From: Buchnera aphidicola (Chaitophorus viminalis)
GTDB lineage: Bacteria; Pseudomonadota; Gammaproteobacteria; Enterobacterales; Enterobacteriaceae
Assembly: GCF_026122795.1 (NCBI RefSeq)
Contig: NZ_JAIWQV010000002.1
Coordinates: 1-64,000 of the forward strand
Length of the DNA: 64,000 bases
Reading direction: 5' to 3'
Part shown: positions 1-64,000 of the stretch, piece after piece
Layout of the letters: the number at the start of each line of letters is the position of its first letter
Position numbering within the stretch: position 1 is the first letter of the stretch
Notes under the pieces: model-generated
Databases searched by the model: none
Told to the model about the DNA's origin: nothing
The model's input: only the letters and a program-made list of their open reading frames with translations
Program-made: the position numbers and the translations under genes

Positions 1-190
1 TTACTTGATTAATATAAGTTATATTATTTTATAGTGTTTTTTATTATTTTTAATATAAAAAATTTTATATACTTTATATAATTTTATTTTATTATATTAG
101 ATGAATAAATACATAAAAACTCAATCTGTTTTATATATTTTTTTTTTAGATATAATATAATAATTTATATAAATTAGGTTATTTTAAATT

Positions 191-1795
191 ATGAATTTTT
201 ATTTTCAAGAAAATAAGTACATAAAAAAAAAAATATTTATAGTAAATATTTTATTATATTTACGTAATAATACAAATATTTTACTTTTCATATTTTTTTT
301 AATTTTTTCTATTTTTTATTCTTTAATTTATTGGAATAAATCAATATATTATAAAATTATTTGTAAAAATTTATCTATAAGAAATAGTCAAATAATAATT
401 CAAAAATTAATAAATTTTAAAATTCCGTATAAATATTCTAAAATTTCAAAATCTTTATTAATTCCTGAAAAAAAAATACATTTGTATAATATTTATTTGA
501 AAAATATTAATTTAGAAAATAATTTTATAAAAAATAAATTATTTAATTTTAAGAAATTTCAAATTAACAGATTTTATAATAAAATCAATTCTCAAGATAT
601 ATTGAAAAAAAAGTTTTTAAAATATATTAATAATTTTAATTTTATGAAAAATATTTTTTGTCATATGAATTTTTATAAAAATTTTTTTACTTTAGATGCA
701 TGTAATAAATCTTTTGAATTAGTTTTTGTAAATTTTGATATACAACAGAATATCATTTCAGAAGATTTTTTAGATGCAACTATTTATTTATTGTCTAAAA
801 AAATTCCAAATTTTTTAAATACAGATTTTATTTTTTTAAATCGATTTGGAGATTCATTAAATTTAAAAAAAAATCATTTATATTTTCAATTAAATTATCA
901 AAATTTTTATAATATTAATTTAATTCAAAATAATAATAAAAGTAATATAGAAAATTTTTTATTTTATGTATTTAGAAAAAAAAATACATTAGATAAAATT
1001 ACGAAAAAAAATTATTTGAATAGATTTCATTATAAAAATAATTCTTATATATTATATAAAAAACATTTACTTAATTCTGAACATTATAATTTATTTCAGA
1101 ATAATAAATATATTATTAATAAACATTATAGTAATAATCATACACTTAAAGAGAATAAAAAAAATTATGGTACTATTATTTTTAGTAATTATGATCAGAG
1201 ATATGATATAAAGAAAAAATATCATATATTAAATTTTTTAAAACATGAAAAATATAATTTTGATTTTAATAAAAAAAATATATTAAATTCAATTAATTTA
1301 TATACAAGTAATCTTGAAGATTCTAATTTTAAGTTTGATTGTTCTTTTAAATCAAATTTTACTTTAGATATTGGAGAGATTACTAATTTTTCTAAATCTT
1401 TATTAATTTATAATGAACAAGAAGATAATGAAAATAGATATATTTTTTTAGTAAATAATGAATTTTTAAATATAAAAAATTTATTTAAAGAGTTTATAGA
1501 ATGTTCTTTATTAAAAGATGATTCTACAGAAATTGTAAATTGTAATTTTATTGAGCCAGAAATTCCTGTAATTCCATATATACCTATTACAAAAAACGAA
1601 TCATTTAACAGAATATTACATTTAGTTCCATGGTTTATATTATTTTTTTTTATAGTTTTATTAATAACTTCTTTTTTTTCTTTTAAAAAATTAACTAAAA
1701 AAATTCAAGATAGTAACATAAGTATTATGTGTAATACAAAAAATAACATTACAAATTCAAAAGATAATAATATTTCTAATGAAAATAAAACATAA
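191..1795 (+). CDS. fliF: Flagellar MS-ring protein FliF, divergent, C-terminally shortened
   Basis: Inner-membrane ring protein of the flagellar basal body, housing the type III export gate. 534 residues (E. coli about 552) with the family layout: a membrane helix near residues 30-48, a large periplasmic part, and a second helix near 480-498. Ring-building signatures survive in weak form, for example NFKIPYKYSK near the start of the periplasmic region and DIGEITNFSKSLLIYN near 395-410, which resembles the GDIERLSVAVVVNY segment of FliF. After the second helix only about 36 polar residues remain; the family normally has a much longer cytoplasmic tail ending in the FliG-binding motif, absent here. 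The neighbours fliO and fliP support the call. The middle is very N/K/I/F-rich and fast evolving. It could be a gene in decay, but the frame is intact. Confidence 0.85.
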   Translation: MNFYFQENKYIKKKIFIVNILLYLRNNTNILLFIFFLIFSIFYSLIYWNKSIYYKIICKNLSIRNSQIIIQKLINFKIPYKYSKISKSLLIPEKKIHLYNIYLKNINLENNFIKNKLFNFKKFQINRFYNKINSQDILKKKFLKYINNFNFMKNIFCHMNFYKNFFTLDACNKSFELVFVNFDIQQNIISEDFLDATIYLLSKKIPNFLNTDFIFLNRFGDSLNLKKNHLYFQLNYQNFYNINLIQNNNKSNIENFLFYVFRKKNTLDKITKKNYLNRFHYKNNSYILYKKHLLNSEHYNLFQNNKYIINKHYSNNHTLKENKKNYGTIIFSNYDQRYDIKKKYHILNFLKHEKYNFDFNKKNILNSINLYTSNLEDSNFKFDCSFKSNFTLDIGEITNFSKSLLIYNEQEDNENRYIFLVNNEFLNIKNLFKEFIECSLLKDDSTEIVNCNFIEPEIPVIPYIPITKNESFNRILHLVPWFILFFFIVLLITSFFSFKKLTKKIQDSNISIMCNTKNNITNSKDNNISNENKT

Positions 1796-2230
1796 AAACA
1801 TATAATTTTAAAAAAAAATATAATACAATTTTTATATAAAATAATTTTTTAATATATATAAAATATTATTTTTATTTAATTAAATAAATTTTACAATGAG
1901 CATAATTTTTTTTTAAATGAATATTTTTTAATTAGTTTAAGTATAAAAATTATTATTTTTATACAAAATTAATTTCATATATGAATTATTATAAATATAA
2001 TTTATTTATTTTTAATTATTTAAAATAAAATATTTTTAATATAATTGTATAATAAATTATAAATTAATATATAAAATATCAATTTATTACATAAAATAAA
2101 TTTTATTAAATAAAATAAATGGTTTTATTAAAAATAAAAAATATAATATTTTTTTAAAAAATGTATTATTGAATTTTCAATTTAATAACAAACAATCACA
2201 TTATTAATATACTACAAAACAGCATAAAAT
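1796..2230. other. AT-rich spacer where fliG-fliN would lie
   Basis: 435 bases with no ORF of coding character and no RNA-like G+C-rich island. In related genomes fliG, fliH, fliI, fliJ, fliK, fliM and fliN lie between fliF and fliO/fliP. I see no recognisable fossil of any of them, so the block has been deleted or eroded beyond recognition. Confidence 0.6.
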
Positions 2231-2551
2231 ATGAAAACATTATTGCAATCTATTAATTATTACTTTCCTTTAAACAACACAAATAATTGTTTATATTTGT
2301 ATTATTGTATTATTATTCTTGTAATAATATTTATTATAAATAGATGTATTTACTTTGCTAATTATAGAAATAATTCTTATATAAAAATTAAATCGAGTAT
2401 TTCAATTAGTCCGAATCAAAAAATTGTTTTTTTAGATCTCAAAAACGTTAGATTAGTGTTAGGTATCACTACAGATAAAATAGTTGTTTTACATCGTTAT
2501 GAAAACAAAAAATTTAGTTCAAAAAAAGAAATTAAAAGTAAAAAAATTTAG
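2231..2551 (+). CDS. fliO: Flagellar export protein FliO
   Basis: Small bitopic inner-membrane protein that helps FliP assemble into the flagellar export gate. 106 residues: a short N-terminal segment, one membrane helix near residues 22-41, then a soluble FliO domain with the conserved pattern IKIKSSISISPNQKIVFLD and VRLVLGITTDKIVVLH, which matches the family core (R-LVLGVT). It lies 71 bases upstream of fliP, the usual order. The C-terminus is a short lysine-rich tail. No clear Shine-Dalgarno precedes the ATG. The identification rests on the core motif plus position; it is easily missed by automatic annotation because of its length and divergence. Confidence 0.85.
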   Translation: MKTLLQSINYYFPLNNTNNCLYLYYCIIILVIIFIINRCIYFANYRNNSYIKIKSSISISPNQKIVFLDLKNVRLVLGITTDKIVVLHRYENKKFSSKKEIKSKKI

Positions 2552-2622
2552 ATACAATAAAAAAAATTTATGAAATTATTTTTTTTAAATTAATATTTTG
2601 AAAAAAAATTTGGAATAATATT

Positions 2623-3366
2623 ATGACATATTTGTTTTTTTTTATAATAATGTTTGTATTTTTTTCACCTAATGTTTATGCTTATAATTTATTCTCTGTA
2701 GAGAATTTTTTATCTCATACTTATCATTCTGTGAATACATCTTTATCTTCTCAAACATTATTTTTTCTTACTTTATTGGTTATTTTACCATTTGTTATAT
2801 TTACAATGACTTGTTTTACAAGAATTGTTGTTATTTTAGGGTTTTTAAAAAATTCTATAGGAATGCCATGTTCTCCTCCAAATCAAATTTTAATTAGTAT
2901 ATCTTTATTTTTAACTTTTTTTATCATGCAACCAGTTTTTCATAGAATTTATTCGAATTCATATATTCCTTTTATAAATAATCAAATTAATATTAAAACA
3001 GCTATAAATAAAGGATTAATGCCTTTAAAACAATTTATGTCGCATCAAACAAAACAATCAGATTTATTAATGTTTTCAAAATTAATGAATATTAAGTTAC
3101 GTGATCATAATATTAATCATGCTCCGATTAGAGTTCTTGTTCCTTCTTTTATGATCAGTGAATTAAAGTTTGCATTTAAAATAGGATTAACTATTTTTCT
3201 TCCTTTTTTAATTATTGATTTATTAGTTTCAAGTGTCTTAATGCTTTTAGGAATGATGATGATTCCACCTGCTACTATTTCTATACCATTAAAATTAATA
3301 ATTTTTATTTGCGCAAATGGATGGACGCTTCTTATTAGTTCTTTAGCATTTGGTTTTTATTCTTAA
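2623..3366 (+). CDS. fliP: Flagellar type III export gate protein FliP
   Basis: Core subunit of the export gate (FliP-FliQ-FliR) in the inner membrane. 247 residues, the same length as the E. coli protein. Residues 1-20 form a cleavable-type signal peptide ending VYA. Family motifs are intact: FTRIVVILGFLKN near 65-77, PPNQILI near 86-92, LTFFIMQPV near 96-104, and the C-terminal block PFLIIDLLVSSVLMLLGMMM followed by PPATISIPLK. It is far better conserved than fliF, which implies continued selection. fliQ and fliR, which normally follow, are not found downstream in this window. Confidence 0.96.
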   Translation: MTYLFFFIIMFVFFSPNVYAYNLFSVENFLSHTYHSVNTSLSSQTLFFLTLLVILPFVIFTMTCFTRIVVILGFLKNSIGMPCSPPNQILISISLFLTFFIMQPVFHRIYSNSYIPFINNQINIKTAINKGLMPLKQFMSHQTKQSDLLMFSKLMNIKLRDHNINHAPIRVLVPSFMISELKFAFKIGLTIFLPFLIIDLLVSSVLMLLGMMMIPPATISIPLKLIIFICANGWTLLISSLAFGFYS

Positions 3367-4150
3367 ATAAAATTAGTAGTTAGAAAAATTTTTTATATAA
3401 AAATTTCTATAAATTATTTAATTTATTAAAAAAAATTTTAATTTATTTTATATAATTTTTAATTTTTAAATGAAATTTTATTTATATTTTAAATATTGAT
3501 TTAATTTTTAAAATTAATAGAATTTTATAAAAAAATATATTTTTTTTATATCTAATTTAATTTAAAAAATATATTATATTTTCTTAGATATTTATTATAA
3601 GTTCTTTATAATTTAATTATAGTTTTTTAAATATTTGATTGTAAAAAATTTATTTTAAAAAACAATTTTTTATTTTTAATAGTTAATTTTTTTTAAATAA
3701 TATAAAAATTAAACTGTTTCACTATTAATATTATTTTGAAATTTTTATTTATTAAAATATTTTTAAGCAAAAATTTTTTTTAATTTTTTTTAATGTATAA
3801 AAACATTTTCATTTGATGAAATAGATGATATTTTATATTAATTAATATAAATTAATTTTATATATTTTAGAATAATTCTTATAAATAAAAATATTGATAT
3901 ATAATAAATTTTTTTATTTTATTTTTTTTAATTTTAATATATCATCTCATTTCTGAAATTTTTAAGATATAAATTTATAAATTATAAATTTTATAAGATT
4001 TTGAGTTTTTATAATTTCAAAAAAAAAAAAAAAAAAAAAAAATGAAAATTTTTAGAAAATATTTTTTAAAATAGTATAAAAATATAAAATTTTTATACTA
4101 ATTTTAATTTTTAAAAAGATACTTAAATTAGAAAATATAAAAAAATATAT
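3367..4150. other. 784-base AT-rich spacer (expected site of fliQ/fliR)
   Basis: No coding sequence supported on either strand. fliQ and fliR normally follow fliP, so this is probably their eroded remains, but I cannot align any part to them. An imperfect AT hairpin right after fliP (about 3382-3409) could end the fli transcript. The gap also holds an inverted repeat (3818-3831 with 3939-3953, one-base bulge) and a 24-base A run. Confidence 0.6.
4019..4042. repeat. Poly-A tract of 24 bases
   Basis: Uninterrupted run of 24 A in the spacer between fliP and rpmG, about 110 bases from the end of rpmG. Non-coding; probably a replication-slippage product, and its true length is uncertain. Confidence 0.9.
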
Positions 4151-4318
4151 TTATCTTAATTTAAATTCTGTATAAAACGCTCTTTTACGTGCAATTGGAT
4201 CATATTTTATTATTTTTAATTTTTGTGTGGTATTTCTTTTATTTTTTGTTGTTGTATAATAATGTCCAGTTTTTAGAGAAGAAATTAATTTAATTTTAAT
4301 TCTAGAACTTCTAGCCAT
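4151..4318 (-). CDS. rpmG: 50S ribosomal protein L33
   Basis: 55-residue protein starting [14 protein letters not shown], followed by [13 protein letters not shown], the L33 signature, and ending [18 protein letters not shown]. Structural protein of the large ribosomal subunit near the E site. Length equals E. coli L33. It lies 9 bases downstream of rpmB on the same strand, the classic rpmB-rpmG pair. I read it directly from the reverse strand; the ATG complement is at 4316-4318 and the TAA complement at 4151-4153. The zinc-binding cysteines of some L33 paralogues are absent, as in enterobacteria. Confidence 0.96.
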
Positions 4319-4327
4319 TTTTTTTTC

Positions 4328-4552
4328 CTATTTTTTATTTATTTTTTTTAAAAAATATTCTATACTTTTTTTATTAATTAATCTAATTGCTTGAGTAGAT
4401 ACTTTTAGTTTAATAAATCTTTTTTCAGATTTAATCCAAAATTTATGATTTTTTAAATTAATATTAAATTTTCTTTTAGTAGTATTTAAAGAATATGATT
4501 TTCTATGACCAAAAATAGCTTTTTTTTTAGTAATTTGACAAATTTTAGACAT
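4328..4552 (-). CDS. rpmB: 50S ribosomal protein L28
   Basis: Large-subunit ribosomal protein L28, 74 residues (E. coli 78). Begins MSKICQITKKKAIFGH, the conserved N-terminus with the GH(R/N)-S block, then RKFNINLKNHKFWI and a C-terminal VSTQAIRLINKKSIE. An AGGTA-type ribosome binding site precedes the ATG by about 10 bases. First gene of the rpmB-rpmG pair. L28 is needed for late 50S assembly. Confidence 0.97.
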   Translation of the reverse strand: MSKICQITKKKAIFGHRKSYSLNTTKRKFNINLKNHKFWIKSEKRFIKLKVSTQAIRLINKKSIEYFLKKINKK

Positions 4553-4633
4553 TTTAAATTTTTACCTATTTATAATAATTTAGCGTTAAAATTTTTATTT
4601 TTTTTTAAATAGAAATATATTTATAATATTTTG

Positions 4634-5170
4634 TTATATTTTATTTTTTTTATATCTTTTTATAGATTTTAAAATTTCTTTATATGTATAATTTTTGTCT
4701 TTCCATCCTAATATTTTTGTCCATTTATTATTTTCTAATTTTTTGTAATATTTAAAAAAATGTTCTATTTGATTTAATGTCTTTGGAGATACATCAGAAA
4801 TATTTTTAATATTATTATATTGAGTACATATTTTTTTTATTGGTATACATATTATTTTATAATCTTTTCCAGATTCATCTTCCATATTTAATGTTCCTAT
4901 AGGTTTACATAAAATAATTGAATACGGAAGAAGTGGATAAGGTGTAATTACTAAAGCATCTAAAGGATCTCCATCTAACGATAATGTTTTATTAATAAAA
5001 CCGTAATTACAAGGATAAAACATAGCTGTAGGAATAATTCTATCTACCGTTAATAATTGATTAGTTTTATCAATTTCATATTTTATTGGAGTAGAAGATG
5101 CTGATATTTCAATAATAACATACACTTCTTTTGGTATTTTTGTTCCAGTTTTTATTTTTTTTAGATTCAT
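4634..5170 (-). CDS. ppa: Inorganic pyrophosphatase
   Basis: Cytoplasmic family I pyrophosphatase: hydrolyses pyrophosphate to two phosphates, pulling tRNA charging, nucleic acid synthesis and histidine synthesis forward. 178 residues (E. coli 176). Catalytic and metal-binding blocks are intact: the substrate-binding KYEIDK near residue 30, YPCNYGFI near 52-59, and the metal site SLDGDPLDALVITP near 64-77, followed by EDESGKDYKIICIP. Transcribed on the minus strand upstream of rpmB with an 81-base gap, and divergent from pmbA. No obvious Shine-Dalgarno. Confidence 0.97.
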   Translation of the reverse strand: MNLKKIKTGTKIPKEVYVIIEISASSTPIKYEIDKTNQLLTVDRIIPTAMFYPCNYGFINKTLSLDGDPLDALVITPYPLLPYSIILCKPIGTLNMEDESGKDYKIICIPIKKICTQYNNIKNISDVSPKTLNQIEHFFKYYKKLENNKWTKILGWKDKNYTYKEILKSIKRYKKNKI

Positions 5171-5331
5171 TTTTTTTTTATTATTAAATAATTGATAATT
5201 TTTTAAGAATTTTATATATCATATGTTATGCATATTATTATAGCAATATTTAGAATTTGAATAAAAATATACTTTTATTAAAATATTTTCATATATAGGA
5301 ATTTTTAAAATAAATTACAAGAGAGGTATAA

Positions 5332-6681
5332 ATGTATGTTATCAAAGATATTTTAAATGAAGAAAAGTTTTTAAAAAATATAATTTCTAAATCTTTATTA
5401 ATAGCTCAAAATAAAGTAGATGAAGCGTTTATATTTATTAGAAAAACTTATGATATGAATTCAGTTATAAGAAATGGAAGTAAAGAATATATAGAATTTC
5501 ATGAAGATTGTTCTTTTTCAATTACAGTATATTCTAATTATCATAAGGGATATGCTTCATCTACAGATTTAAATATACAATCTATTAAAAATACTATTAC
5601 TGCAGCAATTGAAATTTCTAAATATACATCTAAAGATATTTATTCTACACTTCCTAGTATAAATTTAAAAAAATATAAAGTTTTAGATTTAGATTTATTT
5701 CATTTATCTAATTTAAATTTAAAAGAAAGTTTAAAAATGGCATATTTAACAGAAAAATACACTTTAGATTTTGACAAAAGAATTGTAAATTCTGAAGGTG
5801 GATGTTTTTCTAGTGGATATACAATTATTGCTTTTGGAAATACAAAAGGTCTTATTCAAACATATAAATTCAGTCAATATTCTTTATCTATTTGTGTTGT
5901 TGCAGAAAATAATAAATTCAATACACAAGAAAGAGATTATTATTATTCTATTTCAAGAAAATTAGATGATTTAGAATCTCCTCGATCTATAAGTAAAAAA
6001 TGTGCAAAAAAAGTTTTGTTAAAATTAAATTCAAAAAAAATTATTACTCAACGTTGTTCTATCATTTTAACTTCTGATGTTGCTGCAAGTTTATTTAATC
6101 ATTTTGCAAAATCTATTTTTGGATATCAAGTTTATAATAAATCTACTTTTTTATTAGATAGTTTAGGAAAGTTAATTTTTCCAAAATGGTTAAGTATTTT
6201 TGAAAATCCTCATATTAAAAAAGGGATTGCTTCATCTCCATTTGATAATGAAGGAACTTTAACTAAACCTCGTTTTATTGTAAAAAATGGAGTTTTACAA
6301 ACATGGTTATTAGATTCTTATTCATCTAAAAAATTAAATTTAAAGAATACAGGTCATTTAGGAGGAATTTATAACTGGATTTTTATACAAAAAAATAATA
6401 TTTCTTTTCAGGATTTATTATATCAAATGAATACAGGTTTAGTAATAACAGATTTAATGGGACATGGAGTAAATATTGTTAATGGAGATTATTCTAGAGG
6501 TGCTTCAGGATATTTTATAGAAAATGGATTGTTTAAATATTCTGTTAAAGAAATTACCATTTCTGGAAATTTAAAAAATATATATAAAAAAATTATTGCT
6601 ATGAGTAATGATTATGATATTAGAAAAAATATACAATGTGGATCAATTTTTATTTCTAAAATGATTATTTCTGGAAAATAA
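5332..6681 (+). CDS. pmbA: Metalloprotease subunit PmbA/TldE
   Basis: TldE-type partner of the TldD/TldE cytoplasmic peptidase, which in E. coli removes the leader from microcin B17 and degrades the antitoxin CcdA; in an endosymbiont its likely role is general peptide turnover (inference). 449 residues (E. coli 450). Conserved blocks include SVIRNGSKEYIEFHE near 43-57, SSPFDNEGTLTKPRFIVKNG near 300-319, and the C-terminal VNGDYSRGASGYFIENG near 383-399. A strong GAGAGG site lies 7 bases before the ATG. The partner tldD is not in this window. Confidence 0.95.
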   Translation: MYVIKDILNEEKFLKNIISKSLLIAQNKVDEAFIFIRKTYDMNSVIRNGSKEYIEFHEDCSFSITVYSNYHKGYASSTDLNIQSIKNTITAAIEISKYTSKDIYSTLPSINLKKYKVLDLDLFHLSNLNLKESLKMAYLTEKYTLDFDKRIVNSEGGCFSSGYTIIAFGNTKGLIQTYKFSQYSLSICVVAENNKFNTQERDYYYSISRKLDDLESPRSISKKCAKKVLLKLNSKKIITQRCSIILTSDVAASLFNHFAKSIFGYQVYNKSTFLLDSLGKLIFPKWLSIFENPHIKKGIASSPFDNEGTLTKPRFIVKNGVLQTWLLDSYSSKKLNLKNTGHLGGIYNWIFIQKNNISFQDLLYQMNTGLVITDLMGHGVNIVNGDYSRGASGYFIENGLFKYSVKEITISGNLKNIYKKIIAMSNDYDIRKNIQCGSIFISKMIISGK

Positions 6682-6736
6682 ATAACAATATATTTTACCA
6701 AAATAGATTTATTGAAATTATTTTATTTAGTATTAT

Positions 6737-7116
6737 GAAGTTGACCTATAAGCCGGATTCTGTATTAGACAATCATTAATCTTGACTAAAAATCACTTTT
6801 TAGTTCTATCGGCTTACCCAGGTTTATAAAGTATGGACCATACGTAAATCACCTATATTTAGCCTTTCTCCAAGCGGAGTTTACCTAATGTCTATATATT
6901 GTTACCAATACATACGGTGTGCTTTTACCACACCTTTTCACCCTTACCTAAAAAATATTTTATAGGCGGTTATTTTCTGTGGCACTATTCGTAGATTTTC
7001 ATCTCCCAGATGTTATCTGGCGCTTTGTCCTAATGGAGCCCGGACTTTCCTCTCTCATTATATAATTATAATTAAATATATAAAAAATTTTTAAGAGCGA
7101 TTGTCTGGTCAACTTC
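6737..7116 (-). ncRNA. rnpB: RNase P RNA (M1 RNA)
   Basis: Catalytic RNA of RNase P, which trims tRNA 5' ends. This G+C-rich island reads on the minus strand from GAAGTTGACCAGACAATCGC to a 3' end AGAATCCGGCTTATAGGTC that pairs with the 5' end (GAAGTTGACC with GGTCAACTTC). The universal core GGAAAGTCCGGGCTCC is present (complement of about 7035-7052), as are GTAAGGGTGAAAAGGTG and the GGTAAACTCC motif. About 380 nt, close to the 377 nt of E. coli. Located between pmbA and rsmI. Confidence 0.95.
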
Positions 7117-7148
7117 AATATAAATTTTATAATATTTTTTTAAATATG

Positions 7149-8000
7149 TCATTTTTTTGTTTTATTAACAAGATATTTATATATATATTGTTTTTTTATA
7201 TTATACATTTTAGAAATTATTACAGAAATTTTATTTTTCGGTAAAAATTTTTTTAAGATAGATAATATATATTTAACTTTTTTTGAGATAATTTTTTTTT
7301 CTAAATTTTTATAACCTGATAAAATTAAAACTATTTCACCTTTACAGATTAATTTATTATTTTTATACTTATAAAGTATATTTTCAGCTGTATCAAATAT
7401 AATTGATTCCCAAGATTTAGTTAATTCTTTAGCTAATGTGATTTTTCTTTTTTTTCCTAATATTTCTACTATATTTTGTAAACTATTTATAATTCTATGT
7501 GGTGTTTCATAAAAAATTATAGTTCTTGGTTCATATTTTAATAAATTTAGTATTTTTTTTCTTTTTATTTCTTTTGATGGTAAAAATCCTTCAAAACAAA
7601 ATTTATTTGAAGGAATTCCAGATGCGCTTAAAGCAGTAATAGCTGAACATGCTCCAGGTAATGGAATAACTTTTATTTTTTTTTGATGACATTCTCTAAT
7701 TAAACAAAATCCTGGATCATTAATAGTTGGAGTTCCAGCATCTGAAACTAATGCGATATTTTTTTTTTTTTCGATTTTATTAAATATTTTTTGAATTTTG
7801 TTAAATTCGTTATGTTGATTAAAAGATATAATTGGTTTACTAATATTAAATTTATTTAAAATTTTTTTTATTTTTTTATAATTTTCAGCTGCAATGTAAT
7901 CAATTTTTTTTAAAACTTGAATTGATCTATATGTTATATCATATATATTTCCTATAGGAGTAGGTATAATAAAAATTTTTCCATATTTTTTTTTTTTCAT
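7149..8000 (-). CDS. rsmI: 16S rRNA 2'-O-ribose C1402 methyltransferase
   Basis: SAM-dependent tetrapyrrole-methylase-fold enzyme that methylates the ribose of C1402 in the 16S decoding centre. 283 residues (E. coli 286). Family motifs: IPTPIGNIYDITYRSI near 12-27, AENYKK near 38, LVSDAGTPTINDPG near 82-95, PLPGACSAITALSASG near 112-127 and FYETPHRI near 161. The Buchnera protein keeps the whole catalytic domain and the C-terminal helices. Its start lies 88 bases from the fabB start on the opposite strand, so the two probably share a divergent promoter region. Confidence 0.95.
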   Translation of the reverse strand: MKKKKYGKIFIIPTPIGNIYDITYRSIQVLKKIDYIAAENYKKIKKILNKFNISKPIISFNQHNEFNKIQKIFNKIEKKKNIALVSDAGTPTINDPGFCLIRECHQKKIKVIPLPGACSAITALSASGIPSNKFCFEGFLPSKEIKRKKILNLLKYEPRTIIFYETPHRIINSLQNIVEILGKKRKITLAKELTKSWESIIFDTAENILYKYKNNKLICKGEIVLILSGYKNLEKKIISKKVKYILSILKKFLPKNKISVIISKMYNIKKQYIYKYLVNKTKK

Positions 8001-8088
8001 TTTTTTTTTTTATTAACATTTTTTAAAAATTATATCATATCTGTTTATATTATTAATGTTATTTTATAATGAAAGATATAAGGTTTTT

Positions 8089-9327
8089 ATGAAGAGAGTA
8101 GTTATAACTGGAATAGGATTAATATCTAGTATAGGAAATAATAAATTTGAAGTGTTAAAATCTTTAAAAAATGGATTTTCTGGAATTTTTTTTTCGAATG
8201 AAATGAAAGAATTAGGTATGAAAAGTAATGTTTGGGGTAAAATTTTTTTAAATTTTAATACAAAAAATTCAAATAAATTTTTAAAATATATGAATACAGA
8301 AACTTTGTTTTCTTATTTAGCTATGAAAGATGCTATTAAAGATTCTTTTTTAAAGAAATCTGAATATCAAAGAAATACTAAAGTAGGCATAATAATTGGT
8401 AGTGGATTTTGTTCTTCTAGAAATTATTTATTAAATTTAAAAAACAAATTACATATTAAGAATGTTTGTAATAATTTAGATCATGTTAATATATATACTA
8501 TATTTAAAATTATGAATTCTAGTATTTCAGCGTGTTTATCTACTTTTTTTAATATTTATGGAATTAGTTATTCTATTAGTTCAGCTTGTGCAACTTCTTC
8601 TAATTGTATTGGTCATGCTTATGAATTAATTAAATCTGGAAAGCAGGATATTATGTTTGCAGGAGGTGCGGAAGCTTTAACTTTAGAAACAGCTTCATAT
8701 TTTGATAAAATTAATGTTTTATCTAAAAATTTTAATGATAATCCTAAAATATCATCTAGAGTTTATGATATAAATCGTGATGGATTTGTGATATCAGAGG
8801 GTAGCGGTATAATAGTTCTTGAAGAATTGAATTCAGCTTTATTAAGAAATGCACATATATATGGAGAAATTATATCATATAGTTCAAATTCTAATGGATA
8901 TAGTTTATTTATGCCATCACAAAAAGGTATAGAAAGATGTATAAAATCTTCTATAAAAAAAATAAAAAAACAAACTATAGAATGTATTAATGTTCATGCT
9001 ACTTCAACAAAAATTGGAGATATTAAGGAAATTAATGCAATAAAAAAAGTTTTTAAAAATCAATTTATTCCATATATTTCTTCTACTAAATCAATGACAG
9101 GGCATTCTTTAGGCGCTTCAGGAGTACATGAAATAATTTTTCTGTTATTAATGTTAGAAAACAATTTTATAGCTCCAAGTATTAATATTAAAAATTTAGA
9201 TCCAGAAATTAAAGATATTAAAATTATTACTTGTTATACAAAAATAAAATTAAATATTGTGATGTCTAATAGTTTTGGTTTTGGTGGAGTTAACACAGTC
9301 ATAATATTTAAAAAATTTTATAAATAA
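8089..9327 (+). CDS. fabB: 3-oxoacyl-ACP synthase I (FabB)
   Basis: Condensing enzyme of fatty acid elongation; extends acyl-ACP with malonyl-ACP and in E. coli is needed for unsaturated fatty acids. 412 residues from this start (E. coli 406). Catalytic Cys lies in SSACATSSNC, the two His in VHATSTKIGD and SMTGHSLGASG, and the C-terminal NSFGFGGVN is intact. I chose the ATG at 8089 rather than the in-frame ATG at 8056 because MKRVVITGIGLIS is the family N-terminus and an AAGG site sits just before it. Confidence 0.95.
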   Translation: MKRVVITGIGLISSIGNNKFEVLKSLKNGFSGIFFSNEMKELGMKSNVWGKIFLNFNTKNSNKFLKYMNTETLFSYLAMKDAIKDSFLKKSEYQRNTKVGIIIGSGFCSSRNYLLNLKNKLHIKNVCNNLDHVNIYTIFKIMNSSISACLSTFFNIYGISYSISSACATSSNCIGHAYELIKSGKQDIMFAGGAEALTLETASYFDKINVLSKNFNDNPKISSRVYDINRDGFVISEGSGIIVLEELNSALLRNAHIYGEIISYSSNSNGYSLFMPSQKGIERCIKSSIKKIKKQTIECINVHATSTKIGDIKEINAIKKVFKNQFIPYISSTKSMTGHSLGASGVHEIIFLLLMLENNFIAPSINIKNLDPEIKDIKIITCYTKIKLNIVMSNSFGFGGVNTVIIFKKFYK

Positions 9328-9396
9328 AAATTTTTATAACAAACTTATTTAAATAAACAGATAAATAAATTTTATTAATTAATGTATGGTAATTAT

Positions 9397-10353
9397 ATGA
9401 ATCAATTAGAACAATTAAAAAAATATACTAAAATTGTTATAGATAGTGGAGATATTGAAAAAATTGAAAAATATACTCCATATGATGCAACTACTAATCC
9501 TTCTTTAGTATTAAAAGCTATACAGATGAAAAAATATAGATCTTTATTACAAGAATCTATTAATTATGCTAAAAAAAAAGGAGGAAATAGAAATAAAATA
9601 ATTACTAATGCTACTGATAAAATTATTGTTAGTATAGGAGCAGAAATTTTAAAAAAAATACCTGGAGTTGTATCTAGTGAAGTAGATTCTCGTTTATCTT
9701 TTGATACACATAAAAGTATAGAAAAAGCAAAAAAACTGATTTCATTATATGAAACAGAATTTGGTATTAGTCGATCTAGAATTTTAATTAAACTTGCAGC
9801 TACATGGGAATGTATACAAGCAGCAAAAGAATTAGAAAAAGAAAATATTCGTTGTAATTTAACTTTATTATTTTCTTTTGCACAAGCGCGTGCATGTGCA
9901 GAATCTAAAGTATTTTTAATTTCACCTTTTGTGGGAAGAATTTCGGATTGGTATAATGTAAATTATTCTAGTTCTCAATATAAATCATCTTTAGATCCAG
10001 GTGTTCAATCTGTACAAAAAATTTATAAATATTATAAAAAATATTCTTATAAAACTGTTATTATGGGTGCTAGTTTTAGAGATATTAAGCAAGTATTATC
10101 TTTATCAGGATGTGATTGTTTAACTATATCACCAGAATTATTAGAAATATTACAATCTAAAAATACAATAATTAAACAAAAATTATCTACTCCAAAAAAG
10201 ATTTTTCCTAATCATACTGATATATTATCACATTCTGATTTTCTTTGGTTACACAATCAAGATTCAATGGCTGTAGAAAAATTATCTCAAGGAATACGTC
10301 AATTTGGAACAGATCAATATTTATTAGAAGAAATTGTAATTAAAAACATGTAA
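9397..10353 (+). CDS. talA: Transaldolase
   Basis: Moves a dihydroxyacetone unit from sedoheptulose 7-phosphate to glyceraldehyde 3-phosphate in the non-oxidative pentose phosphate pathway. 318 residues from this start (E. coli 316-317). [14 protein letters not shown] and the Schiff-base lysine in [15 protein letters not shown] are intact, as are [11 protein letters not shown] and [11 protein letters not shown]. An in-frame ATG exists 15 bases upstream, but [14 protein letters not shown] matches the family N-terminus. Directly precedes tkt with a 47-base gap, forming a pentose-phosphate pair that feeds ribose-5-P and erythrose-4-P to histidine and aromatic synthesis. talA rather than talB is chosen by Buchnera convention. 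Confidence 0.95.
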
Positions 10354-10400
10354 TATTTTATTTGTATTATTATTTAAAAATTTTATATTAGGAGAAATAA

Positions 10401-12413
10401 ATGTTTTCTAAAAAATATTTATCTAATGTTATTCGAGTTATTAGCATAGATGCTATACAAAGAGCAAATTCTGGTCATCCAGGAATGCCGATGGGAATGG
10501 CTGATATTGCAGATATATTATGGAGGTTTTTTTTAAAACATAATCCGAAAAATCCATTATGGGATAATCGAGATAGATTTATTCTTTCTAATGGACATGG
10601 TTCAATATTACTTTATAGTTTATTACATTTAACAGGATATAAAATTAGTATTTCTGATTTAAAAAATTTTCGTCAATTAGATTCTAAAACTCCTGGTCAT
10701 CCAGAAGTTGGTTACACTCCAGGTATAGAAACTACTACAGGTCCTTTAGGACAAGGTTTATCTACAGCAATAGGAATGGCTATATCTGAACGTTTATTAA
10801 GATTATATTTTAATCGTCCTAATTTTAAAATTATAGATCATTATACTTGGGTGTTTGTTGGAGATGGTTGTTTAATGGAAGGAATTTCACATGAAGCGTG
10901 CTCATTAGCTGGAACTTTAGGATTAGAAAAATTAATTGTATTATATGATAAAAACAATATTTCTATAGATGGAAAAACTGATTCTTGGTTTTCTGATAAT
11001 ACAAAAAAAAGATTTGAAGCTTATAATTGGTATGTTATTGATAATATTGATGGACATAATTCAGAAGAGATTTTTAAAGCTATTAAATATGCTAAAAAAA
11101 TTAAAAATAAACCAGTAATTATAATTTTTAATACTATTATTGGTTTTGGATCTCCTAACAAAGCTAATACATCTCATGTACATGGTGCTCCTTTAGGTGA
11201 AGAAGAAGTAGCTTTATGTAAGAAAAATTTAAATTGGAAATATAAACCGTTTGAAATACCAGATTTTATTTATAAAGAATGGGATGCTACTGAAAAAGGT
11301 AAAAATTTAGAAGATAAATGGAATAAATTATTTTTTCAATATTCAAATAAATATCCTAAATTAGCAAAAGAATATTTACGCCGTATGCATAAAAAATTAC
11401 CTCAAGATTGGAGAAAAATTAATAAAAATTTAATAAATTCTTTAAAAACTTCTTCTAAAGCTTTGTCTACTCGACAAGCATCTCAAAATATTATTGAATA
11501 TTTAGGAAAATATCTTCCTGAATTAATTGGTGGATCAGCTGATCTCTCTCCGAGTAATTTAACGAAATGGTCAGGTTCTAAATCTATTAATAAAAATTTG
11601 TATGGTAATTATATTCATTATGGTGTGAGAGAGTTTGGAATGACATCTATAGCAAATGGAATTTCTCAACATTCTGGTTTTATTCCTTATACAGCTACCT
11701 TTTTAATTTTTTTAGAATATGCTAAAAACGCAGTGAGAATGGCAGCTTTAATGAAAACTAGACAAATTTTAATATATACTCATGATTCTATTGGATTAGG
11801 TGAAGATGGACCGACTCATCAACCTATTGAACAAATTTCTAGTTTACGTTTAACTCCTAATGTTAGTGTATGGAGACCATCTGATATTATTGAAACCGCT
11901 TTTGCTTGGAAATACGCTATAGAAAATCAAAATGGTCCTACAGCATTAATTTTATCTAGACAAAATTTGTCTTTTAATAATAGAACTGATGCACAAATTA
12001 AAAATATTAATCGTGGAGGTTATATACTAAAAGATAGTTTGAAAGATTTAGATATAATTTTAATTTCTACAGGATCTGAAATTGAATTAACTGTTAATGT
12101 TAGAAAAAAATTAAAAAAATTAGGATATTCTGTTAGAGTAGTTTCTATGCCTTCTACAGATGTTTTTGACAAACAAGAAAAATCTTATAGAAAATATGTT
12201 TTACCAGATAATATTACTAATAGAATTTCTATTGAAGCTGGAATTCCAGATTATTGGAATAAATATATTGGTTTAAAAGGAAAAACGATAGGAATTAAAA
12301 CTTTTGGAGAATCTGCTCCTGCAAATGATTTATTTAAAAAATTTGGATTTACTGTAAAAAATATTGTCCACAAAGCGGTAAAATTAATTAAAAAAAATCA
12401 TAAAAGTGTTTAA
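10401..12413 (+). CDS. tkt: Transketolase
   Basis: Thiamine-diphosphate enzyme transferring two-carbon ketol units in the pentose phosphate pathway; makes erythrose 4-phosphate for the shikimate pathway. 670 residues (E. coli 663). Motifs: [11 protein letters not shown] near 24-34, TTGPLGQGL near 112, the ThDP-binding [13 protein letters not shown] near 154-166, VHGAPLG near 261, GSADLSPSN near 379, and [11 protein letters not shown] near 468. A GGAG site precedes the ATG by about 8 bases. Follows talA in the same orientation. Very well conserved for this genome. Confidence 0.97.
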
Positions 12414-12445
12414 AATATTTTTGATTTCCTAATTTAGGAATATTT

Positions 12446-13576
12446 ATGTTAGACGATATTATTTATTTAAGTAAAAAGTTAATTAAATTACCTTCTATTA
12501 GTCCTTTAGATTTAGGTTGTCAAAAAATTATTTCTAAACGATTAAAAAAAATTGGTTTTTCTATAGAAAAATTTAAAATTAATAATACAAATAATTTATG
12601 GGCGTATAAAGGAATAGGGAAAACATTAACTTTTTTAGGTCATACAGATGTAGTACCACCTGGGAATTTAAATGATTGGAAAACAGATCCTTTTGATCCA
12701 ATTATTAAAGATAATTTTTTATTTGGACGTGGATCTTCAGATATGAAGTGTGCTTTGTCTGCTATGATTATTGCTGTAGAATCATTTTTGAAAAAATTTT
12801 CATTTTTTTCTGGAAGAATATCTTTTTTAATTACATCTGATGAAGAATCTTTTGGATATGACGGAACGAAAAAAATTATAAAAATTTTAAAAAATAGAAA
12901 TGAAAAAATAGATTATTGTTTAGTTGGAGAACCTACAAGTAATTTAAAAGTGGGAGATGTTATTAAAAATGGCCGAAGAGGTTCTATTAGTGCAAAAATA
13001 ATTTTTTATGGTATACAAGGACATATTGCATATCCTAATCTTGCAAAGAATCCAATTCATAGTGCTCTACAAGCAATTAAAAATTTTTTAAATTTAAAGT
13101 TAGATTTAGGAAATGATTTTTTTCAACCTAGTAATTTACAAATTTTTTATATATCTTCAGGTAATGAAAATATTACAAATATGATTCCTGGATCAATTAA
13201 AATTGGATTAAATATTAGATATAATACGGAAATTTCTCAAAAAAGAATTGTTTTTAAGATAAAAAAAATTTTAGATCAATGTGGTTTAAAATATCATATA
13301 AATTGGATTTTTTCAGGAAAACCTTTTATTACGAATTCAGGATTTTTATTAGAAACTGTAAAAAAATCTATTTTTCAAATTAATAAATTTTTTCCAAAAT
13401 TATCTACTTCAGGAGGAACTTCTGATGGAAGATTTTTTACTTGCATGAATTCTGACATTATAGAGTTAGGATTAGTTAATAAAACTATACATCAAGTAAA
13501 TGAATGTGTGAAAATTAGTGATTTATATAAATTAAGTAAGATATATAGAAATATTTTAAAAAATTTATTTATTTAA
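12446..13576 (+). CDS. dapE: Succinyl-diaminopimelate desuccinylase
   Basis: Zinc peptidase-family (M20) enzyme that removes succinate from N-succinyl-LL-diaminopimelate on the way to lysine and peptidoglycan. 376 residues (E. coli 375). Metal and catalytic motifs in order: LGHTDVVPPG near 65-74, GRGSSDMKCA near 94-103, SDEESFGYDGT near 131-141, GEPTSN near 160, NGRRGS near 173, and STSGGTSDGRF near 319-329. AGGAA site 7 bases before the ATG. Convergent with dapA, another lysine gene, across a strong hairpin. Confidence 0.97.
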   Translation: MLDDIIYLSKKLIKLPSISPLDLGCQKIISKRLKKIGFSIEKFKINNTNNLWAYKGIGKTLTFLGHTDVVPPGNLNDWKTDPFDPIIKDNFLFGRGSSDMKCALSAMIIAVESFLKKFSFFSGRISFLITSDEESFGYDGTKKIIKILKNRNEKIDYCLVGEPTSNLKVGDVIKNGRRGSISAKIIFYGIQGHIAYPNLAKNPIHSALQAIKNFLNLKLDLGNDFFQPSNLQIFYISSGNENITNMIPGSIKIGLNIRYNTEISQKRIVFKIKKILDQCGLKYHINWIFSGKPFITNSGFLLETVKKSIFQINKFFPKLSTSGGTSDGRFFTCMNSDIIELGLVNKTIHQVNECVKISDLYKLSKIYRNILKNLFI

Positions 13577-13637
13577 AAATTTATATTTTTGAATTTTTTT
13601 AAATATAAATTGTTACTTTCAAATAATATAAATTTTT

Positions 13638-13680
13638 ATTGAAATATATTTCTTTAGAAATATATTTCAATTTTATTTTA
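13638..13680. terminator. Perfect 15-bp hairpin between convergent dapE and dapA
   Basis: ATTGAAATATATTTC (13638-13652), loop TTTA, then the exact reverse complement (13657-13671), followed on the plus strand by a T-rich run to 13680 and preceded by T/A-rich sequence that gives a U-rich tail on the minus strand. Placed 61 bases after the dapE stop and 25 bases after the dapA stop, so it can serve both transcripts as a bidirectional terminator. Confidence 0.8.
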
Positions 13681-13695
13681 TATAAATATTATATT

Positions 13696-14610
13696 TTAAG
13701 ATAAAATAAAATGATTATATTTTTTTTGCATAATTTCTAAATTTACTTTTTTTAATTCATTTAAGATCATTTTCTTCAATTTTTTATTTGGTGGTATCAT
13801 AGGCAATCTTAATATGTTATTTTTAATTAAACCAATTTTTTTTGCGGCCCATTTAATTGGTATTGGGTTTGATTCTATAAATAAAATATTATTTAAATTT
13901 ATTAATTTTTTATTGATTTTTCTTGCTTGGGAGAATTTTTTTTTTAAAGCTAATTTACAGATTTTAGAAATTTCTTTAGCTGCTATATTAGATGTTACTG
14001 AAATAACACCATGTCCTCCTAATTGTATAAAATCTAAAGCAGTTGAATCATCTCCACTTAGAAGAATAAATTTTGAATCTACTAAAGATTTTATTTGATT
14101 AACACGAGATAAATTTCCACTAGCTTCTTTAATTCCAATAATATTTTTAAATTTAGATAATTTATATACAGTTTTAGGTAATAAATCACAACCTGTTCTA
14201 GATGGTACGTTATATAATATTTGAGGAATAGAAGTGTTTTCTGAGATTTTTTTAAAATGTTGATATAATCCTTTTTGAGAAGGTTTGTTATAATATGGTG
14301 TTACACTTAAACATGCAGATATTCCACTATTTTCAAATTTTTTTGTTAATATAATTGCTTCTTCTGTTGAATTTGCTCCAGTACCTGCAATAATAGGAAT
14401 TTTATTATTAGCAATTTTTAAAGTTAATAATACTAATTTAATATGTTCTTTTTTAGTTAAAGTTGAAGATTCACCTGTAGTTCCTACCGATACAATCGCT
14501 TTAGTTTTATTATGTATATGATAATTAATAATATTTGTTAAACTATCTATACAAATTTTTCTTTTTTTATTCATTGGAGTAATTAATGCAACGATATTTC
14601 CTTTAAACAT
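13696..14610 (-). CDS. dapA: 4-hydroxy-tetrahydrodipicolinate synthase
   Basis: Condenses pyruvate with aspartate semialdehyde, the first committed step to lysine and diaminopimelate. 304 residues from this start (E. coli 292). Motifs: [10 protein letters not shown] near 43, GTGANST near 78, the catalytic Tyr in [12 protein letters not shown] near 133-144, and the Schiff-base lysine in IGIKEASGN near 159-167. I start at [13 protein letters not shown] because it matches the family N-terminus and is preceded by GGTGA five bases upstream; an in-frame ATG four codons earlier is less likely. The C-terminus is about a dozen residues longer than in E. coli. Confidence 0.95.
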
Positions 14611-14774
14611 TTTTTTCACCATCAGTATGATTTAATATGTATTTTTATTCAAAAAAAATAAAAAATTAATTTTTTTATAAAGTTGTTTTTAAAAACATTT
14701 TTATTAAAATTTAAAATTATCGGTTTCAAATATTTTTAAAATATTTTTTAATATATTTTAAAATATTATTAAAT

Positions 14775-15851
14775 TTATATTTTTATTATTTGTTGCGAAC
14801 ATTGAGCTCGAAATCTAAGTATGTGATCCATGATTGTTATTGCAACCATAGATTCCATTATAGGTACAGCACGAATACCGACACATGGATCATGTCTTCC
14901 TTTAGTAATAATATTTATGGATTCGTTATTTATATTAATACTTTTTGCTGGAATACGAATACTAGAGGTCGGTTTAAAAGCAGCTTTTATAATGATATCT
15001 TGCCCGTTACTAATTCCTCCAATAATTCCTCCATCTCTATTGCTTAAATAACCATGCGTATTTATTTCATCTCTATGCTGACTTCCTAGTTTTTGAATTA
15101 CATCAAATCCATCTCCTATTTCTACTCCTTTTACTGCATTGATACTCATAACAGAATGAGCAAGTTCTGCATCTAGTTTATCAAATACAGGTTCTCCTAG
15201 ACCTATTGGAACGTTTTGTGCAATGGTAGTAATTTCAGCTCCTATTGAATCTCCATTTTTTTTAATGGTACGTATTAATTTATCAATTTTAATAATTTTT
15301 TTTTTATCTGGGCAAAAAAAACAATTATTTTCTATTTCTTTTATAGATTTTAAGTTAAATTTAATATGGCCAATTTGAGATAAATATCCTTGTATTAAGA
15401 TTCCATATTTTTTTTTTAAATATTTTTTTGCTATTGCTCCAGCTGCTACTCTCATAGCTGTTTCTCTAGCAGATGCTCGACCTCCTCCTCGATAATCTCT
15501 AATTCCATATTTTTTTTGGTAAGTAAAGTCAGCATGCCCTGGACGAAAAGAATTTTTGATGTTTTGATAGTCTTTAGATCTATAATCTGTATTTTTTATT
15601 ATTAATCCAATACTTGTACCTGTCGTTTTTTTTTTAAAAACTCCAGATAATATTTTTACAATATCAAGTTCTCTACGTTGAGTAGTATATTTAGATTGAC
15701 CTGGTCTTCTTCTATTTAGTTCTTTTTGTATATCTGATTCAGATATTTTTAGACCTGGAGGTGTACCATCAATTATACATCCTATAGAATGACCATGAGA
15801 TTCTCCAAAAGTAGTTACTGTAAATATTTTCCCTATAGTATTTCCGGACAT
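14775..15851 (-). CDS. aroC: Chorismate synthase
   Basis: Converts EPSP to chorismate using reduced FMN; last common step of aromatic amino acid synthesis. 358 residues (E. coli 361). Signatures: [15 protein letters not shown] near 15-29, [14 protein letters not shown] near 48-61, [11 protein letters not shown] near 102-112, [18 protein letters not shown] near 121-138, and [19 protein letters not shown] near 280-298. An AAGGTAA site precedes the ATG. Transcribed toward dapA with a 164-base gap. aroH, the first step of the same pathway, is also in this window. Confidence 0.97.
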
Positions 15852-16073
15852 AATTTACCTTTTTAAAGTAGAATTTTTTATGAATTATATATTTTAAGAA
15901 AATTTGAAAATATAAATTTGATAAGTTATTATTATAAAATAATTTTACAAATAAAATTTATATTTTTATTTATTTTTAATAAATATCATTTTTAATTAAA
16001 AAAAATTTGTATTTTATTTGGTTTGATTTTTCATATATAAATAATATTATAACGTAATATTGTGGTAGTAAAA

Positions 16074-16598
16074 ATGAGTAAACAAAATTTTTTAAAATCT
16101 AAAGAGAAATTTTTTTTTCGAGAATATTTTAAAGAAGCGAAAAAAATGATTCAAGATACTATATATCATGTAAAAAATAATGTATATTTTTTTTCTCGAA
16201 AAAAAAGAATAAAATATCAAGAACGATTACATAGTAATTATTTTTCATGTTCTACTATAAAAAATAAATTTAATAAAGATCCACTTTATTATTGTAGATA
16301 TGATTTTAATAAAAAAAATTTAAATAAATTAAAAAAAGGATATTATGTTCCTGAAGTTTTATTAGATGTACATGGATTTAATCAAGATCAAACTAAAAAA
16401 GAATTGGGAAAATTAATATATTTTTGTATTCAAAAAAAAATAAATTGTATTAATATTATGCATGGATATGGAAAAAAAATTTTAAAAAAGAATATTCCAA
16501 TATGGCTTTCTAGACATCCAAACGTAATTGCTTTTCATCAAGCTCCGAAAATACTTGGATATGATGCAGCAATTTTAGTTTTAATTGATTTTTTATAA
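16074..16598 (+). CDS. smrB: Smr-domain ribosome rescue endonuclease SmrB
   Basis: Formerly yfcN. In E. coli SmrB cuts mRNA between collided ribosomes to start ribosome rescue. 174 residues from this ATG (E. coli 183). The N-terminal part keeps KKMIQDTIYHV near 24-34; the C-terminal Smr domain has the LDVHGFNQDQTKKELG block near 98-113 and the MHGYGKKIL loop near 130-138, ending PKILGYDAAILVLI. An in-frame GTG 12 bases upstream is an alternative start, but MSKQ fits better. It lies just upstream of the his operon, as in other Buchnera. Confidence 0.92.
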   Translation: MSKQNFLKSKEKFFFREYFKEAKKMIQDTIYHVKNNVYFFSRKKRIKYQERLHSNYFSCSTIKNKFNKDPLYYCRYDFNKKNLNKLKKGYYVPEVLLDVHGFNQDQTKKELGKLIYFCIQKKINCINIMHGYGKKILKKNIPIWLSRHPNVIAFHQAPKILGYDAAILVLIDFL

Positions 16599-16711
16599 CT
16601 TAAATTTTTTATTTTTTAATATATTATTTTAATATTTTTATGAAATAAATTTTAAATATTTTTTAATTTAATATTAACAGTTTTTATTTATATTTGTTAG
16701 AATATTTCTTG

Positions 16712-16717
16712 TATAAT
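16712..16717 (+). promoter_or_regulatory. Candidate -10 element of the his operon
   Basis: A perfect TATAAT about 95 bases upstream of hisG in the spacer after smrB. The -35 position is poor. The leader between it and hisG encodes no His-rich peptide, so the enterobacterial his attenuator appears to be missing. Confidence 0.35.
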
Positions 16718-16812
16718 GTTTGATTAAAAAATATTTTATTAAAAATTTTATTTTAATTATTTTATAATATTAAACAATATTAATAATAATGTTTTATAAA
16801 ATTGAGGTTTAA

Positions 16813-17712
16813 ATGTTAAAAAAAAATAGATTACGTATTGCTATGCAAAAATCTGGTCGTTTAAGTTATGATTCTAAGAAGCTATTATTAAATTGTGGTA
16901 TTAAAATTAATTTAGAACAAAAAAAATTAATTTCATTTTCGGAAAATATGCCAATTGATGTAATTCGTGTGAGAGATGATGATATTCCTGGATTAGTAAT
17001 AAATCAAATTGTAGATTTAGGTATAGTAGGAGGAAATGTTTTAAAAGAACATATATTAAGTAAAAATTGTATTAAAAAAAAAAATATGTATAAATTATTA
17101 TTAAATTTAGATTTTGGAATTTGTAGATTATCTTTAGCATGTCGAAAAAGTAGTGAATATGAAAATTTACAGTCATTAAAAAATTTTACTATTGCTACTT
17201 CTTATCCATATATTTTAAAAAAATATCTTAATAAAAGAAATATAAATTTTAGATCTTTTACTTTAAAAGGATCTGTAGAAATTGCACCTAGAGTAGGATT
17301 ATCAGATATGATCTGTGATTTAGTTTCTACAGGTGCGACTTTAGAAGCTAATAATTTAAAAGAAGTACATGTAATATATAAATCTAATGCACAAATTATT
17401 TCTAGAAAAGGAAATATTTCTGATCTTAAAAAAGAATTAATTCATAAATTAATTACTCGTGTTCAAGGTGTAATTCAAGCTAGAGAATCAAAGTATATTA
17501 TGTTACATGCTCCTATTTCTAAGTTAAATCAAGTTATGTCTTTATTAAATGGAATTGAAAATCCAACTATATCAAAATTAGTTGGCTATCCTCAAAAAGT
17601 AGTTTTACATATGGTTAGTAAAGAAAATCTTTTTTGGGAAACTATGGAAAATTTAAAAAAAGTAGGTGCTACTTCTATATTAGTTTTACCAATTGAAAAA
17701 ATGATGGAATAA
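16813..17712 (+). CDS. hisG: ATP phosphoribosyltransferase, long form
   Basis: First step of histidine synthesis: joins ATP and PRPP. 299 residues, the same as E. coli, so it is the long form with a C-terminal ACT-like domain that binds histidine for feedback control. N-terminal [13 protein letters not shown] near 6-18, [12 protein letters not shown] near 73-84, and the PRPP-binding region around [12 protein letters not shown] near 173-184 are intact. A GAGG site lies 5 bases before the ATG. Leads the complete hisGDCBHAF(IE) operon; hisD begins 7 bases after its stop. Confidence 0.97.
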
Positions 17713-17719
17713 ATTTAAT

Positions 17720-19033
17720 ATGAATAATTTTAAGAATATTATTTTTTGGAAAAATTTATCTAAAAAAAAAAAAAAAAAAATATTAAGTAGACCTATTTTT
17801 CATGTAAATAAAAAAATTAAGAAGAATGTTTCTAATATTATAAAAAATGTAATTTTAAAGAAAGATGATGCATTGAAAAAATATTCTTTATTGTTTGATC
17901 AAGTACAATTAAATGATATTAAAGTTTCTATGGAAAAAATTAATACAGCAGATGAAAAAATTGACATAAATTTTAAAAAATGTATTAAACAAGCTATAAA
18001 AAATATTTATTCTTTTCATATTCAACAAAAATCAAAAAATTTAAATATTGAAACAATGCCTGGAGTTATATGTGAACACTTAATACAACCAATTGATTCT
18101 GTTGGTTTATATATTCCTGGTGGTTTATTTCCTCTTTTTTCTACTTTTTTAATGTTAGTAATACCTGCTAAAATTGCAGGATGTAAAAATATTTTTGTAT
18201 GTTCACCTCCTCCTATATCAGAAAAAATATTATATATTGCTAAACTTTTTCAAATAAATAATATATATCAAGTAGGTGGCGCTCATGCAATTTCAGCTTT
18301 AGCTTTTGGTACTCAAAGTATTCCTAAAGTAGATAAAATATTTGGTCCTGGAAATGAATATGTAACTGAAGCTAAACGTCAATTAAACTCTTTTTCTCAA
18401 ACTATTTCTATAGATATGTTAGCAGGTCCTTCTGAATTATTAATTATTGCTGATTTATCTTCAAATACTGATTTTATTGCATCTGATTTATTATCTCAAA
18501 TCGAACATGGAAATAAATCTCAAGTGATTTTATTAACGGATTCAAAGGAAATAGCATGTTTAGTTATTAAAAAAATATATATTCAAATTAAGACTTTTAA
18601 AAATTCTATTTGTATAAAAAATTTTTTTAAAAAAAATTATATTATAGTAACTAAAAGTATTAAAGAATGTATTAAGATTTCTAATCAATATGCTCCTGAG
18701 CATTTAATCATTCAAACTAAAAATCCGCGTCAAGTTTTAAAAGAAATTAAAAATGCTGGTTCAATTTTTTTAGGATTATGGTCGCCTGAATCTGCAGGAG
18801 ATTATGCTTCTGGAACAAATCATGTTTTACCGACTTATGGATTATCTAGAAGTTGTTCTGGTATTAGCGTATCTGATTTTTTAAAAAAAATTAGCGTACA
18901 AGAATTAACTCAAGATGGTTTTTTAAAATTAGCGCCCGTATTACAAAAATTATCTTTAGAAGAAAATATGTTAGCTCATAAAAATTCTATCGATGTTAGA
19001 TTATCTTTATTAAGGAATAAAAAAAATGATTGA
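17720..19033 (+). CDS. hisD: Histidinol dehydrogenase
   Basis: Zinc enzyme performing the last two oxidations, L-histidinol to L-histidine. 437 residues (E. coli 434). Motifs: VGLYIPGG near 130, GGAHAISALAFGT near 188, FGPGNEYVTEAKR near 210-222, DMLAGPSELLIIAD near 233-246, the zinc/catalytic LLSQIEHG near 256-263 and YAPEHLIIQT near 325. Codons 15-20 are all AAA, so the gene contains 19 consecutive A (17762-17780), a likely slippage site. The stop overlaps the hisC start by 8 bases. Confidence 0.97.
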   Translation: MNNFKNIIFWKNLSKKKKKKILSRPIFHVNKKIKKNVSNIIKNVILKKDDALKKYSLLFDQVQLNDIKVSMEKINTADEKIDINFKKCIKQAIKNIYSFHIQQKSKNLNIETMPGVICEHLIQPIDSVGLYIPGGLFPLFSTFLMLVIPAKIAGCKNIFVCSPPPISEKILYIAKLFQINNIYQVGGAHAISALAFGTQSIPKVDKIFGPGNEYVTEAKRQLNSFSQTISIDMLAGPSELLIIADLSSNTDFIASDLLSQIEHGNKSQVILLTDSKEIACLVIKKIYIQIKTFKNSICIKNFFKKNYIIVTKSIKECIKISNQYAPEHLIIQTKNPRQVLKEIKNAGSIFLGLWSPESAGDYASGTNHVLPTYGLSRSCSGISVSDFLKKISVQELTQDGFLKLAPVLQKLSLEENMLAHKNSIDVRLSLLRNKKND

Positions 19034-20093
19034 TATTCATAAATTAGTTCGAAAAAATATTAAAAAATTAATACCATATCAATCAGCTAGAAGGATTAAA
19101 GGAAATGGAGATATTTGGTTAAATGCAAATGAATCACCTTTTGAACAACAAAAAAATTTTTTTTTTAATAATTTAAATAGATATCCTGATAAAGAATATA
19201 AATTATTGTTAAAATCTTATTCTAATTATACCAAAATTAGTTATAAAAATATTATAGCAACACGAGGTTCTGATGAAGCTATTGAACTATTAATTAAAGC
19301 TTTTTGTGAACCGAAAAAAGATTCTATTATGATTTTTCCACCTACATATGATATGTATCAAGTATATGCAAATATATTAAATGTAAAAGTTATTTCTATT
19401 TTACAATTAAAAAATTTTCAAATAGATTTAAAGAATTTAAAAAAATTTATAAAAAATACAAAATTAATTTATCTTTGTAATCCAAATAATCCTACTGGTA
19501 CTTTAATTAATCATAAAGATATTATAGAAATTTTAAAATTTACTAAAAATAAATGTTTAGTTGTAATTGATGAAGCTTATATAGAATTTTGTTTTAAAAA
19601 TACTGTTGTAGATTTAATGTGTAAGTTTGATCATTTAATTATTTTAAGAACTTTATCTAAAGCTTTTGGATTAGCTAGTATTAGATGTGGATTTATTCTT
19701 GCACATATAGAAGTTATTAACATAATAAAAAAAATTATTGCTCCTTATCCTTTGTCAACTCCTACTTTACAAATTGCTAGATTTTTTCTTTCTAAAAATA
19801 ATCTTATATTATTAAAAAATAATATTTTAGAATTAAAAAAAAACAAAAAAATTTTAATACAAGAATTAAAAAAATTATTTTATGTTAAGAAAATTTTTTC
19901 TAGTTCAACAAATTTTATTTTGGTATTTTTTCATTCTTCTAAACAAGTTTTTAGTCAATTATTAAAATATAAAGTTGTAACTAGAGATCAAAATTTTAAA
20001 ATTTTATTACAAAATTGTATTAGAATTTCAGTAGGAACATATAAAGAATGTATAAATTTAATAAATATTTTTAAAATTATTAAAATTAAATAA
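19026..20093 (+). CDS. hisC: Histidinol-phosphate aminotransferase
   Basis: PLP-dependent fold type I aminotransferase: imidazole-acetol phosphate plus glutamate to histidinol phosphate. 355 residues (E. coli 356). WLNANESPF near 27, RGSDEAIELLIKAFC near 80-94, CNPNNPTGTL near 150-159, VIDEAYIEF near 180 and the PLP lysine in LRTLSKAFGLASIRCGF near 208-224 are intact. Its start overlaps the end of hisD by 8 bases, indicating translational coupling; 27 bases separate it from hisB. In some endosymbionts this enzyme may also act on aromatic keto acids (inference). Confidence 0.97.
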   Translation: MIDIHKLVRKNIKKLIPYQSARRIKGNGDIWLNANESPFEQQKNFFFNNLNRYPDKEYKLLLKSYSNYTKISYKNIIATRGSDEAIELLIKAFCEPKKDSIMIFPPTYDMYQVYANILNVKVISILQLKNFQIDLKNLKKFIKNTKLIYLCNPNNPTGTLINHKDIIEILKFTKNKCLVVIDEAYIEFCFKNTVVDLMCKFDHLIILRTLSKAFGLASIRCGFILAHIEVINIIKKIIAPYPLSTPTLQIARFFLSKNNLILLKNNILELKKNKKILIQELKKLFYVKKIFSSSTNFILVFFHSSKQVFSQLLKYKVVTRDQNFKILLQNCIRISVGTYKECINLINIFKIIKIK

Positions 20094-20120
20094 TTATACT
20101 TAGTTTATGAGAATATTATA

Positions 20121-21188
20121 ATGAATAAAAAATTTATATTTCTTGATAGAGATGGAACTTTAATTAAAGAACCTAAATTCGATTGTCAAATTGATTCTTT
20201 AAAAAAATTTCAATTAGAACCTAATGTGATTTCTGTTTTATTAAAATTAAGTAAGTTAAATTATAAATTTATTATGATTACAAATCAAGATGGATTAGGA
20301 AAAACTTTCTCTATACATGATTTTTATTTATATCATAATTTAATGCTTTCAATTTTTTCATCTCAAGGAATTTTTTTTAGTGATGTATTAATATGTCCTC
20401 ATTTTATTCAAGATAATTGTGTATGTCGTAAACCAAAATTTTCTTTATTAAGAAATTGGATTATTAATAAAAAAAAAAAATTTATGAGAAAATGTTTTGT
20501 AATAGGTGATCGTGAATCTGATATGCAATTAGCTAAAAATATTGGAGCAATAGGTTTAAAATATGAAAGAAATAATTTAAATTGGAATGATATTTATAAT
20601 AAAATTATATATAAAAATAGATTTGCTTATATACATAGAAAAACTCTTGAAACTAATGTTTATATTAAAATATTTTTAGATAAAAAGAGAAAAAATTTTA
20701 TAAATACAGGAATATATTTTTTTAATCATATGTTAGAACAAATTTCTATACATTCAAATATTTCTTTTTATATTGATGCAAAAGGCGATATTGATATTGA
20801 TGATCATCATATAGTTGAAGATGTTGCTATTACTTTAGGAAAATGTTTATCTAAATCTTTAAATAAAAAAAAAGGAATTAATAGATATGGATTTACATTA
20901 CCTATGGATGAAAGTATTTCTTCATGTATTTTAGATATTTCTAATAGACCATATTTAAATTTTCAAGCGAAATTTAAATATCAAAAAGTAGGAGATTTAA
21001 GTACTGAAATGATCTATCATTTTTTTTATTCTTTAGTATATTCTATGAAAATTACTTTACATTTAAAATCTAAAGGTTTTAATGATCATCATTGTGCTGA
21101 AAGTTTATTTAAATCTTTTGGAAGAGCATTAGGGCAAGCTATTCAAATAAATGGATTTAATATACCTAGTTCTAAAGGTGTTTTATAA
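20121..21188 (+). CDS. hisB: Bifunctional histidinol phosphatase / IGP dehydratase
   Basis: Two-domain enzyme for steps 6 and 8 of histidine synthesis. 355 residues, the same as E. coli. N-terminal HAD phosphatase (about 1-165): FLDRDGTLI near 6-14 with both nucleophile aspartates, MITNQDGLG near 53, and the zinc loop CPHFIQDNCVCRKP near 91-104. C-terminal imidazoleglycerol-phosphate dehydratase (about 168-355): metal-binding DDHHIVEDVAITLG near 231-244 and DHHCAESLFKSFGRALGQA near 321-339. Stop and hisH start share a base (TAATG). Confidence 0.97.
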   Translation: MNKKFIFLDRDGTLIKEPKFDCQIDSLKKFQLEPNVISVLLKLSKLNYKFIMITNQDGLGKTFSIHDFYLYHNLMLSIFSSQGIFFSDVLICPHFIQDNCVCRKPKFSLLRNWIINKKKKFMRKCFVIGDRESDMQLAKNIGAIGLKYERNNLNWNDIYNKIIYKNRFAYIHRKTLETNVYIKIFLDKKRKNFINTGIYFFNHMLEQISIHSNISFYIDAKGDIDIDDHHIVEDVAITLGKCLSKSLNKKKGINRYGFTLPMDESISSCILDISNRPYLNFQAKFKYQKVGDLSTEMIYHFFYSLVYSMKITLHLKSKGFNDHHCAESLFKSFGRALGQAIQINGFNIPSSKGVL

Positions 21189-21787
21189 TGAATATTGTTA
21201 TCTTAGATCCTGGATTTTCTAATTTATCTTCTATTTATTGGGCAATAAAAAGACTAAAATATAATCCTGTGATTAGCGATAATCCTGACATAATTAGAAA
21301 TTCTGATAAATTAATTTTTCCTGGAATTGGTACTCCACATGCTGTTATGAAAAATTTATTTAATAAAAAATTAATTAAAGTAATTCAAGAATATAAAAAT
21401 CCTATTTTAGGTATTTGTTTAGGAATGCAATTATTTTTTCATTATAGTGAAGAAAGTAAAGATGTATTAATGTTAAATATTTTTAAAAATAAATGTATTT
21501 ATAAATTTAATAATCAAATAATTTTACCTCATATGGGTTGGAATAAAGTTTATTTTAAAAAAAAACATCCATTATTTAAAAATATTTGTAATGGAGAATG
21601 GTTTTATTTTATTCATAGTTATATTTCATTAATTAGTTCTATTACTGTTGCAAAAACTTATTATGGTTCTTTTTTTAGTTCTGCAGTACAACAAGATAAT
21701 TTTTTTGGAGTACAATTTCATCCAGAAAAATCTGGTTTAAAAGGTATGTATTTATTAAAAAATTTTTTAGAGATTAATATTTTATGA
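21188..21787 (+). CDS. hisH: Imidazole glycerol phosphate synthase, glutaminase subunit
   Basis: Class I glutamine amidotransferase that supplies ammonia to HisF. 199 residues (E. coli 196). Catalytic triad visible: Cys in PILGICLGMQLFF near 73-85, and His/Glu in QFHPEKSGLKG near 178-188. FPGIGTP near 38 forms the oxyanion region. One-base overlap with hisB and a four-base ATGA overlap with hisA. Partner of hisF, two genes downstream. Confidence 0.97.
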   Translation: MNIVILDPGFSNLSSIYWAIKRLKYNPVISDNPDIIRNSDKLIFPGIGTPHAVMKNLFNKKLIKVIQEYKNPILGICLGMQLFFHYSEESKDVLMLNIFKNKCIYKFNNQIILPHMGWNKVYFKKKHPLFKNICNGEWFYFIHSYISLISSITVAKTYYGSFFSSAVQQDNFFGVQFHPEKSGLKGMYLLKNFLEINIL

Positions 21788-22530
21788 TTATTCCATCTTT
21801 AGATTTTTATCAAGGTAAAATAGTACGTTTATATCAAGGAAACTATGATTTAAAAAAAATGTATATACAAGATTATTATACATATATACAAGATTGTATA
21901 CAAAATAAAATAAAGAATATACATATAGTAGATTTAGATGGAGCAAAAAATTTTCATAATAAACAAAGTTTTTTATTAAAAGAAATACTTCAAATAAAAA
22001 ATATTAATTTTCAAGTAGGTGGAGGTATTAGAAATAAACAAGATATTGAAAAATTATTTTCTTTAGGTGCAAAAAAAGTAGTAATTGGATCTGCTATTTT
22101 TGAAAAAAAAAATGAAGTAAAGCAATGGATTCAAGAGTATGGAAAAAATTCTATTGTTTTAGCTTTAGATGTTATAGTTCAAAATAATTTTACTGAAGTT
22201 ATAATTTCAGGATGGAAGAAAAATACTGGAAAAGATATTAATGATATTTTAAGTGATTTTTATTTCACTGGTGTAAAAAATATATTATGTACAGATATTA
22301 CGCAAGATGGTACTTTAAATGGTCCTAATATATCTTTATATGAAAGTTTGGTAAAAAAATATCCTCGTATGAATTTTCAATCATCTGGAGGGATTGGAAG
22401 GTTAAAAGATATAATAAATCTTAAAAAAATTGGAATTAAAGATATAATTATTGGAAAAGCTTTTTTAGAAAATAAATTTACTATGACTGAGGCTGTACAA
22501 TGTTGGCAAAAAGAATTATTCCATGTTTAG
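21784..22530 (+). CDS. hisA: ProFAR isomerase (HisA)
   Basis: (Beta/alpha)8-barrel that isomerises ProFAR to PRFAR in histidine synthesis. 248 residues (E. coli 245). Catalytic aspartates lie in IIPSLDF (Asp7) and in [13 protein letters not shown] near 169-181. Phosphate-binding GGGIRN near 79 and SSGGIGRL near 200 are intact. It overlaps the downstream hisF by 31 bases in another frame, larger than the other his overlaps here. Confidence 0.97.
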
Positions 22531-23276
22531 ATGTAAAAAATGGATTAGTAGTTAAAGGTGTTCAATTTAAAAATCATAGAATTATAGGAAATATATTATC
22601 TTTGGTAAAAAGATATATTCAAGAAGGAGCAGATGAATTAGTATTTTATGATATTTCTGCATCTGTTAAAAAAAAATTAGTAAATAAAAATTGGATTTCT
22701 ATGATTGCTGAAGTAATTAATATTCCATTTTGCGTAGCTGGTGGAATTAAAACTCTTAAAGATGCAAAAGAGATTTTTAACTATGGTGCAGATAAAATTT
22801 CTATAAATTCTCATGCTATTAATAATCCTTCTTTAATAACTGAGATTGCAAATAATTTTGGAGTTCAAGCAGTTGTAGTTGGAATTGATTCTTATTTTCA
22901 TAAAATTGAAAAAAAATATTTTGTTCACCAATACACTGGAGATTCTAAATATGAAAAAAAAACAGTTTTAGAAACTTCTAAATGGGTTAAAATTGTACAG
23001 AAATATGGCGCAGGTGAAATTGTTTTAAATTGTATGAATCAAGATGGAGTTAAAAATGGATATGATATTAAACAATTAAGAACAATAAGAAAAGTATGCA
23101 AAGTACCTTTAATTGCTTCTGGCGGAGCTGGACATATAAATCATTTTTATGATGTATTTAAATTTTCAGACGTAGATGGCGCTTTAGCAGCATCTATTTT
23201 TCATGATAATATCATTAATATTAATAAATTAAAAAAATTTTTATCTAGAAAAAACATTGAGATTAGAACATGTTAA
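22500..23276 (+). CDS. hisF: Imidazole glycerol phosphate synthase, cyclase subunit
   Basis: Cyclase barrel that uses HisH-derived ammonia to form imidazole glycerol phosphate and AICAR. 258 residues, as in E. coli. Begins [15 protein letters not shown] with the first catalytic Asp at 11; the second is in [13 protein letters not shown] near 126-138. [11 protein letters not shown] near 80 and [11 protein letters not shown] near 203-213 bind phosphate. The start sits inside the end of hisA and the stop overlaps hisI by 7 bases. Confidence 0.97.
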
Positions 23277-23884
23277 CTATTAATCAAATTTCCGAATTAA
23301 ACTGGAAAAAAGTAAATCAATTAATTCCAATTATTGTACAAGATATATCTTCTAATGAAATTTTAATGCATGGATATGTAAATCAAGAATCACTATTAAT
23401 TACATTAAAAAAAAAAAAAATAACTTTTTTTTCTAGAACTAAAAATCGTTTATGGACTAAAGGTGAAACTTCTAAAAATTATTTAAAAGTCATTAATATT
23501 ATTCCTGATTGTGATAAAGATAGTTTATTAGCTTTGGTTCAACCTATAGGTAATACATGTCATTTAAATAACAAAAGTTGTTTCCAAAATAAAAAAAATA
23601 TAAACATTTCTTTTATTTTAGAATTAGAACGTATTTTAAAAAATTATAAAAATAACAATAATAATACTTCATATACAAGTAATTTATATAAAAAAGGAAT
23701 TAATAAAATTTCTCAAAAAATTGGAGAAGAAGCAGTAGAATTAGTAATTGCTGCAGTAAATCAAGATAAAAAAAATGTTTTCGAAGAATGTGCAGATTTA
23801 ATGTATCATATATTAGTTTTATTTAGTTATATTGATATAAAATTTATTGATTTAATTAAAGTTTTAAAAAAAAGAAATACTTAA
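23270..23884 (+). CDS. hisI: Bifunctional PR-AMP cyclohydrolase / PR-ATP pyrophosphatase
   Basis: HisIE fusion for steps 2 and 3 of histidine synthesis. 204 residues (E. coli 203). N-terminal HisI domain (about 1-110): [10 protein letters not shown] near 34, [16 protein letters not shown] near 55-70, and zinc-binding cysteines in DCDKDS and CHLNNKSC near 84-105. C-terminal HisE domain (about 115-204): metal-binding [13 protein letters not shown] near 149-161 and [14 protein letters not shown] near 170-183. A 14-base A run begins at 23407. Last gene of the his operon; gnd follows after 121 bases. Confidence 0.97.
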
Positions 23885-24005
23885 AAATTTTTAAATAAAA
23901 TATTTATAAGTTTTTTAATTGTGTTTAATGTTATTTATATAACAATTCTATATAATTTTTTTTTCAAAAATAGTATATGTTTAAATTATATTTAGGAGAA
24001 TTTGT

Positions 24006-25421
24006 ATGTCTTTACAAAAAATTGGTGTAATAGGAATGGCAGTTATGGGAAAAAATTTAGCTTTAAATATAGAAAGTAAAGGATATACTGTTTCTATTTT
24101 TAATAGATCCAAAATAAAAACTAAAGAAGTAATATTAAATAATAAAAATAAAAATCTGATACCATTTTTTACAATTAAAGATTTTGTATTATCTTTAAAT
24201 AGACCGAGAATAATTTTATTAATGGTACAGTCTGGAATAGCAACAGATTCCACTATTGAATCTATTATTCCTTATTTAGATTCAGAAGATATTTTAATTG
24301 ATGGTGGTAATAGTTTTTATCAAGATACTATAAAACGTCATTCTTTATTACTTAAGAAGAAAATACATTTTTTTGGAGTAGGAATTTCTGGTGGTGAAGA
24401 AGGTGCATTGAAAGGTCCAGCAATTATGCCAGGTGGAAATAAAGTAGTTTATAAAAAAATATCTTCTTTATTTAAAAAAATTTCTGCAAAAACAAAAAAT
24501 AATGAACCATGTGTTAGTTATATTGGAGTAGATGGTTCTGGTCATTATGTTAAAATGGTGCATAATGGAATTGAATATGGAGATATGCAATTAATTTCTG
24601 AATCTTATTTGATTTTAAAAAGATCTTTAAATTTAAATAACAAACAAATTTCTAAAATTTTTTCTAATTGGAATAAAGGTGAATTAAAAAGTTATTTAAT
24701 TGAAATTACTAGAGATATTTTTTTAAAAAAAAATTCTTCTGGAAAATATTTAATAGATTTAATATTAGATAAAGCTAATAATAAAGGTACAGGAAAATGG
24801 ACAAGTCAAAGTGCATTAAATTTAGGAGAACCTTTATCTTTAATCACACAATCTGTATTTTTTAGATATTTATCTTCTTTAAAAAATCAAAGATTAAAAG
24901 CTTCTAAAATTCTTTATGGCCCTAATTTTTGTGAAGATATTTATAACAAAGAAGACTTTATTGAAAATGTTAGACGTTCTTTATATTTTGGAAAAATTAT
25001 TTCTTATGCTCAAGGATTTTCTCAGTTAAAAAAAGCTTCAAAAGTGTATAATTGGAATTTAAATTATTCTAAAATTGCAAAAATTTTTCGTGCAGGATGT
25101 ATTATTAGAGCTGATTTTTTAAAAGAAATTATTTATGCGTATCAAAAAAATAATAATTTAGAAAATTTATTATTATCTTCATATTTTACAAAAATTTCTA
25201 ATGAATATCAAAGATCTTTAAGACATATTGTATCTTATTCTGTAATGAATGGTATACCAATTCCAGCATTTTCTTCTGCAATTTCTTATTATGATTCTTA
25301 TAGATCACCTATATTGCCAGCAAATTTATTACAAGCTCAAAGAGATTATTTTGGAGCTCATACTTATTCTAGAATTGATAAAAAAGGTATTTTTCATACA
25401 AATTGGACAAATAAAAAATAA
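24006..25421 (+). CDS. gnd: 6-phosphogluconate dehydrogenase
   Basis: Oxidises 6-phosphogluconate to ribulose 5-phosphate with NADPH production. 471 residues (E. coli 468). NADP-binding [17 protein letters not shown] near 6-22, GGNSFYQDT near 101, [19 protein letters not shown] near 128-146 and [18 protein letters not shown] near 182-199 are intact; [13 protein letters not shown] near 259. AGGAG site 5 bases before the ATG. It follows the his operon, as in E. coli and other Buchnera; in this genome it is then followed by the inverted leu cluster. Confidence 0.97.
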
Positions 25422-25549
25422 TTTTATATAAAAATTTAGATTATAATTTAAGATAAATTATTTTTCAAATAAAGATTAATTTAATAGTAATTTTTATATT
25501 TTTAAAATATTTTTAAAAATTTTTAATTATATTATGTTACTTATTCAGT

Positions 25550-25596
25550 AACCTTCTTAGAAAAATTTTATTATAATTCATCTAAGAAGGTTTTTA
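25550..25596 (+). terminator. Rho-independent terminator after gnd
   Basis: 12-bp perfect stem AACCTTCTTAGA (25550-25561) with TCTAAGAAGGTT (25581-25592), 19-base loop, then a run of five T (25591-25595). The T run lies on the plus-strand side, so it fits gnd; on the minus strand no U tract follows, though the stem may also hinder read-through from leuA. Confidence 0.75.
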
Positions 25597-25606
25597 ATTG
25601 AAAAGA

Positions 25607-27139
25607 TTATATTTTTTTTTTGATTTGTTTAAATTTTAAAATGTTATTTAAAATATTAATTATACTTTCAACAGAAGCTTGTATAATGTCTTGTGATGTA
25701 TAATTTCCATAAAATATTTCATTTTTATATTTAGCTATTATATTTACTTTTCCTAAAATTTTTTTATTTTTTTTTATAGATTTAATTTTAAATTTTTTAA
25801 GTAAAAATTTTATTTTAGTAATTTTTTTTAATGCTTTATATATTCCATAAATTATTCCATTTTTTGTATAAATTTTACTTTTATGCGTGATTGCATTATA
25901 CAAAACTTGAATATAAATATTTGTTTTATTAACAGATTTTGAAGAAAAAGAGATATTTTTTAAAACAAGAGTATTTTTTTTTATAGAATATTTTTTTATA
26001 AAAGCTAGTTTTTGTAAATCATAATCAAAAATTTGACCTTTTTTATCAGCTAATATTAAAAATTTTTTATATAATTTTTTTAAGTTATAATCTTTTTCAG
26101 TATATCCCATTTCTTGCATTCTATTTTTAACTGCAGCTCTACCAGAACGAGATGTTAAATTAAATTTAATTTTTTTTAATCCAATATCTTTTGGAGACAT
26201 GATTTCATAATTTTTTCTATTTTTTATAACTCCATCTTGATGAATACCAGAAGAATGAGCAAATGCATTTGAACCAATTATAGCTTTATTAATAGGAATA
26301 GAAATATTACATATTTTGCTAATAATTTTACTTGTTTGATAAATTTCTTTATGTTTTATTTCAGTAAAAAAATTTAACATTTTTTGTCTTGTTTTGATAG
26401 TCATTATTACTTCTTCTAATGCTGCATTTCCTGCTCTTTCACCAATTCCAGTTATTGTACCTTCAATTTGACGAGCTCCAGCTTGAATAGCAGAAATAGA
26501 ATTACCTACAGCCATTCCCAAATCATTATGACAATGTACTGATATTATTGCTTGATCAATATTAGGAACACGTTTAAATAATTCTGAAATGATTTTACTG
26601 AATTCATTTGGAATAGTATATCCTACGGTATCTGGAATATTGATTGTTTTTACACCGTTTTTTATTAATGATTCTACAATTAAACATAAATTATCTATAG
26701 ATGTTCTTCCAGCATCTTCACATGAAAATTCTATATCGTCAGTATATTTTTTAGCTAATTGAATAGATTTTATAGCCATATCTTGAATTTCTTGAAAATT
26801 TTTTTTTAATTTAGATTCTATATGTAATTTAGATGTTCCTAAAAATAAATGAATTCTAAAATGATTTAATTTAGACATTGCTTGTGCAGCAATTTTTATA
26901 TCTTTTTCTATACATCTAGCTAAACTACATACAGTACTGTTTTTTATTTTTTTACAGATTTCTTGTACAGATTTAAAATCTCCTGGAGAAGATATGGGAA
27001 ATCCAGCTTCTATAATATCAACATTCATTTTTTCTAAAGCTAAAGCAATTTCAATTTTTTCTTGAGTATTTAAACTAGATTGAAGAGATTGTTCTCCATC
27101 ACGTAGAGTGGTATCAAAAATAATAATTTTGTCTTTCAT
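25607..27139 (-). CDS. leuA: 2-isopropylmalate synthase
   Basis: First committed step of leucine synthesis: condenses acetyl-CoA with 2-ketoisovalerate. 510 residues (E. coli 523). Motifs: [14 protein letters not shown] near 5-18, [14 protein letters not shown] near 97, [14 protein letters not shown] near 201-214 with the metal-binding His pair, and [14 protein letters not shown] near 287-300. The C-terminal half, which holds the leucine-sensing domain, is present but divergent. It is last in a permuted leuB-leuC-leuD-leuA order, 115 bases after leuD, with its own upstream palindrome (27150-27165). Confidence 0.96.
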
Positions 27140-27149
27140 TTTTTTTCTT

Positions 27150-27165
27150 ATATAACATGTTATAT
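27150..27165. promoter_or_regulatory. 16-bp perfect palindrome upstream of leuA
   Basis: ATATAACATGTTATAT ends 10 bases from the leuA start, immediately upstream of the AAGA-rich ribosome-binding stretch, in the 115-base leuD-leuA gap. It could be an operator or a short RNA hairpin acting on leuA, or a chance A/T palindrome. Confidence 0.3.
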
Positions 27166-27254
27166 TTATTAAATATGCAAATTCTTAAAGTATATAAAAA
27201 AGTAATTTTTTTAATTTAATTTTATATTTTAGAATTTTTTATTTTATATTTAAA

Positions 27255-27878
27255 TTAAGAGTATAATTTTCTATTTTTTAAATATTTAGGTTGATTATTT
27301 TTTTCATAATTTATAATATTTTTAATATATTTAAGTGTTAAATCAATATTATCTAATCCATATAATAATTTTAGACGATATTTTTGATCAATTTTAAATA
27401 TGTATTCTATATCTTGTATAATTATTTTATTTTTTATAAGATTAACTGTACATTTGTTGGTTTTTTCTTTTTCAATTAATAATATTATTTTTTGAATTTT
27501 TTTTTCAGGTAATTTAATTAATAATAAATTATTATTAATTGAATTATTATAAAAAATATCTGAAAATTTAGATGCAATAATTACTTTAAAACCATAATCT
27601 ATTAAAGCCCATACTGCATGTTCTCTAGATGATCCACATCCAAAGTTTTTTCCTGTAATTAATATGCTTGAATTTTGATATATTTTTTTATTTAATATAA
27701 ATTTTTTATTGGTTTTGTGTTTTTTATTATTTAAAAATCTCCAATTATAAAAAAGATTTTTTCCAAATCCAATTTTTGTAGTTTTTTTTAAAAATTGTTT
27801 GGGTATGATAATATCTGTGTCAATATTAATAATATTTATAGGAACAATAATTCCAGTATGTATAGTAAATTTTTTCAT
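27255..27878 (-). CDS. leuD: Isopropylmalate isomerase small subunit
   Basis: Small subunit of the aconitase-family isomerase converting 2- to 3-isopropylmalate. 207 residues (E. coli 201). [12 protein letters not shown] near 20-31, [20 protein letters not shown] near 74-93 and [18 protein letters not shown] near 101-118 are the family signatures. Its start overlaps the leuC stop by four bases (ATGA type), so the two subunits are translationally coupled. The C-terminus is lysine/asparagine-rich. Confidence 0.97.
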
Positions 27879-29290
27879 AAAATATTATTCTCACGATAAA
27901 TTTTTCTAACATCTATAAAAAAACCAAATATTGCAGCTGCTGCAGCCATAGAAGGACTCATTAAATGTGTTCTTCCTCCTCTTCCTTGTCTACCTTCAAA
28001 GTTTCTATTACTAGTAGATGCACATCTTTCTTTATAATTTAATCGATCTTTATTCATTCCTAAACACATTGAACATCCTGGATTTCTCCATTCAAAACCA
28101 GATTTAATAAAGATTTTACTTAATCCCTCTTTTTCTGCTTGTATTTTTACTGAATTAGATCCTGGTACAATAATAGCTTTTACATTTGAATGTACTTTTT
28201 TATTTTTAACAATTTTAGCTACTTCTCTTAAATCTTCAATTCTAGAATTGGTACATGATCCTATAAAGACTTTATCAACAGTTATTTTTTTTAAATAAGA
28301 ATTTTCTTTAATTCCCATATATTTAAAAGATTTTTTAGCTGTTTTTTGACTACTTTTATCTAAAAAATTTTTTATTTTCGGTGTTTTTTTATCAATAGAA
28401 ATTATTTGATCTAAATTAGTTCCCCATGTAATTTGAGGTGCTAAAAAAGAGATATCTATATAAAAATTTTTATCAAAATAAGCATCTTTATCAGATTTTA
28501 ATGTATTCCAATGTTTTATAGATTTTTCCCAATCTTTTCCTTTAGGTGAAAATTTTGTATTTTTTAAATAATTAAAAGTAGTTTGATCAGGTTGTATTAA
28601 ACCAGATTTAGCACCCATTTCAATAGCCATATTACAAATTGTCATTCTTTCTTCCATAGTAAAATTTTTAATAATTTTACCACAAAATTCAATTACGTAA
28701 CCTGAACCTCCTGATGATCCAATTTTTTTAATAATATATAAAATGATATCTTTGGCCATAATTCCTGGTTTTCGAATACCATTTATTTCAATTTTCATAT
28801 TTTTAAATTTATTTTGTTGTATTGTTTGTGTAGCTAAAACATGTTCTACTTCTGATGTTCCTATTCCAAAAGATAAAGCTCCAAATGCTCCATTAGTAGA
28901 TGTATGTGAATCTCCACAAACTACTGTCATTCCAGGTAATATCATACCTTGTTCAGGAGCAATCACATGAACAATTCCTTGTTTTTTATGTAATATATCA
29001 TATAATGGTATATTTGAATTTTTACAATTTTTAATTAATTGTTTCATTTGTATTTCTGCTGTTTTTCCAGAATCAGAAATATCTTTTTTTAGAGTAGAAA
29101 CATTATGATCCATTGTAGCAAAAGTTTTATCAGGTCTACGTACTTTTCTATTTTTTATTTTTAATTCATAAAATGCTTGTGGAGATGTTACCTCATGAAT
29201 TAAATGTAAATCGATATATATAATAGATTCTTTATTTTTTGTTGGAATCAAATGAGAATCATATATTTTTTGATAAAGAGTTTTTTTCAT
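27875..29290 (-). CDS. leuC: Isopropylmalate isomerase large subunit
   Basis: Large, iron-sulfur subunit of isopropylmalate isomerase. 471 residues (E. coli 466). [20 protein letters not shown] near 124-143, and the cluster cysteines in FIGSCTNSR near 346-354 and GCSMCLGMN near 408-416 are present, as is [18 protein letters not shown] near 439-456. It follows leuB by 2 bases and overlaps leuD by 4, so leuB-leuC-leuD read as one operon on the minus strand. Confidence 0.97.
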
Positions 29291-29292
29291 AT

Positions 29293-30384
29293 TTATAATT
29301 CCTCAAGAAATGATTTTACAATTTCATTACCCATTTTTTCAGTTGTTACAAAGTTTTTATCATTAGAAATATCATATGTTCTAAATCCTTTTAATAAAGT
29401 TTTATGTATTGCAAGATTAATTAAATTTGAAATAGAATTCATTTTAAAACTATGTTTAATTAACATAGATAAAGATAAAATTTGAGCAATAGGATTAGCA
29501 AGATTTTTTCCTTGAATATCAGGAGCAGTCCCTCCTGCTGGTTCATATAATCCAAAATTTTTTATGTTAAAACTTGCAGAAGGAAGCATTCCTATGGAAC
29601 CAGTTAAAATTCCGCATTCATCTGAAATAACATCTCCAATTAAATTTGGACATAAAATAACATCAAATTGATATGGATTTTTAATTATTTGCATAACAGC
29701 GTTATCAAAATATAAATGAGATAAATGTACTTTAGGATATTTTTTAGAAATTTCGTTAATAGTTTTTCTCCATAGTTTAGACGTATATAAAACGTTTGCT
29801 TTATCTATTGAAGTGACTTTACATTTTCTTTTTAACGCTTCTTTAAAAGCTATTTTTGCAATTCTTTTAATTTCATATTTATGATAAATAGCAGTATCTA
29901 TAGCGTAATGCATATTTTCTTTATGAATTTCTTGAGAAGGTTTTCCAAAATAAATACCTCCAGTAAGTTCTCGAATACATAAAATATCAAATCCATTTTT
30001 TATATTATTTGTTTTTAATGGAGATAAATAATTTAATTTTTTATATAAAATTGCAGGTCTTAAATTTACAAACAAATTAAAATATTTTCTAAGAGGTAAT
30101 AAAGATGCAATCTCTGGTCTTTCTTTTGAAGGTAGTGTATCCCATTTTGGTCCTCCTACAGATCCTAATAATATAGCATCAGATTTTTTACATCCTAATA
30201 AAGTTTTTTTAGGTAATGCAGTACCATGTTTTTCAATAGCAATTCCTCCTATGTCATATTCTGAAGTTATGATGTTAATACAAAGTTTTGTTTGAAGTAT
30301 TTTAATAATTTTATAAGTTTCTTGCATAACTTCTGGTCCAATTCCATCTCCTGGTAATATTGCTATTTTATATTTTTTATGCAT
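29293..30384 (-). CDS. leuB: 3-isopropylmalate dehydrogenase
   Basis: NAD-dependent oxidative decarboxylation of 3-isopropylmalate. 363 residues, as in E. coli. [14 protein letters not shown] near 9-22, [11 protein letters not shown] near 72, FVNLRPA near 104, the catalytic Tyr in [12 protein letters not shown] near 139-150, and [11 protein letters not shown] near 262 with [13 protein letters not shown] near 279-291 are intact. First gene of the chromosomal leuBCDA cluster. The 272 bases between its start and the divergent dcd start contain no gene and should carry both promoters. No plasmid replication gene (repA) is visible next to it. Confidence 0.97.
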
Positions 30385-30656
30385 ATTTTTTTCCGTATAA
30401 TATAATTTATAATCTTAATATTATTATTTAAATATGATTGATCGTATCATATAAATAAATAGTTTAAAACTTTTGAAAGATAACTTTTAAAAAAAAATTT
30501 ATAAATAAAATAAATATTTTTTTATTTTTTTTTTATTGTAAAATAAATATTTAATTTCGTATAAAATTTTTATTAATATTTAAAATATTTTTGAGATATA
30601 ATAATTTGATAAAGATGTTTTAACTAAAAATTTTTTATTTAAAAAGAGTATATAAT

Positions 30657-31238
30657 ATGAGATTATGTGATGAAGATATTAAAAAATGGATTTTAAAAAA
30701 AAAGTTAATTATTACTCCTACTCCTAATATGAAAAAAATTCATGGAGCAACTATTGATATACGTTTAAGTAATAAATTTAGAATTTTTAAAAAATCTCAT
30801 GATGCTATTATAGATTTAAATAAATCTTCTGAAAATATTAAAAGTGTTTTAAAAAAAAATATTAGTGATGAAATTTGTATTGCTGATAATAAATCTTTTA
30901 TTTTAAAACCAAAAAATTTTGCATTAGCCTTAACAATAGAAAAAATATCTATGCCTAATAATTTAGTTGGATGGTTAGATGGTCGTTCTTCTTTAGCTAG
31001 ATTAGGATTAATGATTCATATGACTTCGCATAGAATTGATCCAGGTTGGAATGGAAAAATTGTTTTAGAATTATTTAATGCAGGAAATTTTATTTTAGCT
31101 CTAACTCCAGGGATGTTTATTGCAGCTTTAAGTTTTGAAATTTTATCTGGTTTTTCTAGTAAACCTTATAATTATAAAAATAGATCTAAATATTTTAATC
31201 AAGAAAGTATTATTTCTAGTTTGATATATAAAGAATAA
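30657..31238 (+). CDS. dcd: dCTP deaminase
   Basis: Deaminates dCTP to dUTP, the main route to thymidylate in enterobacteria. 193 residues, as in E. coli. MRLCDEDIKKWI at the N-terminus, GATIDIRLSNKF near 29-40, and the nucleotide/catalytic blocks DGRSSLARLGL near 109-119 and HRIDPGWNGKIVLELFN near 126-142 are intact. Followed by metG after about 100 bases, the usual neighbour in Buchnera; on the other side the leu cluster is inserted instead of gnd. Confidence 0.97.
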   Translation: MRLCDEDIKKWILKKKLIITPTPNMKKIHGATIDIRLSNKFRIFKKSHDAIIDLNKSSENIKSVLKKNISDEICIADNKSFILKPKNFALALTIEKISMPNNLVGWLDGRSSLARLGLMIHMTSHRIDPGWNGKIVLELFNAGNFILALTPGMFIAALSFEILSGFSSKPYNYKNRSKYFNQESIISSLIYKE

Positions 31239-31339
31239 AATTTTAAATATGTAATATAAATATTAAAAAAAATAGTTTATATAAGATATATTTTTTTATA
31301 AAAAATATTAATTTTATGTATATATTTGGAATCAATATT

Positions 31340-32974
31340 ATGATTAAAAAAAATAAAAAAATTCTTGTTACTTGTGCTTTACCGTATGCTAATGGTCCGA
31401 TACATATCGGGCACTTATTAGAACATATTCAAGCAGATATTTGGGTTAGATTTCATAGAATGAATAAAAAAATTGTTTTTTTTATTTGTGCAGATGATTC
31501 TCATGGTACTGCAATTATGTTAAAATCTAAATCGATGAATATTTGTCCAAAAGATTTAATAAAAATTGTTTTTAAAAAACATTTAAAAGATTTATTGAAT
31601 TTTAATATTTCTTATGATAATTATTCACATACTCATAGTAAAGAAAATTTATATTATTCACAAAAAATCTTTTTAATATTAAAAAAACGAGGATTTATTA
31701 AAAAAAAAAAAATTTATCAATTATATGATTCTTTAGAAAAAATTTTTTTACCAGATAGATTAGTAAAAGGTATATGTCCTAAATGTTTTAACATTGATCA
31801 ATATGGTGATCATTGTGAAAGTTGTGGATCTGTATATAATGCTAAAGATTTAATTAGTCCTAAATCACAAATTTCTGGATCTATTCCTATTTTAAAAAAT
31901 TCTACTCATTTTTTTTTAAATTTACCTAATTTTGAAAAAAAATTAAAATTATGGATTAGTTCTGGTATTTTAAATAAAAATGTTGAAAATAAAACAAAAG
32001 AATGGTTTAAAAAAGGTTTAAAATTATGGGATATTTCTAGAGATTCTCCTTATTTTGGTTTTAATATTCCAGGATATAAAGATAAATATTTTTATGTGTG
32101 GTTAGATGCTCCAATATGTTATATTAGTACTTTTAAAAATCTTTGTTTAAAAAACAAAAAAATTAATTTTCAAGAATTTTGGAAAAGTTCTAAAAATACT
32201 GATTTATATCATTTTATAGGAAAAGATATAATTTATTTTCATAGTATCTTTTGGCCATCTATTTTAGAAGGAATAAATTTTAGAAAACCAACTAAAATTT
32301 TTGTACATGGACATGTTACTTTAAATAAAAAGAAAATGTCTAAATCAAAAAATAAATTAATTAAAGCGAGTACATGGTTAAAATTTTTTGATTCTGATAG
32401 TTTAAGATATTATTTTGCTTCAAAATTATCTGCTTCTATGAAAGATATTGAATTTGATTTAAAAGAATTTGTACATAAAATTAATTCAGATATAGTAAAT
32501 AAAATTGTAAATCTTGCTTCTAGATGTTCTAGCTTTATAAATAATTACTTTAATAGTATGTTAAGCGATAAATTGTTAGATTTAAATTTATATAATGTTT
32601 TTTTAAAAAAAAATAAAAAAATTTTTAAATTATTTAAATCTAGAAAATATTCTTCTATAATATATATTATTGTTAAATATGCAGAAAAATCTAATTATTA
32701 TATAAATGATGCGAAACCTTGGAATTTATTTAAAAATAATAAATATAATATACAAATACAATTAATTTGTACTATGGGAATAAATTTATTTCGTTTTTTA
32801 ATAACTTGGTTAAAACCTATTATGCCGGATTTAAGTAATCGTGTAGAGCAATTTTTAAATATTAAACTTTCTTGGAAAAATTTAAATTTTCCATTATTAA
32901 ATCATAAAATTTCTAAGTTTAATCATTTATATAATCGATTAAATCATTGTTCTTCTAAAATTTTTTATAAATAA
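31340..32974 (+). CDS. metG: Methionyl-tRNA synthetase, lacking the C-terminal domain
   Basis: Charges tRNA-Met. 544 residues from this start; E. coli has 677, the extra part being a C-terminal tRNA-binding dimerisation domain absent here. I start at [19 protein letters not shown], not the ATG 24 bases upstream, by family alignment. HIGH motif is in GPIHIGHLLEHIQAD, the zinc knuckle in CPKCFNIDQYGDHCESCG, and KMSKS in KKKMSKSKNK near 333. The truncation resembles the short monomeric MetRS type. Its stop is 1 base from the tilS stop on the other strand. Confidence 0.96.
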   Translation: MIKKNKKILVTCALPYANGPIHIGHLLEHIQADIWVRFHRMNKKIVFFICADDSHGTAIMLKSKSMNICPKDLIKIVFKKHLKDLLNFNISYDNYSHTHSKENLYYSQKIFLILKKRGFIKKKKIYQLYDSLEKIFLPDRLVKGICPKCFNIDQYGDHCESCGSVYNAKDLISPKSQISGSIPILKNSTHFFLNLPNFEKKLKLWISSGILNKNVENKTKEWFKKGLKLWDISRDSPYFGFNIPGYKDKYFYVWLDAPICYISTFKNLCLKNKKINFQEFWKSSKNTDLYHFIGKDIIYFHSIFWPSILEGINFRKPTKIFVHGHVTLNKKKMSKSKNKLIKASTWLKFFDSDSLRYYFASKLSASMKDIEFDLKEFVHKINSDIVNKIVNLASRCSSFINNYFNSMLSDKLLDLNLYNVFLKKNKKIFKLFKSRKYSSIIYIIVKYAEKSNYYINDAKPWNLFKNNKYNIQIQLICTMGINLFRFLITWLKPIMPDLSNRVEQFLNIKLSWKNLNFPLLNHKISKFNHLYNRLNHCSSKIFYK

Positions 32975-32975
32975 T

Positions 32976-34298
32976 TTATTCTTTTTTATGATTCCAGATA
33001 ATAGATATTTTTTTACAATCTATATTGTATTTTTCTTGTGTAGAAAATATTCCAATTATAGAAATAAATTTATTATCATAAAATAAAAGTGGTGTTATTT
33101 TTCTTTTCCATGGAGGTATTTTGAATTTATTAAATATTTTTTTAATATTTTGTAATTTTTTTATATTTGTATTTATTTGAATTTTTTGATTAGTATAAAA
33201 TCTAATATTTACTAGTTGTTGTTGTTTTGGTGCTTGAATATTTAAAACGTTGTTTTTATGTATTTTTTTTTTTATTTTTAGATATCCGTTTTTTTTTGGT
33301 AAAAATATTTTTTTTTTTATATTATGCCAAAATACAATATATTCTTGTATATTGTAAGTTTTTTTTAACCAAAATAATTTATTTTGATAATTCCAGATTT
33401 CATTTTTTTTAAATTCTATTCTTGGATTTTTTTTTTTTTTATTATGAATAACATTTTTTAAAATAGATTTTAAAAATTTTAATGTAGGCATCTGCATACC
33501 CTGTAGATTAATCCATTTTCTAATAATAAAATATTGAATATCTATGTCCATTTTTTTAATATTTTTAATATTTAAAATTTTTTTTTTTAATAAATTTTTT
33601 TTAAAAATAGGTTTAATAAATTTATTTAATAATTTATGTTCTGAATAAATTAATTTTGTAGTTCTTAAGCAATTTTTAAAAAAAAATTTCCATTTTTGAT
33701 TGATTTGAGGAAGTATTTTATGTCTAAGAAAGTTTCTTTCATATGAAGTGTTTTGATTACTTTTATCTTCAATCCATTTTATTTTTTTATATTTTGCCCA
33801 TATTTCTATTTCTTGCCTAGAAAAACTCAGTAATGGTCTTATTAAATAATTTTTAAAAAATTTTTTTTTATATGCTATTCCAGATAATCCTTTTGGACCG
33901 CTTCCTCTTTTAATTGCTAATAATAATGTTTCACATTGATCGTTTAAATTATGACCAGTTAATAATATTTCTTTTGATTGTAAGTTTTGTTTAAAAATTT
34001 TATAGCGTTTTTTTCTAGCTTCAGATTCAATGTTTTTATTTTTAGTATTTAATAAAATTTTTTTATATATAAATGGAATTTTATGTATTTGACAAATTTT
34101 TTGACAATGTAATCTCCATTTTTTAGATTCTGGATGAATTTGATGATCAATATGAATTGCACGAATTGTTATATTATTTTTTTTTTTTATTTCGATTAAC
34201 TGGTATAATAAAACAGTTGAATCTATACCACCACTATAACCTAAGAGAAATTTTTTATATTTTATTATTTTTTTTTTAATTTTAATCACAAGAATCAT
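32976..34298 (-). CDS. tilS: tRNA(Ile)-lysidine synthase
   Basis: Converts C34 of tRNA-Ile(CAU) to lysidine so it reads AUA, a very common codon in this A+T-rich genome. 440 residues (E. coli 432). The ATP-binding P-loop is YSGGIDSTVLLYQL near 20-33; IHIDHQIHPESKKW near 50, EARKKRYKIF near 93 and GHNLNDQCETLLLAIKRGSG near 114-133 follow. The C-terminal tRNA-binding half is lysine-rich and divergent. The stop codons of tilS and metG are separated by one base, so their transcripts must overlap or end inside the neighbour. Confidence 0.95.
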   Translation of the reverse strand: MILVIKIKKKIIKYKKFLLGYSGGIDSTVLLYQLIEIKKKNNITIRAIHIDHQIHPESKKWRLHCQKICQIHKIPFIYKKILLNTKNKNIESEARKKRYKIFKQNLQSKEILLTGHNLNDQCETLLLAIKRGSGPKGLSGIAYKKKFFKNYLIRPLLSFSRQEIEIWAKYKKIKWIEDKSNQNTSYERNFLRHKILPQINQKWKFFFKNCLRTTKLIYSEHKLLNKFIKPIFKKNLLKKKILNIKNIKKMDIDIQYFIIRKWINLQGMQMPTLKFLKSILKNVIHNKKKKNPRIEFKKNEIWNYQNKLFWLKKTYNIQEYIVFWHNIKKKIFLPKKNGYLKIKKKIHKNNVLNIQAPKQQQLVNIRFYTNQKIQINTNIKKLQNIKKIFNKFKIPPWKRKITPLLFYDNKFISIIGIFSTQEKYNIDCKKISIIWNHKKE

Positions 34299-34341
34299 TA
34301 TACGAATATTTTTAGAAAATTTTTAGATTTTTAAAAAAATG

Positions 34342-34415
34342 TACGTTCGAGTGGACTTGAACCACTGACCACTACTATGTCATAGTAGTGCTCTAACCAT
34401 CTGAGCTACGAACGT
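34342..34415 (-). tRNA. tRNA-Val (anticodon GAC)
   Basis: 74 nt on the minus strand. Acceptor ACGTTCG/CGAACGT, D arm GCTC...GAGC, anticodon stem CTACT/AGTAG with loop ATGACAT (anticodon GAC, U33 before it), variable TGGTC, and T arm AGTGG-TTCAAGT-CCACT all pair. Closely matches E. coli tRNA-Val(GAC). The CCA end is not encoded. It lies 43 bases upstream of tilS and may be co-transcribed with it. Confidence 0.96.
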
Positions 34416-34576
34416 TTTTATTTTTTAATTTGATATTATCACATAGAAAAAAAATTTTACAACTTTTTTATATCATTTTATTTTAAATATAAATTTTTTA
34501 TTTGTAAATAAAAAATTTTTATTTTTTATATTTATAAAAATTACTAATTTTTATAAAATTTTTTAAGGAGTATACA

Positions 34577-35185
34577 TTGTTTACAGGTATTGTTCAAGGA
34601 ACTGCAACTTTTTTATATATTAAAAAAATAAGTTCAATGTATTATGAATATTCTATTCAAATGCCAGATTTTTTATTAAAAAATATTCAAGTTGGAAATT
34701 CTATTTCAAATAATGGATGTTGTTTAACAGTTGTAAAAATTTATAAAAATATTGTTATATTTAATTTAATTCAAGAAACGTTTAAGAAAACTAATTTAAA
34801 ATTTTTAAAAAAAGGAGATCAAATTAATGTCGAAAGAGCTTCTAAATTTGGTGATGAAATTGGAGGACATATAGTTTCTGGTCATATTATCACTACTGCT
34901 CAAATAATAAATAGTTTCAAAAAAGAAAATACTTGTACTTTTCTTTTAAAATTAAAAAAAAAAAAAATTATGAAATATATTTTTTATAAAGGTTTTATTT
35001 GTTTAGATGGTGTTAGTTTAACTGTTGGAAAAATTTTAGATAATAATTTTTATATACATATCATTCCAGAAACATTATTAAGTACTAATTTTTTTTATAA
35101 AGATATTAATTATTTTTGTAATGTTGAAATTGATGTTTTTTCTCAGACTATTGTTGATACTTGTATAAAATTTATGAAAAAATAG
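34577..35185 (+). CDS. ribE: Riboflavin synthase (TTG start)
   Basis: Forms riboflavin from two lumazine molecules; also named ribC in E. coli. 202 residues (E. coli 213). Two homologous lumazine-binding domains, each opening with an FTGIVQG / GHIVSGHI type motif; NGCCLTVVK near 47 and LDGVSLTVGK near 144 are the paired ligand blocks. The reading starts at TTG, 6 bases after a perfect AAGGAG (34565-34570); the family N-terminus MFTGIVQGTA begins exactly there and no ATG fits. The rsx/rnf genes that lie between here and nth in other Buchnera are absent. Confidence 0.95.
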   Translation: MFTGIVQGTATFLYIKKISSMYYEYSIQMPDFLLKNIQVGNSISNNGCCLTVVKIYKNIVIFNLIQETFKKTNLKFLKKGDQINVERASKFGDEIGGHIVSGHIITTAQIINSFKKENTCTFLLKLKKKKIMKYIFYKGFICLDGVSLTVGKILDNNFYIHIIPETLLSTNFFYKDINYFCNVEIDVFSQTIVDTCIKFMKK

Positions 35186-35319
35186 TTTTATAGTTAATAA
35201 TATATTTTAAATTTTTGTAATAAATATTTTAAATAAAAATTTAATTTATTAAATTTTTATTTAAAATAATTTTATTATGTATTAATATTTTTATTTAAAA
35301 AAAAATATTTTATAAATTT

Positions 35320-35952
35320 ATGAAAACAAAACAAAGACTTTTATTTTTATCATTGTTAAAAAAAAAATATAAATTAAAACGTAGTACAGAGCTTATTTTT
35401 TCTAATCCTTTTGAATTTTTAATAGCTGTCATATTATCTGCTCAAACACGAGATATAACTGTAAATAAAGTTACAAAAATTCTTTTTTCTATCGCAAATA
35501 GTCCTAAAAAAATACTTTCTTTAGGAAAAAATAAGTTATTAAATTTAATTAAAAATATTGGTCTTTATAAAACTAAAACTAAAAATTTAATTCAAACATG
35601 TAAAATTTTATTAAAAAAATATAATGGTAAAGTACCAAAAAATAGAATAGATTTAGAAAGTTTACCTGGCGTCGGAAGAAAAACTTCTAATGTTATATTA
35701 AATTTTATTTTTAATAAAAAAAAAATAGCTGTAGATACACATGTTTTTAGAGTATGTAATCGCACTGGATTTGCTGTAGGAAAAAATCCTCGATCAGTAG
35801 AACGCATATTATTAAAAGTAGTTCCAAATAATTATAAATTATACATTCATACTTGGTTTATATTACATGGTAAAATTTTTTGTCGGTCGAGAAAAATGCA
35901 TTGTAAAATATGCATTTTAAAGAATTTATGCAAATTTTTTAAAAATCAATAA
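35320..35952 (+). CDS. nth: Endonuclease III
   Basis: DNA glycosylase/AP lyase removing oxidised pyrimidines. 210 residues (E. coli 211). Helix-hairpin-helix ESLPGVGRKTSNVIL near 111-125 contains the catalytic Lys, and the catalytic Asp is in VDTHVFRVCNR near 138-148. The [4Fe-4S] ligands follow the family spacing C-x6-C-x2-C-x5-C at the C-terminus (CRSRKMHCKICILKNLC). One of very few repair genes in this genome; nfo, which handles the AP sites, is also in the window. Confidence 0.97.
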   Translation: MKTKQRLLFLSLLKKKYKLKRSTELIFSNPFEFLIAVILSAQTRDITVNKVTKILFSIANSPKKILSLGKNKLLNLIKNIGLYKTKTKNLIQTCKILLKKYNGKVPKNRIDLESLPGVGRKTSNVILNFIFNKKKIAVDTHVFRVCNRTGFAVGKNPRSVERILLKVVPNNYKLYIHTWFILHGKIFCRSRKMHCKICILKNLCKFFKNQ

Positions 35953-36021
35953 TATTTGATATTAATTTATATTATTATAGATTTTTATAGATTTTTTTTT
36001 TTTACTTAGGAAAATTATTTT

Positions 36022-37302
36022 ATGTTTAAAAAAAGTTTTTTTCATGAATTAAAAAATCGCAATTTAATAACTCAAATTACTAATTATAATAAAATTAAAG
36101 ATATTCTAAAAAAAGAAAAAATTACTTTGTATTGTGGTTTTGATCCTACAGCTGATAGTTTACATGTAGGACATATTCTTCCTTTATTATATTTAAAAAG
36201 ATTTCAATTAGAAGGACATACTCCAATTGTGATTATTGGAGGAGCTACTAGTTTAATAGGAGATCCAAGTTTTAGATCTGAAGAGCGTAAATTATTAAAT
36301 TTATCTAACAATAATTTTACATGGATTAAGAACATAAAAAGTCAAATTTATAAATTTTTAGATTTTTCTAATATTTCAAATAAAGCAATTATTTTAAATA
36401 ATTATCATTGGTTTAAAGAAATTAACATTCTTTCTTTTTTAAGAAACGTAGGTAAACATTTTTCTATTACTCAGATGATTAATAAAGAATCTGTTAAACA
36501 AAGAATTATGAGAGTTGATCAAGGAATTTCATTTACTGAATTTTCTTATAGCTTATTACAAGCTTATGATTTTTATTTTTTATATAAAAAATATAATGCT
36601 TGTCTACAGATTGGTGGATCTGATCAATGGGGTAATATAATTTCTGGAATTAATTTAATTCATTCTTTAAATAAATCTGAAGCATTTGGAATCACTTTTC
36701 CTTTATTAATAAAATCTGATGGTATTAAATTTGGAAAAAGCGGCACAAAAACTATTTGGTTAGATCCAAAAAAAACAACACCTTATGAATTTTATCAATT
36801 TTGGATTAATATCTCTGATCAGGAATTATATAATTATTTAAAATATTTTACTTTTCTTGATTTAAAAGAAATAGATAAAATAAAATGTTTAAAAAATAAT
36901 AAAGTTAAATTTATAAAATTTAAAAAAAAATTAGCTAAAGATATGACAATTTTAATACATGGACAAGATAAATATCTTTTTGTAAAAAGAATTTCTACTT
37001 TGTTTTTTTCACATACTTTAGATGTTTTAACTGAAGAAAAATTAAATCAATTTAAAGATTATGGAGCTCCACATATTATTATAAAAAATTCTTTATATTC
37101 CATACAAGAAATATTAGTTTTATCTAATTTAGCTAGTTCTAATCGACAAGCAAGAAATTTAATTTCTTCAAATTCTATTTCTATAAATTATAAAAAAATT
37201 AATATTTTAAATTACTTTCTTTTAGATTCAGATAAATTATTTAATAAATATACAATAATTACTAAAGGAAAAAAAAATTTTTGTTTAATAATATGGATAT
37301 AA
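36022..37302 (+). CDS. tyrS: Tyrosyl-tRNA synthetase
   Basis: Class I synthetase charging tRNA-Tyr. 426 residues (E. coli 424). YCGFDPTADSLHVGHILPL near 38-56 holds the HIGH-type motif, ILNNYHWF near 131, the tyrosine/tRNA block QAYDFYFLYKKYNACLQIGG near 182-201 with GSDQWGNI, and the KMSKS equivalent KFGKSGTKT near 233-241. The C-terminal S4-like RNA-binding domain (about 355-426) begins SIQEILVLSNLASSNRQARN. AGGAA site 12 bases before the ATG. Convergent with sufA, only 31 bases apart. Confidence 0.97.
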   Translation: MFKKSFFHELKNRNLITQITNYNKIKDILKKEKITLYCGFDPTADSLHVGHILPLLYLKRFQLEGHTPIVIIGGATSLIGDPSFRSEERKLLNLSNNNFTWIKNIKSQIYKFLDFSNISNKAIILNNYHWFKEINILSFLRNVGKHFSITQMINKESVKQRIMRVDQGISFTEFSYSLLQAYDFYFLYKKYNACLQIGGSDQWGNIISGINLIHSLNKSEAFGITFPLLIKSDGIKFGKSGTKTIWLDPKKTTPYEFYQFWINISDQELYNYLKYFTFLDLKEIDKIKCLKNNKVKFIKFKKKLAKDMTILIHGQDKYLFVKRISTLFFSHTLDVLTEEKLNQFKDYGAPHIIIKNSLYSIQEILVLSNLASSNRQARNLISSNSISINYKKINILNYFLLDSDKLFNKYTIITKGKKNFCLIIWI

Positions 37303-37333
37303 CTATATTAAATTTATATTTACATAAATGATA

Positions 37334-37702
37334 TTATAAATTTATTTGAAAACTTTCTCCACATCCACATTTATTTTGAGAATTTTTATGATAAAAATCA
37401 AAATAATTATTAAATTTATTTTTAATAAAATTAATAGTTATTCCATCTAATATATGAATTTTATTTTTTGGAAGAAAAATTGAGATATTATCTTTAACAA
37501 AAATAAAATCTGTATTAGTATTTTTTGTAATATACTTTAATATATATTTATATCCTGCGCATCCTGTTTTTTTGATATCAATTTTAATTCCTATAATATT
37601 TTTTTTTATATTATATATTTTAATTATTTTTTTTAAAGCGTTCTGAGTAACAAAAATTCCTTTTAATTTTTTTTCATTTGATTTTAATAAATATTTTTTC
37701 AT
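37334..37702 (-). CDS. sufA: A-type Fe-S carrier SufA
   Basis: HesB/IscA-family protein that carries Fe-S clusters to apoproteins. 122 residues, as in E. coli SufA. The three cluster cysteines are present: one in KKTGCAGYKYIL near 45-56 and two in NKCGCGESFQIN near the C-terminus. KTGCAGY and the ending CGCGESF fit SufA better than ErpA (GGGCSGF) or IscA. In E. coli sufA heads sufABCDSE; here none of those partners is adjacent, so it stands alone between tyrS and ydiK. It may be the general A-type carrier of this cell (inference). Confidence 0.88.
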   Translation of the reverse strand: MKKYLLKSNEKKLKGIFVTQNALKKIIKIYNIKKNIIGIKIDIKKTGCAGYKYILKYITKNTNTDFIFVKDNISIFLPKNKIHILDGITINFIKNKFNNYFDFYHKNSQNKCGCGESFQINL

Positions 37703-37912
37703 ATTAATAAGGCTCTAATTATATAAATTTATTATTTTATAAAGTATATTTAAAAATTTTTAATCGAAAATTTAATATAAATTTTAAATATATTAATATA
37801 ATAAATAATTTTTTATTTTAAAATTTATTGATAATTTTTTTTTTTTAATTTTATTTGAATTTCACACAATAATTAGTTAAAAATAATACCAAAATAATAG
37901 AGGTATAATTTT

Positions 37913-39022
37913 GTGAAATATTATAAAAATAATATAGATTTATTTAAAACAATTATTTTATTTACATCTGTTTTTTTTATTATTATATCAAGTTTTTATA
38001 TCATTCGTCCATTTTTACAGAGTTTATTTTGGGCTAGTATTATTGTTATTTCTACATGGCCAATTTTATTATATATACAAAATTTTTTTGGAAATAAAAA
38101 ATGTTTATCTATATTTTTTATGGTTTCTTTATTGTTATTATCTGTTTTTATTCCTTTTTTTATAATATTTACTTCTATAATAAAAAATGCATTTTATTTT
38201 TTTAGTTATATTAGTTTAGAAAAATGCATTTTTCCTAAATTAGATTTTTTACAAAATATTCCTATATTTGGATTAAAATTTTCATTACTGTATAAAAATT
38301 TTATACAAGGAGAAGAATCAGAAAATTTTTTTAATTTTTTACAACCGTATTTTGGTCAAATAATAATTTTTTTGTTTCATAAGATGAAATTATTAAGTAG
38401 TTTATTAATAAATTTATTTTTTATTTTTATATTTATTTGTTTTTTTTATTGGGAAGGAGAAAAAATATGTTATTTTTTAAAAAATTGTTTTTTAAAATTA
38501 AATTTTAAGTCAAAAAATTCAATATTTTTAATTATTGAAAAATCTATTCGAGCTGTATTTTTAGGAGTAATAATTACATCTTTAATACAAGGAGTTTTAG
38601 GAGGATTAGGATTAATAATTGTAGGTGCTCCATATATAGTTTTTTTTGTTGTAATAATTATTTTTTTCTCTTTGATACAATTAGGATCTTTACCTGTTTT
38701 AATTCCTATTGTTTTATGGTTATATTTTAAAAAATTTTTTATATATGGAACATTTTTACTTGTATGGAGTATTATATTATCTATTTTAGATAATTTAATT
38801 CGATTTATATTTATTAGATTAGGAATGAATTTACCGTTTTTTTTTATTTTTTCTGGTATTATAGGTGGTTTATTAACTTTTGGTATGATTGGTCTATTTA
38901 TAGGTCCAGTTATATTAAATATATTTTATAAAATCATTTTTGTTTTTTTTAAAAAACGTATTTCTTCTAAAAATACTATACAAAATATTACACTAATTAA
39001 AAATAATTCTAATGATTTTTGA
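37913..39022 (+). CDS. ydiK: AI-2E/PerM family membrane protein YdiK
   Basis: Polytopic inner-membrane protein of the AI-2 exporter-like/PerM family; the exact substrate is unknown and I do not assign one. 369 residues (E. coli YdiK 370). About seven or eight hydrophobic segments: a pair near 12-50, one near 60-85, one near 150-172, and a cluster from 205 to 345 carrying the family motifs IQGVLGGLGLIIVGAP near 213-228 and the glycine-rich GGLLTFGMIGLFIGP near 322-336. GTG start with an AGAGGT site 8 bases upstream. In E. coli ydiK also lies near sufA, which supports the name. Confidence 0.88.
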   Translation: MKYYKNNIDLFKTIILFTSVFFIIISSFYIIRPFLQSLFWASIIVISTWPILLYIQNFFGNKKCLSIFFMVSLLLLSVFIPFFIIFTSIIKNAFYFFSYISLEKCIFPKLDFLQNIPIFGLKFSLLYKNFIQGEESENFFNFLQPYFGQIIIFLFHKMKLLSSLLINLFFIFIFICFFYWEGEKICYFLKNCFLKLNFKSKNSIFLIIEKSIRAVFLGVIITSLIQGVLGGLGLIIVGAPYIVFFVVIIIFFSLIQLGSLPVLIPIVLWLYFKKFFIYGTFLLVWSIILSILDNLIRFIFIRLGMNLPFFFIFSGIIGGLLTFGMIGLFIGPVILNIFYKIIFVFFKKRISSKNTIQNITLIKNNSNDF

Positions 39023-39429
39023 ATATTTTTACAGATTTTTTAAATATAATTGTATGTAGTTTTTATCTTGATTAAAGTGAATTAATATTATTTTTCAAGA
39101 AAATAATTAAATTATTTTTCATATATTTTCTGAAATGAATATTTTAAAAAATAAATTTTATGTAAATAAAATAATTTTTAAAAATATTAATATATTTTAA
39201 AAATTTAATTTAATTTTTATATTTTATGAGTAAAAAATGAATTTGTTAAAACTTAATTATTATATATAATATAATGATTTTAAATATAATTTATATAAAT
39301 TATTAGTTTAAAATAAAATAAATTTTAGTAATTTTATAGAAATATCATTTTATAAAAAAAAATTAATACAAATAAAATATTAATAATTATTTTATATTAT
39401 TTAAATATATTAACATTTTAGAGAAAAAT
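39023..39429. other. 407-base AT-rich spacer between ydiK and aroH
   Basis: No ORF or RNA gene recognised. An 8-bp A/T hairpin (39087-39107, ATTATTTT with AAAATAAT, loop TCAAG) 65 bases after ydiK is a weak terminator candidate. The rest should hold the aroH promoter, but I see no clear motif pair. Confidence 0.5.
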
Positions 39430-40476
39430 ATGAAAAAAACAGATGAATTAAGAACAGTTAAACTAGATCCTCTTATTACTCCTGCTCATTTATCAGAACG
39501 TTATCCTGTTACTTCTCAAATTATGGATAATGTTATTAAGACAAGAAAAAATATCGAAAATATAATTTCCGGAAAAGATAAACGTTTATTAGTTATTATT
39601 GGCCCTTGTTCATTACATGATCCTATAGCTGCTATAGATTATGCAAATAAATTAAATGATTTAAGAAAAAAATATTCAAATTCATTAGAAATTATAATGA
39701 GAACATATTTTGAAAAACCTCGTACTGTAATTGGTTGGAAAGGATTAATTTCAGATCCTGATATTGATAATACTTTTAAAGTAAATAAAGGATTACGATT
39801 AGCTAGAAAATTATTATTAGAAATCAATAAAATTGGTTTACCTGCTGCAACTGAATTTTTAGATATGGTTATTGGGCAATTTATTAATGATTTAATTAGT
39901 TGGGGAGCAATTGGTGCACGTACTACTGAAAGTCAAATTCATCGTGAAATGGCTTCAGCTTTATCTTGTCCAGTGGGTTTTAAAAATGGAACTGATGGAA
40001 ACATATTAATTGCAATAGATGCTATTAGAGCAACAAAAGTTCCTCATATATTTTTAGCACCAGATAAAAATGGTCATATGACTATTAATCATACTACTGG
40101 AAATTCTCTTTCACATATTATTATGAGAGGAGGAAAAAATCCAAATTATCATCTGGAAGATATTAATTTAGCTGTTTCTTATTTAAAAGAATTTAAATTA
40201 CCTGAAAAAGTTATGATTGATTTTAGTCATGGAAATTGTTTAAAACAACATAAATTACAGTTAAATGTATGTAAATCAGTATGTAAACAATTAAGAAATG
40301 GTTCAAAAAATATTTTTGGTGTAATGATAGAAAGTTTTTTAGTAGAAGGATCTCAACCTATTAAAAAAATAAATAAAATGAAATATGGTCAATCTATTAC
40401 TGATTCTTGTTTAAATTGGGAAGATAGCGTTTTTATTATAAAAGAGTTATCTAGAGCAGTTTTAAAAAATTTATAA
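39430..40476 (+). CDS. aroH: DAHP synthase, AroH type
   Basis: First step of the shikimate pathway: PEP plus erythrose 4-phosphate to DAHP. 348 residues, as in E. coli AroH (Trp-sensitive isozyme). TDELRTVKLDPLITPAHL at the N-terminus, LLVIIGPCSLHD near 54-65, MRTYFEKPRTVIGWKGLISD near 88-107, GAIGARTTESQIHREMASAL near 159-178 and DFSHGNC near 263 are almost identical to the family. It is strongly conserved, as expected where the symbiont overproduces aromatic amino acids for the host. Isozyme assignment rests on overall similarity; I cannot test feedback behaviour. Confidence 0.95.
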   Translation: MKKTDELRTVKLDPLITPAHLSERYPVTSQIMDNVIKTRKNIENIISGKDKRLLVIIGPCSLHDPIAAIDYANKLNDLRKKYSNSLEIIMRTYFEKPRTVIGWKGLISDPDIDNTFKVNKGLRLARKLLLEINKIGLPAATEFLDMVIGQFINDLISWGAIGARTTESQIHREMASALSCPVGFKNGTDGNILIAIDAIRATKVPHIFLAPDKNGHMTINHTTGNSLSHIIMRGGKNPNYHLEDINLAVSYLKEFKLPEKVMIDFSHGNCLKQHKLQLNVCKSVCKQLRNGSKNIFGVMIESFLVEGSQPIKKINKMKYGQSITDSCLNWEDSVFIIKELSRAVLKNL

Positions 40477-40563
40477 AGATATTTAAAAATGTTATATTTA
40501 TAGATTTTTTTGTATTTAAATAAAAATATTTATTTTATTGTTTTAGGTATAAGGGTTTTCAAA

Positions 40564-42471
40564 ATGCCAGTTATAACTTTTCCTGACGGTTTTAAAAAAA
40601 AGTATAAAAATTCAATTTCAATTAATAAAATTTTAGAAACTTTTCAAGATATTCAAAAAAATAAATATATTGCTGGATTTTTAAATAATAAAATTGTAGA
40701 TTTTCATACTATTATTACGAAAGATTCAAAATTGTCTTTTATTAAAAAAAAAAATAATTTATCTCTATCAATTATTAATAATACATTTGTTCATTTATTA
40801 GGTTATAGTATAAAAACTTTATGGCCAAAAATTAAATTACATAAATTTTTATCAGATGAGAATAAATTTTATTATGATTTTTATAAAAAAAATCCTTTAA
40901 AAGAAAAACATATAGCTTTAATTGAAAAAAAAATGCGAGATTTAATAAAAAAAAAATATTATATTTTAAAAAAAGACTTGCATTATCAAGATTTAAAAAA
41001 TATTTTAAAAAAATTAAATGAAGATTATAAAATTAAAATTTTAAAATTCAATTTTAAAAAAAATAACTATATTAGTTGTTATTTTCATGAAAATCATATT
41101 GATTTCATGATAGATATAGAAGCTCCTAAAATAAATTTTTGTAAATATTTTAAATTAAATAAATTATCTGGTGTATATTTAAATTCAGATAAAAAAAATA
41201 AAATGATTCAAAGAATTTCTGGAATATCTTTTTTAAATAAAAAAAACTTTTATTCATATTTTAAAAATTTAGAGTTAAAAAAAAATTTTGATCATAGAAA
41301 ATTAAATCTAACTTTAAATTTATTTCATTTACAAGAAGATGTTCCAGGAATGGTGTTTTGGCATAATAATGGATTTTTTATATTTAAAAAATTAAAAAAT
41401 TTTATTAGAAGAAAATTAAAAAAATATAATTATCAAGAAGTAAGAACACCTATATTAATGAATAAATTTATATGGAAAAAAAGTGGTCATTTAGAAAATT
41501 ATAAAAATTTAATGTTTTCTACTTATTCCGATAATAAAGATTATTGTATTAAACCAATGAATTGTCCTGGTCATATAAACATTTTTAATTATAAATTAAA
41601 ATCTTATAGAGATTTACCAATTCGTATGTCAGAATTTGGAAGTTGTCATCGTCAAGAACCTTCTGGAGCTTTACATGGATTAATGCGTTTAAGAAATTTT
41701 ACTCAAGATGATGCGCATATTTTTTGTACTAAAGAACAATTACAAGATGAAATTAATCTTTGTATAAAAATGATTTATGAAATATATAACATTTTTTCTT
41801 TTAAAAAAATTATTGTTAAATTATCTACTCGTCCTGATAATAGAATTGGTGATAATTTTGTATGGGATCAGGCTGAATCTATATTAAAAAAAGTTTTAGA
41901 GAAAAATAATATATTATTTTCTTATCAAATTGGAGATGGTGCATTTTATGGTCCTAAAATTGAATTTGATTTACAAGATTCTTTTAATAGAAAATGGCAA
42001 TGTGGAACAATTCAATTAGATTTTTATTTACCTAAAAGATTAGGATCTTTTTACATTGATAAAAATAATATAAAAAAAACTCCAGTTTTAATTCATCGAG
42101 CAGCGTTAGGTTCATTAGAACGATTTATAGGAATTTTACTTGAAGAATATAAAGGTTACCTTCCAATTTGGTTATCTCCTATACAAGTTAAAATTATAAA
42201 TATTTCACAAAAAAATATTAAATATTGCCATACTATATTAAATTTTTTACAAAAAGAAAATATTAGATCTGAATTAGATTTAAGAAAAAAAAGTTTAGGT
42301 TTAAAAATTAGAGAAAGTACATTATTAAAAATTCCTTATATATTAATTTGTGGAGATAAAGAAGAAAAAAATAATACTATATCTTTTAGAAAAATTCAAG
42401 AAAATAAGATTTATAATATGAATTTATCAGATTTTATTCAAGAAATTTATAATGAAAATAGCGGTTTTTAA
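40564..42471 (+). CDS. thrS: Threonyl-tRNA synthetase with degenerate editing site
   Basis: Class II synthetase charging tRNA-Thr. 635 residues from this start (E. coli 642), chosen because MPVITFPDG is the family N-terminus. Domains: TGS (about 1-60), editing domain (62-225), catalytic core with MNCPGHINIFN near 333-343, FGSCHRQEPSGALHGLMR near 358-375 and GPKIEFDLQD near 461, and an anticodon-binding domain (from about 535). The editing domain lacks key residues: E. coli positions 73, 182 and 186 (His, Cys, His) are Asn, Met and Glu here; only His77 and Asp180 remain. The zinc-binding Cys/His of the catalytic core are intact. infC follows 25 bases later. Confidence 0.96.
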   Translation: MPVITFPDGFKKKYKNSISINKILETFQDIQKNKYIAGFLNNKIVDFHTIITKDSKLSFIKKKNNLSLSIINNTFVHLLGYSIKTLWPKIKLHKFLSDENKFYYDFYKKNPLKEKHIALIEKKMRDLIKKKYYILKKDLHYQDLKNILKKLNEDYKIKILKFNFKKNNYISCYFHENHIDFMIDIEAPKINFCKYFKLNKLSGVYLNSDKKNKMIQRISGISFLNKKNFYSYFKNLELKKNFDHRKLNLTLNLFHLQEDVPGMVFWHNNGFFIFKKLKNFIRRKLKKYNYQEVRTPILMNKFIWKKSGHLENYKNLMFSTYSDNKDYCIKPMNCPGHINIFNYKLKSYRDLPIRMSEFGSCHRQEPSGALHGLMRLRNFTQDDAHIFCTKEQLQDEINLCIKMIYEIYNIFSFKKIIVKLSTRPDNRIGDNFVWDQAESILKKVLEKNNILFSYQIGDGAFYGPKIEFDLQDSFNRKWQCGTIQLDFYLPKRLGSFYIDKNNIKKTPVLIHRAALGSLERFIGILLEEYKGYLPIWLSPIQVKIINISQKNIKYCHTILNFLQKENIRSELDLRKKSLGLKIRESTLLKIPYILICGDKEEKNNTISFRKIQENKIYNMNLSDFIQEIYNENSGF

Positions 42472-42496
42472 ATAAAGTACTATGGAGGAATAAAAT

Positions 42497-43033
42497 ATTA
42501 AAGGCTGGAAAAGAGTATCAAATATAAGAAAACATAGAATAAATAATGAAATTCGTGCTTTAAAAGTACGTTTAACTGGTTTAAAAGGAGAAAAAATAGG
42601 TATCGTTAGCATATATGATGCTTTGAAAAAAGCTGAAATAGAAGGGTTAGATTTAGTAGAAATTAGTCCAAATGCAGAACCTCCTGTATGTAAAATTATG
42701 AATTATGGGAAATTTATTTATACTAAAGCTAAAGCTTTAAAAGAACAAAAAAGAAAACAAAAAATTATTCAAATTAAAGAAGTAAAATTTCGACCAAGTA
42801 CAGATGAAGGAGATTATCAAGTTAAATTAAGAAATTTAAAACGTTTTTTAAAAGATGGTCATAAAGTTAAAATTACTTTGAGATATAGAGGAAGAGAAAT
42901 GGCTCATCAAAAAATTGGATTAGACGTATTACATAGAATTAAATTAGATTTAAGTAATATTTCTTCAATAGAATTTTTTCCTTCTAAAATAGAAGGTAGA
43001 CAAATGGTGATGATTTTATCTCCTAAAAAATAA
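42497..43033 (+). CDS. infC: Translation initiation factor IF-3 (AUU start)
   Basis: Binds 30S subunits, enforces start-codon choice and prevents premature 50S joining. 178 residues if started at the ATT at 42497 (E. coli 180). The first ATG is 126 bases downstream and would delete most of the N-domain; reading from ATT gives [20 protein letters not shown] and [11 protein letters not shown], which align with the complete E. coli N-terminus. A strong GGAGG lies 8 bases before the [23 protein letters not shown] near 58-77 and MAHQKIG near 135 are signatures. In E. coli the AUU start provides autoregulation by IF-3. Leads infC-rpmI-rplT. Confidence 0.95.
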
Positions 43034-43089
43034 ATTTATGAGATATTATTATTAATATTAATTTATTTTTCAAATTATATAGGATATAC

Positions 43090-43293
43090 ATGAAAAAATT
43101 AAAAACTTTAAAAAGTGCAATTAAACGTTTTAAAAAAACTTCTTCTGGTCGATTTAAAAGAAAAAAAGCTAATTTAAGACATATTTTAACTAAAAAATCT
43201 ACTTCAAGAAAAAGAAATTTAAGAAAAAAAACAATTATTTCTAAAGCAAATATTAAAGTAGTAAAATCTTTTTTTCCATATTATTACAAATAA
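43090..43293 (+). CDS. rpmI: 50S ribosomal protein L35
   Basis: 67-residue basic large-subunit protein (E. coli 65). [20 protein letters not shown] at the N-terminus and [17 protein letters not shown] in the middle are the L35 signature. Lies 56 bases after infC and 40 before rplT, the conserved infC-rpmI-rplT operon, whose two ribosomal genes are controlled by L20 in E. coli. AGGAT ribosome-binding site upstream. About half of its residues are Lys or Arg, typical for L35 in A+T-rich genomes. Confidence 0.97.
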
Positions 43294-43333
43294 AATATTT
43301 AAAAAAATTTTTTAACAAATTAAGGATTCTAAA

Positions 43334-43693
43334 ATGGCTCGAGTTAAAAGAGGAGTATTCTCTCGTGCTCGTCATAAAAAAATTTTAAAACAAGCAAAAG
43401 GATATTATGGTGCACGATCTAGAGTATATAGAGTAGCAAATCAAGCAGTTTTAAAAGCTGGCCAATATTCTTATAGAGATAGACGTCAAAAAAAAAGAAT
43501 TTTTAGAAAGTTATGGATTTCTCGTATTAATGCTGCTACTCGAATACATAACTTGTCTTATAGTAATTTTATATATGGATTAAAAAAAGCATCTATTAAT
43601 ATCAATCGTAAAATATTATCAGATATAGCAATTTATGATGAACTATCTTTTAAAAAATTAATAGAAACTGCAAATATACATTTATCTAAATAA
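43334..43693 (+). CDS. rplT: 50S ribosomal protein L20
   Basis: Early-assembly large-subunit protein; also the translational repressor of rpmI-rplT in E. coli. 119 residues (E. coli 118). [20 protein letters not shown] then [19 protein letters not shown] and [20 protein letters not shown] are near identical to the family. Last gene of the IF3-L35-L20 operon; a hairpin with a T run 110 bases downstream separates it from pheS. Confidence 0.97.
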
Positions 43694-43802
43694 GATATTA
43701 TTTTATATAATATTTCTTTTAATTAAAGAAAATTATAATTAGTATTTAATTAAATGTTATATAAAATTTAAAGAATATTTTTTTAAAATGAAATACACTG
43801 AT

Positions 43803-43827
43803 AAGCTTCCTTTAAAGGAAGCTTTTT
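43803..43827 (+). terminator. Terminator between rplT and pheS (attenuator relic)
   Basis: Perfect 8-bp stem AAGCTTCC (43803-43810) and GGAAGCTT (43817-43824), loop TTTAAA, then T run to 43827. In E. coli this place holds the pheST attenuator with a Phe-rich leader peptide; no Phe-rich leader exists here, so this is either a plain rplT terminator or a fixed relic of the attenuator. A 13-codon ORF (43788-43829) runs through the hairpin but lacks a clear ribosome-binding site. Confidence 0.75.
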
Positions 43828-43860
43828 AGTATATTATTAATTTCTATGGAATTTTAAATT

Positions 43861-44847
43861 ATGAATGATAATAAAAATTATATTCAAGATATTATATTAA
43901 AATTGAATAAATGTAAGAGTAAAAATGATTTAAATATGATACGTTCTCAATATTTAGGTGTTAATGGTATTATTACTCAAAAATTTAAAAAATTAAAAAC
44001 ATTAGATGTAGAAAGTAAAAAAAAATTCAGTATAAAAATTAATAAAATTAAAAAAAAAATTTTAAAATTATTATTTTTAAAAAAGAATACTTTAAAAGAA
44101 ACTATGATTAAAAATTTATATAAAAATAATAATATTGATATATCTTTATCAAGTAAAGAAGTAAATCTTGGTTCAGTACATATTATTACTTATTCTATAA
44201 ATCGTATCATAAATTTCTTTTCTAAATTAGGTTTTGAAGCATTATATGGTCCAGAAATAGAAAGTGATTATTACAATTTTGATGCATTAAATATAAAAAA
44301 AAATCATCCATCTAGAGATAATCATGACACTTTTTGGTTTAATAAAAATATTTTATTAAGAACTCAAACTTCAAGTATGCAAATTCGTACTATGGAAAAA
44401 AAAACTCCTCCTGTGAGAATTATTGTTCCTGGAAAAGTATATAGAAATGATTCTAGCTTAACTCATAGTCCGATGTTTCATCAAATAGAAGGTTTTATTA
44501 TAGATAAAAAAATTAATTTTTCTAATTTAAAATGGATTATGAAAAATTTTTTATTATTTTTTTTTAAAAAAAAATGTAAAATTCGTTTTAGAAATTCATA
44601 TTTTCCTTTTACTACTCCATCTGCAGAAATAGATATTTTTAATGAAATATCTAAAAAATGGTTAGAAGTTCTCGGATGTGGTATGATTCATCCTTTAGTT
44701 TTAAAAAAAGTGAATATTAATCCTGAGAAATATATTGGATGTGCTTTTGGGATAGGAATAGAACGTTTAATTATGTTAAAATATAATATTTTAAATATTC
44801 GTTCATTTTTTAAAAATGATTTAAGATTATTAAAACAATTTAAATAA
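43861..44847 (+). CDS. pheS: Phenylalanyl-tRNA synthetase alpha subunit
   Basis: Catalytic subunit of the alpha2-beta2 PheRS. 328 residues (E. coli 327). N-terminal coiled-coil (about 1-85) for tRNA binding, then class II motifs: motif 1 near FSKLGFEALYGPEIESDYYN (118-137), motif 2 in VPGKVYRNDSSLTHSPMFHQ (182-201), motif 3 in GCAFGIGIERLIMLKYNI (297-314). FPFTTPSAEIDIF near 246 and LEVLGCGMIHP near 266 line the Phe pocket. The following pheT starts 12 bases after the stop. Confidence 0.97.
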   Translation: MNDNKNYIQDIILKLNKCKSKNDLNMIRSQYLGVNGIITQKFKKLKTLDVESKKKFSIKINKIKKKILKLLFLKKNTLKETMIKNLYKNNNIDISLSSKEVNLGSVHIITYSINRIINFFSKLGFEALYGPEIESDYYNFDALNIKKNHPSRDNHDTFWFNKNILLRTQTSSMQIRTMEKKTPPVRIIVPGKVYRNDSSLTHSPMFHQIEGFIIDKKINFSNLKWIMKNFLLFFFKKKCKIRFRNSYFPFTTPSAEIDIFNEISKKWLEVLGCGMIHPLVLKKVNINPEKYIGCAFGIGIERLIMLKYNILNIRSFFKNDLRLLKQFK

Positions 44848-44859
44848 CAGTGAGAACAA

Positions 44860-47259
44860 ATGAAATTTAGTTTATCATGGTTAAAAAAATTTTTAAATAG
44901 AGATTTAAAAAATTCTTTAATTTGTAATCAATTAACAGAAATTGGTTTAGAAGTAGAAAGTTTACAAAAAAAAAAAAATTTTTTTAAAAATTCTTATATT
45001 GGAAAAATTATTTCTATATCTAATAAAAGTGATAAAAATATTTTAAAAATTAAATTCAATAAAAAGTTTATAATTAATGTTCTTACAAAAAAAAAAAATT
45101 TTTATATAGGTATGAAATTAGCTGTTGGATTAAAAAATCAAGATTTAATAGATTTTAAAAATTTTGTTAAAATAAATAAAAAAAATAATTTATTAATTTG
45201 GAAAATATATACATATTATGATTTTAAAATTTTTGGCAATAAAGATTATATCGTAGAGTTTCCTAAAGATCAAGAAATAGGAATTTTAGTTGAAAAATAT
45301 TTTAATAAATTTCCAGATGATTTATTAACTTTAAATATTACTCCTAATAGAAATGATTGTTTAGGAATTTTTGGTATAGCAAGAGAATTATCTGTTATTA
45401 ATAATTTCAAATTAAAAAATAAATTTAAACATTGTAATAATTTGAAGAAATTAAAATATAATAATGATTTTAAAATTTCTATATCTAATCATAGTATTTG
45501 TTCCAGTTATTTTATAAAAATTATTAAAAATATAGATTTATCTATTCAGACTCCGTTTTGGATTAGAGAGAGATTAAGAAAATCTCATATTAATTCTATT
45601 AATATTATTTATGATGTTGTTAATTATGTTTCTCTTGAATATGGTCAGTCTATTCATATTTTTGATTTAGATCAATTTAACAAAAAAAAAATAAAAATTA
45701 GATTATCTAAATCTGATGAAAGTATTTTATTGAAAAAACATTCTTTAGTTAAAATTTTTAAGAATACATTAGTTTTTGAAAATAATGGAAATATTTTTTC
45801 TTTAGGTGGTTATATTAATTCTAAAAATTATTTGATAAATGAAAATACTAAAAATATTTATATTGGATCAGGAGTATTTAAAAATAGTTTAATTAATTAC
45901 ATTAAAAAAAAATATAATAAATATTATGTTTCTTATGATAATTATTATAGACAATGCGAACTTAATTTATGTATTTTTTCTTTAGAACGTATTTCAAAAA
46001 TATTATCTAAATTTTTTTCTGGTATTCATACTTCTAATATTTGTTTAATAAATAACAGAAATATTAAAAAAAATATAGTTTTATCATATAAAAAAGTTAA
46101 TAAAGTTTTAGGATTTGTTATTAATAAATTTATGGTTTTAAATATATTAAAAAAATTAGAATATATAATTTTTGAAAAATTATATAAATTAATAGTTATT
46201 CCTCCTAACTTTCGTTCAGATATTATATATCCAGAAGATGTTATATCTGATTTAATACGCTTTTATGGATATAATAAGTTACCTAGTTTACCTTTAGAAT
46301 TAAATTCATATATACCAAAAAAAAATTTTGTTTTAAATAAATTGTTTAAAATAAAAAAATTTTTATCTCATAAAGGATATTCTGAAGTAATAAATTATAG
46401 TTTTACTGATAAAAATTCTCAAAAGTTATTTTTTAAAAATAGAAAACTAATAAAAATTATTAATCCAATTTCAAAAGATTTGTCTTATATGAGAACGTCT
46501 TTATTTCCTGGTTTATTAAAAAATTTAAATTATAATGTAAATCGTCAACAAGAAAATTTTCGTTTATTTGAAAGTGGATTATGTTTTATTAAAAATAAAA
46601 ATAAAACACTTAAAACTAATCAAAATTTATTATTATCAGGAATAATTAGTGGAAGTAAATTTCAAAAAAATTGGTTTAATAAAGAAATAAAATTTAGTTT
46701 CTATGATTTAAAATATGATCTAGAAAAATTTTTATTATATTTTTATAATATAAATAATATTTATTTTAAAAAATCTTATATAAATGGATTTGATGCAAAT
46801 ATATGTGCAAAAATTTATTTTCAGAATATTAAATTAGGATGTATTGGATTATTAAGTTCTTCTATTAATAAATTTTTTAATATTATAAATAATATTTTTG
46901 CTTTTGAACTTTTTATAGAAAAAATTCCTATATTAAAAAAAAATCCTATACAAGAATTTTCTTTTTATCCTTATAGTGTAAGAGATATTTCAATTATTAT
47001 TTCTAATTCTATTAGTGCTTTAGATGTGATTAAAGAATGTTATAAAATTTCTTTAGAAAATATTTTTAAAATTACAATAATTGATGTATATCAAGGAGAT
47101 AAAATTCCAAAAAATAAAAAAAGTCTTTCATTAAGAATTTTTTTTAAAAATTTAAAAAAAAATTTTACTTCTAACGATATAGAAATATTATTTAGAAAAT
47201 GTATTCATAAAATTAAAGTTAAATTTCAAGCAGTTTTACGAGATAAAAAATTTTTATAA
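44860..47259 (+). CDS. pheT: Phenylalanyl-tRNA synthetase beta subunit, degenerate editing site
   Basis: Structural and editing subunit of PheRS. 799 residues (E. coli 795). Order: B1 and EMAP-like domain (1-150), B3/B4 editing domain (about 210-400), B5 with PNFRSDIIYPEDVISDLIR near 449-467, core-like domain with NRQQENFRLFESG near 560, and C-terminal anticodon-binding B8 (about 705-799). The editing pocket is eroded: the positions of E. coli Glu334, Thr354 and Ala356 are Gly336, Tyr356 and Ser358 here, though the His in QSIHIFD is kept. The EMAP region also lost its usual cysteine and SEGM motifs. ihfA, the expected next gene, is missing. Confidence 0.96.
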   Translation: MKFSLSWLKKFLNRDLKNSLICNQLTEIGLEVESLQKKKNFFKNSYIGKIISISNKSDKNILKIKFNKKFIINVLTKKKNFYIGMKLAVGLKNQDLIDFKNFVKINKKNNLLIWKIYTYYDFKIFGNKDYIVEFPKDQEIGILVEKYFNKFPDDLLTLNITPNRNDCLGIFGIARELSVINNFKLKNKFKHCNNLKKLKYNNDFKISISNHSICSSYFIKIIKNIDLSIQTPFWIRERLRKSHINSINIIYDVVNYVSLEYGQSIHIFDLDQFNKKKIKIRLSKSDESILLKKHSLVKIFKNTLVFENNGNIFSLGGYINSKNYLINENTKNIYIGSGVFKNSLINYIKKKYNKYYVSYDNYYRQCELNLCIFSLERISKILSKFFSGIHTSNICLINNRNIKKNIVLSYKKVNKVLGFVINKFMVLNILKKLEYIIFEKLYKLIVIPPNFRSDIIYPEDVISDLIRFYGYNKLPSLPLELNSYIPKKNFVLNKLFKIKKFLSHKGYSEVINYSFTDKNSQKLFFKNRKLIKIINPISKDLSYMRTSLFPGLLKNLNYNVNRQQENFRLFESGLCFIKNKNKTLKTNQNLLLSGIISGSKFQKNWFNKEIKFSFYDLKYDLEKFLLYFYNINNIYFKKSYINGFDANICAKIYFQNIKLGCIGLLSSSINKFFNIINNIFAFELFIEKIPILKKNPIQEFSFYPYSVRDISIIISNSISALDVIKECYKISLENIFKITIIDVYQGDKIPKNKKSLSLRIFFKNLKKNFTSNDIEILFRKCIHKIKVKFQAVLRDKKFL

Positions 47260-47617
47260 AATATTTTAATATATTTTTAAAAAATAAATTTATTTTGTAT
47301 TAATATATATTTAATATTAATTATAATTATTAAACTTAAATTTACAATATAAGGAATTAAATATGTTAGATTTTTTTATTTCAATTTATTTTAATTAATT
47401 TGTGTATAAATATTAATAAATTTTTATATTTTATAGTTTGTTATATTTATTTTATAAAATAGAAAAATAAACAAAAAAAAATAAAATATTTTTTGTAACA
47501 AAAATATTTCATATTTACAACAAAAATATTTTATTTAAATAGATTTTTTGACTAAAAATTTTAAAAAAATTATTTTTTTTTTTAAACATTTTTAGTCAAT
47601 TTAAAACTATAAAAATA
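47260..47617. other. 358-base spacer after pheT (expected site of ihfA) with inverted repeats
   Basis: No IHF-alpha gene can be read here. Contents: a 12-codon ATG ORF (47363-47398, MLDFFISIYFN) with a good AAGGA site, possibly the beginning of a lost gene or a leader; near-palindromic and repeated ACAAAAATATTT elements around 47485-47535; and a perfect 12-bp inverted repeat TTGACTAAAAAT/ATTTTTAGTCAA (47548-47559 and 47588-47599, 28-base loop) just beyond the glyS stop. The last has no U tract on either strand. Confidence 0.55.
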
Positions 47618-49690
47618 TTAATATAAATAAGAAAAAATAGCTATTTTTTGAAAAGTTTTATGAATCATATATAAAATATTTAATCTATTTTTTTGAATTT
47701 TTTTAATTTTATGATTAATTTGAATTGTATTAAAAAATTTTTCTAAAATATCGTGAATATTTATAATTTCTATAATAGATTTTTTATATTTTGTTTGTTG
47801 ATTGAAGATTTTAATTTTTTTGTTTGTATGTTGAATTTTTTTAAACAGTTTTTTTTCTAGTTCATGTTGAAATAGTTCAGGTTTAATTATAAATGAATTT
47901 TTAAAATCTTGATTTTTTAAAATATTTGTAATTCTTTTATTAAGATTTAATATTTTTTTTGAATCTTTAGATTTAAGAAATTTGATCATTGTTAGAATTT
48001 TTTTATTAACTTGAAATAAATTAATTTTATTTAGGTTAATTATAGATTTAACAATGTTTTTAATGTTTTTTTCTTTTTTATAAAAAAAATAAAATCTATT
48101 TATAATAAAACAAATTATTTTAGATATAATTTTTTTGATATTTTTTTTAATTCTATAGATTAAAATTATTTTTTTTATTAATTTATTTAAATTAAATGAA
48201 ATATTATAGAAAATTATTATTTTAATAATTCCTATAGAAATTCTTCTTAATGCAAATGGATCTTTATCTCCTTTAGGAATCTTACCTATAATAAACATAC
48301 CTATTAAAGTATCTAATTTGTCTGTTATAGATAATGCAATACCTATATTTGAAGTAGGTAATTTATCATTTTTATATTTTGGTAAATAATATTCTTTTAA
48401 AGCGTGGTAAACTTCTTTTACTTCTCCATTATTTTTTGCATAGTAAGATCCGATTATTCCTTGTAGATCAGGAAATTCTGATACCATATAACTGATAATA
48501 TCACATTTAGATAAAAATGCTGCTCTTTGAGCGTTTTTAGAATTAAATAAAATTTTTTTTCTTAATAATAATATTATTTTCTCTAATCTATTTGTTTTAT
48601 CTTCTAAAGTACCTAAATTTTCATAAAATAAAACTTTTTTTAATAATTTTTTATTATCAGATAATTTATTTTTTATATCTTTTTTAAAGAAGAAATTGAT
48701 ATCTTGTAATTTAGAAGATATTAATGTTTGATAACTAGATATAATTTTATTGCATTTATTGGTTTTTGTGTTAATTATACAAATAAATTTAGATTTTAAT
48801 TCTTTTTTTTTTTTAAATAATGGAAAACATTTTAAGTTATTTTCAAGAATATAAATTATAATTTCTTTAGGTAAAGATAAAAATTTTTTTTTAAAAGATA
48901 TTATTAATGCAGAAGGCCATTCTACTAATGCTGTAATTTCTTCTAATAAAAAATTATTTATGATTATATAACTTTTATTTTTTTTTGCTAAATTTAAGAT
49001 ATTTTTTTGAATTTTACTTTTTCTAACTTCATAATCTGCAATTATTTTTCCTTCATTTTTTAAAGTAGATAAATAATTTTTAGCATGTAAAACATTTATT
49101 TGATTTTTGTTTTTGATTAAATAATGACATTGAGTTTTTCTATTTGGAATTAAACCAAAGATTTTTTTAGAAATAATTTTTTTATTAATTAACATTATAA
49201 TATTTCTAATTGGTCGAATAAATTTATATTTTTTATCGTTCCATTTCATTAAATGAAGATGTGAACATGTATAAAAAATTTTTTTTGTAATTTCAGATAA
49301 TTTTTCTGAATAATCTAAATATTTTTTTTTCTGTTTATATATTAACCATTTTTTTTTATCTTTTTTTAGTATTTGAATGTGTGAATTATTAATTTTAAAT
49401 TTTTTCATCCATAATAATGCTGGTTTTTGTATAATTCCTTTTTTATTAAATGCAATTGAAATCGGTGGACCTTTTTGTATTATATATTCGTTTTTTTTAT
49501 AATATTTAAAATTTTTTATTTGAATAGCGATTCTTCTAGATGTAGCAAACCAGTATATTTTACTATAAATTATATTTTCTTTTTTTAATATTTCAATAAA
49601 TTTTGTATAAAAAGATAAAGAAATTTTTTTTAATTTTTTTGCTGGAAGATCTTCTGTGTTTATTTCTACTAAAAATGTTTTTTTTTTCAT
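47618..49690 (-). CDS. glyS: Glycyl-tRNA synthetase beta subunit
   Basis: Beta subunit of the alpha2-beta2 GlyRS; binds tRNA-Gly. 690 residues (E. coli 689). FLVEINTEDLPAKKLKKIS at the N-terminus, YWFATSRRIAI near 46, KGPPISIAFNKKG near 72, ALVEWPSALII near 253, and SYYAKNNGEVKEVYHALKEYY near 410-430 with GDKDPFALRR near 478-487 are the conserved marks. The last 180 residues are divergent and lysine-rich. It follows glyQ by 17 bases on the minus strand. Confidence 0.96.
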   Translation of the reverse strand: MKKKTFLVEINTEDLPAKKLKKISLSFYTKFIEILKKENIIYSKIYWFATSRRIAIQIKNFKYYKKNEYIIQKGPPISIAFNKKGIIQKPALLWMKKFKINNSHIQILKKDKKKWLIYKQKKKYLDYSEKLSEITKKIFYTCSHLHLMKWNDKKYKFIRPIRNIIMLINKKIISKKIFGLIPNRKTQCHYLIKNKNQINVLHAKNYLSTLKNEGKIIADYEVRKSKIQKNILNLAKKNKSYIIINNFLLEEITALVEWPSALIISFKKKFLSLPKEIIIYILENNLKCFPLFKKKKELKSKFICIINTKTNKCNKIISSYQTLISSKLQDINFFFKKDIKNKLSDNKKLLKKVLFYENLGTLEDKTNRLEKIILLLRKKILFNSKNAQRAAFLSKCDIISYMVSEFPDLQGIIGSYYAKNNGEVKEVYHALKEYYLPKYKNDKLPTSNIGIALSITDKLDTLIGMFIIGKIPKGDKDPFALRRISIGIIKIIIFYNISFNLNKLIKKIILIYRIKKNIKKIISKIICFIINRFYFFYKKEKNIKNIVKSIINLNKINLFQVNKKILTMIKFLKSKDSKKILNLNKRITNILKNQDFKNSFIIKPELFQHELEKKLFKKIQHTNKKIKIFNQQTKYKKSIIEIINIHDILEKFFNTIQINHKIKKIQKNRLNILYMIHKTFQKIAIFSYLY

Positions 49691-49707
49691 TTAAAAATTC
49701 TCATTTT

Positions 49708-50586
49708 TTAAATTTTATTTTTTATATAAGAAATAGCAATTTTTTTTGTAATATTTCTTATTTTAAAAATATAATTTTGTCTTTCTGTTGAAGATATAAT
49801 TTTTTTTGCATCTAGTAAGTTAAAACAATGAATTGCTTGTAATATACATTCATATGCAGGAATTAAAAGAGGTTTGTTTAAATATAATAATCTTTTAGAT
49901 TCTAAAAAATATAATTTAAAATTTTTTAATAAAAATTTTTCATTAGAGTAATTAAAATTATATTTAGAATTTTCGATTTCATTTCTATAAAATAAATTTT
50001 TATATGAAATTTTTTTTTTTTCATGTCTAGACCAAATTATTTTATAAATATTATTTAAATTTTGTATATGCATAGCTAATCTTTCTAATCCATATGTAAT
50101 TTCTACTGATATTGGTTTGCAATTTATAGATCCAATTTGTTGAAAATATGTAAATTGTGTAATTTCTATTCCATTTAACCATATTTCCCATCCTATTCCA
50201 GATGCACCTAATGTAGGATTTTCCCAATTATCTTCTATAAATTTTAAATCGTTATTAAATATTTTAATATTTAATTTTGATAAAGATTTTAAATATATTT
50301 CTTGAATATTTTTTGGGGCTGGTTTAATAATTACTTGAAATTGATAATAATGTTGTAGTCTATTTTTATTTTTTCCACTTCTTCCATCTGTAGGTCTTCT
50401 AGAAGCTTGAGTATAAGCGTATGATATTGGTTTTTTTTCTAAACATGAAAAAAATGTTTTATGATGAAAAGTTCCAGCTCCTATTTGAATATCTAATGGT
50501 TGTATAATTGTACAACCTTGATTTTCCCAAAATTTTTGTAAAGATAGAATAATTTCACAAAATGTTTTTTTTTTATTTTTTTGCAT
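49708..50586 (-). CDS. glyQ: Glycyl-tRNA synthetase alpha subunit
   Basis: Catalytic subunit of the heterotetrameric GlyRS. 292 residues (E. coli 303). [20 protein letters not shown] near 19-38, [16 protein letters not shown] near 58-73, [13 protein letters not shown] near 79-91, [19 protein letters not shown] near 116-134 and the motif-3 region [14 protein letters not shown] near 160-173 are nearly invariant. Expressed with glyS. Divergent from nfo across a 223-base gap. Confidence 0.97.
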
Positions 50587-50809
50587 AATTTTTATTTGTT
50601 AAATTTATGTGAGAAATTTTTTATTTTATTTTTAAAATTTTATAAATATAATTAAAAGTATTAAATGTTTAAAAAATTATTATTTTTTTTGCAACAATTT
50701 TAATTTATTTTATATTATCTTTAATAAACATATTATATTAACTATAATATATTAAAGATTTTATTTTGTTTAAATCTATTTATTTTAAATTATATAGGAT
50801 AAATAAATA

Positions 50810-51655
50810 ATGAAATATGTTGGATCGCATGTTAGTATTTCTAAAGGAATATTATTTGCTATAAAAGAATCTTATTGTTTGAAATCTACAGCTATAGGTT
50901 TTTTTATTAAGAATCCTTTACGATGGAAAGTTCCTAATATTACTGAAAAAATGATAAAAGATTTTAAAAAAACATGTAAAAAATATAATTATTCATCTAA
51001 GCAAATTTTACCACATAGTGGTTTTTTAATTAATTTAGGACATCCAGATTCATGTTTGTTAAATAAATCTAGAAATTCTTTGTTAGAAGAAGTTATAAGA
51101 TGTGAAGATTTAGGTTTAAGATATTTAAATTTTCATCCAGGTAGTCATTTAAATAAAATTTCAAAAGTAAAATGTTTAGAACGAATTTCTGATTCAATAA
51201 ATTTTATTTTAAGCAAAACTAAAAAATTAATTTTAGTTGTTGAAAATACAGCAGGACAAGGAACAAATTTAGGTTATAATTTTGATCAATTATCTATAAT
51301 CATTAATGGAGTAGAAAATAAAAAAAGGATTGGGATTTGTTTAGATACATGTCATTTATTTGCATCAGGTTATGATTTGCGAACTAAAAAAAATTATATT
51401 AAAACTTTTGATTCTTTTGATAAAAAAATTGGATTTAATTATTTAAAAGGTTTACATTTAAATGATTCTAAAAATATTTTAGGAAGTAGAAAAGATCGAC
51501 ATGAAAATTTAGGATTAGGATATATTGGTAAAAATTGTTTTAAATGGATTATGAAAGATTATAGATTTAAAAAAAAACCAATAATTTTAGAAACAATTAA
51601 TAAAAATTTATGGTTAGAAGAAATTTCTTGGTTGCAGTCAAAAGATATAATTTAA
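50810..51655 (+). CDS. nfo: Endonuclease IV
   Basis: Tri-zinc AP endonuclease that cuts 5' of abasic sites. 281 residues (E. coli 285). All ligand regions are visible: HVSISKG near 8, LPHSGF near 68, NFHPGSH near 107, VVENTAGQG near 143, CLDTCHLFASGYD near 177-189, LHLNDSK near 214, KDRHENLG near 228-235 and ILETIN near 260. It completes base excision repair after Nth. AGGAT site upstream of the ATG. Same order nfo-rplY as in other Buchnera. Confidence 0.97.
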   Translation: MKYVGSHVSISKGILFAIKESYCLKSTAIGFFIKNPLRWKVPNITEKMIKDFKKTCKKYNYSSKQILPHSGFLINLGHPDSCLLNKSRNSLLEEVIRCEDLGLRYLNFHPGSHLNKISKVKCLERISDSINFILSKTKKLILVVENTAGQGTNLGYNFDQLSIIINGVENKKRIGICLDTCHLFASGYDLRTKKNYIKTFDSFDKKIGFNYLKGLHLNDSKNILGSRKDRHENLGLGYIGKNCFKWIMKDYRFKKKPIILETINKNLWLEEISWLQSKDII

Positions 51656-51715
51656 AAACATATTTCTTGTTTTTTTTTAAAATTTTATAAAATTTTTTTT
51701 ATAAAGGAATAAAAT

Positions 51716-52000
51716 ATGATTAATATATATGCTAGAAAAAGATATTTTCATGGAACACAAAATAGTAGAAAATTACGTTTAAAAAATTATTTTCCATCAA
51801 TTATTTATGGAAAGAACAAACAATCTTTATTAATTCAATTAAAACAAGATGAAATTTTAAATTTATTGAATAAAAATAATTTAAAAAATAATAATTTTTT
51901 TATTGTTATTAAAGATAAAAAAATTAATGTTAAATTAAAAGAAATACAAAGACATCCATTTAAACATAAATTTATTCATATAGATTTTTTAAGAATATAA
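51716..52000 (+). CDS. rplY: 50S ribosomal protein L25
   Basis: 5S rRNA-binding protein, 94 residues, the same length as E. coli L25 (short form without the CTC extension). SRKLRLKNYFPSIIYG near 18-33 fits the G-SRRLR-(x)-PA-(I/V)YG family start, and VKLKEIQRHPFKHKFIHIDF near 71-90 is the C-terminal signature. AAGGAA site before the ATG. Follows nfo by 60 bases. Confidence 0.95.
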   Translation: MINIYARKRYFHGTQNSRKLRLKNYFPSIIYGKNKQSLLIQLKQDEILNLLNKNNLKNNNFFIVIKDKKINVKLKEIQRHPFKHKFIHIDFLRI

Positions 52001-52073
52001 ATTTATATTTTTTTTAAAAAATTAAATATAATATTTTATTATAAATTAATGTGAGAATTATTCTTATAATATG

Positions 52074-52105
52074 AAAATATAAATTTTTTATAGATTTTAT
52101 ATTTT
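52074..52105. terminator. Candidate AT hairpin between convergent rplY and yabI
   Basis: AAAATATAAA (52074-52083) pairs with TTTATATTTT (52096-52105) across a 12-base loop. It lies between converging genes and could end both, but the stem is pure A/T and this may be chance. Confidence 0.35.
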
Positions 52106-52130
52106 TAAAATGTTTAAAGATTGATGAAAA

Positions 52131-52898
52131 CTATTTATAATAAAATATTTTTATGATTAAAGATCTTAATATAATCATTTCTGGATGAAATTGTAAAATT
52201 ATAAAATTTATTATTCCAATTATTAAAATTATTATAGGTAACCAAGACATATAGTTTTTTTTTAAAAAATGTATTATTTCTATATAATTTTTATTTTTAA
52301 AATTTTTTAAAATTATCCATAAACTTAAAAAAATAATTATTATATTAAATATACAGAATTTTTTAAAACAATTATCTTTAGAATAATGAGGAAGTTGAGT
52401 GAATAAGAAAGTTATGATACCTGGCATTAAATATATTATAGGCCATAATATACAACCAAGTAAGTTTGGAAAGAAAAATTTTTTAAAAAATGAAATTTCT
52501 AACATTCCTGACAAAACTGGAATAATCGGTCTAGTAATTCCAATAAATTTTCCAAATAATATTGTTATTAAATTATATGTTTGTAATAATTTTTTAATTT
52601 TTTGAATTATAATAAAGTTATTTTTAAAAATTTTTAAATTTTTAATTAAATGTTTAAATTTCCATCCTATAAAATAAGAAATCCAATCTCCTAATAAACA
52701 TCCTATAGTAGAAGCAATCCAAATAGGATAAAATTTATTATGTGTATGTGCGATTATTGCTCCTAATGATGACATTATTACTATTCCAGGTAAAAAACAA
52801 CCTATCAAAACAAAAGATTCTATAAATGAAATAAATATAGTGATTAGGATAAAAAACATAGTTGATTGTTTTGAAATATAATTTGAAATTACTTCCAT
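52131..52898 (-). CDS. yabI: DedA-family inner membrane protein YabI
   Basis: DedA/SNARE-associated family membrane protein; members act in lipid scrambling or undecaprenyl-phosphate recycling and maintain envelope function. 255 residues (E. coli YabI 254). The family block ESFVLIGCFLPGIVIMSSLG near 27-46, GCLLGDWISYFIGWKFK near 61-77, GKFIGITRPIIPVLSGML near 116-133 and LPNLLGCILWPIIYLMPG-like region near 144-161 are present. About five hydrophobic segments. AGGAT site before the ATG. One of few envelope genes in this genome. Confidence 0.9.
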   Translation of the reverse strand: MEVISNYISKQSTMFFILITIFISFIESFVLIGCFLPGIVIMSSLGAIIAHTHNKFYPIWIASTIGCLLGDWISYFIGWKFKHLIKNLKIFKNNFIIIQKIKKLLQTYNLITILFGKFIGITRPIIPVLSGMLEISFFKKFFFPNLLGCILWPIIYLMPGIITFLFTQLPHYSKDNCFKKFCIFNIIIIFLSLWIILKNFKNKNYIEIIHFLKKNYMSWLPIIILIIGIINFIILQFHPEMIILRSLIIKIFYYK

Positions 52899-53471
52899 CG
52901 TTTTATCCTTTGAATAAACTTATTTATTAGATATTATATTAATTAAACAAAATATAATATTTTTATATTAATAATATTAAATATTAGTAATATTTTTTTA
53001 TATTAAATATTATAGTTTAATATTAAAATAAAATTATTTTTTAAAAAAAAAATAATATTTTTAATATTTTATAATTTTGTTAAAAATTTTTTTTTAAATA
53101 TTTTTAAATTTAATTAAATATATTTTATTATAATAAATTAATAAATTTAAAAAATATCTAAAAAAATAAATTATAAAAGATATTATTTTGTATTTTAACT
53201 TTTATTATATTTATTAAAAATATATTTTTATTTATAACATATTTTATATATAAAATAAAAAATTTTTTCATAAATTATTATTATTTTTTTTAAAATATAT
53301 TAAATAATATAAATTTATAAATTATTATTTAATTATATTTATTTTAATAATAATTATTAATTTTTGTTTTTTTATAATTTATTTTTAAAAAATTTTTTAA
53401 TAAAATATAGAAATTAATAATTTTATAAATATTATAATGATTGATCAATATTTTAATTTATAAGAGATTAT
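52899..53471. other. 573-base AT-rich spacer (expected site of surA)
   Basis: Between yabI and rsmA. Other Buchnera carry surA here; I find no readable trace. The first 130 bases hold many copies of ATATTAA/TTAATAT-like words, which fold into several A/T hairpins. No tRNA-like or G+C-rich island. Confidence 0.6.
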
Positions 53472-54299
53472 ATGATATATAATAAAAAATATAAATATAA
53501 AACATTTATTCCAAAAAAAAAATTTGGTCAAAATTTTTTAAAAGATTCTGTAATTATTGAAAAAATTATTAAATGTATTAATCCTTTAAAAAATGATTTA
53601 TTAATTGAAGTTGGTCCTGGATTAGGAGCTTTGACAATTCCTATATGTAATATTGTAGATACATTAAATGTAATTGATATTGATGTTGATATGTTGAATT
53701 TTCTTAAAAGTAAAGTAAATTTTTCAAAAATAAATTTTTTTTTAAAAGATGTTTGTAATTTTAATTTTCTTAAATTTTATTCAAATAATAAAAAAAAAAA
53801 AATAAGAATTTTTGGTAATCTTCCATATAATATATCTACTTCTTTATTAATTAATTTAACTAAGGTTAATTTTATTATTAAAGATATGTATTTTATGTTT
53901 CAAAGAGAAGTAGCAAATCGTATTTTATCGCATCCTAATAGTAAATTATATGGACGTTTAAGTATTTTAATACAATATTTTTTTAAAGTAAAAAAATTAT
54001 TTGATATATCTCCTAATTCTTTTTATCCTTCTCCAAAAATTTATTCAACTTTTTTAAAGTTTTCTCCACATAAAATTTTTCCACAGTTTAATTTTGATTT
54101 AAATATATTAAGTAAAATTACAAAAATTGCTTTTTCTAGGAGAAGAAAGATACTAAGAAATAGTTTAAAAAATTTATTTACAGAAGAGATTTTATTAAAA
54201 TTAAATATTAATTCTAAATTACGTGCAGAAAATTTATCTTTAAAAAAATATTGTAAATTAACAGATTATTTAATATGTAAAGATATAAAAAATTCATAA
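53472..54299 (+). CDS. rsmA: 16S rRNA dimethyladenosine transferase
   Basis: Also ksgA; dimethylates A1518 and A1519 of 16S rRNA, a late step of 30S assembly. 275 residues (E. coli 273). KKKFGQNFLKDSVIIEKI near 14-31, SAM-binding LIEVGPGLGALTIPI near 43-57, FGNLPYNISTSLLI near 113-126 (catalytic NLPY), FQREVANRI near 139, and AFSRRRKILRNSLKN near 218-232. AGAG ribosome-binding site. Followed immediately by the 36-T tract. Confidence 0.97.
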   Translation: MIYNKKYKYKTFIPKKKFGQNFLKDSVIIEKIIKCINPLKNDLLIEVGPGLGALTIPICNIVDTLNVIDIDVDMLNFLKSKVNFSKINFFLKDVCNFNFLKFYSNNKKKKIRIFGNLPYNISTSLLINLTKVNFIIKDMYFMFQREVANRILSHPNSKLYGRLSILIQYFFKVKKLFDISPNSFYPSPKIYSTFLKFSPHKIFPQFNFDLNILSKITKIAFSRRRKILRNSLKNLFTEEILLKLNINSKLRAENLSLKKYCKLTDYLICKDIKNS

Positions 54300-54303
54300 A
54301 ACC

Positions 54304-54342
<39 letters not shown>

Positions 54343-54380
54343 AAAAAATTATATAAATTTTTAATAAGGAAGATTTATTT

Positions 54381-55199
54381 ATGAGTACTTATTTTATAGG
54401 TGATATTCATGGATGTTATGATCAGTTTTATTCACTTTTAGAAAAAGTAAAATTTAATAGTGTTAAAGATGAAATATGGATTACAGGAGATTTAGTAGGT
54501 CGTGGACCTAAATCTTTAGAAGTGTTAAAATTTATTTTTTCTTTAAAAAATAAAGCTAAATTAGTTTTAGGTAATCATGATTTAAATCTTTTATCTATAT
54601 ATTTTAATGTAGAAAAAAAATCTATAGAAAAAGAAATTTCTGAATTATTAAATTGTTCTGATTTAAGTTTTTTGATTAATAAATTAAAAAATACTCCTTT
54701 AATTCAGTATGATTTAAATAAAAAGTTAGTTATGTCTCATGCTGGCATTTTTCCAAAATGGACAATGAAAGAAGTTATAAAATATTCTAAAGAAGCACAG
54801 AATAGATTATCTGGAAAAAATTTTTTAAAATATTTAAAATGTATGAAAGGTGATTTTCCAAATATTTGGTCTTCAAATTTAAATAAGTATGATCGTTTTC
54901 GTTTTATTATAAATTCTTTTACTCGAATGAGATATTGTCATTTAAATGGAGAATTAGATTTTAATTATAAAGATACACCTCCTCATTTTAATAAGAATTT
55001 AATACCTTGGTTTTTGATTAAAAATAAATTAAAGCCAAATTATTCTATATTTTTTGGACACTGGTCGTCTTTAAGAAACACAACAACACCAGAAAATATT
55101 TTTTCCTTAGATACTGGTTGTTGTTGGGGTAGAAAATTAACTATTTTAAGGTGGGAAGATAAAAGATTTTTTACAATTAAATGTAATTTATTTAAATAA
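54381..55199 (+). CDS. apaH: Diadenosine tetraphosphatase
   Basis: Symmetric Ap4A hydrolase; in E. coli it also removes Np4 caps from RNA. 272 residues (E. coli 280). Metallophosphatase motifs: GDIHGCYDQF near 7-16, ITGDLVGRGPKSLEVL near 34-49 (family usually GDLVARGP), LVLGNHDLNLL near 61-71, and SHAGIFPKW near 119-127. GHWSSLRN near 228 and DTGCCWGRKLTILR near 243-256 close the active site. AAGGA site before the ATG. folA, its neighbour in other Buchnera, is missing downstream. Confidence 0.96.
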   Translation: MSTYFIGDIHGCYDQFYSLLEKVKFNSVKDEIWITGDLVGRGPKSLEVLKFIFSLKNKAKLVLGNHDLNLLSIYFNVEKKSIEKEISELLNCSDLSFLINKLKNTPLIQYDLNKKLVMSHAGIFPKWTMKEVIKYSKEAQNRLSGKNFLKYLKCMKGDFPNIWSSNLNKYDRFRFIINSFTRMRYCHLNGELDFNYKDTPPHFNKNLIPWFLIKNKLKPNYSIFFGHWSSLRNTTTPENIFSLDTGCCWGRKLTILRWEDKRFFTIKCNLFK

Positions 55200-55598
55200 T
55201 ATATTTTAAAGATTTTTAAAGTTTTTATAAAATAAAATCAATAAATATTTTATTTATAAAATTTGTGTATATATTTTTTTTTTAAAATAAATTATTTTTG
55301 AAAATTTTTTTGTAATTAAAATATATTTAATTTTAAATAGGGAGAAATTGAAAATATATATTTCTTTTCTTCCTATAATCATTTTAAAAAAATTATTTTG
55401 AATTTACTAACGTATTTAGATTTTATATTATTAATAATAATATCTATTTTAATAGGTTAAATAATTTTAAAATTCTATATATTATACTGAATGGTTATTT
55501 TTAAATATGATTTGATTAAATTATAATATTTTTTTGAAGATGTTTTTAAAATTTTATTTTTTAGAAATTGTATAATTTTTTATATATTTTAAATTATA
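55200..55598. other. 399-base AT-rich spacer (expected site of folA)
   Basis: Between convergent apaH and carB. A strong ribosome-binding-like GGGAG (55340-55344) is followed by TTG at 55348 opening an 18-codon frame (KIYISFLPI...), faintly like a dihydrofolate reductase N-terminus, and by another 37-codon frame lacking an ATG. Most simply this is a decayed folA; I would not call a gene. Confidence 0.45.
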
Positions 55599-58500
55599 TT
55601 AATTATATTTTATTTTTTTTTTAATTTTTTTATGTAATTCTTGTAAACTGATAATATTTTTAAATGGATTTGTGTTTAATGATTGAACTGCAGCTAATGC
55701 TCCATTAATTGTAGTATTATAGTAAATTTGATTTTTAATAGCATATCTTCGAATAATTTTTGATTTTTTTATTTCTTCTGTAGAATAAGCAGTATTAATA
55801 ATATATGAATATTTGTGATTTTTTATATGATTTTTAATATTTGGTTCTTGTTCATTAATATTATTTACTTTTTTTACAGGAATATTATTTTTTTTTAACA
55901 ATTTAAATGTATTAGATGTAGCATCAATTTTAAAATTAAATTTTATTAATTTTTTAGATAATTTAATAATTTTTTTTGAGTGAATATCTTCAATAGATAA
56001 TAAAACTTTTTTTTGATTATTAATTACAGTTTGAGTACTTACCATTGCTTTTCCAAAAGCTTCTGAAAAAGTTTTTCCTATTCCCATTACTTCTCCAGTA
56101 GATTTCATTTCTGGTCCAAGAATCGGATCTGCATGAGAAAATTTATTAAATGGAAAAATAGATTCTTTTATAGAAAAATAAATAGTTTGAATTTCTTTTA
56201 TACAAAATTTTTGTTTTTTTAAAGATTTTCCAATCATAACTTGAGTTGCTATTTTAGCTAATGGGATACTGGTAGCTTTAGAAATAAAAGGTATAGTGCG
56301 TGCTGCTCTTGGGTTTACTTCAATTACATATAATTTATCATTTTTTACTGCAAATTGTATATTTATTAATCCTTTAATTTTTAACTCTAAAGCAATTTCT
56401 TTGACTTGTTTTCTAATTAGTTTTAAAATTTTATGATTTAGAGAAAATGAAGGAAGTGAACAAGCTGAATCTCCTGAATGTATTCCTGCTTGTTCAATAT
56501 GCTCCATAATTCCTCCAATTAGTACTTGTTTTTTATCGCAAACAGCATCTACATCTATTTCTATAGCATTATTTAAATAGTGATCTATTAAAACAGGATT
56601 TTTTTGATTTTCTTGTATTTTATCTTTAAAATATTTTTTTAGATTTTTTTCATTATATACAATTTCCATAGATTTTCCTCCTAATACATATGAAGGTCTA
56701 ATCATCATTGGATATTTAATTTTTTTAGATTTTTTAATAGCTTCTGATAAATTTATTACTGTAGAATTTTTCGGTTGTTTAAGATGTAATTTAGTAATAA
56801 TTTTTTGAAACATTTTTCTATTTTCAGCTTTATCAATAGATTTTGCATTTGTTCCAATAATTTTAATTTTTTCTTTTTTTAAAGATTTAGCTAATTTTAA
56901 TGGTGTTTGTCCTCCAAATTGAATAATTACTCCTTGAGGTTTTTCAATTCGAATAATTTCTAAAACATTTTCTAATGTAATTGGTTCAAAATATAATCGA
57001 TCTGAAATATCATAATCTGTAGATACTGTTTCTGGATTACAGTTAATTATAATTGTTTCAAAATTATTTTCTCTTAAAGCTTGTGCTGCATGTACACAAC
57101 AATAATCGAATTCTATTCCTTGTCCAATTCTATTAGGTCCGCTTCCTAAAATAATAATTTTTTTATTATTTAATGTAGGTTTAGATTCGCATTCATCTTC
57201 CCAAGTTGAATACATATATGCAATAGAAGTTTTAAATTCTGCAGCACATGAATCTACTCTTTTATATACTGGATATATTTTATTTTTATATCTTAATTTT
57301 CTAATTTGACTTTCTGTTTTTTTAGTTAATTTAGCTAATCTTATGTCAGAAAATCCTTTTTGTTTCATTTTTTTTAAAAAATTAATTTTTTTAATTTTAT
57401 TGGGATTTTTAATTATTTTTTTTTCTAAATCAATAATTTCTTTAATTTGTATTAAAAACCATTTATCAATATATGTTAATTTATTTATTTTTTTAAGAGT
57501 AATGTTATGTCTAAACGCATCTCCTATATACCATAATCTGTCAGATCCTGGTTTTTTTAGTTCTTTTTTTATTTTTTTTATAGCGTTTTTTTTATATAAT
57601 TTAATTTTTGAATTAAATCCATGAGAATCAATTTCTAAACTTCGAATTGCTTTTTGTAAAGATTCTTGGAAATTTCTTCCAATAGCCATAACTTCTCCAA
57701 CAGATTTCATTTGAGTTGTTAATCTATTATTACTATTAGGAAATTTATCAAAATTAAATCTTGGAATTTTAGTGACTACATAATCTATAGATGGCTCAAA
57801 AGAAGCTGGAATATTTGTTCCAGAAATTTTATTATTTAGTTCGTCTAATGTGTATCCAATAGCTAATTTTGCAGCGATTTTAGCAATAGGAAATCCAGTT
57901 GCTTTAGATGCTAAAGCAGAGGAACGAGAAACTCTAGGATTCATTTCTATAACGACCATTTTTCCATTTTTTGGATTAATTGCAAATTGTACATTTGATC
58001 CTCCAGTTTCAATACCAATTTCTTTAAGAATATTAATTGAAGCATTTCTCATTATTTGATATTCTTTATCAGTTAATGTTTGAGCTGGAGAAACTGTAAT
58101 TGAATCTCCTGTATGTATACCCATAGGATCAAAGTTTTCTATTGAACAAACTATAATACAATTATTATTTTTATCTCTTACAACTTCCATTTCATATTCT
58201 TTCCAACCTATCATAGATTCATCAATTAATAATTCTTGTGTAGGAGATAATTTTAATCCTTGTATACAAATATTTTTAAATTCTTTTTGATTATAAGCAA
58301 TTCCTCCTCCTGTTCCTCCCATAGTAAAAGATGGTCTGATAATACATGGAAAACCAACTTTTTTTAATATAATTAAAGCTTCTTTAAAAGAATGAGCAAT
58401 ACCTGATTTTGGAACATTTAGATTTAATTTTTTCATTGATTTTCTAAATAAACTTCTATCTTCTGCTTTCTTAATAGATTTTACTGTTGCACCAATCATG

Positions 58501-58841
58501 TTTACTTTATATTGATCTAATATTTTTTTATGATAAAGTTCTAACGCACAATTTAATGCTGTTTGACCACCCATAGTTGGAAGTAATGCATCTGGTTTTT
58601 CTTTTTTAATTATTTTTTTTACTATTTTCCAATGAATTGGTTCAATATATGTTTTGTCTGCAATTTCTGGGTCAGTCATAATGGTTGCAGGGTTAGAATT
58701 AATTAAAATAACTTTATATCCTTCTTCTTTTAAGGCTTTGCAAGCTTGAGCTCCAGAATAATCAAATTCACATGCTTGACCAATAATTATAGGTCCTGCT
58801 CCAAGTACTAATATAGATTTAATGTTTGTATTTTTAGGCAT
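55599..58841 (-). CDS. carB: Carbamoyl phosphate synthase large subunit
   Basis: Makes carbamoyl phosphate from bicarbonate, two ATP and ammonia from CarA, for arginine and pyrimidines. 1080 residues (E. coli 1073). Two homologous halves, each with an ATP-grasp domain: first half with [19 protein letters not shown] near 12-30 and [15 protein letters not shown] near 169; second half with [19 protein letters not shown] near 562 and [14 protein letters not shown] near 715. [18 protein letters not shown] near 299 and [18 protein letters not shown] near 840. The C-terminal MGS-like allosteric domain (about 940-1080) is present but divergent. Start overlaps carA by 8 bases. Confidence 0.97.
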
Positions 58842-59985
58842 TGTTTTCTCTTTGATATTTTTTTTTTTTATTTACTAATTTTGTAAATTGATCAAATAAA
58901 AATGATGAATCATTAGGTCCAGGACATGCTTCTGGATGTCCTTGAAAACTAAACATAGGTTTATTAAGGATTTCTATTCCTTGTATAGTGTTATCAAATA
59001 ATGATATATATGTTATTTTTATTTGTTTTGGTAAATTTTCTTTTTTAATAACAAAATTATGATTTTGAGAAGTAATAAATATTTTTTTGGTACTAATATT
59101 TTGTACAGGGTGGTTGCTACCATGATGCCCAAATTTCATTTTTTTTATTTGAGCTCCGTTAGCTAATGCTAATATTTGATGTCCAAGACATATTCCAAAT
59201 ATTGGTATATTATATTGAATTAACTTTTTTATAGATTGAATTGCTTGAGTGAAAATTCTTGGATCACCTGGACCATTTGATAAAAATATTCCATCTGGAG
59301 ATAGTTTGAGTACATCTTTAAAATTTGTATTTTCTGGAACTACAATTAAATTACATTTTCTATCTTTTAACATTCTTAAAATATTTCTTTTGATTCCAAA
59401 ATCATATGCAATAATATTTTTTTTTTTCATATAATAAGTACAATAATTTTCTTTTTTTTGAGAATAAATATTTATACTTTTTTCTTTCCATATATATATT
59501 TTTTTTTTATTTTTATATTTAATATTTTTATTTTTATATAATAAAATATCTTTATAATTTTTGAATTTTGGTATTTTATTTAAACATATAATACAACCTT
59601 TTTGCGAACCTGTATCTCTTATTTTTTTTGTTAATTTTCTAGTATCAATATTAATGATAGTTAATATTTTATTTTCTTTTAAATATTCTATAAGACTTTT
59701 TGTACTTCTATAATTACTAGATATAGGAGAAATTTCACGTATTATTAATCCTTTAATATGTATTAAAGAAGATTCCTCATCGTTTATATTTACTCCTACA
59801 TTACCAATATGTGGATAAGTAAATGTAATTATTTGATCTTTATAAGATGGATCAGTTAGTACTTCTTGATATCCTGTCATAGATGTATTAAATACAATTT
59901 CTCCAGTTTGAATACCTTGAATTCCTATAGATTTTCCGTAAAATTTACTTCCATCTTCTAAAATTAAAACAGCTTTTTTTTTCAA
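58834..59985 (-). CDS. carA: Carbamoyl phosphate synthase small subunit (TTG start)
   Basis: Glutaminase subunit feeding ammonia to CarB. 383 residues (E. coli 382). N-terminal domain: [15 protein letters not shown] near 6-20 and [19 protein letters not shown] near 31-49. Class I amidotransferase domain: SNGPGDP near 236, catalytic Cys in [15 protein letters not shown] near 264-278, [12 protein letters not shown] near 283 and His/Glu in [15 protein letters not shown] near 345-359. The reading starts at TTG (complement of 59983-59985) preceded by GAGGAAA; no ATG gives the family N-terminus. Confidence 0.96.
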
Positions 59986-60060
59986 AATTTCCTCTATATT
60001 TTAAGTTTAATTGATATGAATAAAATATTTAAGAGATATCTAAATAATGATTTAAATTTT

Positions 60061-60879
60061 TTAAAATTTATCATTTTTTAATACATCATTGATAGTAAAT
60101 AAACCATTTTTTTTATTATATATCCATATTGCTCCTTGAAGAGCACCTTGAGAAAAAGGTTTTCTATTAAATGCTTGATGTGTAATAGTAATTGTTTCTC
60201 CTATAGTAGAAAATAATATAGAATGTTTTCCTATTATTTTTCCTGCTCTAATACTACTAAATCCTATTTCATTTTTTTTTCTTTGATAGTTTGATTTATT
60301 TCTATTATATACAGCAATATCATGAAAATTTAATTTCATATTTTTTGCAATACATTTTCCTAAAGTAATAGCTGTTCCAGATGGTGAATCAATTTTTTCA
60401 CGATGATGAGATTCTATAATTTCTATATCAGATTTTTTACCAATTTTATTTGTAGTAGTTTTTAAAAGATTTAATATTAAATTAATACCTATACTAAAAT
60501 TTGTTGCATGTAAAATACTAATTTTTTTAGATTTTTTTTTAATATTTAAATAATTATCTTTAGATAAACCAGTTGTTCCAATTATAATTTTTTTGTTATT
60601 TTTATAACAAAAATTTAAATTTTTAATAGTATTTTTAGGATTTGTAAAATCTATTAATATATCAAAATCTGTTGTATTATTTATTTTGGTGTAAATATTA
60701 GTTTTATTTTTTTTGAGTTTTTTTAGTATTTTAAAATCTTTTTTTTTTATATTTTTTTTAGTTTTAATAAAAATTGAATTTAATTTAAGATTTTTAAAAT
60801 TTTTTATTTCTTTGATTAAAGATTTACCCATTTTTCCTAATGCTCCAGAAATAGCAATTTTAATAATTTTATTATTCAT
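60061..60879 (-). CDS. dapB: 4-hydroxy-tetrahydrodipicolinate reductase
   Basis: NAD(P)H-dependent second step of the lysine/diaminopimelate branch, after DapA. 272 residues (E. coli 273). Rossmann motif IAISGALGKMGKSL near 8-21, FTNP near 92, IGTTGLS near 102, and the catalytic/substrate block IIESHHREKIDSPSGTAITL near 153-172 with the HH pair and Lys. SSIRAGKIIGKHSI near 207-220. Transcribed between lspA and carA on the minus strand. The Asn/Lys-rich stretch around 35-75 is divergent. Confidence 0.97.
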   Translation of the reverse strand: MNNKIIKIAISGALGKMGKSLIKEIKNFKNLKLNSIFIKTKKNIKKKDFKILKKLKKNKTNIYTKINNTTDFDILIDFTNPKNTIKNLNFCYKNNKKIIIGTTGLSKDNYLNIKKKSKKISILHATNFSIGINLILNLLKTTTNKIGKKSDIEIIESHHREKIDSPSGTAITLGKCIAKNMKLNFHDIAVYNRNKSNYQRKKNEIGFSSIRAGKIIGKHSILFSTIGETITITHQAFNRKPFSQGALQGAIWIYNKKNGLFTINDVLKNDKF

Positions 60880-60998
60880 GTTTGTTTTATCCTTGAATTT
60901 TAATTTTTATAAAACATATTTTTTATAAAATAATTTTTAAAATATATAAATTATATATTTTAAAGAGATAAATTTTATATAATATAAGAAAAGTATTT

Positions 60999-61502
60999 TT
61001 AACTTATAAAATAATTTTTTGAAAAACTTATATAATTTTTTAAAAAAAAAATATAGCCAAATATAATACATATATCAGATATATTAAATATAGGAAGATG
61101 TACATATTTATAATGTAAATCAAAGAAATCTATAATATATCCGTATTTGATTCTATCTATAGTATTTCCAATAAAACCTATAGTTAAAAATAAAATAGAA
61201 TAATAGTTTTTAGAATTTTTATTTAAAATATAATAATATGTAAAAAGAATCATGATTATAATAAAAATTATATTTATTGTATTAATTAAAATATAGTTCC
61301 AAATATGTTTATATGCATACCATCCAAATATAAATCCATAATTTTTTACATATACTATATTTAGTATATTAAAGATTTTAATTTTATTATAAATTTGAAA
61401 ATTTTTAAAAATAAAAGATTTAGTTAAATAATCTATAAATAATATTAATATAATAATAATTATTTTATGATATTTTTTTATTTTAAAAATAATTTTATTC
61501 AT
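60999..61502 (-). CDS. lspA: Lipoprotein signal peptidase
   Basis: Signal peptidase II of the inner membrane. 167 residues (E. coli 164), four hydrophobic segments near 13-30, 65-90, 98-115 and 138-155. The two catalytic aspartates are kept, in IGFIGNTIDRI near 111-121 and FNISDICII near 138-146; YGFIFGW near 55 corresponds to the N-x-GAAFG loop. Its start codon abuts the ileS stop, so the two are co-transcribed as in E. coli. Notable because this genome has few lipoproteins. Confidence 0.95.
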   Translation of the reverse strand: MNKIIFKIKKYHKIIIIILILFIDYLTKSFIFKNFQIYNKIKIFNILNIVYVKNYGFIFGWYAYKHIWNYILINTINIIFIIIMILFTYYYILNKNSKNYYSILFLTIGFIGNTIDRIKYGYIIDFFDLHYKYVHLPIFNISDICIIFGYIFFLKNYISFSKNYFIS

Positions 61503-64000
61503 TTATGCAAATATTCTATTTTCTTCTTTTTTATTAATATTTTGTACACATCTATTACAAATTTTTGATTTTTCTGTTTCATTATTTTTTTTAATTTTAT
61601 AATAATTCCAACATCGATGACATTTTTGACCAGTATGTTTTTTTAGTTTAATTTTTATTCCTTTAATATTTTTATTTTTTTTTAAATTTTTTGGAGCTTT
61701 TAAATATTTTTTAATATAGCATTTAGAAGTTAAAAATATAAATTTTAATTCATTATTAAAAATAATAAGTTTTTTAAAAAGATTATTATCTAGATATAAT
61801 ATTAATGATATATTTAAAGAACTTTGAATATTTTTATCTTCTTTTTCTTTTTCAATAAGTTTATTTATTTCATTTTTAATTTTAAAAATTATTTTCCAAG
61901 TTTTACTATTAATTATATCTTTTTTAGGTATTAAAAAGAGTTTTTTAAACCATTTTTGTATAAAAATATTTTCATTTACATTAGGTATATATTTCCATAT
62001 TTCATAAGATGTAAATGGTATTATAGGAGTAATCCAAAGAGTAAAAGCTTGTATAATAAGATATATTGCCGTTTGACAGCTTCTTCTATTTTGACTATTT
62101 TTATCAGAAGTATATAAACGGTCTTTGATTATATCTAAATATATGGAACTCATTTCTATAAAACAAAAATGCAAAATTTTTTTAGTAACTTTATGAAATT
62201 TATATTTTTTATAAAGATGTATAATTTTTTCTTGTGTCTTAAAAGTTTTTTCTATGATCCAAAGATCTATTTTTAGCATTTTTTTTTTAGATAAAGAATT
62301 TTTTTTAGGATCAAAGTCATAAAGATTACTTAATAGAAATCTAGCTGTATTTCTAATTTTTCTATAAGAATCTATAGTTTGATGAAGGATTTCTTGAGAA
62401 ATAGAAACATCTTTTGAATAATTACTAGATGCTACCCATAATCTTAATACATCTGCTCCATATTTTTTAATTATATTATTTGGACTAATAGTATTTCCAA
62501 TAGATTTAGACATTTTTTGTCCTTTTTGATCTATTGTAAAACCATGTGTAATTACTTTTTTAAATGGAGGTTTTTTTTGAATAATTGAAGAAATAATTAA
62601 AGATGACATAAACCATCCTCTATGTTGATCTGATCCTTCTATATATAAATTAGCAATGTTGTGTTTATTTTTATATAAATATCTAGGAGAAGTATGCATA
62701 CATCCTGATTCAAACCAAACATCTAGAATATCTGAAGATTTATAATAAAAGTTTCCATTTTTTTTTAAGAATTTATTTTTATCTAGTTTCCACCATGCTT
62801 CAATTCCATTTTCTTTTACAAGATTAATAATTTTTTTTAATAATTTCTTGGTATTATTATGTAATAATCCTGTTTTTTTATGTATAAAAAAAGGTAATGG
62901 AACACCCCAAGATCTTTGTCTAGAGATACACCAATCTGGTCTGTTTTTAATTAATAATTGTAAGTGATTTTCTGTCCATTTAGGAATCCATTTTACATTT
63001 TTTATTAAATTAAGTGTATTTTTTCTAAATTTTTTTTTATTAATATTAATAAACCATTGTTTTGTAGATCTAAATATTACTGGAGATTTATGTCTCCAAC
63101 AATGAGGATAGCTATGTATAATAGTATGAATTTTTAATAAAGATTTTTTTTTTTTTAATAAAGAAAGAATTATTGAATTAGATTTAAAAATATTTTTTTT
63201 ATATATTTTTTTATGAATATTTTTTTTATAATAACCATAAGAATTAATTAAATTTTTTGGTTGAATATTATATTTTTGACATGCAATATAATCTTCTTGT
63301 CCATGTGCTGGAGCAGTATGTACAATACCTGTTCCGATTTCTAAAGTTACATGTGTACTTAATATTATTGGTATTTTTATTTTTAAAAATGCATGTATAA
63401 ATTTTATATTTTCTAATTTTTTTCCTTCAATATTATTAATTTTTTTATATTTTTTAATGGAAAGAAGTTTAAATACTTCTTTAATTTTTTTTTCAGCCAG
63501 AATGAATATTTTATTTTTTGTTTGAATTAAACTATAAATAAGATTAGGATTAATTGAAATAGCTTGACTTGCAGGTAAAGTCCATGGTGTAGTGGTCCAA
63601 ATTATAATATATATATTTTTTATATGAAGATTTTTTTTTTTATATCTAAATATTTTAAATATTTTTTTTGGATTATATGATTTTAAAGAAAAATATATAG
63701 AATCTGATTTTTTTTCTTTATGTTCTACTTCTGCTTCTGCTAAAGAAGATTGGCATTTTATACACCAATGTATTGGTTTTAATCCTTGATATAGAAAATT
63801 TTTTTTAAAAATTTTATAAACAATCTTAATTATATTAGCTTGGTTATTATAATCCATTGTTAATAATGGATTTTTCCAATCAGCTAATATACCTAATCTG
63901 ATAAAATCTTTTTTTTGTTTTAAGACTTGTTTTGATGCATGTTGTCTACATTTTAAACGAATTTTTTCTTTAGTTAAATTATTAAAATTTTTTTTATATT
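61503..64000 (-). CDS. ileS: Isoleucyl-tRNA synthetase (5' end beyond the window)
   Basis: Class I synthetase charging tRNA-Ile. The frame is open from the stop at 61503 to the right edge, about 831 codons; E. coli IleS has 938, so roughly 100 N-terminal residues including the HIGH motif lie outside. The ATG at 63857 is internal: codons upstream of it read KDFIRLGILADWKNP, matching the family. The CP1 editing domain is intact, with IIWTTTPWTLPAS and HTAPAHGQEDY. KMSKS is in DQKGQKMSKSIGN. The C-terminal zinc finger has CHRCW and CNRC. Operon with lspA. Confidence 0.97.
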   Translation of the reverse strand, partial: YKKNFNNLTKEKIRLKCRQHASKQVLKQKKDFIRLGILADWKNPLLTMDYNNQANIIKIVYKIFKKNFLYQGLKPIHWCIKCQSSLAEAEVEHKEKKSDSIYFSLKSYNPKKIFKIFRYKKKNLHIKNIYIIIWTTTPWTLPASQAISINPNLIYSLIQTKNKIFILAEKKIKEVFKLLSIKKYKKINNIEGKKLENIKFIHAFLKIKIPIILSTHVTLEIGTGIVHTAPAHGQEDYIACQKYNIQPKNLINSYGYYKKNIHKKIYKKNIFKSNSIILSLLKKKKSLLKIHTIIHSYPHCWRHKSPVIFRSTKQWFININKKKFRKNTLNLIKNVKWIPKWTENHLQLLIKNRPDWCISRQRSWGVPLPFFIHKKTGLLHNNTKKLLKKIINLVKENGIEAWWKLDKNKFLKKNGNFYYKSSDILDVWFESGCMHTSPRYLYKNKHNIANLYIEGSDQHRGWFMSSLIISSIIQKKPPFKKVITHGFTIDQKGQKMSKSIGNTISPNNIIKKYGADVLRLWVASSNYSKDVSISQEILHQTIDSYRKIRNTARFLLSNLYDFDPKKNSLSKKKMLKIDLWIIEKTFKTQEKIIHLYKKYKFHKVTKKILHFCFIEMSSIYLDIIKDRLYTSDKNSQNRRSCQTAIYLIIQAFTLWITPIIPFTSYEIWKYIPNVNENIFIQKWFKKLFLIPKKDIINSKTWKIIFKIKNEINKLIEKEKEDKNIQSSLNISLILYLDNNLFKKLIIFNNELKFIFLTSKCYIKKYLKAPKNLKKNKNIKGIKIKLKKHTGQKCHRCWNYYKIKKNNETEKSKICNRCVQNINKKEENRIFA

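Follow-up and report, generated by a model that had tools for sequence, protein, structure and literature searches.

The threonyl-tRNA synthetase (ThrRS) encoded in the window, by which we mean the whole analysed stretch of 64,000 nucleotides from Buchnera aphidicola (Chaitophorus viminalis), is quite probably an ordinary bacterial enzyme in which the editing site has been inactivated by substitutions and the dead editing domain, N2, is kept for holding the tRNA in charging; serine would be expected at threonine codons, and the site would be one of three degenerate editing sites in the same genome. According to this reading, the substitutions would have inactivated post-transfer editing most likely before the genus diversified, and charging with threonine should persist; some Ser-tRNA-Thr would be made and no longer be hydrolysed by this enzyme, and the unhydrolysed product would raise the level of serine at threonine codons. 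The dead domain would presumably be retained as an aid in holding the tRNA.

The ThrRS of the window matches the bacterial ThrRS family TIGR00418 (610 bits, cut-off 383.65) and is 47.5% identical to the E. coli enzyme. Multiple alignments place residues 1–224 on those of E. coli with zero insertions or deletions, so that the E. coli numbering is valid here; a pairwise PDB search introduced a pair of one-residue gaps at about residues 24–34, which cancel each other, lie far from the site and leave the editing site in agreement. The preliminary description, which had aligned the two enzymes with no net gap and had counted three of four editing residues as lost, is confirmed on both points, the changes being H73N, C182M and H186E, with H77, K156 and D180 kept (Table 1). 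Taking the limits of N1 and N2 to be residues 1–62 and 63–224, 22 of 40 conserved columns are changed in N2 vs 10 of 122 in the catalytic domain (Fisher p 2e-9), 5 of 10 in N1 and 6 of 21 in the anticodon domain. A conserved column is one with 97% or more identity across 32 sequences from genomes of at least 1.7 Mb, a set that leaves aside the 11 genus members and nine reduced ones and includes G018 (2.0 Mb), so it may not be entirely free-living. The aminoacylation core, previously described as fully conserved, is nearly so, with 112 of 122 columns kept and the zinc ligands C334, H385 and H511 intact. In Pfam searches, tRNA_SAD scores 13.2 bits in the window ThrRS, under the cut-off of 24 (61.4 bits in E. 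coli), and TGS is not found (62.8 bits in E. coli). These comparisons support the conclusion that, at the level of sequence, the post-transfer editing site is gone.

Table 1. Positions in the window of thrS, its domains and editing-site codons, and of pheT.
Feature	Position	Strand	Remark
thrS, threonyl-tRNA synthetase	40564..42471	+	ATG 40564, stop 42469-42471, 635 aa plus stop
domain N1 (TGS-like), residues 1-62	40564..40749	+	Pfam TGS match gone
domain N2 (editing), residues 63-224	40750..41235	+	fold kept in the predicted model, catalytic residues lost
codon 73 AAT, Asn replacing E. coli His73	40780..40782	+	alignment to E. coli
codon 77, His kept	40792..40794	+	alignment to E. coli
codon 156, Lys kept	41029..41031	+	alignment to E. 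coli
codon 180, Asp kept	41101..41103	+	alignment to E. coli
codon 182 ATG, Met replacing E. coli Cys182	41107..41109	+	alignment to E. coli
codon 186 GAA, Glu replacing E. coli His186	41119..41121	+	alignment to E. coli
catalytic and anticodon-binding domains, residues 243-635, with intact zinc ligands	41290..42468	+	alignment, domain search
pheT, PheRS beta subunit, degenerate editing site	44860..47259	+	318, 334, 354, 356 changed; 265 kept

Beside thrS lies infC, encoding IF-3 (42497–43033, forward strand), with an in-frame ATT start at 42497–42499 behind a GGAGG at 42484–42488; the list of open reading frames gives a later TTG start only. In E. coli, infC starts at AUU, and this start seems to be conserved between the two organisms.

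The N1-N2 fold is kept in the predicted structure of the window ThrRS. The model, computed from an alignment with 33 relatives and only moderate for the whole enzyme (pTM 0.53), superposes residues 1–224 on residues 1–224 of 1tje, the solved crystal structure of the E. coli ThrRS editing domain, over 223 residues at 1.6 A (Z 27.9); 1tje was found in a separate comparison and is not among the best 50 Foldseek matches ordered by whole-model E-value. Since the two structures superpose residue on residue, no register shift supplies another histidine or cysteine at the site, and the intact His/Cys residues that a structure-based alignment might have revealed are not placed there by the model.

H73, C182 and H186 are replaced in all 11 genomes of the genus, so the loss, whose generality in the lineage had been raised only conditionally, is indeed general in this alignment. 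Position 73 is Asn in ten genomes and Ser in one, position 182 is Leu, Met or Lys, and position 186 is Gln in eight and Glu in three; H77 is kept in 8 of 11 (Gln in the other three), and K156 and D180 in all 11. N1 and N2 are free of insertions and deletions in 10 of 11, a single insertion occurring in G005. Most likely, the loss of ThrRS editing predates the diversification of the genus.

ThrRS was sought in 217 genomes, with a match at 1e-60 missing in three (G193 and G210, both of 0.2 Mb, and G048), and its residues were read in the 50 genomes of up to 1.2 Mb with a match, 11 of the genus and 39 others, and in 38 larger ones. By their size and kinship, the reduced genomes would belong to endosymbionts; the window's own genome, of 466,800 bases, is a small one with degenerate editing residues, and its size and gene set suggest a host-restricted life. 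N1 and N2 are missing together in nine of the 50, and in another 35 one or more of H73, H77, C182 and H186 are gone: three or four residues in 27 genomes, two in one and one in seven, with none lost in six. All four residues are kept in 32/32 larger-genome sequences and in seven of eight genomes of 1.4–3.3 Mb, the eighth, G073, carrying H77Q (G018 is counted in both sets). Prochlorococcus, Pelagibacteraceae and similar organisms are streamlined free-living groups; all 13 ThrRS sequences so titled keep the four residues, and a small AT-rich genome is therefore not by itself tied to the loss. The nine enzymes without N1 and N2 are 409–436 residues long (L044, L046, L050, L324, L325, L329, L330, L331 and L332), and those placed on the tree are dispersed over it. 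In L332 (genome G136, 0.3 Mb) the ThrRS match contains seven in-frame TGA codons, which may be read as Trp.

Selection for some role still acts on the dead N2 domain. A codon model built with the measured AT-rich composition (fourfold sites 47% A and 47% T) and run on ten genomes, G005 being excluded for its long branch, gave dN/dS values of 0.227 for N1, 0.193 for N2, 0.076 for the catalytic domain and 0.195 for the anticodon domain. For N2, a value of 1 (2dlnL 505) and equality with the catalytic domain (p 4e-31) are both rejected, whereas N2 and the anticodon domain do not differ significantly (p 0.92). The model recovered simulated values of 1.0, 0.5 and 0.2, the simulations being made under the same model, which real codon use may misfit. 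A clade-specific rise in N2 was not significant under this model (0.246 vs 0.183, p 0.10). The modified Nei-Gojobori count gave N2 values of 1.3 for the window's closest pair, 0.82 and 0.90 for the two next and 0.21 to 0.70 for four others, favouring near-neutral evolution of N2 in the window's own clade; because that count is blind to base composition, the suggestion was set aside for the composition-aware codon model. Expressed as distance relative to the catalytic domain, N2 goes from 1.38 in the larger-genome set to 2.28 in the genus, N1 from 1.67 to 2.89 and the anticodon domain from 1.81 to 2.52. The relaxation is therefore broad; at the once-conserved columns, which N1 and the anticodon domain have partly lost as well, it is strong in N2. 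Hence the initial idea of relaxed selection on proofreading only is not supported: the dN/dS of N2 resembles those of N1 and the anticodon domain, N2 itself is under purifying selection, and decay also affects LeuRS, PheRS and ProRS.

With a dN/dS far below 1 and like that of the anticodon domain, N2 probably still functions in the binding and charging of tRNA. This reading draws on yeast ThrRS, which charges poorly when deprived of its N-terminal domain, an effect linked to acceptor-stem binding by its authors in the available part of their paper (PMC4267643); the nine reduced genomes that live without N1 and N2 show that the domain is not always required for charging. Selection on N2 would also be expected if the dead domain were kept for translational autoregulation of thrS. 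The N-terminal domain of E. coli ThrRS helps to repress the mRNA of the enzyme itself, and the E. coli thrS operator has an anticodon-like loop, CGT. A CGT triplet is absent within 100 nt upstream of thrS in all 11 genomes of the genus, whereas E. coli has one at –33; this absence makes autoregulation less likely, and we find it scarcely credible as the reason for keeping the domain.

In E. coli ThrRS the editing kcat falls 7000-fold in H73A, over 500-fold in C182A or C182S and 70-fold in H186A, according to the accessible text of PMC4041444, and by analogy with these mutants the window enzyme would have lost its editing activity. The same figures weigh on the proposal that the pocket has been remodelled and still hydrolyses mischarged tRNA through H77, K156 and D180 together with the substituted residues at 73, 182 and 186. 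Such a pocket would agree with the purifying selection on N2, with the full retention of K156 and D180 and the frequent retention of H77 in the genus, and with the rather constant residues that replace 73 and 186 there; nevertheless, it appears distinctly improbable, since the residues lost are those costing E. coli 70- to 7000-fold (PMC4041444, as above), Met or Leu at 182 should be unable to take over the function of Cys, and K156 and D180 persist as well (in 14/16 and 12/16, respectively) in non-genus enzymes with three or four catalytic residues lost, which suggests a structural role.

Seven reduced genomes have a single loss, that of H73 in six and of C182 in one (G063), and H73 is changed in 34 of the 35 with any catalytic residue lost. 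Binomial tests of H73 being first, on few genomes, gave p 0.013 (five of seven) and p 0.004 (six of eight). The single-loss genomes occupy several positions, with weak support, in a tree of the catalytic and anticodon domains, from which the 13 streamlined sequences, L331 and L332 were left out and in which G067 and G117 are sisters. In this small sample, the residue most often lost first is also the costliest to lose in E. coli, as far as the mutants in the available part of PMC4041444 go.

The separate trans-editing protein on whose absence the preliminary description depended was not found among the families searched in the six contigs of the genome: PF07973 matches only in AlaRS, and PF04073, which covers YbaK-type editors, and PF02580 are unmatched, the archaeal-type PF08915 lying outside the search. 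Ser-for-Thr mistranslation would then be expected in this lineage. It is rather unlikely that, behind a dead site, pre-transfer editing, discrimination at the elongation factor or an undetected separate editor maintains most of the fidelity; yeast mitochondrial ThrRS, without an editing domain, does hydrolyse Ser-AMP, but pre-transfer editing alone fails to prevent the formation of Ser-tRNA-Thr, both statements coming from the portion of PMC4267643 at hand, and the family search speaks against a separate editor.

Judged from sequence, the genome has three degenerate editing sites, for Thr, Leu and Phe, together with a ProRS without its editing insertion. The residues, in E. coli numbering, are those with a role in editing, and counts refer to the 11 genus genomes, or to 10 for PheT because that of G003 was not recovered. 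In LeuRS, T252 and D342 are lost in 11/11 and D345 in 9/11; in PheRS beta, G318, E334, T354 and A356 are lost in 10/10 and H265 is kept in 10/10. The B3/4 editing domain of the window PheT scores 124 bits vs 253 in E. coli, and Pfam tRNA_bind (PF01588) has no match in it at E up to 1 (92.9 bits in E. coli). The ProRS insertion is missing in 10 of 11 genomes (392–400 residues; 572 in E. coli); the most divergent member, G005, retains it (ProRS loci noted: L226 and L214). AlaRS keeps C666 and H670 in 11/11 and the HxxxH motif in 8/8 of the members shown; positions 567 and 571, considered as its zinc histidines, proved not to be so, and the motif was read separately. The AlaRS of G016 (L204, L205) is split across two contig ends, with the CGGTH motif kept in its C2 part. 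ValRS keeps T222, R223, D230, K277, D283 and D286 in 11/11, with T279 as Ser in two, and IleRS keeps T241–T243, H333 and D342 in 11/11, with N250 as Ser in ten. Compared with the remainder of the enzyme, the editing part has a raised evolutionary rate in LeuRS (ratio 1.57, p 1e-11) and a slightly raised one in IleRS (1.23, p 7e-4), but not in ValRS (0.94), AlaRS (0.89) or PheT (0.99); faster evolution of editing domains once they are dead is too simple a rule to accommodate the IleRS and PheT ratios. In G018 (2.0 Mb, L275), where the ThrRS site is kept, that of LeuRS seems to have decayed (T252I, D342E, D345H).

In the available part of a review (PMC7373986), no Mycoplasma genome is known to have three or more such editing losses, and an upper limit is suggested. 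E. coli grows with little impairment when its ThrRS carries C182A, and an AlaRS editing mutant does worse at high temperature (PMC10057733, in part), costs that are in line with the systems lost and kept in the genus. A selected loss of proofreading, in which mistranslation itself helps by creating a statistical proteome, has been proposed for parasites in the accessible sections of PMC7373986 and PMC10057733, and the costliest residue, H73, is the loss in 6/7 single-loss genomes; yet an intracellular mutualist should have no plain gain from immune escape, AlaRS, ValRS and IleRS retain their editing sites, and drift is a simpler account of the distribution. We therefore regard selection for mistranslation as very unlikely.

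Decay of editing in host-restricted bacteria has already been published, and the window ThrRS, by its sequence, belongs there. Editing-degenerate synthetases in such bacteria were reportedly described by Melnikov et al. in PNAS in 2018, a study known to us through citing papers, and the present case likewise concerns a degenerate editing site in a small-genome host-bound bacterium; Li et al., in PNAS in 2011, are said to have dealt with the synthetases of Mollicutes. The available part of a review lists for Mollicutes defects of LeuRS, PheRS and ThrRS, a ProRS without editing domain and no YbaK, ProX or AlaX (PMC4014445). That set, so far as the source was available, is nearly the same as the one found here, and the selective pattern is less new than at first sight; in Mollicutes, however, the losses are spread over several species, the LeuRS and PheRS defects have been demonstrated biochemically and ProRS is of archaeal type, whereas here the losses are joint in one genome, read from its genes, and an enteric ProRS is missing its insertion. 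Yeast mitochondrial ThrRS, MST1, is described in the consulted part of PMC4267643 as likewise without post-transfer editing and error-prone, a condition that in Buchnera is predicted; MST1 has no editing domain at all, like the nine reduced enteric genomes, whereas the window enzyme retains it. Similarly, E. coli ThrRS with C182A or oxidised C182 is editing-dead and tolerated with little growth defect (PMC10057733, partial text), but as a laboratory mutant or a passing state, whereas the loss here is fixed in a natural lineage. Our literature search, which was thin on subscription papers so that absence means little, found no paper on ThrRS editing in Buchnera.

The present data contribute a dead domain under constraint, a series in which H73 goes first and several losses combined within a single genome, points that may overlap with Melnikov et al. 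2018, known only via citing papers. As a tentative generalisation, which we consider a serious possibility without holding it to be the probable one, decay in enteric endosymbionts would be ordered and selective: H73 would go first, then C182 and H186, and the domain would later become a constrained scaffold, as in this genus, or be deleted, as in 9/50; Thr, Leu, Phe and Pro editing would be dropped and Ala, Val and Ile editing kept, with at least three losses in one cell, above the limit suggested for Mycoplasma. Relatives of E. coli offer a natural series (site intact, one residue lost, domain dead yet constrained, domain entirely deleted), by which the order and the cost of losing proofreading are open to testing in one well-known enzyme, and which suggests that proofreading for Thr, Leu, Phe and Pro is dispensable and that for Ala, Val and Ile is kept.
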